A DNA stretch of 33,455 nucleotides, from contig CADDYR010000009.1 in assembly GCA_902810765.1 (NCBI GenBank), positions 1 through 33,455 on the forward strand, written 5' to 3'. The notes under the pieces are model-generated. The model had not been told where the DNA came from. It ran no database searches and saw only the letters and a list, made by a program, of their open reading frames with translations. Positions 1 to 33,455 of the stretch are shown here, piece by piece; the first letter of the stretch is position 1, and every line of letters begins with the position of its first letter. Both the position numbers and the translations under genes were made by a program. The stretch is from Chloroflexota bacterium (GTDB lineage Bacteria > Chloroflexota > Chloroflexia > Thermobaculales > Thermobaculaceae).

Positions 1-819
1 CTGACGAACAACCACGTGGTCCAGGGCGCGCGGAGGATCACGGTCGTGACGACCCGCAACAGGATCCTGCGCGCCCGGCTGGTAGGGCGCGACCCGACGT
101 CCGACGTCGCGGTGCTGCGGGTAGGCGACCGCAGCCTGCCTCCCCTGCCCTTGGGCAACTCCGACGAGCTCCAGGTGGGTGAGCAGGTCGTGGCGATCGG
201 CAGCGCGCTGGGGCTGCCGGGCGGACCGACGGTGACGACCGGGGTCGTGTCGGCGACCGAGCGCACGGAGCGGGAGCCCGGCCAGGTGCAGGGGATGCAG
301 GGGCCGACGCTCTTCGGGCTCATCCAGACGGACGCGGCGATCAACCCGGGCAACAGCGGCGGTCCCCTGCTCGACACGCAGGGGCGGGTCATCGGGATCA
401 ACACGCTGGGGCAGAGGACGACCGAGGGCGGAGTGCCCGTGCAGGGCATCAACTTCGCGGTCTCGATCAACACGGCGAAGAGCGTCGCGACGGAGCTGAT
501 CCGCAAGGGGCACGTGGTGTACCCGTACATGGGCATACTCACGGAGTACCTGTATCCCGAGGTAGCGGTGATCAACGGCGTGCCCTACGTGCCGGGCCAG
601 TACGTCGGGCGGGTGCTGCCCGGCACGCCGGCGGCGAGGGCAGGGCTGCGTCGTGGTGACATAATTACTGAGATCAACGGTCAGAAGCTCAGGAACGAGA
701 GCAGCTTCGCGCAGCTTCTCCGCCGGCACGAGCCGAGACAGACGATAACGCTAACGGTGGATCGCGACGGCAGGACGCTGCATCTCAGAGTTACCCTCGG
801 CAGGCGGCCGGGGGGCTGA
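1..819 (+). CDS. HtrA/DegP-like trypsin-fold serine protease with PDZ domain (5' end outside window)
   Basis: Partial gene, open at the left edge; the reading frame runs from base 1 and opens with the DegP-type motif LTNNHVV carrying the catalytic His. The catalytic Asp follows in DPTSDVAVLRV and the nucleophile Ser in the GNSGGPLL loop, so all three catalytic residues are visible. After about residue 170 comes a PDZ domain (GRVLPGTPAARAGLRRGDII) that ends the protein. HtrA proteins act outside the cytoplasmic membrane in protein quality control, usually anchored by an N-terminal signal or membrane segment; that part is missing here. A single PDZ domain fits the DegS/HtrA-like single-PDZ group rather than two-PDZ DegP. 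The next gene starts 28 nt downstream, so the two probably share a transcript. The family call is firm; the substrate is unknown. Confidence 0.93.
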   Translation: MTNNHVVQGARRITVVTTRNRILRARLVGRDPTSDVAVLRVGDRSLPPLPLGNSDELQVGEQVVAIGSALGLPGGPTVTTGVVSATERTEREPGQVQGMQGPTLFGLIQTDAAINPGNSGGPLLDTQGRVIGINTLGQRTTEGGVPVQGINFAVSINTAKSVATELIRKGHVVYPYMGILTEYLYPEVAVINGVPYVPGQYVGRVLPGTPAARAGLRRGDIITEINGQKLRNESSFAQLLRRHEPRQTITLTVDRDGRTLHLRVTLGRRPGG

Positions 820-847
820 CGGCACCAGTAGCGAAGGGAGAACGACG

Positions 848-1051
848 ATGAGCGAACAGGAGCGAGCTACCTACGAGCAGATAATGCTGGTGCTGAGCGA
901 GCCCGAGAGTCTCACGCCGCGCCAGATAGTATTCCTGCTGGAGTACGCCGAGGACTACCTAGACGCACAGCATCTCGGTGTGGTGCTGGCGGAGGCGCGG
1001 AGGCAGCTGGAGTACGACCGGGAGGGCAGCCCGAGGCGCCAGGCGATGTAG
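848..1051 (+). CDS. small acidic hypothetical protein (67 aa)
   Basis: A short gene with a good ribosome-binding site (GAAGGGAG, about 7 nt before the ATG). The product is rich in Glu, Gln and Leu and looks entirely alpha-helical: MSEQERATYEQ, then a segment with LTPRQIVFLLEYAEDYL and a final helix ending in basic residues. There is no signal peptide, membrane segment or metal motif. It follows the HtrA-like protease by 28 nt on the same strand and is probably cotranscribed, so a role as a small partner or regulator is possible but cannot be read from the sequence. I do not recognise a family. The convergent kinase gene ends 38 nt further on. Confidence 0.7.
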   Translation: MSEQERATYEQIMLVLSEPESLTPRQIVFLLEYAEDYLDAQHLGVVLAEARRQLEYDREGSPRRQAM

Positions 1052-1088
1052 GCCGCCACCTTCCGTGGGATCGCCGTGCCGGATAGGT

Positions 1089-2510
1089 TCATGCCATGTC
1101 CCGGCCGGCCGTGCGCTCGCCCAGCGGCAGGGTCACGGTAAAGGTGGCGCCGGAGCCGGGAGCGCTCTCGACCTCGATGTGGCCGCCGTGCGCCTGCGCG
1201 ATCCACTGGCATATCGCCAGCCCCAGCCCGGTGCCGCCGTCCGAGCGGGCGCGGGAGGGATCGGCCCTGTAGTATCGCTCGAACAGGTGCTCGAGGTGCT
1301 CGGGCTCGATGCCCTGACCGTTGTCCGAGACCACTAGCTGGGCGGTGCGGCCGCACTCCGACACCTCGACACTCACCTCGCCACCCGGCGCGTACTTGAT
1401 CCCGTTCTCGACGAGGTTCAGCACGAGCTGCATCAGCCTAGTCTCGTCCCCGAACACGACCGGTCCCTGCCCGTTGCCCAGCCATCGCACGGTGGTGCCG
1501 TGCTCCTCTGCGAGGGGCTGGAGCTGGGTTGCGACGTCCGCGACGAGCTCCCCAAGCGCGACGGGCTCGCGGGATAGCCTTTCCACGCCGGAGTCGGCGC
1601 GAGCGAGTGTGAGCATATCCCCGACGAGGGCGGCCATGCGGTCGATGTCGGAGCGCAGGCTCTCGAGGGTCTCGCGGTACTCCTCCTTCGAGCGGTCACG
1701 GGCGAGGACTACGTCCGTCTGGCTCTTCATGAGCGCCAGGGGAGTGCGCAGCTCGTGCGAGGCGTCGGCGGTGAACTGGCGCTGTCGCTGGAACGCCCTG
1801 TCCAGGCGCTCTATCATCTCGTCGAACGTCGCGGCGAGGCGTCCGACCTCATCGCGGCCGCGTGGCAGCCGGAGCCTGCGCGACAGGTCCTCGGCATTGA
1901 TTCGGGCCGCCGCACGGGTGATGCGGTCTATGGGCGTCAGCGCCCTGCCCGCCAGGAACAGCCCTCCGCCCACGGCCAGCAGCAGTGTGAGCGGGATCGC
2001 GATCGCCATCAGCAGCTGGAGGCGGTGCAGCGCCTGCTCCGTCTCGTCGAGCGACCGCCCGACCTGAAGCGCGCCGACCACGTGGCCGTCCGAGACGATG
2101 GGGCGGGTGAGCACGAGCCAGGAGGAGCCGTTCGGGAGGGTGATCGTCTGGGGATTGTCCTGCGGCGCCCGGTCGAGGCTGAGGACCTGTCGCGCGCGCT
2201 GCGTGAGCTGCTTGTTGTGCGTGACCACGACGGTGGTGTCGGGCAGGTACAGCGCGGCGAACCCCGGCACCTGATCGCTGAGGTCGAGTGCTCCGTGGCG
2301 CTCGACTACCGCGGTCTGCGAGTCCGCCACGAGCAGGTCGCGCATGTTCGCGTACAGGCTGCTGCGAAGGCTGATGTACAGGAACGCGGAGAACACGACC
2401 AGGATGATCGCGAGGAGCGCGACGTACCAGATCGTCAGGCGGGCCCGGACGGTGGAGAGACGCTCCCGCGCCGCTCCAAAGATGCCGCGCAGCCACCCCA
2501 CGGTGCTCAC
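1089..2510 (-). CDS. sensor histidine kinase, two-component (HAMP-HisKA-HATPase)
   Basis: 473 aa. A membrane segment at about residues 27-48, an extracytoplasmic region of roughly 115 residues, a second membrane segment at about 167-188, then a HAMP linker. The phospho-acceptor box ADASHELRTPL follows (His about 252). The ATP-binding domain has N box NLVENGIKYAPGG, G1 DNGQGI and G2 GGTGLGLAI, so it should be a competent kinase. The GTG start is chosen because it overlaps the stop of the upstream response regulator as GTGA (2507-2510), which implies translational coupling. The partner regulator is encoded immediately upstream. The sensor domain is not one I recognise, so the stimulus is unknown; envelope stress is only a guess from the nearby, convergent HtrA gene. 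Confidence 0.95.
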   Translation of the reverse strand: MSTVGWLRGIFGAARERLSTVRARLTIWYVALLAIILVVFSAFLYISLRSSLYANMRDLLVADSQTAVVERHGALDLSDQVPGFAALYLPDTTVVVTHNKQLTQRARQVLSLDRAPQDNPQTITLPNGSSWLVLTRPIVSDGHVVGALQVGRSLDETEQALHRLQLLMAIAIPLTLLLAVGGGLFLAGRALTPIDRITRAAARINAEDLSRRLRLPRGRDEVGRLAATFDEMIERLDRAFQRQRQFTADASHELRTPLALMKSQTDVVLARDRSKEEYRETLESLRSDIDRMAALVGDMLTLARADSGVERLSREPVALGELVADVATQLQPLAEEHGTTVRWLGNGQGPVVFGDETRLMQLVLNLVENGIKYAPGGEVSVEVSECGRTAQLVVSDNGQGIEPEHLEHLFERYYRADPSRARSDGGTGLGLAICQWIAQAHGGHIEVESAPGSGATFTVTLPLGERTAGRDMA

Positions 2511-3175
2511 GCCCTCAGCTCGTATCCGCTGCCGCGCACGGTCTGGATGAGCTTCGGCTCGTGACCCTCGTCGATCTTGCGACGGAGGTGGCGGATGTAG
2601 ACGTCCACGACGTTCGACATCGCCGTGAAGTCGTAGTCCCACACGTGCTCAGCGATCTGCGTGCGGCTGAGCACACGGTTGGGGTTGCGGGCGAGGAACT
2701 CGAGCACGCCGTACTCCTTGCTCGTGAGCTCGACGCGCCTGCCCCCGCGTCGCACCTTGCGAGCGACCGTGTCCACCTCCAGGTCGCGGATGCGGATGAC
2801 GGGGTCCCTGCTCATGGATTCTCGGCGGATCAGCGCCCTCACACGGGCCAGGAGCTCCTGGAAGGCGAAGGGCTTGGTCATGTAGTCGTCCGCGCCGCCG
2901 TCCAGGCCCCTTACGACGTCGTCGAGCGCGTCGCGCGCGGTCAGGATAAGTATCGGGGTATTGAGGCTCTGCTGCCTGAGCGTCCGAACGACGCTGAGAC
3001 CATCCGCGCCTGGCAGCATGAGGTCGAGCACGATCAAGTCGTAGTGCCCCAGCCTGGCCAGGGCGAGGCCGTCGTCGCCGTCGTAGACGGTGTCGACCGC
3101 GTAGCCCTCCTCCTCCAGCCCGCGCTTGACGACGCTCGCGAGCCTGTGCTCGTCCTCGACAATGAGTATGCGCAT
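2507..3175 (-). CDS. OmpR/PhoB-family response regulator
   Basis: 222 aa, standard length for the family. The receiver domain has the acidic pocket Glu7/Asp8, phospho-acceptor Asp51 (LIVLDLMLPG), the switch Thr in LTARD and the conserved Lys in MTKPF. The C-terminal half is a winged helix (ELTSKEYGVLEFLARNP ... DVYIRHLRRKID ... TVRGSGYELRA) that binds DNA. The start at 3175 is preferred over an upstream in-frame ATG at 3199 because GGAGGG lies 6 nt before it. It is the first gene of a two-gene operon with the histidine kinase, overlapping by 4 nt. The operon has an extended -10 element upstream. Target genes are unknown. Confidence 0.95.
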   Translation of the reverse strand: MRILIVEDEHRLASVVKRGLEEEGYAVDTVYDGDDGLALARLGHYDLIVLDLMLPGADGLSVVRTLRQQSLNTPILILTARDALDDVVRGLDGGADDYMTKPFAFQELLARVRALIRRESMSRDPVIRIRDLEVDTVARKVRRGGRRVELTSKEYGVLEFLARNPNRVLSRTQIAEHVWDYDFTAMSNVVDVYIRHLRRKIDEGHEPKLIQTVRGSGYELRA

Positions 3176-3202
3176 TCCGGACCCTCCGCGCGCTCCCATC
3201 AG

Positions 3203-3211
3203 ATTATCGCA
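3203..3211 (-). promoter_or_regulatory. possible extended -10 promoter of the two-component operon
   Basis: On the minus strand TGC-GATAAT forms an extended -10 element about 30 nt before the response-regulator ATG. No good -35 is visible at 17 nt, which extended -10 promoters often tolerate. The position between the malic enzyme stop and the regulator start is suitable. Confidence 0.35.
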
Positions 3212-3252
3212 CGCGAAGATGAAGGCTGGATTAAGGAGGCGTGAACGGTGAG

Positions 3253-4695
3253 CTACTGCTCGGCGAACTCCTCGGGCACGTTCTTCACCGTCCTGCGTGC
3301 CACCCCGGTCTTCTGCGCCGCGGAGGCGACCGCGAGCGAGACGTTCTCGACGACCCGCCGGTTGAACACGCTGGGCACAATGTACTCCTCGTTGAGCTCG
3401 TTCGGCCCGACCGTGTCCGCGATGGCGCGTGCCGCCGCGAGCTTCATCGAGTGGTTGATCGTCGTGGCCTGGCAGTCGAGCGCACCCCGGAAGACGCCTG
3501 GAAACGCGAGCACGTTGTTTATCTGGTTCGGGTAGTCGGAGCGCCCGGTGGCCATGACGCGGACGAGCCCGATCGAGTCCTCCGGCATGATCTCGGGTAT
3601 GGGGTTGGCGAGCGCGAAGACGATCGGGTCGGGCGCCATGCTCCGCAGGTCCTGAGCGGTGAGCACGTTCGGCGAGCTCACGCCGATGAACACGTCGGCC
3701 CCCGCGATCGCCCTGTGCACGTCCCCCCTCAGCCCGTCCCTGTTCGTGAGCTTCGCGATCTCCTCCTTGACCGGGTTCATTCCCTCCGGCCGCCCCGGGT
3801 AGATGATCCCCGCGCGGTCGAGCATCACGATCTCGCCCACTCCGGAGTCGAGCAGGATCTTCGCGGTCGCGACCCCGGCGGCGCCCACGCCGCTGATGAC
3901 GACGCGGACGTCGCTCACCTTCTTGCGGACGATCCGCAGGGCGTTGAGCAGGGCGGCGAGCACGACGACCGCCGTGCCGTGCTGGTCGTCGTGGAACACC
4001 GGCACGTCCAGCCGCTTCTGGAGCTCCTCCTCGATCTCGAAGCAGCGCGGGCTCGCTATGTCCTCCAGGTTGATGCCGCCGAACCCGGTGGAGAGTACCT
4101 CGACGGTCCGCACGATCTCGCCGGGATCGCGCGTGCGCAGGCAGATGGGGTAGGCGTCGACGTTGGCGAACTCCTTGAAGAGCATCGCCTTGCCCTCCAT
4201 CACGGGCAACGCGGCCTCGGGGCCTATGTCGCCCAGGCCCAGCACGGCGCTGCCGTCGCTCACCACCGCGACGCTGTTCCGCTTGATCGTGAGGGAGAAC
4301 ACCTTCGAGGGATCCTCGGCGATGGCACGGCACACGCGCGCGACGCCGGGCGTGTACGCCATCGAGAGGTCGTCGCGCGTCTTTATGGGCGCGCGGGGAG
4401 CGATCTCTATCTTGCCGCCTAGGTGCAGGAGGAAGGTACGGTCGGACACGTTGACGACCCGGACGCCCTCGATGTGCCGCACTCGTTCGATGATCTCCGA
4501 GCCGTGCGAGTCGTCCCGGGCGTTCACCGTGATGTCGCGGACGATGCGCTCGGGGCTGACCCGCACGATGTCCACGGCGCCGATGTCGCCCCCCACGGCT
4601 CCGATCTCCGAGGTGACCCTGCCGAGCATGCCCGGCTGGTTCACCATCTCGACCCTCAGAGTGAGGCTGTAGCTCGCGCTCGTGCTGACGACCAT
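3253..4695 (-). CDS. malic enzyme with N-terminal ACT domain
   Basis: 480 aa. Oxidatively decarboxylates malate to pyruvate with NAD(P)+. Residues about 7-85 form an ACT domain (LRVEMVNQPGMLGRVTSEIG), a small-molecule regulatory module found on a bacterial malic enzyme subgroup. The catalytic part starts near 95 with DDLSMAYTPGVARV (catalytic Tyr), then MEGKAMLFKEFANVDAYPI (Lys) and NLEDIASPRCFEIE (metal-binding acids). The nucleotide-binding loop VISGVGAAGVATAKIL and the substrate motif SSPNVLT / ALANPIPEI follow. The ATG is preceded by GGGAGGA at good spacing. Its own -10 lies 52 nt upstream, so it need not depend on the dehydrogenase gene before it. The ACT domain suggests allosteric control by an amino acid or similar ligand. 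Confidence 0.95.
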   Translation of the reverse strand: MVVSTSASYSLTLRVEMVNQPGMLGRVTSEIGAVGGDIGAVDIVRVSPERIVRDITVNARDDSHGSEIIERVRHIEGVRVVNVSDRTFLLHLGGKIEIAPRAPIKTRDDLSMAYTPGVARVCRAIAEDPSKVFSLTIKRNSVAVVSDGSAVLGLGDIGPEAALPVMEGKAMLFKEFANVDAYPICLRTRDPGEIVRTVEVLSTGFGGINLEDIASPRCFEIEEELQKRLDVPVFHDDQHGTAVVVLAALLNALRIVRKKVSDVRVVISGVGAAGVATAKILLDSGVGEIVMLDRAGIIYPGRPEGMNPVKEEIAKLTNRDGLRGDVHRAIAGADVFIGVSSPNVLTAQDLRSMAPDPIVFALANPIPEIMPEDSIGLVRVMATGRSDYPNQINNVLAFPGVFRGALDCQATTINHSMKLAAARAIADTVGPNELNEEYIVPSVFNRRVVENVSLAVASAAQKTGVARRTVKNVPEEFAEQ

Positions 4696-4746
4696 CGGTT
4701 CCTCCCTGCGAGATTGTCGGAGCGGCCGGCATCCGGTCGCCGAGAG

Positions 4747-4752
4747 ATTATA
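4747..4752 (-). promoter_or_regulatory. -10 element upstream of malic enzyme
   Basis: A perfect TATAAT on the minus strand, 52 nt before the malic enzyme ATG and just downstream of the dehydrogenase stop codon. No convincing -35 is seen. Confidence 0.45.
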
Positions 4753-4777
4753 GAACGAACCGGGCGAGCGCGGGGGC

Positions 4778-5824
4778 TCACAGCCCGACGCTCGCCAGGC
4801 GCTCGGCGACGCTGACCGGCTGGCCGGTGCGCGCGGACTCGTCCGCCGAGAGGGTCACCGCGAGGTTGCGCACCCCGCTCTCGTAGGTGGACCTCACGAG
4901 CTCGGGCGCGCCCTCGGCGACCGCCCGCACGAACGCCTCGTCCTCCTTCCGCACCATGCCGCGCTCGAGCTCGACCTCCTCCTGGCCGTCCGGCGTGCTC
5001 ACCCGCACCTTGCTGCCGAGCGAGAGCACGAGGTCGTCGCAGAAGATGTGTATCGCCCAGGGCTCGACGTGGGTGTTGAAGCTGGTCACGGTGTTGTTCG
5101 AGAAGCTGCCGACGGCCCCGTTCTCGAACTTCAGCGTCGTGCAGTTCACGTCGAATATGTCGTAGTCGGGGCGCTCACGGTTGTTGATGCGGGTGGCGCC
5201 CGCCGCGTACACGGTAGAGACCTCGCCCACGAGGTAGCGGAGCATGTCTATCTGGTGGGTCACCATCTCGGTGAGCTGGCCTCCCGACCTGTCCTGACGG
5301 TGATACCAGCTGGTGCCCGGCGTGCCCGAGAAGCGCATCCCCACGACCTGCCCGATGATGTGGCCGGAGAGGAACTCCTTTGCGCGCCTGAGGTAATCGG
5401 TGTAGCGGAACTGGTAGCCGGAGGCAGCGATCAGCCCGCGCTGCTCGATGCCGTGCAGGAGCTCGGCGGCCGTGGCCAGGTCGAGGGCGACGGGCTTCTC
5501 GACGAACAGCGCGCACCCGGCCTCGATCACCGCGCGCTCGGGCTCCCCGTGGGCGAACGGTGGCAGGCACACGTACACCGCGTCGAGCCGCTCGTCGCGC
5601 AGCATCCGGCGATGGTCGGTGTAGGCCGCGGCGTCCAGGCTCCTGCGAGGGGCGTCGGCCGCCGCGTGCTCGAGGAAGTCGTTCGTGTGCTTGCGCGCCG
5701 CCTCGATCTGCTCCGGCACCACGTCGCACAGCGCGACGATCTCGGCGCTCTCCAACGTCGCGAGCGAGCGAAGGTGCTCGGTCGCCATGATTCCCGTGCC
5801 TATGAACCCGATCCGGACGGACAA
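4778..5824 (-). CDS. Gfo/Idh/MocA-family NAD(P)-dependent oxidoreductase
   Basis: 348 aa from the TTG start. An N-terminal Rossmann fold (RIGFIGTGIMATEHLRSL) is followed by the family's EKP motif (CALFVEKPVALDL), which holds the catalytic Lys, and a C-terminal alpha/beta domain with QLTEMVTHQIDMLRYLVGEV, where the HQIDMLR segment carries the usual catalytic His/Asp region. Members oxidise or reduce sugars, inositols and related polyols. The TTG at 5824 is chosen because GGGGGGTGA sits 7 nt before it; an in-frame ATG at 5839 lies within that site and has no site of its own. The gene follows the lipid kinase on the same strand after a 138-nt gap with a possible -10. The exact substrate cannot be told from sequence. 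Confidence 0.9.
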   Translation of the reverse strand: MSVRIGFIGTGIMATEHLRSLATLESAEIVALCDVVPEQIEAARKHTNDFLEHAAADAPRRSLDAAAYTDHRRMLRDERLDAVYVCLPPFAHGEPERAVIEAGCALFVEKPVALDLATAAELLHGIEQRGLIAASGYQFRYTDYLRRAKEFLSGHIIGQVVGMRFSGTPGTSWYHRQDRSGGQLTEMVTHQIDMLRYLVGEVSTVYAAGATRINNRERPDYDIFDVNCTTLKFENGAVGSFSNNTVTSFNTHVEPWAIHIFCDDLVLSLGSKVRVSTPDGQEEVELERGMVRKEDEAFVRAVAEGAPELVRSTYESGVRNLAVTLSADESARTGQPVSVAERLASVGL

Positions 5825-5863
5825 GTGGTCACCCCCCATTCTGGTGCGGTCGCTGACGCCATC

Positions 5864-5869
5864 AGTATA
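5864..5869 (-). promoter_or_regulatory. possible -10 element of the Gfo/Idh/MocA gene
   Basis: TATACT on the minus strand, 40 nt before the TTG start, in the gap between the lipid kinase stop and this gene. A matching -35 is not evident. Confidence 0.3.
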
Positions 5870-5962
5870 GACCGAACGGGACGGGGAGTGTGGTCTGATG
5901 TGCCTCGGGTCTGCCGCCAGCGGCCTGCTCAGGCCGCCCGGGGTGTGGCTCTCTGCGCGGAC

Positions 5963-6835
5963 CTATGGCACGAGCACCCTCAGCGCGTGGGGCACTACCT
6001 CGAACTCGGCCGGGAGGGGGCCACCGATCTCGCCGTCCAGCTGTGTCGGCGTGTCGGGCGGCCCCTCGATGCTCACGTGCCTGGCCCGGAAGAACTCGAC
6101 CTGCGCGTGTCCCCTGTGCCCGCCGGAGTAGACACGGGGCAGGAGGGCTAGGGCCTCGACCCGGCTCAGGTCGCCCGCCACGCACACGTCGAGATAGCCG
6201 TCTGTGGGGTCTGCGGCGGGACATATCTCCATCCCGCCGCCGTAGTACCTGCCGTTGGTCACGGCCACGAGGAGAGCGCGGCGCGCCACTGGTGTGCCGT
6301 CGAGGTGGAGCTCGAGGTCGCGGTTCCTGTGCCGCGCGAGCAGTAGCGCGCCGATCGCTGCGTACACGAACCTGTGCTGACGCAGGCAGCGGCTCCGGCT
6401 CACCGAGGCTGCCACCTCCGCGTCGAAGCCCGCACTGGCCGCGTTGAGGAAGTACCGATCGCCGCATCGGCCCACGTCCAACTGAACGACCTTCCCATTG
6501 TGGATGGTATGCAGGGCATCGCTCAGCGAGGACGGGATCCCGAGGCCCTTGGCCAGGTCGTTGCCGGCACCCGCAGGGATTATGCCGAGCACGGGTGGAT
6601 TGTCGGAGGCCAGCAGTCCCCTGGCGATCTCCTGCAGCGTCCCGTCGCCGCCGACTCCCACGACTGCCGCCCTGCCCTCCTCCGCCGCTGTGGTCGCGAG
6701 CTGCGAGGCGTGTTCCGGGCCCTGCGTGCGCCTGATCTCCACGTCGGCGCCCAGCAGGATCCCGAGCCTCGGTATCAGCGAGGCAGCGCGTCCTCCTCCG
6801 GCAGCGGGGTTGACGATGAACAGGACGTCGTGCAT
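5963..6835 (-). CDS. diacylglycerol kinase-family lipid kinase (DagK/YegS/BmrU type)
   Basis: 290 aa, typical length. Transfers phosphate from ATP to a lipid such as diacylglycerol on the cytoplasmic face of the membrane. The N-terminal motif FIVNPAAGGGRA, the nucleotide-binding GGDGTLQEIARGL and the conserved GIIPAGAGNDLAKGL are all intact, followed by the beta-rich C-terminal domain (NGRYYGGGMEICPAADPTDGYLDVC). The ribosome-binding site GGGGGTGATC sits just before the ATG. The start lies 22 nt after the hydrolase stop, so these two genes form an operon. Sphingosine or bacterial undecaprenol-type substrates cannot be excluded. Confidence 0.93.
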   Translation of the reverse strand: MHDVLFIVNPAAGGGRAASLIPRLGILLGADVEIRRTQGPEHASQLATTAAEEGRAAVVGVGGDGTLQEIARGLLASDNPPVLGIIPAGAGNDLAKGLGIPSSLSDALHTIHNGKVVQLDVGRCGDRYFLNAASAGFDAEVAASVSRSRCLRQHRFVYAAIGALLLARHRNRDLELHLDGTPVARRALLVAVTNGRYYGGGMEICPAADPTDGYLDVCVAGDLSRVEALALLPRVYSGGHRGHAQVEFFRARHVSIEGPPDTPTQLDGEIGGPLPAEFEVVPHALRVLVP

Positions 6836-6857
6836 ATGATCACCCCCGGAATCTGCA

Positions 6858-7763
6858 TCAGAGGTGGGCTCGGAGGAAGCTCACGATCTCGCCCCTCATC
6901 GCGGCGGTCTCGAAGTGACCGGTGTTATAGCGCGACAGCCTCCAGCTGCCGGGCGCTCCCTCACGCTCGTACACCTCTCTGAGCTCGGCGTCTATCCTGT
7001 CGAGCCCGGCAGGCGGGGTGAGTCGGTCGAAGTTGCCAGCGAGGCTCAGGTGAGGGCGAGGAGCGATGAGCGCGTTGATCTCGGCGGTCGTGAAGTGCCT
7101 GAGCAGGCTCGGGACGAAGTAGTAGATGCCGTGGCCGTCGAGTCCTCGAGCCTCGATCAGAGCCTGGAAGTCGGTGAGGCAGCAGATGTCGACGCATACC
7201 TTCACGCGGGTGTCAAGCGCCGCCAGCCACCAGGCCATCGTGCTGCCCATCGAGATGCCGATCGTCGCCACGCGGTCGGAGCTTACGTCGGAGCGCGAGG
7301 TCAGGTAGTCGAGCGCGCGGAGGCTGTCATACACCATCATTCCCCACAGCACCTGCCCGTTCCAGAGCATCTCCTTGAACAGCTCGCTCTCGGTACGTCC
7401 CCGCCTCTCGCCGAAACCCCAGTGGTCTATGCACAGAGCGGAGTAGCCCATCTGGGTGAGCTGCTCGGCGTAGGGCGGCGACTGCAGGTACTCACGCGGG
7501 CCGACGAGCTCCTCCTTGCCGATCGAGTAGTTGCCTCCGTGGGAGTGGTTGAACAGGATCGCCGGGGCCGGGGCGGACTCACCTGCGGGGCGGACGAGGT
7601 AGGCCGGGACCGGCTCGATGCCGTTGAGATCGAGCGTCAACTTCTCCAGCACGTAGCCCTGCCGTTCCTCCTGCACGACGAGCTCTGCCGAGATCTCCCT
7701 GTCCCTCGGCGGGAGGTCGCCGAGAAGGGAGTAAAGCTCCTGCCTGCGTGCCGCCTTGTCCAT
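6858..7763 (-). CDS. alpha/beta hydrolase (dienelactone hydrolase / acetyl-xylan-esterase-like)
   Basis: 301 aa. The fold is visible from [21 protein letters not shown] (oxyanion-side His-Gly), through [12 protein letters not shown], to the nucleophile elbow [15 protein letters not shown] with Ser in G-x-S-x-G. The late Asp is probably in GNFDRLTPP and the catalytic His in [10 protein letters not shown]. These features match the large serine esterases that hydrolyse carboxylic or acyl-sugar esters. The ATG at 7763 is chosen for its strong GGGAGGAAGG site; in-frame codons extend upstream to 7835 without a site. There is no signal peptide, so it is probably cytoplasmic. It is cotranscribed with the lipid kinase. 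The substrate is unknown. Confidence 0.88.
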
Positions 7764-7871
7764 TCCTGACCTTCCTCCCGTGATTGCTTGAGCGTGCTGG
7801 CCGGTACGGGGTACATCGTGGTGACATACCCGCACTGTCTGGCGGCGGGCGGTTGGCGCCCGGCTAACGGA

Positions 7872-7900
7872 CGTGGGAGGAGACCCGGTCTCCTCCCACG
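7872..7900 (-). terminator. hairpin terminator after the solute-binding protein gene
   Basis: Perfect 13-bp inverted repeat, arms CGTGGGAGGAGAC and GTCTCCTCCCACG, loop CCG, starting 36 nt after the stop of the solute-binding protein. No T-run follows, so it is an atypical intrinsic terminator or an RNA 3'-end stabiliser. Confidence 0.7.
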
Positions 7901-7935
7901 AGAGCGGCCCTGGGTGTTGCCAGGCTTCCCCGCGC

Positions 7936-10191
7936 CTACGTGTGCTGCTCGGGGTTGTCCCAGTAGTACGCCTCCGGGTCGTACACGGCCGGCGACGGCA
8001 CGACCCATGGGTCCACGAACCCGTGCTGGGCCAGCTGGTCCCGCGTAGGCACGTTCTTCAGGCCCTGGCGTACGAGCACCAGCTCCGGGTAGTTCGCGAC
8101 CGTGCCCGAGTAGAACGGGCCGGCAGTCCAGTGGACCTTCATTATCTCCCAGGCGACCTGCGTCCGCTTCATGAAGCTCTTCTCGGTCCGGGTCGTCGAG
8201 TACAGGGCCCAGATCTTCTTGACGTTCGGGTCTGCCTCCTTCTCGTCCGGCATGATTCGTGGCGGATGCCTCTTCCAGGGATCTACGTTCAGCTCCTTCT
8301 TGGCCACAGGTGTGCCGAGGGAGTAGAAGCCGACGCCCTCCATGGGCGCCCAGCGCTGGCTGTCCATCGGGACTATCCAGTTCGGATATACCAGGCAGTT
8401 CGGGCCGTCCGATGCGCCGAAGTCGGCGTAGTTCTGCAGCTTGCCCGCGGCCCACAGGTCCAGGAAAGCGGCGCCGTTCACCGGGTTAGGCTGGACGTTG
8501 ATGCCGATGGCCTGCCAGTTCTTCGCGAGCAGCTGATTCTTCTGGACCGCGTCGCCGTGGGGGTCGTCGCTCGCGGTGTAATCGAGCGTGAGCTTGAGAG
8601 GGCTGCCGTCGGGGAAGTCTCTCCAGCCGTCGCCGTTCTTGTCCACGATGCCGAGCTCATCGAGCATCTTCTTCGCTCTCTCGGGGTCGTAGCCCACCCA
8701 GCTGTCCCGCCAGGTCTTGTACACCTGTGGCCCCTTGCCCACGTGGTACTCGATGGCCTTCGGGCTCATCGTGCCCGTGGTAGCCTCTCCCTGGTTGAAA
8801 TAGATGGTCTTGCGAGCCGTCGCCCGGTCGTAGGCCAGAGACAGCGCCTGGCGGAACTTGGGGGTGCGGAACAGCTTGCGGTACTTCGGATCGTGGTAGT
8901 CGAAGTTGAAGTAGTAGGCTGAGGCCGTGCCCGTGCCCGAGTCCCAGTACAGGATGTTCAGGTGATTCCTCGACTGCTGGGACTTGATCGTCGAGACGTC
9001 CGCGAGTGTCATGCCGAGGAACGCGCCGTGGATGTAGTCGGCCTTGCCCTGCTGGATCTGGAGCCTCATCACCTGCGGGTCCTGGATGTTCGTGTTGATG
9101 ACCTGATCCACGAACGGCAGCTGGTTGCCCCAGCGGTCCACGCACCAGTAATACGGGTTACGCACCCAGATCGAGTACTCGCCCTTCTTGTACTTCTGAG
9201 GCATCCACCCGGTCATCGTGGGGCTGTCGGGGTTCGTGGGCCAGTCGAGCTTCGAGTTGAAGGTCTTGGCCCAGGTCTTTGGATTGAGCTTCTTGTTGTA
9301 CTTGATGTGGAACTGCTTCAGGTAGTGCTTGGGATCCATCCACCAGGGTCCCTGACCCCGCTTCACCCAGGCCGCGGCGTAGTCCGCGGCGAGCGGCGTC
9401 GTGGAGTCGAAGTGGAGCTCGAGCGTGTAGTCATCCACCTTCTTCATCTTCACGGGGTTGCCCTTGCCCGATCGGAGCTCCTGCGGTGGTGTCTGGTTCA
9501 GCGCGGGCACACCCACCTCATCCTCGTACCAGAATAGGATGTCGTCCACGGTCCACGGGGCTCCGTCCGACCACTTCAGGCCCTTGCGGAAGTGGAAGGT
9601 CCACACGGAGAGGTCCTCGTTGGGTTCCCAGGACTCGGCGAGACCGGGCCCGATCTCCAGCGCGTCCTGGAGCCATCTGACGGGCGAGTGTCCGTACATT
9701 ATCTCCTGTACTATGTGGGTGGTCGCCCAGTCGCTCGTGTCGGAGATCACCATGCGTATCGTGCCGCCGTACTTGCCGGGCGTGAGCCACTTGTGTGGCA
9801 CGACGTACGGGTTCTCGGGCAGCCTCTTCTCTACCGACGGCAGCTTGCCTGCCTTGACCTGCGCGGCGAGCTGGGGCGACTCGTGGAAGGTGCCCTTGTA
9901 GGTCAGCCCGGTGGCGTACTTCACGTCGTAGACGACGGAGCCCGTTGGGGCGGGGGCTACCGTGGACGCTGCGCCGGACGTAGCCTGTGGCGATGAGGTG
10001 GGACTTGCCGCGGCGGACGTCGGGGGCGTCCCAGCCGCCTTCGTGGGGCCCGCGGTGGTCCTGGCGCTGGTTGCGGTGGGCTGGGTGGCGCTCTTGTTGG
10101 AGGCTCCGCAGGCGGCCGCGAGCGTGGTCGTGGCGGCGAGGGCTGAGTACCGCAGGAAGGTTCGGCGATCGAGGGTGTGCTGGTCGTCCAT
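7936..10191 (-). CDS. ABC transporter solute-binding protein, family 5 (peptide/oligosaccharide type), Tat lipoprotein
   Basis: 751 aa. The N-terminus has a twin-arginine motif ([13 protein letters not shown]) and a Cys at the end of TTLAAAC that serves as a probable lipidation site. A Thr/Ala/Ser/Pro-rich linker of about 60 residues follows, as in surface lipoproteins of monoderm bacteria. The mature part has SBP family 5 features: [49 protein letters not shown] and the [19 protein letters not shown] block. Such proteins capture peptides, nickel or plant-derived oligosaccharides. No permease or ATPase gene is next to it, so it is an orphan or uses components encoded elsewhere. The ATG at 10191 is chosen to begin just before the Tat signal. 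It has its own strong promoter and a hairpin after its stop. Confidence 0.93.
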
Positions 10192-10261
10192 TGTCCAAGT
10201 ACTCCCGCAAGTCAGGTGGTGGCCATCCACGCTGGGGACGGCGAGCCGTGTGCTCTGTCGG

Positions 10262-10290
10262 ATGATACTCCGGGGGGCGTGGCGTGTCAA
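10262..10290 (-). promoter_or_regulatory. sigma70-type promoter of the solute-binding protein gene
   Basis: Minus strand: -35 TTGACA (10285-10290), 17-nt spacer, -10 TATCAT (10262-10267). The -35 is a perfect consensus. The expected start near 10255 would leave a leader of about 65 nt before the ATG. Confidence 0.65.
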
Positions 10291-10573
10291 AGAAGGGAAA
10301 GGGCGTCCTCGCCTTACACGACATATCCCTTGAGCTCCCAAAGCTCCAACTGAAGTAGAGAACCTGCCGTCTACACGCGCCTGCCAAGCGCTATAAGAGA
10401 TGTGAGGGATGGCAGGCCCGCCAGGCGGCTATTACCTGTGCCATACCCTCCGTGCCCGGCCGGCCTCGATCTTGGCGTTCCACGAGAGCCGAAACTGCCC
10501 GGGCGAGCGTTGTGTCAACTGGGAGTTGCTCAGTTTGGCGTGGGTCTTGTTGCTTTGTGAATCTCATGGGATA

Positions 10574-10604
10574 TGTCATGGGGCCCGCACCCCGCACCAT
10601 GACA
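10574..10604. promoter_or_regulatory. inverted repeat, possible operator of the tricorn gene
   Basis: Perfect 8-bp arms TGTCATGG (10574-10581) and CCATGACA (10597-10604), spaced by 15 nt so that their centres are 23 nt apart, about two helical turns. The right arm overlaps a candidate -35 (ATGACA) for the extended -10 at 10621. This arrangement suits a dimeric repressor or activator. Confidence 0.4.
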
Positions 10605-10629
10605 GGGGGCGACCCTTTCCTGCTAAAGT
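10599..10629 (+). promoter_or_regulatory. possible promoter of the tricorn homologue
   Basis: Extended -10 TGC-TAAAGT (10621-10629), with ATGACA 19 nt further upstream as a weak -35 at long spacing. It lies about 55 nt before the ATG of the protease gene. Confidence 0.35.
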
Positions 10630-10683
10630 AGCGGTGCCACATGCGATCGGCCCGCCAGGGGCCCACCAGGAGGAAGGAACACC

Positions 10684-13600
10684 ATGGCTTACCAGGGCTA
10701 CATCCGCTTCCCCACCATACATTCCGATCGGATCGTGTTCACCGCCGAGGACGACCTGTGGATGGTCAGCACCCGGGGCGGACGGGCCGAGAGGCTCACT
10801 GCCGGCGTCGCCGACGCCACGCATCCCCACTTCTCCCCCGACGGACGCCTGATCGCCTTCACAGGTCGTGAGGAGGGACCCGCCGAGGTCTTCGTGATGG
10901 ACCTGGAGGGCAACCCGTCACGCAGGCTGACCTACCAGGGAGCGAACGCGCAGGTCGCGGCCTGGCAAGCCGACGGCTCGGGCATCATCTACTCCTCCGC
11001 CGCCGGACAGCCGATGCGCCGCGGGATGGAGAGGCTCTATCAGGTGCCGCCGAGAGGCGGCGTGCCCACGATGCTGCCCTACGGAGTGGCGCACTCGATC
11101 GCGTTCGGCCCGAACGGTGCGGTCGTCGTGGGCAGGCACACACAGGAGCCCGCGCGCTGGAAGCGCTACCGCGGAGGTACGGCGGGCTACCTGTGGATAG
11201 ACCCAGATGGCTCCGGGGAGTTCCATCGCCTCCTCGACCTGCACAGCAACATCTCCTACCCGTGCTGGGTCGGCGAGCGCATATACTTCATCTCCGACCA
11301 TGAGGGCATCGGCAACGTCTACTCGGTCCTGCCGAGCGGCGAGGACATCCGCAGGCACACGCGCCAGGAGGACTACTATGCCCGCGGCTTGGCCACCGAC
11401 GGCGCCCAGCTCGTCTACCACGCCGGGGGAGACCTGTTCGTGCTCGAGCCAGACAGCACCGAGGGTCAGCGCCTCGAGGTGGAGCTGCCGGGCAACCGTG
11501 CACAGCGTGCGCGCAAGTTCGTCTCCGCGCCGAAGTACATGGATTCGTGGGGTCTGAACCCCGAGGGAAACTCCGTGGCCATCACGAGCCGGGGCAAGGC
11601 ATTCAGCTTCGGCAACTGGGAGGGCGCGGTCATACAGCACGGCGAGCCGGACGGCATCCGCTACCGCCTGGCCACCTGGCTGGCCGACGGCAGGCACCTG
11701 GTCACGGTCGCCGACGCGGGCGACGAGCCCCGGCTGGTCGTGTTCGACTCGATCGGCGTCGAGGAGCCGAGGATCCTCGATCAGGTCGACGTGGGGCACG
11801 TAACAGAGCTTCGGCCAGCACCACGCGGTGACGCGCTACTCCTCGCGAACCACCGGAACGAGGTTGTCCACGTGGACCTCGCCCAGGGCACGTCGCGTGT
11901 GCTCGACCGCAGCGACTACCGACGCGCCGTCGGGATCGCCTGGTCGCCCGACGCCCGCTGGGCCGCATACGGTCTGTACGTCAACCCACGACAGAGCGTG
12001 ATCAAGCTCGCGAACCTCGAGAGCGGAGACGTACATCAGGTGACGGAGCCGGTCCTCCGCGACACCCGCCCAGCGTTCGATCCAGCGGGCAGATACCTGT
12101 ACTTCATCGGGGGACGCGACTTCGATCCCGTGATGGACTACCTCCAGTTCGACTTCGGGTTCCCGCGTGGCCACCGTCCGTACCTCATCACCCTGCGCAG
12201 GGATCTGAGATCTCCGTTCACTCCCGAGCCCGAAGCCCCGAAGAGCGAGGCGGCGGAGCAGGCCGAGGCCGCGAAGACCGAGGAGAAGAAGGTCGAGCCC
12301 GAGCGAGTCGAGATAGACCTCGACGGCATATCCTCTCGAGTCGTCGCGTTTCCAGTGCCCGAGGGACGCTACGCGCGCGTACAGGGCACCGAGAAGGGAG
12401 CCGTGTTCTCCTCATATCCAGTGGAGGGCACACGTCAAGACGGCTTCTTCGACATCGAGCCCGAGGCGAAGGGCAGCCTCGAGTTCTACAACTTCGAGAC
12501 GCACAGGTCCGATCGCCTCGTGGAAGGCATCACGGACTTCGAGGTCACGCCGAACGGCAAGACGCTGATCTACCGGGCGGGCAACAGGCTACGGGTGCTC
12601 AGGGCGGGGGAGAAGCCCAGGGAGGACCTGCCGGAGGAGCAGCGCGACAAGCCCGGTCGCGAGTCCGGCTGGATAGACCTCGACAGGGTGAAGGTCTCCG
12701 TCCGACCCGAAGCCGAGTGGCGGCAGATGTACAACGAGATCTGGCGCCTTCAGCGCGAGCACTTCTGGGTGCCGGACATGGGCGGCGTGGACTGGGCCAG
12801 CGTGCGCGAGAAATACCGGCCGCTCGTGGACCGCGTCGCCTCGCGCGGAGAGTTCTCCGACCTGATCTGGGAGATGCAGGGCGAGCTGGGCTCCTCGCAC
12901 GCCTACGAGTTCGGCGGGGAGTACCGAGAGCATCCGGAGTATCCCCAGGGATATCTCGGGGTGGACTGGGAGCTCGACCACGACACCGGTGAGTACAGGA
13001 TAGGCCGGATCGTACGCGGCGACCCCTGGAGCTCCGAGTGGAGCTCGCCGCTGCTCGCACCCGGAGCCAACGTGGCCGAGGGCGACGTCGTGCTCGCGAT
13101 CAACGGGCAGCGGCTCTCGCCCGAGCGCGGCCCCTGGCACCTGCTCGTCAACCAGGCCGGAAACGAGGTGCAGCTGCTCGTGCGGCCGGCGTCCGGAGGA
13201 GAGCCGCGCACGGTCACGGTGAAGGCGCTGGGGGACGAGTTCCGCACGCGCTACCGAGACTGGGTGGAGTCGAACAGGCGCACGGTCCACGAGGCCACGG
13301 ACGACAAGGTCGGGTACCTGCACATCCCGGACATGGGACCGGAGGGGTTCGCCGAGTTCCACCGCTACTACCTGGCCGAGTACGACCACGACGCGCTGAT
13401 CGTCGACCTGCGGGGCAACGGCGGAGGTTTTGTGTCAGGTCTGCTGCTTCACAAGCTCTCGAGGCCACGCCTGGGCTACGCATTCCAGCGCTGGGGGGCG
13501 CCCGAGCCGTACTTCGAGGAGTCGCCGCGCGGACCGCTGGTGGCCGTCACCGACGAGAACGCGGGCTCGGACGGCGACATCTTCTCACACGGCTTCAAGA

Positions 13601-13923
13601 TGCTGAACCTTGGACCGCTCATCGGCAAGCGCACCTGGGGCGGAGTGATCGGCATATCCAACCTCATGCCGCTTGCAGACACGACGATAACCACGCAGCC
13701 GGAGTACAGCTTCTGGTTCAAGGACGTGGGCTGGGGAGTCGAGAACTACGGCACCGATCCGACCATCGAGGTGGACTACGCTCCACAGGACTACGCCGCG
13801 GGACGGGATCCGCAGCTCGAGCGCGCAATCGCGGAGGCGAAGCGGCTAATGCAGGAGAGGCCATCCCCAACGCCCGAGCCGGGGCCTCGCCCCGACCGCA
13901 GCTTCCCAGTGAAGACGAGGTAG
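10684..13923 (+). CDS. tricorn protease homologue (beta-propellers, PDZ, S41 catalytic domain)
   Basis: 1079 aa, close to the 1071 aa of archaeal tricorn. The N-terminal half is two beta-propellers (repeats such as ATHPHFSPDGRLIAFTGREE). An acidic/Ala-Lys linker follows at about 510-545, then the C1 helical domain, a PDZ domain (about 755-850, YLGVDWELD) and the S41 domain. Catalytic residues are at nearly tricorn spacing: Ser738-His739 (GSSHAYEF), Ser962 (NAGSDGDIFS) and Glu1020 (GVENYG), with oxyanion glycines in DLRGNGGGF. It is a cytoplasmic hexameric peptidase in archaea, degrading the 6-12-residue peptides left by the proteasome. A strong AGGAGGAAGG site precedes the ATG, and there is no signal peptide. 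The gene stands alone and ends at a hairpin shared with the next gene. Confidence 0.95.
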   Translation: MAYQGYIRFPTIHSDRIVFTAEDDLWMVSTRGGRAERLTAGVADATHPHFSPDGRLIAFTGREEGPAEVFVMDLEGNPSRRLTYQGANAQVAAWQADGSGIIYSSAAGQPMRRGMERLYQVPPRGGVPTMLPYGVAHSIAFGPNGAVVVGRHTQEPARWKRYRGGTAGYLWIDPDGSGEFHRLLDLHSNISYPCWVGERIYFISDHEGIGNVYSVLPSGEDIRRHTRQEDYYARGLATDGAQLVYHAGGDLFVLEPDSTEGQRLEVELPGNRAQRARKFVSAPKYMDSWGLNPEGNSVAITSRGKAFSFGNWEGAVIQHGEPDGIRYRLATWLADGRHLVTVADAGDEPRLVVFDSIGVEEPRILDQVDVGHVTELRPAPRGDALLLANHRNEVVHVDLAQGTSRVLDRSDYRRAVGIAWSPDARWAAYGLYVNPRQSVIKLANLESGDVHQVTEPVLRDTRPAFDPAGRYLYFIGGRDFDPVMDYLQFDFGFPRGHRPYLITLRRDLRSPFTPEPEAPKSEAAEQAEAAKTEEKKVEPERVEIDLDGISSRVVAFPVPEGRYARVQGTEKGAVFSSYPVEGTRQDGFFDIEPEAKGSLEFYNFETHRSDRLVEGITDFEVTPNGKTLIYRAGNRLRVLRAGEKPREDLPEEQRDKPGRESGWIDLDRVKVSVRPEAEWRQMYNEIWRLQREHFWVPDMGGVDWASVREKYRPLVDRVASRGEFSDLIWEMQGELGSSHAYEFGGEYREHPEYPQGYLGVDWELDHDTGEYRIGRIVRGDPWSSEWSSPLLAPGANVAEGDVVLAINGQRLSPERGPWHLLVNQAGNEVQLLVRPASGGEPRTVTVKALGDEFRTRYRDWVESNRRTVHEATDDKVGYLHIPDMGPEGFAEFHRYYLAEYDHDALIVDLRGNGGGFVSGLLLHKLSRPRLGYAFQRWGAPEPYFEESPRGPLVAVTDENAGSDGDIFSHGFKMLNLGPLIGKRTWGGVIGISNLMPLADTTITTQPEYSFWFKDVGWGVENYGTDPTIEVDYAPQDYAAGRDPQLERAIAEAKRLMQERPSPTPEPGPRPDRSFPVKTR

Positions 13924-13935
13924 TCAGGTCACAGT

Positions 13936-13968
13936 CGCAGGTCGCGGGCGGACCGCCCGCGACCTGCG
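13936..13968. terminator. bidirectional hairpin terminator
   Basis: 16-bp perfect inverted repeat (arms 13936-13951 and 13953-13968, GCAGGTCGCGGGCGG and its complement inside) around a single-base centre. It lies between the stops of two convergent genes (13923 plus, 13990 minus), so it should end both transcripts. No T-run is present on either side. Confidence 0.75.
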
Positions 13969-13989
13969 GCCCCCGAAGGCTGCCGCCGT

Positions 13990-14919
13990 TTACCGGATGA
14001 CCTCGACCGCGTCGCCGTCCGCGAGCACATGATCCCTCCCGACCTTCTGCCCGTCGAAGCGAGCGGAGGGACCCCACACCCGCCCACCACGGCAGATGAG
14101 CCCCAGATCGTTGTGTATCTTCCTGGCGGCGTCAGCGACCGTGGACCCCGCGCGAAGCGCCACGGGCCGTTCGTCCCTCTCGCCGTCGTGCTGCAGGTAA
14201 ACCCGGATCAGTCCCGTGAGCCGCCACAGAGCGACCCTGAACCGGTCGAGGCTCTCGTCGTCGAGGATGGATACGCCCACCACGGGCAGGTCGGGCACTG
14301 CCGCGCGGAGCCGCTCGAGATCCGAAGGCACCCCGTCGTCCACCTTCGTCACGACGAGCATCGCTGGCAGGGCGATGCCCGCGGTGGCCACCTCGCGCCG
14401 CACCGCCTCGAGCGCCGAGAGCGGCTCGGTGACGGGGTGACAGTAGGCGATCGCGTCCGCCCCGCGAAGCACCCCGAGCAGCGCCCGTCCGTCGCCGCGG
14501 CCCTCGGAGGCCCCCTCGATCAGTCCGGGAACCTCCACGAGCTGGACCGGGACACCGAGCAGGTCGACGAGCGCCGGCACGGGCCGCAGCGTCGTGAAAG
14601 CGTAGTCGCCCGTCCGGACCTGCACGCCGGACAGGCTCTGAAGCAGCGAGGACTTGCCCGCGTTCGGCGGTCCCACAAGCGCGATCTGCGCCTCGCCCTC
14701 GCGCCGCACGGCAATGCTGTCCCGATGGACCGCCCGATCGCGCACCCGGCTCGACTCGATCTCGTCCATCACCCACTTGCGTATGTCCGCGTACGGACCG
14801 TTGCGATAGTCGGGAAGCTCGCTCAGGATCGCCCGCAGCTCACGTATGCGCTCCGAGCCCTGCTTGCCCACAAGCCTGCGCTTGATGAGCTGCATCTGTG
14901 TACGATGTGGCATTGGCAT
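13990..14919 (-). CDS. Obg/DRG-type GTPase with C-terminal TGS domain
   Basis: 309 aa. A helical N-terminal region (HRTQMQLIKRRL ... IRKWVMDEIESSR) precedes the G domain: P-loop GPPNAGKSSLL, switch Thr in FTTLRPVPA, G3 region VEVPGLIEGASEGRGDG and G4 VTKVDD. The last 70 residues form a TGS domain (RPVALRAGSTVADAARKIHNDL ... LADGDAVEVIR), as in DRG proteins and threonyl-tRNA synthetases, usually an RNA or ribosome contact. In G3 the Asp of the DxPG motif is replaced by Glu (EVPG). The start at 14919 is preferred because GGGGGTGA lies 8 nt before it; ATG 14925 overlaps that site. It probably acts in translation or ribosome-linked control. The gene is convergent with the tricorn homologue. Confidence 0.88.
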   Translation of the reverse strand: MPMPHRTQMQLIKRRLVGKQGSERIRELRAILSELPDYRNGPYADIRKWVMDEIESSRVRDRAVHRDSIAVRREGEAQIALVGPPNAGKSSLLQSLSGVQVRTGDYAFTTLRPVPALVDLLGVPVQLVEVPGLIEGASEGRGDGRALLGVLRGADAIAYCHPVTEPLSALEAVRREVATAGIALPAMLVVTKVDDGVPSDLERLRAAVPDLPVVGVSILDDESLDRFRVALWRLTGLIRVYLQHDGERDERPVALRAGSTVADAARKIHNDLGLICRGGRVWGPSARFDGQKVGRDHVLADGDAVEVIR

Positions 14920-15027
14920 CGACATCACCCCCTGGTGTGAGTGGTGTGGAGCGGGGAGGTACGGAGATGCCGTGACAGGGGACACTCGCTTCCCTACCGA
15001 GAGGAGTGACTGACAACGGCGTCCTGC

Positions 15028-15072
15028 TCCGCCGCCTGCGTAAGACGCCCGAATCGGATCGCAGGCGGCGGA
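15028..15072. repeat. 13-bp inverted repeat (stem-loop)
   Basis: Arms TCCGCCGCCTGCG (15028-15040) and CGCAGGCGGCGGA (15060-15072) match perfectly around a 19-nt loop. It is about 110 nt upstream of the GTPase start and 190 nt upstream of the CorA promoter. It could be an RNA leader hairpin or terminator; there is no T-run. Confidence 0.6.
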
Positions 15073-15262
15073 CTAGCCGTTCTTGTTCGAGACAGTGATG
15101 AGCCAATGGCTCTCGGGTGAGGCTACCATTGCCGATACGGATATGATAGCACGCGGAGCTGCCGGGGAGAACCCGCGTATCACCCGTATGGACGACCCGG
15201 CGCTGCGCGGTGCCCCCATCCCCCCGTTGCGCCCGCGCAGCTATCGCACCGCGGCGCGGCCG

Positions 15263-15292
15263 TTGACCCTGCAGAACGGGCGGCACTATACT
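15263..15292 (+). promoter_or_regulatory. sigma70-type promoter of the corA-like gene
   Basis: -35 TTGACC (15263-15268), 18-nt spacer, -10 TATACT (15287-15292). Transcription from about 15299 would give a 40-nt leader with the AGGGAGG ribosome-binding site. Confidence 0.6.
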
Positions 15293-15339
15293 TGCACAAA
15301 CGATGTGTGGGGTGACTTCGAGCGCCAGGGAGGACACAG

Positions 15340-16362
15340 ATGGCCCGGTCGGAGAAGCCAGTCATTCGTGTCCGGAGCCTGGCGCGTCCGCTGCGTGCGA
15401 TGGGCCGCGCCCAGGAGGGCGCGGAGCCCAAGGCTGACCAGACGGCGAGCCATCGGAAGGAGCTCGCCCACGAGAGGCTGCGCTGGATAGACATCCCGCG
15501 ACCCACGCAGGAGGACGTCGAAGCGCTCGGCAGGGAGTTCGGCTTCCACCCCCTCGTGCTCGACGACGTGCTGAGCCGTGTTCAGCGCCCCAAGCTCGAC
15601 GACTACGACGACTACCTCTTCATCGTCCTGCACTTCCCGATCTTCAATGCGAAGGAGGGCGTGAGCGTCGCGTCCGAGGTGGATTTCTTTCTCGGGCCCG
15701 ACTACGTGATCACGACACACAACGGGGAGCTGAAGCCGCTACTGGGGATGTGGGCGAGGGCCGAGGAGGACGAGAGGGCGCGCGCGGAGTACATGGGCGG
15801 CAGCGCCGAGATGCTGCTGTATCACATCGTGGACCGGCTGACGAACTACCTGTTCCCGATGATGCGCCGAATTGACATAAACCTAGACCGGCTTGACGAG
15901 CGCATCTTCAGGGACAGGGCGGGCCGCGCGGTGAGGGAGCTCTCCGATTACAGGCGCGACGTGATCAGCCTGCGCAGGATCATACGCCCGAACATGAGCG
16001 TGATCAACATCCTCGAGAGCGGGCGTGCGTCACTGCTCTCGGAGGAGATGGAGCCTTACTGGAGTGACATCTCCGACCACTTCACGCGCGTGTGGGACAT
16101 GCTCGTCGAGTTCAAGGACGAGGTCGAGGGCCTCGACGATACCTTCAACACCCTGTACTCGTATCGAACGAACGAGACGCTGCGGGCCCTGACGATCATC
16201 AGCGTCATACTGCTGCCGCTGACACTGATCTCGGGCATCTACGGCATGAACGTCAGGCTGCCGTTCGAGCACGACCCGCACGCGTTCGGATACATAGTGG
16301 CCAGCATGGTCGTGATAGCCCTGGTCATGCTTGCCTTCTTCCGGCACAAGGGCTGGTTCTGA
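15340..16362 (+). CDS. corA: CorA-family divalent metal (Mg2+/Co2+) transporter
   Basis: 340 aa. A large cytoplasmic N-terminal domain, with a charged leader of about 40 residues and then LRWIDIPRPTQEDVEALG and the LDDVLSRVQRPKLDDYDDYLF signature, leads into a long stalk helix. Two C-terminal membrane helices follow. The first ends in the diagnostic YGMNV (Gly302-Met303-Asn304), which forms the selectivity entrance of the homopentameric channel. The periplasmic loop after GMN reads RLPFEHDPHAF rather than the usual MPEL, as in many non-proteobacterial members. The C-terminus is basic (FFRHKGWF). A strong AGGGAGG site and a good promoter precede it. The DJ-1/PfpI gene follows after 13 nt and is probably cotranscribed. 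Magnesium is the likely ion; cobalt, nickel or zinc efflux members share the motif. Confidence 0.93.
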   Translation: MARSEKPVIRVRSLARPLRAMGRAQEGAEPKADQTASHRKELAHERLRWIDIPRPTQEDVEALGREFGFHPLVLDDVLSRVQRPKLDDYDDYLFIVLHFPIFNAKEGVSVASEVDFFLGPDYVITTHNGELKPLLGMWARAEEDERARAEYMGGSAEMLLYHIVDRLTNYLFPMMRRIDINLDRLDERIFRDRAGRAVRELSDYRRDVISLRRIIRPNMSVINILESGRASLLSEEMEPYWSDISDHFTRVWDMLVEFKDEVEGLDDTFNTLYSYRTNETLRALTIISVILLPLTLISGIYGMNVRLPFEHDPHAFGYIVASMVVIALVMLAFFRHKGWF

Positions 16363-16375
16363 AAGGTGTGAGCAG

Positions 16376-16954
16376 ATGGGAAGGATAGACGGCCGAAAGG
16401 TGCTGGCGCTCCTGGAGCAGGAGTTCGAGGACGTGGAGGTGACGCAGCCCGTCGAGAGCCTCAGGAGCGAGGGGGCCCAGGTCGTGCTCGCGGGCTCCGG
16501 CAGGGGCGAGTACACCGGTAAGAAGGGCAGCACGATCCGGGAGGACATCTCCGCGGAGCAGGCGAATCCGGCGGAGTTCGACGCGCTCGTCGTGCCGGGC
16601 GGCCGCGCGCCGGAGAAGATGAGGATGTGCGAGCCGATGGTCGAGCTCGTCCGGGAGTTCCATCGGGCGGGCAAGCCGGTCGCTGCCGTCTGCCACGGAC
16701 CTCAGCTGCTGATCAGCGCCGACGTGCTCCGCGGCCGCCGGGCCACCTCCTATCCTGCCATCGACGTCGACCTCCGCAACGCCGGAGCGAAGTGGGTGGA
16801 CGAGGAGGTGGTGGAGGACGGCAACCTGATCACGTCCCGCCGTCCGGGCGATCTCGGGGCTTTCAGCGAGGCGCTCATCCAACAGCTCGCAAGCCGCGAG
16901 CCCGTGGCCGCCGCCACCGGTACCACCACGACCTACGGCTCGACCCACGCCTGA
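16376..16954 (+). CDS. DJ-1/PfpI-family protein (PfpI protease / glutamine-amidotransferase-like)
   Basis: 192 aa, usual PfpI length. KVLALLEQEFEDVEVTQPVESLRSEG matches the family N-terminus with the active-site Glu region, PAEFDALVVPGGRAPEKMR follows, and the nucleophile elbow AVCHGPQ holds Cys106 with His107. Relatives include intracellular cysteine peptidases and Maillard deglycases that repair glyoxal-damaged proteins and nucleotides. The ATG at 16376 has AGGTGTG upstream and lies 13 nt after the CorA stop; an in-frame start further upstream would run into corA. The last 20 residues are a Thr/Ala-rich tail. Protease versus deglycase activity cannot be decided from sequence. Confidence 0.9.
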   Translation: MGRIDGRKVLALLEQEFEDVEVTQPVESLRSEGAQVVLAGSGRGEYTGKKGSTIREDISAEQANPAEFDALVVPGGRAPEKMRMCEPMVELVREFHRAGKPVAAVCHGPQLLISADVLRGRRATSYPAIDVDLRNAGAKWVDEEVVEDGNLITSRRPGDLGAFSEALIQQLASREPVAAATGTTTTYGSTHA

Positions 16955-16964
16955 CCCGATCCGG

Positions 16965-17615
16965 TTAGGGCTGCTGTCCTGCGGGCGTGCCCGGCGAGCG
17001 TCCGGCGAGCAGCCAGCCGGTCAGGCGATGGCGCAGCGGGATGAGGAACAGCCCTCCGAAGAGCAGGAGCTTGCGGCTCAGGGGTGCCGGGTCCCAGAAG
17101 TACTCGCGCTCCAGCCTATAGCTCTCCTGCCACCTCCAGCCCTTCGGCACCTGGATCCGAACCTTGCCTCCCGTGCGCTTAATGAACGCGACCGAGTTGT
17201 TCTCGAGCGCGTTCGGCCGCTTCTTCGGATACCACACCCAGATGTGGTCCACGGAAGCCTCGATCTTGAACGGGATGTGCTTCGCCTCGAGCACGCTCGC
17301 CAGCACGACCATGCGCGCCTCGCAGTCGCCGCTGCCCTGTGCGAGCACCTCCTTCGGCGTCGGAAAGTACCACGGAACGCCCATCGTCGTCCACGGCACC
17401 GAGTACGGCACGTACTTGTCGAGCACCAGCCTCTGGATGGTATCCGGATCGTCAGGCAGCTTGCGTGCGAGCGGCCTCACGGCCGCGGGGTCTATGGGCG
17501 GATGAATGGCTCGGGGTATCGAGCGCAGGAGCAGCAACGGGTTGGGATACAGTACGAACAGCGCCCAGATCAGACACAGCAGGAACGTCACCGCCGCTCT
17601 GACTAGGCGCCCCAC
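16965..17615 (-). CDS. membrane protein with transglutaminase-like cysteine-protease core
   Basis: 216 aa from the GTG, which has AAGGAGG 8 nt upstream. There is a membrane helix at about residues 7-30 (TFLLCLIWALFVLYPNPLLLL). A transglutaminase-like core follows: GSGDCEARMVVLASVLEAKHIPFKIEA with probable nucleophile Cys98, and SVDHIWVWYP with His124, about 26 residues on, as in this fold. The third acidic residue is not obvious. A second hydrophobic segment (LLLFGGLFLIPL) lies near the C-terminus. Proteins of this kind are peptidases or non-catalytic relatives. The gene ends 11 nt from the convergent DJ-1 gene. The next gene upstream on the same strand is the EamA transporter, about 180 nt away. 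I do not know the substrate. Confidence 0.78.
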   Translation of the reverse strand: MGRLVRAAVTFLLCLIWALFVLYPNPLLLLRSIPRAIHPPIDPAAVRPLARKLPDDPDTIQRLVLDKYVPYSVPWTTMGVPWYFPTPKEVLAQGSGDCEARMVVLASVLEAKHIPFKIEASVDHIWVWYPKKRPNALENNSVAFIKRTGGKVRIQVPKGWRWQESYRLEREYFWDPAPLSRKLLLFGGLFLIPLRHRLTGWLLAGRSPGTPAGQQP

Positions 17616-17783
17616 ATCTACCACCTCCTTGCCCGCGCGTCTGATTGTACTCCCGATCCATGGAGCCGACAACGCCTCCGCGGGAAAGCAAGCTTCGCCT
17701 CGGTGAATACTCCTCCGAAGACGGGGACTGCCGCCCCTTGGAGGCGTGCGGCCATCGGACGGGACGGGCGAGCGGTGTTGCGG

Positions 17784-17812
17784 GCTCGCGACCGCGCTAG
17801 CCGATCGCGAGC
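17784..17812 (-). terminator. possible hairpin at the end of the EamA gene
   Basis: Perfect 8-bp arms GCTCGCGA and TCGCGAGC spaced by 13 nt, spanning the EamA stop codon. No T-run. It may serve as a weak terminator. Confidence 0.3.
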
Positions 17813-18657
17813 GACAGCACCCCCGCGACCATCAGTGCGGCGGCCAGCAGGCGCACGCGGGCGTGGCCCTCCGCAAGCAGGCGCGCGCCCAGCACGGTGC
17901 CGATGAGTATGCTGATCTCCCTCGCAGGAGCCACGTAGCTGACGGGCGTGAAGACGAGCGCGGTGAGCACCAGGATGTACGCGAGAGGCATTAGCACCGC
18001 CACCCCCAGGACCGGAAGCCTATGCTGCTCCCACTCCTTGCGGACCTGATCGAGCCGCCCGCGCACGGAGGGGTAGAGCAGCGCTGCGCGACCCGAGTTC
18101 GCGGCCCAATCGAGGAGGAGCGGAGGCACCGCCAGGGTACTCACCGCATGCTTGTCCCAAAGCGTGTAGCTCGCGATGAACACGCCGGTGGCGAGCGCGT
18201 ACAGGATGCCGGCGCGAGCGGTCCGGCCGCCGGCCCGGATGCTCCCGCCGGCCATGAGAAAGACTCCCACTCCGATCAGGAGCGTGCCCACGAGCGCGAG
18301 CCCCGACGGGCGCTCGCCGAGGATCAGTATCGCCATTCCGGAGGCGATCATGGGCCCGGTACCGCGCGCTATCGGGTAGACGACGGAGAGGTCCGCCTTC
18401 CGGTAGGCGAGCTGCAGGAACACCAGGTAGCCCGTCTGCAGCAGCACGCTCCCCAGGATAAAAGCGTAGCTCAACCACGTCATCGCCGGGCGCGCGACGA
18501 CCACGGCGCCGACCGCGAGCGGGAGGTAGATCAGGCCGGCGAGCAGAGACACCAGCCAGATGAACGGGACCGCGCCGCCCGTTCGCTTCGCGAGCAGGTT
18601 CCAGGTGGCGTGGAAGCAGGCGGCGACGAGCACGAGGACGAGCGCGAGCGTCGTCAA
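17797..18657 (-). CDS. EamA-family (DMT superfamily) transporter
   Basis: 286 aa with about ten hydrophobic helices in two EamA repeats, the usual layout. The first repeat has CFHATWNLLAKRTGG and VVYPIARGTGPMIASGMAILILGERPS; the second has FIASYTLWDKHAVSTL and VSYVAPAREISILIGTVLGARLLAEG. Members export or import amino acids, nucleotides, sugars or metabolites. The start is TTG, with AGGA 7 nt before it (CCAGGACACAGAC). The gene is divergent from the M3 peptidase across a 224-nt gap. The substrate is unknown; the spacing to the membrane protein downstream (about 180 nt) argues against tight coupling. Confidence 0.9.
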   Translation of the reverse strand: MTTLALVLVLVAACFHATWNLLAKRTGGAVPFIWLVSLLAGLIYLPLAVGAVVVARPAMTWLSYAFILGSVLLQTGYLVFLQLAYRKADLSVVYPIARGTGPMIASGMAILILGERPSGLALVGTLLIGVGVFLMAGGSIRAGGRTARAGILYALATGVFIASYTLWDKHAVSTLAVPPLLLDWAANSGRAALLYPSVRGRLDQVRKEWEQHRLPVLGVAVLMPLAYILVLTALVFTPVSYVAPAREISILIGTVLGARLLAEGHARVRLLAAALMVAGVLSLAIG

Positions 18658-18799
18658 GTCTGTGTCCTGGCTATGGGAGGATGGTCATGGCTCACAGCTT
18701 CCCCCGATTGCGGGATGGGCCGCCCGATCATGGCAAGGCGCGACGGCGCCCGAGGCGACGGTCAGTATACCAACCAGGGGCGCTCGCCAGCCCACGACG

Positions 18800-18830
18800 T
18801 TTGCCCGCCGATGACTGCTGCGTGTAAGAT
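18800..18830 (+). promoter_or_regulatory. possible promoter of the M3 peptidase gene
   Basis: TTGCCC, an 18-nt spacer, then TAAGAT near 18825-18830, about 50 nt upstream of the chosen GTG. The match is moderate. Confidence 0.35.
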
Positions 18831-18881
18831 ACGGTGACCGACTCGTGGTGCAAGTTGATCTCCAGGAAAGGGGCATTCACA

Positions 18882-20696
18882 GTGACCAGCGCTGTCCAGC
18901 AACTGCCGCACTGGGACATGAGCGCCGTCTACCCCGGACTCGAGTCGCCGGAGTTCGCCAAGGCGTTCGACCGGGCCGTCCGAGACATCGCACAGCTGGC
19001 ATCGTTCTTCGACGAGAACGACGTCGGCAAGCAGGAACCGGCGCCGCTCGATGACGGGACGGTGCGGACGTTCGAGGAGGTCATACGGCGGTACAACGCG
19101 CTGCTCGACGAGCTCCGGACGCTCGGCGCGTACATCCAGGGGTTCGTCACGACGGACTCCCGGAACGATACGGCGCAGGCGCGCCTGAGCGAGCTGCAGC
19201 AGCACAGCGTGCTGATGTCCCAGCTGAGCGTGCGGCTGACCGCCTGGATAGGCTCGCTCGACGTCGAGGAGCTGATCCGCCGCTCGGAGGTCGCGAGGGA
19301 GCACGAGTTCGCCCTGCGCGAGGCCAGGACCGAGTCGGAGCACCTGATGAGCCCCGCGGAGGAGGCGCTGGCGGCCGAGCTGAACGTGGTCGCGGGCGTC
19401 GCGTGGAGCAAGCTGCACAGCAGTGCCACCTCCCAGCTGACCGTTCCGGTGACGCTCGACGGCGAGACGCGCGTGCTGCCGATGAGCGAGGTGCGCAACC
19501 TCGCGTACGATCCGGATCGCGGGGTTCGGCGCACCGCGTACGAGGCGGAGCTCGGGGCGTGGAAGCAGGCTGCACTGCCCCTGGCGGCCGCGCTGAACAG
19601 CATCAAGGGGCAGTCGAACACGCTCGACCGCAGGCAGGGATGGGGCTCTCCCCTGGACAAGGCGCTCTTCAACAACCGGATTGATCGGGAGACGCTGGAC
19701 GCGATGCTCGCGGCGGCGCGGGAGTCATTCCCCGACTTCCGTCGCTACCTCCGGGCGAAGGCCCGTGCGCTCGGCCTGGACGTGCTGGCCTGGTACGACC
19801 TGTTCGCCCCCGTGGGCGGCTCGGCGCGCACGTGGGAGTTCCCGGAGGCGGCTGCATACATCCAGGAGCAGTTCGGCACGTACTCTCCGAAGCTGCGGGA
19901 GCTCGCGCGCCGGGCGTTCGAGGAGCGCTGGATAGACGCGGAGCCGCGCGAGGGGAAGGTGGACGGCGCGTTCTGCATGTCGCTGCGCGGTGACGAGTCG
20001 CGCGTGCTCACCAACTACAAGCGGGCGTTCGGCGGCGTGAGCACACTCGCGCACGAGCTCGGCCACGCCTACCACAACCTGAACAAGGCGGGCAGGACGA
20101 TGCTGCAGCAGGCCACGCCGATGACGCTCGCGGAGACCGCCAGCATCTTCTGCGAGACGATCGTGTTCCAGGCCGCGCTGCGCGACGCAGACGAGCAGGA
20201 GCAGATCGCCATCCTGGAGGAGTCCCTTCAGGGCTCCTGCCAGGTCGTGGTGGACATCACCAGCAGGTTCCTGTTCGAGCAGGCGGTGTTAGAGGGGCGT
20301 CTGAAGCACGAGCTGTCGGTGGACGAGCTCAACGCCTTGATGGTGCGGGCCCAGAAGGACACTTATGGAGATGGCCTCGACCCCGACGCCCTTCACCCGT
20401 ACATGTGGGCGGTGAAGAGCCACTACTACAGCGCCGCGCGCCCGTTCTACAACTTCCCGTACATGTTCGGCCTGCTCTTCGGCCTCGGGCTGTACGCAAA
20501 GTACAGGGAGGATCCGGACTCCTTCCGGGCCGGCTACGACGACCTGCTCTCGTCCACCGGGCTGGCCGACGCCGCGAGCCTCGCCGAGCGCTTCGGGATC
20601 AACATACGCACCGAGAGCTTCTGGAGGTCGAGCCTGGACGTTATCCGGGGAGATGTGGACCGCTACGAGGCCCTGATCGAGCGCGCCAATCAGTAG
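18882..20696 (+). CDS. pepF: M3-family oligoendopeptidase (PepF-like)
   Basis: 604 aa, typical of the PepF group. The metal-binding motif is HELGHAYH, with His391, Glu392 and His395. The third ligand is the Glu in MTLAETASIFCET, about 27 residues further on. These zinc metallopeptidases cut short peptides of roughly 7-17 residues in the cytoplasm. The N-terminal helical part (WDMSAVYPGLESPEFAKAFDRA) is normal for the family. The GTG at 18882 is preferred because AGGAAAGGGG lies before it; an in-frame GTG at 18834 lacks a site. With the tricorn homologue it gives the cell a second peptide-degrading enzyme. Its last 7 nt overlap the end of the convergent phosphatase gene. Confidence 0.93.
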   Translation: MTSAVQQLPHWDMSAVYPGLESPEFAKAFDRAVRDIAQLASFFDENDVGKQEPAPLDDGTVRTFEEVIRRYNALLDELRTLGAYIQGFVTTDSRNDTAQARLSELQQHSVLMSQLSVRLTAWIGSLDVEELIRRSEVAREHEFALREARTESEHLMSPAEEALAAELNVVAGVAWSKLHSSATSQLTVPVTLDGETRVLPMSEVRNLAYDPDRGVRRTAYEAELGAWKQAALPLAAALNSIKGQSNTLDRRQGWGSPLDKALFNNRIDRETLDAMLAAARESFPDFRRYLRAKARALGLDVLAWYDLFAPVGGSARTWEFPEAAAYIQEQFGTYSPKLRELARRAFEERWIDAEPREGKVDGAFCMSLRGDESRVLTNYKRAFGGVSTLAHELGHAYHNLNKAGRTMLQQATPMTLAETASIFCETIVFQAALRDADEQEQIAILEESLQGSCQVVVDITSRFLFEQAVLEGRLKHELSVDELNALMVRAQKDTYGDGLDPDALHPYMWAVKSHYYSAARPFYNFPYMFGLLFGLGLYAKYREDPDSFRAGYDDLLSSTGLADAASLAERFGINIRTESFWRSSLDVIRGDVDRYEALIERANQ

Positions 20697-21244
20697 ACCT
20701 GCCGCGGGCACACAAATCCGGTCACGACCCGTCCATCGCGGACGACCGCGACCCCGCAGAAGCCGACGGAGCGCCAGAGGTCGAACGGATCCTGCTGTCC
20801 TCCACTGAGAGAGGACATCCAGGCCGCGAGCGAGAGGCCGTGCCCGCAGACCGCGACGTCGCCCGCGGCCTCCTCGAGGATGCGCTCGAGGCAGGACCTC
20901 ATCCTGGTCCGCGTATCCGCGAGTGACTCCCACCCCTCGTGCGCGCCCTCGAAGAAGCACCTGACCTCGGCCTCGTAGTCGGGTATCCATCGCGCCGGTC
21001 TCCTCACCTCACGGAGGCAGCCGAGCGTCACCACGGGGAGACGGTGGCGAGCGGCCGCGGGAGAGATCGTGGCGACCGCCTTGGGCTCGGGGCTCGAGTA
21101 AATCGCGTGAACCCGCTCCCAGAAGGTGGCGAGCGCGAGCTCGCGAGCCTGCCGCTCGCCTTCTTCCGACAGCTGCCACTCCCGGCTCGGGCGCCCGTCC
21201 GGCGCGGTCCGCGCATGGCGCACGACGTAGAAGGTAGCGCTCAC
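20690..21244 (-). CDS. histidine phosphatase family protein (phosphoglycerate-mutase-like)
   Basis: 184 aa. The phospho-accepting motif is VVRHARTAPDG (Arg9-His10), a variant of the common RHG in which Ala follows the His, as in several short members. SSPEPKAVATISPAA provides the usual second Arg-equivalent region, and CGHGLSLAAW holds the second catalytic His. Members dephosphorylate sugar phosphates, nucleotides or proteins in the cytoplasm. The start is GTG, overlapping the AcuC-like stop by 4 nt (GTGA, 21241-21244), so translation is coupled to that gene. It ends 7 nt inside the convergent peptidase gene. The substrate is unknown. Confidence 0.88.
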   Translation of the reverse strand: MSATFYVVRHARTAPDGRPSREWQLSEEGERQARELALATFWERVHAIYSSPEPKAVATISPAAARHRLPVVTLGCLREVRRPARWIPDYEAEVRCFFEGAHEGWESLADTRTRMRSCLERILEEAAGDVAVCGHGLSLAAWMSSLSGGQQDPFDLWRSVGFCGVAVVRDGRVVTGFVCPRQVY

Positions 21245-22356
21245 GATGCCAGGAGGGGGCTGTGGCCGCGGAGCTGGCGCACGGTGGCCTCCATCGCCCC
21301 GAGCGCCCTGCCGTCGCTCGTCTCGGGCTCGAGGAACGTCCTCGGGGCCTCGCGTCCGTATGTATCCTCGAAGAGGCTCCTCCACCCCAGCGGCGTCTCC
21401 TCGGGCAGCGACATTCCCGCGACCGTCAGCGCTATCGCCGCCCAGCACGCGCACACGTTCGAGGGATTGTAGCCGCCGCCGCCGAGGAGCAGGAGCCTGC
21501 CGTCGCACAGCTCTCGTGCAAGGTCCGAGACCGACCGCGCGATCCGCATGTACGGCCCCGTGCTCCACTCGACGTGCGCGAGTGGGTCGTTCGCGTGGGC
21601 GTCAGCCCCGCACTGAACGACGAGGAGCTCGGGACGGAACGCACGGATGGCGGGTTCGGCGACCTCGCACCACCCGAGCTCTGCGGCGTCGTCCCCGGCG
21701 AAAGGCTCCATCACGAGGTTGAGCTTCAGCCCCCGTGCGGTGCCCTCGCCCAGCTCGTCCACAAAGCCGGTCCCCGGGAATATGTATCGGCCGCTCTCGT
21801 GGAAGTCCACGTCGAGCAGCCAGTCCTGGTCCCGAAATCCATAGAACACGCCGTCGCCGTGGTGCACGTCTACGTCGAGGTACAGGGCACGCGACACCCC
21901 ATACCTTTGGCGGGCGACGGCGAGCGCGATCGCGGCGTCGTTCAGGATACAGAAGCCGGACGCGCGGCCGGGGTGAGCGTGATGGAACCCGCCCCCGACG
22001 CTGAAAGCGATACCCTCGGCGGACATTACGGTATCGAGCGCACGCAGGGTGCCGCCCACGCCCCAGAGCGCGGCATCCAGGCAGCCGGGAAAGGCTGGCG
22101 TGTCGCCAAGGTCCAGATAGCCCTCGCCGGTCTTGCTCACCGAGCGCAGGAAGCGGATATACTTCCCGGTGTGGAAGAGCAGCGCGTCCTCCTCCGTGGC
22201 CTGCTCGATGGGACGCAGGCGGTTGTCCTCGAACAGCCCGCACGCCCGCATGAGCTCGACGGCGAGCTCGACGCGGCGCTGGTTGAACGGATGCCCGGGG
22301 CCGAAGTAGTAGGACTGGATCTCCGGGCCGTAGAAGACGCTGAGTCTGCCGCTCAC
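21241..22356 (-). CDS. AcuC-like histone-deacetylase-family protein (class I HDAC fold)
   Basis: 371 aa. The catalytic His pair is in GGGFHHAHPG (His125/126). The zinc ligands fit Asp163 and His165 in DVDVHHGDGV and Asp257 in GADAHANDP, and the transition-state Tyr is in GGGGYN. All expected active-site residues are present. Bacterial relatives deacetylate protein lysine (AcuC acts on acetyl-CoA synthetase), polyamines or acetylated natural products. The start is GTG with a weak GGAGA site 11 nt upstream. It is the first gene of a two-gene operon with the phosphatase and is divergent from the DHA2 transporter. No acetyltransferase or acsA gene is nearby, so the partner is not given by context. 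Confidence 0.92.
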   Translation of the reverse strand: MSGRLSVFYGPEIQSYYFGPGHPFNQRRVELAVELMRACGLFEDNRLRPIEQATEEDALLFHTGKYIRFLRSVSKTGEGYLDLGDTPAFPGCLDAALWGVGGTLRALDTVMSAEGIAFSVGGGFHHAHPGRASGFCILNDAAIALAVARQRYGVSRALYLDVDVHHGDGVFYGFRDQDWLLDVDFHESGRYIFPGTGFVDELGEGTARGLKLNLVMEPFAGDDAAELGWCEVAEPAIRAFRPELLVVQCGADAHANDPLAHVEWSTGPYMRIARSVSDLARELCDGRLLLLGGGGYNPSNVCACWAAIALTVAGMSLPEETPLGWRSLFEDTYGREAPRTFLEPETSDGRALGAMEATVRQLRGHSPLLAS

Positions 22357-22436
22357 AGGTACTGGCTCTCCATTGCTATGGACGCTGACAAGTATAGGCG
22401 CCGCGGCAGCGCGGCGGGAAGGGACGGTCGAGGGAA

Positions 22437-23963
22437 GTGACGGAGGTCACCGAGCGCGGGTATCGTTCCGAGGCATCGGTCCGCCTCGTGCTGGCCGGGC
22501 TCATGCTCGCCACGTTCCTCGCAGCGATGGACAGCAGCATCGTGAGCACCGCGATGCCCACGATCACAGGGATCCTCGGCGGGTTCGGGCTGTACAGCTG
22601 GGTGTTCTCGATCTACCTGCTGACCTCGACGGTAACCGTGCCGATCTTCGGGAAGCTTGCGGACCTCTACGGCAGGAAGCGCGTGCTGCTGGCGGGCGTT
22701 GCCGTGTTCATCGCGGGCTCGGCGCTCTGCGGCTCCGCCCAGGACATGACGCAGCTCGTGATCTACAGGGGCATCCAGGGCGTGGGCAGCGGGGCGATAC
22801 TACCGGTCGCCATCACGATACCCGGAGACATCTTTCCTCCCCGCGAGCGGGCGCGCGTTCAGGGGCTCATCGGCAGCGTCTGGGGAGTGGCGGCAGTGGC
22901 GGGTCCCGCACTCGGAGGGCTGATCGTCGAGCACACTAGCTGGCGCTGGATCTTCTACCTGAACCTGCCCGTCGCCCTGCTCGCCGTGCCGACGATCGTG
23001 CTCTGCTACCACGAGCACCTGCAGGTCCGAAAGCATCGCATTGACTATGCCGGTGCGCTCACGCTCGCGCTGGGCACCGCGGCTCTGCTGCTCGGGCTCA
23101 CCTCGGGCGGAAGGGACTGGCCGTGGCTGAGCGCGCAGAGCCTCGCGCTCTTCGGTCTCTTCGTGGTCTCCTACTCCGCGTTCTTCCGGATCGAGCGGGG
23201 CGTAGGCGAGCCCGTGCTGCCCCTCGGTCTCCTCCGGAACGGCTACATCGCCGCCGCGAGCCTAGCCAGCTTCCTGATTGGCGGCGTGATGACGGGCGTC
23301 ATCAGCTACGTGCCGCTCTTCGCCCAGGGCGTGCTCGGCTCCTCGCCGACCGTCGCGGGCGCCGCGGTGGCCGCGATGTCCATCGGCTGGACGCTCGCCG
23401 GGACGCTGACCGGCAGGGTGCTCACCTCGTGGGGCTACAGATCCACGGCGATCCTGGGAGGAGGATTGCTGCTGTTCGGAGTGCTGCTACTGCTGCCCAT
23501 CGGGCCGGGTTACGGCGCCGCGTACGTCGGTCTGTGCTCCTTCGTGTGCGGGCTCGGGCTCGGGTTCTCGACCACAGCATTCGTGGTCGGCATCCAGAAC
23601 GAGGTTGGCTGGGAGACCCGGGGCAGCGCGACCGCGTCGAATCTGTTCGTTCGGAGCCTGGGCGCGACGATCTGGGTGGCGGCCCTCGGGAGCGTGATCA
23701 ACGGGGTCCTGGCGCGGGCGGTAGCCCGGCACGCGCCATCCGGCTCATCTGCCCGATCCCTCGACCTGATCAACTCGCTCCTCGATCCGGCGAAGGCGAG
23801 CACGATGGACGGGGCGCTGCGTCACGCGGTCCGGCTGGGACTGTCCGAGGGGATCCACTGGGCGTACGTGCTGGAGGCGGCGACGGCCGTGCTCGCGCTC
23901 GTGGCGATCTTCCTGCTGCCGCGCAGAGGGGGCGAGGGATTCGAGCGGCCGGCGCCGGAATGA
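22437..23963 (+). CDS. DHA2-family MFS drug-efflux transporter (EmrB/QacA type, 14 TM)
   Basis: 508 aa with about 14 hydrophobic helices. The first helix carries LAAMDSSIVSTAMPTI, the DHA2 signature around the membrane Asp. MFS motif A is GKLADLYGRKRVLL, and motif C-like glycines are in VAGPALGGLIVEHTSWRWIFYLNLP. Members expel cationic drugs, antibiotics or metabolites by proton antiport. The start is GTG at 22437; the nearby GAGGGA lies unusually close, so the exact start is uncertain. The gene is divergent from the AcuC-like gene, 80 nt away. The next gene, citrate synthase, has its own promoter 36 nt downstream, so they are probably separate units. The substrate is unknown. Confidence 0.92.
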   Translation: MTEVTERGYRSEASVRLVLAGLMLATFLAAMDSSIVSTAMPTITGILGGFGLYSWVFSIYLLTSTVTVPIFGKLADLYGRKRVLLAGVAVFIAGSALCGSAQDMTQLVIYRGIQGVGSGAILPVAITIPGDIFPPRERARVQGLIGSVWGVAAVAGPALGGLIVEHTSWRWIFYLNLPVALLAVPTIVLCYHEHLQVRKHRIDYAGALTLALGTAALLLGLTSGGRDWPWLSAQSLALFGLFVVSYSAFFRIERGVGEPVLPLGLLRNGYIAAASLASFLIGGVMTGVISYVPLFAQGVLGSSPTVAGAAVAAMSIGWTLAGTLTGRVLTSWGYRSTAILGGGLLLFGVLLLLPIGPGYGAAYVGLCSFVCGLGLGFSTTAFVVGIQNEVGWETRGSATASNLFVRSLGATIWVAALGSVINGVLARAVARHAPSGSSARSLDLINSLLDPAKASTMDGALRHAVRLGLSEGIHWAYVLEAATAVLALVAIFLLPRRGGEGFERPAPE

Positions 23964-23999
23964 GCGGAGTCGTGGCTCCAGCAGCACCCCTCTCGGCCG

Positions 24000-24029
24000 T
24001 TGACAGGGTCGGACGGGTGTATCTATGCT
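24000..24029 (+). promoter_or_regulatory. sigma70-type promoter of citrate synthase
   Basis: Perfect -35 TTGACA (24000-24005), 18-nt spacer, -10 TATGCT (24024-24029). It begins 37 nt after the transporter stop and gives a leader of about 45 nt. Confidence 0.6.
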
Positions 24030-24079
24030 GAGTGCGAGCACAAACGCCGCGGGCGACCGCCCGTACCGAAGAGGAAGAG

Positions 24080-25267
24080 ATGCAAGACATGTCGACACAC
24101 GGGGCTGGGGACAGGGGCAACCCTCGCGCTGCGGCCGCTGACGGCCTCGAGGGGGTCGTGGCCGCTCGCACGACGCTGAGCGACGTGAACGGGCACGAGG
24201 GCAGGCTGACGATCAGGGGCTACAGCGTCGAGGAGCTCGCGGGGAACACGAGCTTCGAGGAGGTCGCCTACCTCCTGTGGCACGGCACGCTGCCTAAGCG
24301 GAGCGAGCTCGACGGCCTACTCGAGACTCTCGCGGGCTACCGCAGGCTGCCCGAGGAGACGCGGGGGGCGATCGAGCTGGCCGCGCGGCGCATGGGGCCG
24401 ATAGATGCCCTCCGGTTCGCCACGGCCTCCCTCACCTGCGACGACCCAAACCCCGAGGACGAGTCGCCCGAGGCGAACCTCGAGCGCGGGGCGAAGCTCC
24501 TCGCCCGTGTGCCGGTGATCGTGGCCACGTACCAGCGGCTGCGCTCCGGTCAGCCGCCAGTGGAGCCTCGCGAGGACCTCGGGATCGCCGCGAACTATCT
24601 GTACGGGCTGAGCGGGAGGGAGCCCGATCCCGCGAAGGTGAAGGGGCTCGACACCTACCTAGTGACCGTATCGGATCACGGGATGAACGCCTCGACGTTC
24701 ACCGCGCGCGTGATCGCCTCCACCGCCTCGGACATGGTCTCCGCAGTCACGGGGGCGCTCGGGGCTCTGAAGGGCTCGCTGCACGGTGGCGCGCCCGGCC
24801 CCGCGCTCGAGATGATCGAGGCGATAGGCACGCCCGAGCGCGCCGAGGCGTGGATGCGGGACGCGGTCGCGCACGGACACCGTCTCCCGGGCTTCGGGCA
24901 CAGGGTCTACAAGGTGCGCGATCCAAGGGCGGAGGTGCTGTACCAGGCCGCGGTGGCGCTCGCGGACGAGACGGGCGAGCAGCGGGCGCTCGAGCTCGCA
25001 CGCGAGGTGGAGAGGGTGGGGGTGCAGGTGCTCGCGGAGGCGAAGCCCGGCCGCAACCTCAACACGAACGTCGAGTTCTACACCGCGCTCCTGCTGCGCG
25101 AGCTCGACCTGCCGCGCGACCTCTTCACCCCGACCTTCGCCGTGGGCCGCACGGCGGGCTGGACCGCCCACGTGCTCGAGCAGCAGGCGACGGGCAGACT
25201 CATCCGACCCCAGTCGGAGTACGTCGGCCCGTACGACACCAGTTTCGTCCCGATTGACCAGCGGTAG
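24080..25267 (+). CDS. citrate synthase (or 2-methylcitrate synthase)
   Basis: 395 aa, the length of the small dimeric citrate synthases. Condenses acetyl-CoA (or propionyl-CoA) with oxaloacetate in the TCA or methylcitrate cycle. The first catalytic His is His235 in SLHGGAPG and the second His274 in GFGHRVYKVRDPRA. The third catalytic position, normally Asp in NVDFYS, is Glu332 here (NVEFYT). The C-terminal substrate segment FAVGRTAGWTAHVLEQ is intact. The ATG at 24080 is chosen because GAGGAAGAG lies immediately before it; a second ATG is at 24089. It has its own promoter. The Glu may mark a variant subfamily; citrate versus methylcitrate activity cannot be settled by eye. Confidence 0.93.
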   Translation: MQDMSTHGAGDRGNPRAAAADGLEGVVAARTTLSDVNGHEGRLTIRGYSVEELAGNTSFEEVAYLLWHGTLPKRSELDGLLETLAGYRRLPEETRGAIELAARRMGPIDALRFATASLTCDDPNPEDESPEANLERGAKLLARVPVIVATYQRLRSGQPPVEPREDLGIAANYLYGLSGREPDPAKVKGLDTYLVTVSDHGMNASTFTARVIASTASDMVSAVTGALGALKGSLHGGAPGPALEMIEAIGTPERAEAWMRDAVAHGHRLPGFGHRVYKVRDPRAEVLYQAAVALADETGEQRALELAREVERVGVQVLAEAKPGRNLNTNVEFYTALLLRELDLPRDLFTPTFAVGRTAGWTAHVLEQQATGRLIRPQSEYVGPYDTSFVPIDQR

Positions 25268-25346
25268 CGTTCGTGATATGACCGCGGGGCGTGGGCTTGT
25301 CCCGCGCATCCCCGACGCCGGACGAGCACCGTACTACTACCGGGTG

Positions 25347-25511
25347 CCATCCTGAACCCTTCGCTCAAGAGCCTGCTCTGAGCTTGTCGAAGCGACAAGG
25401 ATTCGCGAAGGATGTTCTGTCTACCCGGCCGGCCATCCTGAGCGGAAGGCGTAGGATCTGGAAGGGCAGATCCCGGAACATACTCTTCGGCCCGCGGCCT
25501 CAGAATGACAG
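25347..25511. repeat. intergenic palindromic repeat (CATCCTGA / GAGCTTGTCGAAG type)
   Basis: Two copies of CCATCCTGA (25347-25355 and 25433-25441), the phrase TGAGCTTGTCGAAGC, an inverted pair CCTTCGC/GCGAAGG, a hairpin GGATCTG/CAGATCC (25454-25473) and the closing TCAGAATGACA, which roughly inverts the opening. Similar 'CTTCGACAAGCTCAGG' and 'GTCATTCTGAGC' strings recur between genes in many bacterial genomes, so this is probably a dispersed REP/MITE-like element. That is inferred from memory of such repeats, not from a search. There is no transposase here. Confidence 0.6.
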
Positions 25512-25605
25512 GTGCGGGGCGGCCTTGGAGCGACACCGGTTGGGGGTGACACTACAATGGCTCGCACCGATGCTGTGTGGCAGTGGTGCGGATTCATCCC
25601 CGGCA

Positions 25606-25655
25606 TTGTGGGGGAGAGTGGCTGCCTCCCTGCTTGCGGGGAGGGCCGGGGTGTG
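25606..25655. repeat. short inverted repeat (CCTCCCTGCTTGCGGGGAGG type)
   Basis: Arms CCTCCC (25625-25630) and GGGAGG (25639-25644) around TGCTTGCG, followed by GCCGGGGTG. This resembles a second widespread class of intergenic repeats ('CTCCC-GCTTGC-GGGAG-GGCCGGGGTG'). Only one copy is in the window. Confidence 0.5.
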
Positions 25656-25747
25656 GTTCGGAGATGATAGACCCGCTGGGCCTGGATCAGATGTGCATCC
25701 GCAACCCTCGGACGGACGACCGGGGCTGCTCGGTACCGCCCGGGTGC

Positions 25748-26029
25748 GTGGTCGAAGCCCTCTCTGGCGCCGTGGCTCTGCTGGTAGTAGGGATCGCGCA
25801 GGCGTACGGTGGTCCCGCGGGCGCCGTGCTCGCGACGCTCGGGCTCCTGGTCGCGATGGTCCTCCTGAGCCAGATAAGGGTTATCAGACGGATCACGGGG
25901 AACGTGTGGATCGTGCTGCACGGAACTGTCCTCGCTAGCACCGGCCCGCTGCTGCACTCCTTCTATCACTCCGTCCCCATCTGGCCGGGGATCGCCGCGT
26001 TCGCCGCTGTCGAGATCACGTGCTCCTGA
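25748..26029 (+). CDS. small hydrophobic membrane protein, uncharacterised
   Basis: About 93 aa from a GTG at 25748. It has about three hydrophobic segments (AVALLVVGIAQAYGG; GAVLATLGLLVAMVLLSQI; VWIVLHGTVLASTGPLLHSF), with a basic loop IRVIRRITG between the second and third. The frame stays open upstream to an ATG at 25577, but those codons pass through repeat sequence and are probably not coding. No clear ribosome-binding site precedes 25748 or the ATG at 25664, so this may be a small gene, a 3' remnant, or a chance frame. The even spacing of hydrophobic helices argues for real or recently real coding. I recognise no family. Confidence 0.4.
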   Translation: MVEALSGAVALLVVGIAQAYGGPAGAVLATLGLLVAMVLLSQIRVIRRITGNVWIVLHGTVLASTGPLLHSFYHSVPIWPGIAAFAAVEITCS

Positions 26030-26179
26030 CTGTACGAACAGGTCCGTAGACGCGCGCTGCACGAGCCGGAGTCGGAAGACGAGCGACAGGCTCTGCCCCG
26101 GCGACGGGGACCGGACAGCGGCGCTCCGTAATGGCTGCGTCGGGAGCCTGGAGCTGCGGCGTCATCGCGGGGACGGAGA

Positions 26180-26210
26180 GATCAGGAAGGTGTAGGATGC
26201 CCTCCTGATC
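26180..26210 (-). terminator. stem-loop downstream of the MFS gene
   Basis: Arms GATCAGGA (26180-26187) and TCCTGATC (26203-26210) with 15 nt between them, about 90 nt past the MFS stop on the minus strand. It may be a terminator, or a leftover of the repeat-rich stretch nearby. Confidence 0.35.
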
Positions 26211-26261
26211 GCGCCCTCGCGCTCGGCATCGGGGTGATCGGAGGGTACGGCGATGATCGCG

Positions 26262-26281
26262 GGAGGCCGCGGGGAGCCTCC
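26262..26281 (-). terminator. possible hairpin terminator after the MFS gene
   Basis: Inverted repeat GGAGGC (26262-26267) / GCCTCC (26276-26281) with an 8-nt loop, 20 nt beyond the MFS stop. GC-rich, no T-run. Confidence 0.35.
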
Positions 26282-26300
26282 TGCCAGCCTCACAAGCGCT

Positions 26301-27530
26301 TCATCTGTTGTCTTGGACGGTTTGCTCGCATGCTGCTGGCGTATCGCTGCGGCTTGATTGTCGTGCCGTGGCTTCCTCCATCGTCACATCCGAGCCAAGG
26401 ATGATAGCGATGACGCCGATGGCCAGGACACTCGACAACAGGAGCAGTGCAGGCGTGAGGCCCAGCACTGCCGACAACAGGCCGACCGAGAAGACCGGTA
26501 CGCTGAACCCGATGTACGCTGCCATGTAGTAGCTGGAGATGACCTGCGCTTGAGCTTTTGAAGTCGCGACCTTGCCCGCGAGTGCCAGACTGCCCTTGAA
26601 GGTCCAGCCGTTGCCCACGCCCTCGATGATCATCCCCAGAAGCAGTGTCGCCACCGAGTGAGTGGGAGAGGCCGCGATGATCACGAAAGCTCCGGCGGCC
26701 GTGAGCACCAATCCCCACCTTGTGAGCCTCAACAGGTCGGTGTCGCGCGCCAGCACTTGCGCTACACCACCAGCGAGCATCAACAGCAATACCAGCCCTC
26801 CTGCAGTGGCTAGGTTGTGCAGATGGAGCACGGATACCGTGAACGACGGTATGAGTGCTATCACCGTGCCGTTCAGGGCGAAGAAGACAAAGCCTGCGGG
26901 AGCGATGAACCCGAAGAAAGCCGCTCGGACGCCCCGAGGCACGCCGATAGCCACGCGCGGGCGCAAGGAGCGTGTGCGGGTAACAGTCTCGGCGACGGTG
27001 GAGGATGCGATTACGGCGGTGAGCATGAGCGATACGTGCAGCAGAAAGGGCATCTGATAAGGGTCCCGGCCTACGTACTGCACCAACGCACCTGCTAGCC
27101 CAGGCCCCAGCCCGAACCCAAGCATCGTCGTGAAGCTCGCGAGCAGCAGCGTCCTGGGGCGCTGAGCGGCATCCCTCTGTTCGGCCATAAACGCCGTACA
27201 AGCCCCGAGGAAGCCTCCCGTCGCCACGCCCTGTAGGGCTCGAGCGGCGAACAACATCGCTGGTGTGGAGGCGAAGGCGAAGAGCAGCGAGGCCAGCGTC
27301 ATGACCACGAGCATAGGGAGTATGATCCTCTTGCGCCCAGCACGGTCGGAGAGAGGACCTATCAGCAACAGCGAGGGCAACAAGCACACTGCGTAGATCG
27401 TGAACAGCAGCGTGATATCCGTGGTGCCTATACCGAACCTGCTTTGGTAGAGAGGGAAGAGCGGGGTCGCCAGGTTGGTCCCGGTAGTGAAGACCAACAA
27501 TGTCCACCATAGCCGTTTCACGTTACTCAC
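26301..27530 (-). CDS. MFS transporter (12 TM, DHA1-like)
   Basis: 409 aa with about 12 hydrophobic helices. MFS motif A is present in GPLSDRAGRKRII, and the fifth-helix glycines in GFGLGPGLAGALVQYVG resemble the antiporter motif, so efflux is likely. The GTG at 27530 overlaps the stop of the upstream CGNR regulator as GTGA, implying translational coupling. A second GTG at 27521 has AAAGG 8 nt before it and could be the true start. Base composition looks less GC-rich and AGG less frequent than in the surrounding genes, which may mean transfer. The autoregulated operon layout suggests a regulator that senses the compound this protein exports. Confidence 0.9.
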   Translation of the reverse strand: MSNVKRLWWTLLVFTTGTNLATPLFPLYQSRFGIGTTDITLLFTIYAVCLLPSLLLIGPLSDRAGRKRIILPMLVVMTLASLLFAFASTPAMLFAARALQGVATGGFLGACTAFMAEQRDAAQRPRTLLLASFTTMLGFGLGPGLAGALVQYVGRDPYQMPFLLHVSLMLTAVIASSTVAETVTRTRSLRPRVAIGVPRGVRAAFFGFIAPAGFVFFALNGTVIALIPSFTVSVLHLHNLATAGGLVLLLMLAGGVAQVLARDTDLLRLTRWGLVLTAAGAFVIIAASPTHSVATLLLGMIIEGVGNGWTFKGSLALAGKVATSKAQAQVISSYYMAAYIGFSVPVFSVGLLSAVLGLTPALLLLSSVLAIGVIAIILGSDVTMEEATARQSSRSDTPAACEQTVQDNR

Positions 27531-28099
27531 CTTTCTTGTCGCCGCTCGGCTCTCTCACGCCAGCCACACGGATTCTCGGCGTGCCATCTCGCGCTCCGAT
27601 TGCGAGTGGTGTCGTAGAAGAACAGGCCGCACTCCTCGCGCTCACATACCTTGAGGCGTGTCGGATCGCAGTCGGCCAGCTCTCGTACACAGGTCGAGGC
27701 GATACGCCCCACGAGGTCCTCGCCCACCGGCTGCTCGTCCAGATTTAGATCCAGTGTGAGGCGCTGGGTCCAGGCACAGCGTGATGCCAGCGAGTTGAGG
27801 AGCCTGCGCGATGCCTCGGGGATACGGCTTCCAGAACCTCGGGTAGAGCGTGCGTTGGAATGAGTCAGGGTTGTAACGATTTCTTCCAAGGCTTTGCGCA
27901 GCAGGCGCAGGTCCTCCAAACACACATCTATGTCGATCGGTGTGACGTCGGGCAGTAATCCCCACAAGAAGCCCTGAGCGGACTCCGGTAGTGCCAGTGG
28001 ATCCGTGTACGTAGAAGTTCTTGTTCCAGATGGCCTCCGCGGTCGTCGTGAGTTTGCAAGCGCCAGGACTACATCCGGGACTTCACATCGCGTTGCCAT
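27527..28099 (-). CDS. CGNR-type zinc-finger transcriptional regulator (variant motif)
   Basis: 190 aa. The C-terminus resembles the CGNR zinc finger: LKVCEREECGLFFYDTTRNRSARW, then HAENPCGWRERAERRQ. Two Cys in C-x5-C spacing are followed by a third position that is His instead of the usual Cys, and a final Cys, so zinc could be held by three Cys and one His. The signature itself reads CGWR rather than CGNR. The N-terminal part (DLRLLRKALEEIV ... RRLLNSLASR) fits the ABATE ligand-binding region of this family, which often controls stress or antibiotic genes. A GAGGTG site lies 9 nt before the ATG. It is the first gene of an operon with the MFS transporter, under a promoter buried in a long palindrome. 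Confidence 0.8.
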   Translation of the reverse strand: MATRCEVPDVVLALANSRRPRRPSGTRTSTYTDPLALPESAQGFLWGLLPDVTPIDIDVCLEDLRLLRKALEEIVTTLTHSNARSTRGSGSRIPEASRRLLNSLASRCAWTQRLTLDLNLDEQPVGEDLVGRIASTCVRELADCDPTRLKVCEREECGLFFYDTTRNRSARWHAENPCGWRERAERRQER

Positions 28100-28111
28100 T
28101 GCTCCACACCT

Positions 28112-28154
28112 CACATCTTCACGATCTATTAATACTATAGACCGTGAAGATGTG
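28112..28154. promoter_or_regulatory. 43-bp near-perfect palindromic operator
   Basis: Outer arms CACATCTTCACG (28112-28123) and CGTGAAGATGTG (28143-28154) match at 12 of 12. Inner TCTAT/ATAGA continue the symmetry after one mismatch, leaving 7 central bases. It covers the -10, the spacer and part of the -35 of the CGNR promoter, so a bound dimer or tetramer would block it. Confidence 0.75.
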
Positions 28155-28157
28155 CAA
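28129..28157 (-). promoter_or_regulatory. sigma70-type promoter of the CGNR/MFS operon
   Basis: Minus strand: -35 TTGCAC (28152-28157), 17-nt spacer, -10 TATTAA (28129-28134). Expected start near 28122, 23 nt before the ATG, inside the left palindrome arm. Confidence 0.6.
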
Positions 28158-28236
28158 GTACGGACTGCCGACAATGTGGAAGAACGGTCAGGCACCCGTA
28201 CCAATAGGTGTGCTCCTGGGCATGCCCGACATGGCG

Positions 28237-28265
28237 TTGACTTCGAGGCGCAGAAGCAGTAATGT
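28237..28265 (+). promoter_or_regulatory. sigma70-type promoter of the GGDEF-RHH gene
   Basis: -35 TTGACT (28237-28242), 17-nt spacer, -10 TAATGT (28260-28265). Expected start near 28272, immediately before the ATACATATGTAT palindrome. Confidence 0.6.
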
Positions 28266-28273
28266 ATCTGTGC

Positions 28274-28285
28274 ATACATATGTAT
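28274..28285. promoter_or_regulatory. 12-bp perfect palindrome, possible RHH operator
   Basis: ATACATATGTAT, in an AT-rich patch unlike the surrounding DNA, about 3-14 nt past the predicted start site of the GGDEF-RHH gene. Size and symmetry fit a ribbon-helix-helix dimer site, making autorepression plausible. Confidence 0.5.
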
Positions 28286-28312
28286 ATTACGCACAATATG
28301 AGAGGTGAGGCG

Positions 28313-28999
28313 ATGGGATACCCCAACACGTTCGAGCTGGCCGCGACCGACAGGATGACCGGGCTGGCTACTGCGGACTACTTCAGGCACCTGCTTCGGG
28401 AGGAGCTGCTGCCACGGGCGAGGGAGTCGGATGGGCCGCTGAGCCTGTTCCTGTTCGACCTGGACGACTTCCTGGCCATCAACCAGAGGCACGGGCGCGG
28501 GGGAGGCGACGCGGTGCTGACGAGGGTCGCGGGCGCGCTCACGGAAGCCCTGCCCGAGACCGCCGTGCTCACCCGGTACGGCGGGGACGAGTTCGGGGGC
28601 GCGCTGCCCGACACCCGCCTGGACGATGCTTTCACCCTCCTCGAGGAGCTCAGAAGGAGGGTGGGCTCGCTCGAGTTCGAGGGGCTGCCGGGCGTGCGCA
28701 TCACCTGCTCGATCGGGCTCGCGGCGTTCCCCATTCATGGTCAGACCGACGCGGAGCTGATGCGGCAGGCGGACGAGGCTCTCTACATCGCGAAGGAGAG
28801 CGGGCGGAACAAGGTCGCGCTGCCCCTCGCGGACAGCCGGATGGTCACGAAGACGAGCTACTACACTCAGACCCAGCTCGAGAGGCTGTCGAGGCTCGCG
28901 AAGACGCTCGGGCGGAACGAGGCGAGCATCCTGCGAGAGGCGCTCGACGACGCGCTGAAGAAGTACAACGATCAGCTGGGCGCCCCACCCGAACGGTGA
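28313..28999 (+). CDS. GGDEF-domain protein fused to a C-terminal ribbon-helix-helix DNA-binding domain
   Basis: 228 aa. Residues about 10-170 form a GGDEF (diguanylate cyclase) domain: ATDRMTGL start, metal site LFDLDDFLAIN, intact YGGDEFGG at Gly90-Phe94, and DEALYIAKESGRNKV near its end. The RxxD inhibitory site five residues before GGDEF is absent, and the usual Lys of DxFKxIN is Leu. Residues about 180-217 (TSYYTQTQLERLSRLAKTLG then RNEASILREALDDAL) read as a CopG/Arc-type ribbon-helix-helix: a short strand followed by two helices. There is no sensor or membrane segment. The ATG at 28313 has GAGAGGTGAGG upstream; ATG 28298 is possible. It likely makes or binds a cyclic or plain guanine nucleotide and binds DNA. 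That link is inference. Confidence 0.85.
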   Translation: MGYPNTFELAATDRMTGLATADYFRHLLREELLPRARESDGPLSLFLFDLDDFLAINQRHGRGGGDAVLTRVAGALTEALPETAVLTRYGGDEFGGALPDTRLDDAFTLLEELRRRVGSLEFEGLPGVRITCSIGLAAFPIHGQTDAELMRQADEALYIAKESGRNKVALPLADSRMVTKTSYYTQTQLERLSRLAKTLGRNEASILREALDDALKKYNDQLGAPPER

Positions 29000-29014
29000 A
29001 TTCCTCCCATCGGC

Positions 29015-29020
29015 TACAAT
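29015..29020 (+). promoter_or_regulatory. possible -10 element of the LLM oxidoreductase gene
   Basis: TACAAT, 29 nt before the ATG, in the 49-nt gap after the GGDEF-RHH gene. The -35 region is weak. Confidence 0.3.
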
Positions 29021-29048
29021 TGCGCCAATCGAGGAGGAAACACACGCT

Positions 29049-29912
29049 ATGACCAAACTCAGCTTCGGGATCAAGACCTCCCCACAACACACGACCTACG
29101 AGGACATGCTCAGGGTGTGGAGGGAGGCGGACTCGGTACCGGCGATCGAGCACGCGTGGCTGTTCGACCACTTCATGCCCCTCGGCCCCGACCCGACTGG
29201 TCCGTGCCTGGAGGGCTGGACGCTGCTCTCCGCGTTCGCCGCGCTCACCGAGCGCCTGCGCGTCGGGCTGATGGTCACCGGCAACACCTACCGGCATCCT
29301 GCGGTGCTCGCGAACATGGCCGCGACGGTGGATGTCGTCTCGAACGGCAGGCTCGACTTCGGCATCGGCGCGGGCTGGAACGAGCTCGAGCACGACGCGT
29401 ACGGGATCGAGCTGCCGCCGCCGGGCCGGCGCATACGCATGCTCGGAGAGGCCTGCGAGGTCATACGACGGATGTGGACCGAGACCGCGCCCGACTTCGA
29501 GGGCAGGTACTATCGCCTGAAGGGTGCGCGCTGCGAGCCGAAGCCGGTGCAGAAGCCCCACCCGCCGTTCGTGATCGGGGGCGGCGGGGAGCAGCTCACG
29601 CTCAGGGTGGTCGCGAGGTACGCGGACGTGTGGAACGTTACCGGCGGCTCGGTCGAGACGTTCCGGCACAAGAACGAGGTGCTCGAGCAGCACTGCGCCG
29701 CCATCGGTCGAGACCCCGCGACTATCCAGCGCTCGATCCAGCTGAGCGTGAGGTACGACGATCTCGTCGCCACACGCGACGCGGCTCGTGGGTACATCGA
29801 GGCGGGGGCGACGCACATCGTGCTCATGCTCCAGCCTCCGTATCCCGAGGGCGTCTCGCACCGGCTGGCGCAGGAGGTCATCGAGCCGCTGCGAGCCGCG
29901 ACCGAGCGCTGA
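29049..29912 (+). CDS. LLM-class (luciferase-like) F420-dependent oxidoreductase
   Basis: 287 aa, standard length. A TIM-barrel luciferase-like monooxygenase: AWLFDHFMPLGPDP, LRVGLMVTGNTYRHPAVLANMAATVDVVSNGRLDFGIGAGW, then HPPFVIGGGGEQLTLRVVARYADVWN near the C-terminus, all typical of the F420 or FMN-using group. These enzymes transfer hydride to or from alcohols, sugars or other small molecules with reduced deazaflavin F420. In this subgroup F420 is commoner than FMN, but cofactor choice is inferred. A GAGGAGGAAA site lies before the ATG. It is followed after 102 nt by the sugar isomerase, which has its own extended -10. The substrate is unknown. Confidence 0.9.
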   Translation: MTKLSFGIKTSPQHTTYEDMLRVWREADSVPAIEHAWLFDHFMPLGPDPTGPCLEGWTLLSAFAALTERLRVGLMVTGNTYRHPAVLANMAATVDVVSNGRLDFGIGAGWNELEHDAYGIELPPPGRRIRMLGEACEVIRRMWTETAPDFEGRYYRLKGARCEPKPVQKPHPPFVIGGGGEQLTLRVVARYADVWNVTGGSVETFRHKNEVLEQHCAAIGRDPATIQRSIQLSVRYDDLVATRDAARGYIEAGATHIVLMLQPPYPEGVSHRLAQEVIEPLRAATER

Positions 29913-29962
29913 GGATCGAGTAGTAGAGAGCGCGCCACTCTGCCCCCGGTACCGAGCAACTC

Positions 29963-29971
29963 TGCTATATT
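29963..29971 (+). promoter_or_regulatory. extended -10 promoter of the sugar isomerase gene
   Basis: TGC-TATATT (29963-29971), an extended -10 element, 43 nt before the ATG. No clear -35 at 17 nt. Confidence 0.5.
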
Positions 29972-30014
29972 GCACAGCCGAACGTGTGGGAGGAAAGCAG
30001 AGAGGAGAGGCCGA

Positions 30015-30881
30015 ATGCGCTTCGCGGTCTTCACCGTCGGACTGCCGGAGTGGACGCCGGAGGAAGCTGTCACGAAGCTCCGAGAGCTGGGCTACGACGG
30101 GGTCGAGTGGAGGGTGGTAGACCAGCAACCGGCTGCTGATGGCAGGATCGGGAACTGGTCAGGCAACCGCTGCACCATCCCGTTCGCGACGTTCCTCGAG
30201 GAGGCTCCACGGGTCCGCAAGCTCACGGAGGAGGCGGGACTCCAAATCCCCTCCGTCGGTACCTACGTCGCGTGCGACGATCCGGAGTCGGTCGAGAAGG
30301 CGATGCAGGGCGCGGTACGGCTTGGCGCGCCGCAGCTGCGCGTCGGCGTGCCTCGGTACGAGCCGGGAGCGAGCTACCTCGAGGTGCGCGACCGGGCGCG
30401 AGCTCAGTACGCCGAGGTCGCGAGCCTGGCCAGGCAGTACGGAGTGCGCGCGCTCATCGAGATCCACATGGGCAACATCACGCCGAGCGCAAGCGCGGCG
30501 GCGGCCTTCGTGCAGGGGCTCGATCCCGAGCACGTGGGCATAATCCACGACGCGGGAAACATGGTGTACGAGGGCTACGAGCAGTACCGGCTGGGGCTGG
30601 AGGTGCTCGGGCCATACCTCGCGCACGTCCACCTCAAGAACTCCCGGTGGGAGGAGGCGGGCACTCGCCCCGACGGCAGCACCGAGTGGAGGGCCACCTG
30701 GGCGCCCATCAAGAAGGGCATCGTCGACATGGAGGCGCTGTTCTCCGCCCTGCGCGCCGTCGGCTACGACGGCTGGGTGTCGTTCGAGGACTTCTCCTCC
30801 GAGCAGCCGCTCTACGAGCGCACGCGCGACAACCTCGCCTACGCGAAGGAAGTCGAGGAGCGCACGCGCGTCCGGGCCTAG
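30015..30881 (+). CDS. sugar phosphate isomerase/epimerase (xylose-isomerase-like TIM barrel)
   Basis: 288 aa. The AP-endonuclease-2-like TIM barrel is recognised from AVFTVGLPEWTPEEAVTKLR and GYDGVEWR, with metal-site residues in ALIEIHMGNI (Glu, His), GIIHDAGNM (His, Asp), AHVHLKNS (His) and VSFEDFSS (Glu). These positions fit a divalent-metal site for epimerisation or isomerisation of sugars, keto-polyols or hydroxypyruvate. The ATG at 30015 has GAGGAGAGG before it; the frame is open slightly further upstream without a better site. A strong hairpin follows about 50 nt after the stop, so the transcript probably ends there. The exact sugar is unknown. Confidence 0.9.
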   Translation: MRFAVFTVGLPEWTPEEAVTKLRELGYDGVEWRVVDQQPAADGRIGNWSGNRCTIPFATFLEEAPRVRKLTEEAGLQIPSVGTYVACDDPESVEKAMQGAVRLGAPQLRVGVPRYEPGASYLEVRDRARAQYAEVASLARQYGVRALIEIHMGNITPSASAAAAFVQGLDPEHVGIIHDAGNMVYEGYEQYRLGLEVLGPYLAHVHLKNSRWEEAGTRPDGSTEWRATWAPIKKGIVDMEALFSALRAVGYDGWVSFEDFSSEQPLYERTRDNLAYAKEVEERTRVRA

Positions 30882-30933
30882 CTGCCCAGGCTCGTGGCCG
30901 AGCTCGACGGCCGCGTAATGGGCAGCGCCACGC

Positions 30934-30971
30934 TACACCTCCCCGTGCCGAAATCGGCACGGGGAGGTGTA
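30934..30971. terminator. 18-bp perfect hairpin, terminator
   Basis: Arms TACACCTCCCCGTGCCGA (30934-30951) and TCGGCACGGGGAGGTGTA (30954-30971) with two A between them. It lies between the isomerase stop and the DeoR promoter. No T-run follows. Confidence 0.7.
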
Positions 30972-31027
30972 CGACCGCGACAGCGAGTACGTGGCCCCGC
31001 ACTCCATGGGCCAGGCTGCGCCCGACG

Positions 31028-31055
31028 TAGACTCTAAACGTGTCCGTGGTAACAT
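31028..31055 (+). promoter_or_regulatory. possible promoter of the DeoR-family gene
   Basis: TAGACT (31028-31033), 16-nt spacer, TAACAT (31050-31055). It would leave a leader of only about 15 nt before the TTG start. Confidence 0.35.
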
Positions 31056-31076
31056 GCGTCGGAAACGGAGGAGACC

Positions 31077-31847
31077 TTGCTGCCTCTGCAGCGCAGGCAA
31101 CTCATCATCGAGCACCTCGCACGGCGCGGGAGCGCGAGCGTCGCAGAGCTGAGCGCGCTGTGCGACGTCTCTCAGATGACGATACGCAGGGACCTGGAGA
31201 GCCTCGAGGAGGAGCAGCTGCTCGAGCGCACCCACGGTGGCGCGGTGTATATCGGCTCTGCGGCGGGCGAGCCGCCGTTCAGCGCGAAGAAGAGCGCGCA
31301 TGAGGACCTCAAGGATAGGATCGCCGCGTACGCCGCTCACCACTTCGTGCGCGACGGCCAGGTGATCATCCTGGAGGGCGGCACGACCGTCGCCTGCCTC
31401 GTGCCGCATCTGGCACGCTTCTCCGAGCTCACCGTCGTCACGAACGGCCTGCGGACGGTCGCCGCCCTCCAGTCTCTGGGGAACACTCACACGATCATCT
31501 GCACGGGCGGCATCCTCCGCACCGTGTCCTCCACCTTCGTCGGGCCGATGACCGAGCAGTTCTACCGCCAGCTGCACGCGCACGTCGCCTTCTTCTCGGC
31601 GACCGGGCTCACCCCCGAGGGCGCCTTCACCGACCCCAACCTGCTCGAGAGCCAGGTGAAGATGGAGATGCGCGCCGCCGCGGGCAAGACCGTGATGCTG
31701 CTCGACTCCACCAAGTTCGGCCAGCGCTCCTTCACGAAGACCTTCCGATTGGACGAGATAGATGTACTCGTCACCGACGACCGCGCCCCGCGCTCGGTGC
31801 TCGGCGAGCTCGCCGAGCGTGGAGTGGACGTCCGCATCGCCTCTTGA
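31077..31847 (+). CDS. DeoR/GlpR-family transcriptional regulator
   Basis: 256 aa, standard length. The N-terminal helix-turn-helix (RRQLIIEHLARRGSASVAEL ... DVSQMTIRRDLESLEEEQLL) has the classic DeoR signature, with ERTHGGAVY after it. The sensor domain (about 75-250) has the sugar-phosphate loop EGGTTVACLVPHL, TNGLRTVAAL, TGGILRTVSSTFVGP and LDSTKFGQRS. DeoR proteins usually repress sugar-catabolic operons and are released by a phosphorylated intermediate. The start is TTG with CGGAGGAG 5 nt upstream. Neighbours on both sides are sugar genes (isomerase before; GH76 and kinase after), so they are probable targets, though each has its own promoter. Confidence 0.93.
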   Translation: MLPLQRRQLIIEHLARRGSASVAELSALCDVSQMTIRRDLESLEEEQLLERTHGGAVYIGSAAGEPPFSAKKSAHEDLKDRIAAYAAHHFVRDGQVIILEGGTTVACLVPHLARFSELTVVTNGLRTVAALQSLGNTHTIICTGGILRTVSSTFVGPMTEQFYRQLHAHVAFFSATGLTPEGAFTDPNLLESQVKMEMRAAAGKTVMLLDSTKFGQRSFTKTFRLDEIDVLVTDDRAPRSVLGELAERGVDVRIAS

Positions 31848-31895
31848 CGCCTACCAGCGTGTTCGCACAATTTCTCCCACCTGTGTTCGTTTCTG

Positions 31896-31924
31896 TTGCT
31901 CCGAATGGTCAGCCGGATTAGAAT
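31896..31924 (+). promoter_or_regulatory. sigma70-type promoter of the GH76 gene
   Basis: TTGCTC (31896-31901), 17-nt spacer, TAGAAT (31919-31924). About 48 nt before the ATG. Confidence 0.5.
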
Positions 31925-31972
31925 CCCGGCATCGGCCAGAGGAGACGAATAGAGCTCTTGGAGGTGAGAGCG

Positions 31973-33142
31973 ATGCTACGAAGGCATCTCATCATCGGAC
32001 TTGCGATCATCGTTGCACTGACCGGCGTCCTGGGTCCGGGAGTGAGCAACGCGGGAGCCGCGTCCAGGCAACACTCCAATCTGGAGCGGGCGGTCGCCTC
32101 GTACGACGCGCTGCAGAAGTACTTCTACCTGGGAGTGGACGGACACAAGCTGTATCTTGAGGAATATCCGAAGCAGCCGTCCGACAACCCCTACTCCTAC
32201 CTTTGGGAGCTGCGGGAAGCCACCGCAGCCACGGTCGACATGGCAGGGCTGCCCAGAGTTGGTGCGGGTTACAGTGGTGACGTGCGAGATCGCGTGGACG
32301 CCCTCAGTCTGTACTGGGACGACCAGAAGAGCCCGCCCGGTTACGATTCGTACCTGCCTCCGCCTCTTGGTCAGGGAGGGGACATCTACTACGACGACAA
32401 CGCGGTGGTCGGGCTCGAACTGGAGCGCATTTACCGTGCGACTGGCGACAAGACGCTGCTGGACCGTGCCGAACAGGTCTTCGAGCTCATCGTGTCCGCC
32501 TGGGACGAAAACCCTGCACAGTGCCCGGGTGGCCTCTACTGGACACAAGGGACGTGGTACAAGCCCATCAAGGCGACGAACGTCACCGCGCTCAGCTCGG
32601 AGTTCGCGCTGCACCTGTACGAGCTCACCCACAAAGAGAGCTACCTCGAATGGGGCAAGAGGATGTACGAGTGGACCCGTACCTGCATGCAGTCGCCCGA
32701 GGGCCTGTACTGGAACGACATAGACATGCAGGGCAATATCAACAAGGCGCTGTGGATCTACAACGACGGAGCGATGGTCGGCGCCGGGGCCCTCCTGTAC
32801 CGCATCACCGGCGAGACCACGTACCTGCGCCAGGCGGAGCACACGGCACAGGCGGCGATGCAGTACTTCGGTAGCGGCGGGCGGTACTACATCCAGCCAC
32901 CGATCTTCGACGCCATATTCTTCAAGAACCTGCTCCTGCTCGATTCTGTCCACCACGACCCGAAGTACCGTCAGGCGATGCAAGCGTACGCGGACGAGGT
33001 GTGGCAGTCGTACCGAGACCCGAGCACCGGGCTGTTCAGGTTCGACGCGTACAAGCCCGTCCAGCTGCTGGAACAGGCCGCGATGGTGCAGATCTACGCG
33101 GCCCTCGCGTGGGATCCTCGGCGAGAGGGTGGCTTGGCGTGA
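31973..33142 (+). CDS. secreted glycoside hydrolase, family GH76 (alpha-1,6-mannanase type)
   Basis: 389 aa. A signal peptide is clear: basic MLRRH, a hydrophobic core LIIGLAIIVALTGVLGPG, and a likely cut near SNAGAAS. The mature part is an (alpha/alpha) barrel with helical repeats. YYDDNAVVGLELERIYRATGD carries the paired Asp expected of GH76 catalysis, and ALWIYNDGAMVGAGALLYRITGE is the matching second repeat. GH76 enzymes cut alpha-1,6-mannosidic links in fungal or actinobacterial mannans; related helical hydrolases (GH88/105, GH127-like) are less likely. The ATG at 31973 follows GGAGGTGAG at good spacing. A sugar kinase gene starts 26 nt after the stop, so the two are probably cotranscribed. 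Confidence 0.85.
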   Translation: MLRRHLIIGLAIIVALTGVLGPGVSNAGAASRQHSNLERAVASYDALQKYFYLGVDGHKLYLEEYPKQPSDNPYSYLWELREATAATVDMAGLPRVGAGYSGDVRDRVDALSLYWDDQKSPPGYDSYLPPPLGQGGDIYYDDNAVVGLELERIYRATGDKTLLDRAEQVFELIVSAWDENPAQCPGGLYWTQGTWYKPIKATNVTALSSEFALHLYELTHKESYLEWGKRMYEWTRTCMQSPEGLYWNDIDMQGNINKALWIYNDGAMVGAGALLYRITGETTYLRQAEHTAQAAMQYFGSGGRYYIQPPIFDAIFFKNLLLLDSVHHDPKYRQAMQAYADEVWQSYRDPSTGLFRFDAYKPVQLLEQAAMVQIYAALAWDPRREGGLA

Positions 33143-33167
33143 GCCACGGCACAGGAGATCGCCCGTA

Positions 33168-33455
33168 ATGGCTTGCGTCCTGGGCATAGACGGCGGGGGG
33201 ACGAGCACCCGCTGCGCGCTGTACGACGAGTCGGGCAGCCTGCTCGGCGTCGGCGCCGGTGGCCCCTCGAACTACGACGACGTCGGGGTGGAGGAGGCAC
33301 GCCGCGGCATCCACGACGCCGTGCGCCAGGCGTGTGGTGATTATCCCATCGGTGGCGTGCGCGCAGTCTTCCTCGGGCTCGCGGGGGTCGTCTCCGATGC
33401 CGACCGCGAGACGGCCAGATGCATGCTCGACGGGCTCGGCCTCCCCGGGAGTGCC
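33168..33455 (+). CDS. BadF/BadG/NagK-type sugar kinase (3' end outside window)
   Basis: First 96 codons only. CVLGIDGGGTSTRCALYDESG is the phosphate-1 motif of the ASKHA ATPase fold and VRAVFLGLAGV follows, as in N-acetylglucosamine kinases and the BadF/BadG/BcrA/BcrD family. In a carbohydrate setting, an amino-sugar or hexose kinase is most likely. AGGAGATC lies about 10 nt before the ATG. It starts 26 nt after the GH76 stop and is probably in the same operon. The C-terminal half, needed to confirm the subfamily, is not in the window. Confidence 0.85.
   Translation, partial: MACVLGIDGGGTSTRCALYDESGSLLGVGAGGPSNYDDVGVEEARRGIHDAVRQACGDYPIGGVRAVFLGLAGVVSDADRETARCMLDGLGLPGSA

Follow-up and report, generated by a model that had tools for sequence, protein, structure and literature searches.

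A conserved palindrome as candidate operator of a divergent CGNR protein in a Chloroflexota genome

The window analyzed here, a stretch of 33,455 nucleotides (contig CADDYR010000009.1) from a Chloroflexota bacterium, contains a 43-bp palindrome at 28112–28154, which is real, shows conservation and is a candidate operator for a divergent CGNR protein. The site lies in a 214-bp intergenic region, 12 bp upstream of the start codon of the CGNR gene (28099, minus strand). It is likely to be the operator of this protein, a dimer of which would repress its own operon until a ligand releases it. At the level of sequence, this reading is supported by the palindrome itself, by its conservation within a clade of CGNR proteins with the finger variant "CGW," by its uniqueness in the genome and by an enrichment of related sites, with NNACC in inverted orientation, in the regions preceding CGNR genes. 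We infer that the CGNR protein binds here, that it sits on the DNA as a dimer, that it represses and does not activate, and that a ligand releases it. An operator for the CGNR protein had been proposed in the initial annotation, and the proposal gains support from a dyad upstream of the genes of the two nearest relatives and from analogous sites across the family.

The extent of the palindrome was determined by reading the arm positions in the sequence and by counting pairs in a 43-bp frame. Its perfect 12-bp outer arms, CACATCTTCACG (28112–28123) and CGTGAAGATGTG (28143–28154), each occur only once in the window, and the 5-bp inner arms are TCTAT (28125–28129) and ATAGA (28137–28141), so that 17 of the 21 pairs match (12 outer and 5 inner) around a center at 28133. 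Direct reading thus bears out the arms and the symmetry first described; of the span then given, 28112–28157, the start is correct, and the end takes in the -35-like hexamer, the palindrome itself stopping at 28154. When the 214-bp intergenic region was resampled 3000 times under a Markov model, the score of 17/21 was never reached. One further 43-bp frame in the entire window, a GC-rich hairpin at position 13931, equals it, and several other hairpins have perfect 12-bp arms with a gap of at most 25, for which 0.17 overlapping matches are expected per 33 kb. Because of these comparable hairpins the palindrome by itself is not decisive, and its conservation is. That it arose by chance, as hairpins of like size including the one at 13931 might suggest, can practically be discounted in view of the intergenic resamplings and of a dyad conserved at two distant operons. 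In the 3.98-Mb genome of the organism, the exact 12-mer is found in these two arms only, and a looser dyad pattern, CACGNTNTA-N8/9-TANANCGTG, occurs once, at the palindrome. The perfect 12-bp stem could also fold as RNA, and the palindrome might then be a hairpin, a terminator or the end of a repeat element instead of a protein site; this is hardly plausible, given that no T-run terminator was called, that no Rfam match was found and that the sequence is single-copy in the genome. Moreover, with transcription expected to begin within the palindrome, the RNA would presumably hold one arm only.

The decisive comparison is with two actinobacterial relatives of the CGNR protein. One is encoded on an Actinomycetes MAG contig (locus L038) and is 40% identical to the window protein in the alignment and 34% in the best tblastn segment; it was the sole CGNR relative confirmed by the genome-collection scan. 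The other (locus L088, contig C20 of genome G489), likewise 40% identical, is the best match to the L038 protein, besides itself, in 394 genomes of the class of L038. The three proteins form one clade with the finger variant CGW (SH-aLRT 99 in a quick tree), and a dyad, TCACGGTYTA-N8/9-TAGACCGTGA, is present upstream of all three CGNR operons. At L038 it reads TCACGGTTTA-N8-TAGACCGTGA (full stretch, GTCACGGTTTAATCTTATATAGACCGTGAC) and lies just upstream of an ABM-CGNR operon; at L088 it reads GCACGGTCTA-N9-TAGACCGTGA (full stretch, TTTGCACGGTCTACGGTGACGATAGACCGTGAT), just upstream of an ABM-like-CGNR pair, the ABM family scan having covered L038 only. In the window the corresponding core, TCACGATCTA-N9-TAGACCGTGA (TCACG-N19-CGTGA), occupies 28119–28147 and scores 19/20 against the dyad that it shares with L038 and L088. 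The pattern common to the three loci is TCACGGTCTA-N8/9-TAGACCGTGA, with one mismatch in each and spacings of N9, N9 and N8; the resulting score of 19/20 for each site is partly circular because the consensus was drawn from these same three members. The best score in 127 other CGNR upstream regions is at most 15/20. In the 394 genomes of the actinobacterial class, the dyad pattern, which was composed after all three sites had been seen, was found in two genomes, at these two operons only, and the reversed-pattern control gave none. The motif had been suggested by the window and L038 sites; L088 was located by protein similarity and its dyad was seen afterwards. The gene common to all three operons is that for the CGNR protein, the MFS gene of the window being replaced by an ABM-type gene in the relatives. 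No ABATE domain was reported in the L038 and L088 proteins at E 0.001. Besides G489, no further CGW member was found in 35 genomes of its order, nor, besides the organism itself, in 400 genomes of the phylum of the window, and tblastn of plasmids with the window protein (P0001) gave no match. At L088 a second CGNR gene, with the finger CGDR, adjoins the CGW gene and has a site of its own, GTCACC-N9-GGTGAC; these neighbors, each with its own kind of putative operator, offer a useful internal contrast.

Conservation upstream of homologous operons, which had been named as a check, is thus seen for the inner dyad at both L038 and L088, and the outer extensions CACATCT (28112–28118) and AGATGTG (28148–28154) are private to the window. 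The outer 12-mer CACATCTTCACG, originally put forward as the half-site, is ruled out as the conserved unit: the relatives share its inner part only, and what is conserved is TCACGRTCTA/TAGACCGTGA. Outer arms that are perfect yet absent from the relatives leave room for another arrangement, in which the CGNR protein binds and activates, or acts together with another regulator that uses CACATCT/AGATGTG. We consider it improbable: continuous 12-bp arms would also fit one extended site, and a dimer bound to the core would sit over the -10-like hexamer and the spacer and should obstruct the polymerase. The hexamers in question, both on the minus strand, were read from the sequence: a weak -35-like TTGCAC at 28152–28157 and, 17 nt away and inside the core, a -10-like TATTAA at 28129–28134. 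They had been described as a promoter with correct spacing; their presence and the 17-nt spacing hold, and they are weak, matching the textbook consensus at 3/6 and 4/6 positions, and the promoter scan called none. For the favored reading, a repressor operator, the arrangement would work as follows. A CGNR dimer would bind two inverted half-sites TCACGRTCTA, 29 bp end to end, and thereby cover the -10 and the spacer, so that the operon is repressed; once the ABATE domain takes up a ligand, the operator would be freed and the transporter could be made. The initial annotation had proposed a drug-sensing switch; that the ligand is the transported substrate is a guess, and ligand and induction are suggested solely by the coupling of a transporter to the regulator.

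The regulator gene (27527–28099, minus strand) encodes a protein of 190 amino acids with an N-terminal ABATE domain (PF07336; 29.9 bits, cut-off 24.4, E 9.7e-7) and a C-terminal CGNR zinc finger (PF11706; 44.1 bits, cut-off 24, E 1.7e-11). Its finger is a variant, C-x4-C followed by RWHAENPCGWRER, whereas typical members have RRWCSM..CGNRAK. The four zinc-coordinating cysteines seen in Jann_2411 are not all retained, the third position being His in the window and L038 proteins and Pro in the L088 protein; the window protein is thus assigned to a divergent branch, its family membership resting on the Pfam matches, and zinc binding in it and in the L088 protein may differ from that of the family. 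A CCHC zinc site is possible from the sequence. A structure predicted as a check of the ABATE fold had a pLDDT of 39 and was discarded as unusable. The neighboring gene (26301–27530, minus strand) encodes an MFS transporter of 409 amino acids (MFS_1 match in Pfam), and the two genes share 4 bp (GTGA), in which its GTG start and the CGNR stop overlap. The autoregulation first proposed for a CGNR-MFS operon is supported by this overlap and by the position of the site just before the first start codon: the palindrome lies over the operon promoter, weak as its hexamers are, and the site is conserved with the regulator. The substrate of the transporter cannot be named, because its likeness to many transporter models stays below cut-off; against NCBIfam, no cut-off was reached among the matches listed (25 of 42). 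The pair was probably acquired, perhaps recently, as the GC3 values of its two genes are 0.63 and 0.75, vs. 0.91 in the adjacent GGDEF and LLM genes, and as no close CGNR relative was found in 100 related genomes: in the 101 searched, no full-length orthologue of the CGNR protein was found, and 16 other genomes gave weak matches, mostly over the finger. Frames at about 25290–25540 of the window resemble what we take to be a common intergenic repeat (ALSLSKRQGFAKD).

Divergent from the pair, a GGDEF (diguanylate cyclase) gene occupies 28313–28999 on the plus strand, 28313 being its probable start. The C-terminus of its product resembles a ribbon-helix-helix domain (RHH_3, 20.7 bits, below the cut-off of 21.6), and the protein is possibly a c-di-GMP enzyme fused to a DNA-binding domain. 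A perfect 12-bp palindrome, ATACATATGTAT, is situated at 28274–28285, upstream of the GGDEF start, and is a possible site for this tail. The 43-bp palindrome might itself be the operator of another factor such as this protein, the distance to the start of its gene on the opposite strand being about 160 bp. Such an assignment is very unlikely, considering that the dyad is kept upstream of the ABM-CGNR operons at L038 and L088 and that the GGDEF upstream region has its separate palindrome.

Analogous sites were found across the family. The fetched loci contained 134 CGNR-like frames, 129 of them with a complete upstream side; after exclusion of the three CGW genes, including that of the window, and of regions shorter than 120 bp, the final sets comprised 51 loci of the class of the window and 76 actinobacterial loci, a few doubtful frames being kept in the denominators. 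In 38 class CGNR upstream regions, perfect 6-bp inverted repeats cluster at gaps near 18 (14/38 vs. 2.0 expected). An ORF-internal control was itself uneven over gaps, and the counts are therefore read against Markov and rest-of-locus controls. The strict form TNACC-N-GGTNA has a gap of 18 in 16/51 class loci and of 17 in 5/51, with 0–2 loci at other gaps between 10 and 30; TNACC-N17/18-GGTNA is present in 20 of the 51, at a density of 28 sites in 15.1 kb upstream (1.86/kb) vs. 6 in 136 kb of the rest of the same loci (0.044/kb). In actinobacteria the gap spectrum is noisy for any 6-mer arms, and an N9 peak appears in the ACC/GGT form only: ACC-N9-GGT occurs in 30/76 loci, with 43 sites in 22.5 kb upstream (1.91/kb) vs. 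76 in 233 kb of the rest of the same loci (0.33/kb). A strict match is absent in 31/51 class and 46/76 actinobacterial loci. Counted from the presumed start codon, ACC-N9-GGT is often placed at -63 and -21, and loci such as L107, L113, L143 and L151 have a site at each of these fixed places. By eye, several class loci, e.g., L056 and L075, have a TTGTCA-N16/17-TATAAT-like promoter whose -10 adjoins a GGT half-site.

Because the motifs had first been spotted by eye or in these same counts, ten plasmid loci served as a check with the motif fixed beforehand. They were drawn from 16 distant records matched by tblastn of plasmids with the L038 protein, the other six being mostly near-duplicates by organism and score. 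ACC-N9-GGT is present in 5/10 (one Sphingomonas and four Streptomyces), with 10 sites vs. 1.0 expected, and every other gap from 4 to 30 occurs in at most three loci. ACC-N18-GGT is present in 2/10, one a Rhizobium with two sites and the other within coding sequence. Both Deinococcus loci have GTAAC-N21-GTTAC instead; no NNACC-type site was found in the Rhizobium daejeonense locus, and only a partial one in that of Streptomyces tendae. Three other CGNR genes exist in the genome of the window: those on contigs C168 and C200 have a symmetric NNACC dyad, and none was found upstream of that on C160 (L133). The C160 gene has an MFS gene nearby (weak match to P0002, C160:3942–4424).

The base preceding ACC appears to vary with the finger residue that follows CG. 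In the class set it is A in 13/13 CGN proteins and in 0/8 with another third finger residue (Fisher 1.3e-5 for 13 and 7 class rows, a count that contained some misparsed finger strings). Over 49 rows, 43 agree with this rule, and the six exceptions, all actinobacterial, have CGN but lack the A. The tree yields no more than five independent pairs, three on starred branches, too few for a test of covariation to reach significance. The CGW branch with its TCACG fits the direction of the covariation, with TCACG-N18/19-CGTGA aligned, by our inference, with TNACC-N17/18-GGTNA; the 10-bp half-site would permit other registers. A broader picture, which we regard as having an even chance of being right, is that CGNR/ABATE proteins of several phyla may form a family of transcription factors, for the most part self-regulating, which recognize NNACC half-sites in inverted orientation at two discrete spacings, N9 and N17–18, and in which the residue following CG contributes to the choice of the base ahead of ACC. 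The window may then carry a rare, re-targeted CGW branch, its zinc site altered and TCACG its target, that was horizontally acquired with its operator and transporter.

CGNR/ABATE proteins have been known from a structure since 2009, with a proposed role as transcription factors. As a local switch, the palindrome is of a known kind, and its value lies in the recognition pattern of the family. With a specific half-site, its two spacings and a residue proposed to govern specificity, the DNA target of CGNR proteins becomes open to gel-shift analysis; the pattern would let regulons be predicted for this widespread family, and the CGW branch offers a natural specificity variant. Among the literature matches listed, one paper dealt with a protein of the family and no CGNR operator was found, subscription papers and preprints lying outside the scope of the search.

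For the structurally characterized member, Jann_2411 (PDB 3h0n), light scattering and the packing in the crystal point to a probable dimer; a large cavity lies at its interface, and the finger has been proposed to bind DNA (PMC2954205). The main text of that paper, searched by word, contains no operator, promoter or palindrome. Among solved structures, 3h0n is the sole relative reported for a canonical CGNR member (E 6.8e-5), and the window protein matches it weakly in a single-sequence search (E 0.37). The window protein shares the domains PF07336 and PF11706 with Jann_2411, both above their Pfam cut-offs in the window protein; unlike Jann_2411, it has His at the position of the third Cys ligand and CGWR in place of CGNR. 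Among transporter-linked switches, TetR/TetA and AcrR are autoregulated repressor-transporter systems. The locus described here shares with them a small regulator, a palindrome over the promoter and a coupled transporter. It differs from them in that its regulator has a treble-clef finger in place of a TetR-type HTH, that regulator and transporter stand in one operon, and that repression is here proposed from sequence.

Follow-up and report, generated by a model that had tools for sequence, protein, structure and literature searches.

The window, the 33,455 nucleotide stretch of Chloroflexota DNA that was analysed here, encodes a protein with a GGDEF domain followed by a ribbon-helix-helix (RHH) tail at the C-terminus. 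Three things were computed directly: this fusion, how far it is conserved, and an operator-like element confined to the promoter of this gene. We consider it fairly probable that this is a self-regulating GGDEF protein, in which the RHH dimer would repress its own promoter and also pair the GGDEF domains, with a probably modest synthesis of c-di-GMP. Cyclases usually act via a diffusible product that is read by separate effectors; here, a phylum-wide family would have its cyclase-type domain wired directly to DNA, and the dedicated target appears to be a single one. No published GGDEF-RHH fusion was found in the literature searched, which was open access with few subscription papers, and in which the papers on CdbA and AmrZ were found. 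To judge from the sequences, what is new is the joining of GGDEF to an RHH tail that would act as an autoregulator in the manner of PutA.

Gene and domain architecture

A sequence-only reading had given the reading frame, strand and coordinates of the gene correctly. The ATG at 28313 is likely the start codon, since it has a ribosome site (GAGGTGAGG) and aligns with all close homologues. A longer version beginning with the ATG at 28262 is disfavoured because operator-like DNA would then be translated. The features of the gene are:

28313..28999, plus strand: gene for the GGDEF-RHH protein (228 amino acids plus stop)
28340..28813, plus strand: GGDEF domain, residues 10-167 (Pfam PF00990, E 4.9e-32; AlphaFold mean pLDDT mostly 85-94)
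28472..28474, plus strand: Leu54, replacing the equivalent of PleD Lys332
28580..28594, plus strand: GGDEF signature, residues 90-94 (G91, D92, E93 and F94 invariant in 15 homologues)
28835..28972, plus strand: RHH tail, residues 175-220 (expected strand at about 177-184, helix A 186-198, helix B from 201)

The GGDEF domain scores 111.4 bits with the Pfam profile (cut-off 23.8) and 118.6 bits with the NCBIfam profile TIGR00254 (cut-off 37.4), and the intact motif that had been read at residues 90-94 is confirmed within the Pfam match. A sensor domain located N-terminal of GGDEF was found neither with Pfam nor in the AlphaFold model of the window protein.

The C-terminal RHH segment proposed from the residue pattern was searched with profiles and recovered by RHH_3. 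In the full protein the match at residues 181-219 reaches 20.8 bits, slightly below the cut-off of 21.6, but the tail alone passes it with 24.0 bits, and 14 of the 15 homologues match at E <= 0.01. AlphaFold predicts one helix at 186-198 and another at 201-222, both at a modest confidence that is below that of the GGDEF part. The strand is unformed in this monomer model, which fits strand pairing only in the dimer without demonstrating it. With the tail model as query, the best 12 Foldseek matches are all RHH proteins, but weak ones (E 0.75 or more), including VapB, ORF56, PutA, CopASO, CdbA, TacA2 and CopG. Comparison with CopG alone (profile search, hhalign) gave a signal too weak for use, and the designed repeat proteins matched by phmmer in the PDB were discarded as a composition artefact. 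RHH proteins bind as paired dimers to short repeats, with their strands inserted into the major groove (PMC7156744). The parts of the tail that correspond to the DNA-contacting regions of RHH proteins, namely the strand and the beginning of helix 2, rank with the best-conserved residues of the family.

The fusion is spread over the phylum

Far from being absent from the homologues, the RHH tail is present in 28 genomes from six Chloroflexota families, and in 27 of these it lies in one frame with the GGDEF motif; the exception is G604, where the frame is disrupted in its contig. Thus, the search for the same architecture in other Chloroflexota upheld the fusion as real, on the grounds of profiles and reading frames, while the idea of an isolated oddity has to be given up. 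The close homologues G001, G005 and G006 belong to the same family as the window and are about 70% identical, and further ones (G037, G074 and G082) come from two other families of its class. A phylum sample yielded the tail in the families f27, f43 and f63, and a class search found it in 19 f43 genomes. Within the class of the window the distribution is patchy, with seven tail homologues among 158 genomes, a count that excludes an antitoxin-like RHH match in G009. This match, next to a PIN-like gene, was rejected as a fusion; the small RHH protein and its PIN-like neighbour (L068) are likely an ordinary toxin-antitoxin pair. The whole-genome tail searches covered Chloroflexota genomes, and restriction to this phylum is thus unproven.

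The fusion is not a metagenome artefact, since the G037 assembly consists of three contigs with 99% completeness. A mobile origin was discarded as well: matches in viral contigs were remote and confined to GGDEF (24-33% identity), and no tail homologue was found among plasmids. The RHH half is better conserved than the GGDEF half, with 83% versus 67% identity between the window and G005 and 96% versus 85% between G005 and G006. dN/dS, calculated for those pairs that allowed it, is well below 1 in both halves, showing purifying selection. In addition to an intact GGDEF-RHH gene, G607 contains a second tail on another contig, split over two frames (L095, L112), which suggests a decaying paralogue or an assembly error.

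An operator-like element in the promoter

Upstream of the gene the following features were located:

28237..28265, plus strand: core promoter, TTGACT-17 nt-TAATGT, with the same layout in homologues
28274..28285, plus strand: palindrome ATACATATGTAT, candidate RHH operator, 3´ of the -10 and 5´ of the ribosome site
28286..28299, plus strand: expected second operator half, found 14 bp further on in close homologues and weak in the window

A strict consensus promoter scan did not flag 28237..28265, and the layout rests on the comparison with homologues: the close ones have TTGACA at the equivalent position, and their TACATA units have a spacing of 14 bp. Upstream of 25 of the 26 family genes with readable upstream DNA, a paired TACATA/TATRTA element is located around the -10 and the start codon. 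In f27 the -10 is flanked by two copies of ATACATATGTA, and in f43 the arrangement ATATATGT-N5-CGATATATG lies over the -10 and often over the start codon too. For G225, which has a divergent N-terminus, the upstream DNA shown contains no operator-like element. Operator words occur 99 times in 24 promoters, with 20.5 expected from dinucleotide shuffling and no more than 34 in any of 500 shuffles; taken singly, a few promoters, including that of the window (P 0.15), are not significant. A similar element is present in a 25th promoter (G602), beyond the 24 counted. Two homologues that turned up only once the motif was fixed, G082 and G074, carry it too, G082 in a different arrangement.

The two-site pattern ATACATAYRTN5WACATAT, allowing up to one mismatch, has one match each in the genomes G001, G005 and G006, always in this promoter (control count 0); with up to two mismatches, the related pattern of the distant family f43 matches only this promoter in nine of ten genomes (control 0) and is unmatched in the tenth. 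Since these promoters themselves served to derive the patterns, the weight of the result lies in the absence elsewhere and in the homologues found later. In the genome of the window the palindrome occurs once more, within an rpoB-like coding frame, and this copy was discarded as a site for that reason. The second replicon of G037 carries one operator-like site with a single mismatch (L073, around G037:C2:87791).

Throughout, the sites lie on or beside the -10, the start point or the start codon. As the operator-like element is almost confined to the promoter of this gene, DNA binding by the RHH tail is very probable, and so is regulation by the protein of its own production. The sites are placed where bound protein would block RNA polymerase; self-repression rather than activation is therefore the simplest reading, as in PutA. 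The earlier proposal of a transcription factor, which had not taken in the promoter element, is thus supported as far as DNA binding by the tail is concerned, but a general regulator is not what the promoter data point to, and the picture shifts towards self-regulation. In several f43 loci (L105, L103, L109) the start codon lies inside the second operator-like copy (CGATATATGG); the mRNA is therefore maybe leaderless, and bound protein would cover the start codon.

The GGDEF active site

The catalytic residues of PleD are D327, K332, N335, D344, D/E370, K442 and R446 (PMC6629876). Six of these seven are kept in the lineage of the window, as D49, N57, D66, D92, K161 and R165; D49, N57, D66, D92 and K161, together with E93, are invariant in 15 homologues. 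The two deviations pointed out by the sequence-only reading are both found. At the Lys332 equivalent the window protein has Leu54, and the other family members have L, M, V, H, Y or Q, with K in G422 only, whereas all 34 GGDEF domains used for comparison have K (32) or R (2). In place of the RxxD I-site, absent from the family, the window protein has PETA; RxxD, a product-inhibition site that is common among GGDEF domains but not universal, is present in 30 of the 34. Family f43 is additionally without the Arg446 equivalent, having Gly there (Ser in G607). All seven catalytic residues are present in G422 from family f63, and the changes in the active site therefore probably arose within the family.

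Cyclase activity of the window protein is plausible on these grounds. Considering Leu54, the lack of RxxD and the loss of the Arg446 equivalent in f43, activity may however be low or absent, and for f43 a sensing role appears more likely.

Alternative explanations

The main alternative is that the GGDEF domain has ceased to be a cyclase and serves as a sensor of GTP or c-di-GMP, which would make the protein a one-component transcription factor for its own gene. We regard this as a serious possibility, though on balance doubtful. The loss of the Lys332 equivalent everywhere but in G422, the absent I-site and the replaced arginine in f43 would all fit, and so would the invariance of the residues for guanine and metal, which is consistent with binding without turnover. 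A precedent exists in MabR of the PucR family, where a non-catalytic GGDEF-like fold is combined with a helix-turn-helix domain (PMC11617747). Unlike in MabR, however, the GGDEF signature and the acidic residues for metal and general base are strictly kept in this family, and the near-complete catalytic set in the lineage of the window, complete in G422, speaks against this alternative.

The other alternatives concern the tail and the promoter. RHH folds are obligate dimers, and GGDEF enzymes act as dimers; in a protein without a sensor domain the tail might be a dimerisation module only, replacing a sensor or coiled coil without binding DNA. This is improbable, since the families share a conserved operator-like element that is close to unique to the promoter of this gene, and since the DNA-touching parts of the tail are strongly conserved. 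Somewhat less improbable, but still unlikely, is that the element belongs to the core promoter or leader or is the site of another regulator. The overlap with the -10 and the start codon in f43 would allow it to be partly a promoter or initiation signal; yet in the family of the window the -10 does not coincide with the element but precedes it, and a general signal should not be absent from the other promoters of the same genomes, as these patterns are. Furthermore, the flanking genes vary between families, which makes it unlikely that these loci have a local regulator in common apart from the encoded protein. That the tail is the captured antitoxin of a toxin-antitoxin pair would agree with its weak matches to RelB-like and Antitox_RHH models, but is hardly credible: neither a toxin gene nor a conserved partner was found beside the GGDEF-RHH gene in the loci read, and five neighbours gave the Pfam assignments Bac_luciferase, AP_endonuc_2, DeoR, MFS and a CGNR regulator.

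Proposed mechanism and known systems

For the self-regulating GGDEF protein we infer the following course. The RHH tail would form a dimer and probably higher assemblies too, and this dimer would bind the paired TACATA/TATRTA element in its own core promoter, blocking transcription. The same dimer would join two GGDEF domains in place of the missing sensor or stalk. In the lineage of the window, a modest synthesis of c-di-GMP by the GGDEF domain is probably retained, and without an I-site the output would be limited by transcriptional feedback and not by product inhibition. It might also be that the protein works as a DNA-anchored second-messenger switch, in which binding to the operator sets c-di-GMP synthesis by bringing the two GGDEF domains into line or moving them apart, and DNA binding is itself controlled by bound GTP or newly formed c-di-GMP. 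Such coupling appears rather unlikely to us; if true, the gene would be a self-contained feedback unit that substitutes for the lost I-site.

The closest parallel to the proposed self-regulating protein is trifunctional PutA, which is both an enzyme and, through its RHH domain, an autogenous repressor (PMC5293562). In both proteins an enzyme-type domain is joined to an RHH domain, which in PutA represses its own promoter and is predicted to do so here, and PutA structures are among the best, though weak, fold matches of the tail. This is an analogy and not membership: PutA is a flavin proline dehydrogenase, an unrelated enzyme with the RHH domain at the N-terminus instead of the C-terminus, and it controls the put regulon in response to proline. 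With Pfam, the window protein has GGDEF and RHH only, and proline dehydrogenase and P5C dehydrogenase domains are absent. CdbA of Myxococcus xanthus, another fold match, is an RHH protein linked to c-di-GMP, in which binding of DNA and of c-di-GMP are mutually exclusive (PMC7156744). In contrast to the window protein, CdbA is a free-standing small protein without GGDEF, with many genomic sites and a role in the nucleoid. AmrZ is likewise an RHH regulator tied to c-di-GMP control, but it targets separate cyclase genes and has no GGDEF fusion. PleD and WspR share the GGDEF fold and, for PleD, all catalytic residues but one with the window protein, which differs in lacking a sensor, a receiver and the I-site, in the leucine for Lys332 and in the C-terminal RHH tail. 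In PucR and MabR a GGDEF-type fold is also joined to a DNA-binding domain, but the fold is GGDEF_2 without the signature motif and the partner is a helix-turn-helix instead of RHH (PMC11617747).

Little was found on c-di-GMP in Chloroflexota in the open-access literature searched. The GGDEF-RHH family could serve as a small, readily testable system for transcriptional feedback involving c-di-GMP, and the analysis yields an operator prediction for a family of this phylum that is still uncharacterised.

Flanking genes

The gene appears to stand alone in most loci, with a promoter to itself. A gene for a luciferase-like oxidoreductase begins 49 bp downstream of it on the same strand in the window, and read-through is therefore possible there. 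On the other side, a divergent CGNR/ABATE regulator gene is located at about 27539-28111 on the minus strand, followed by an MFS transporter gene. At its 5´ end, positions 28113-28153 contain a near-perfect inverted repeat (ACATCTTCACG...CGTGAAGATGT), a candidate operator of this regulator-transporter pair.
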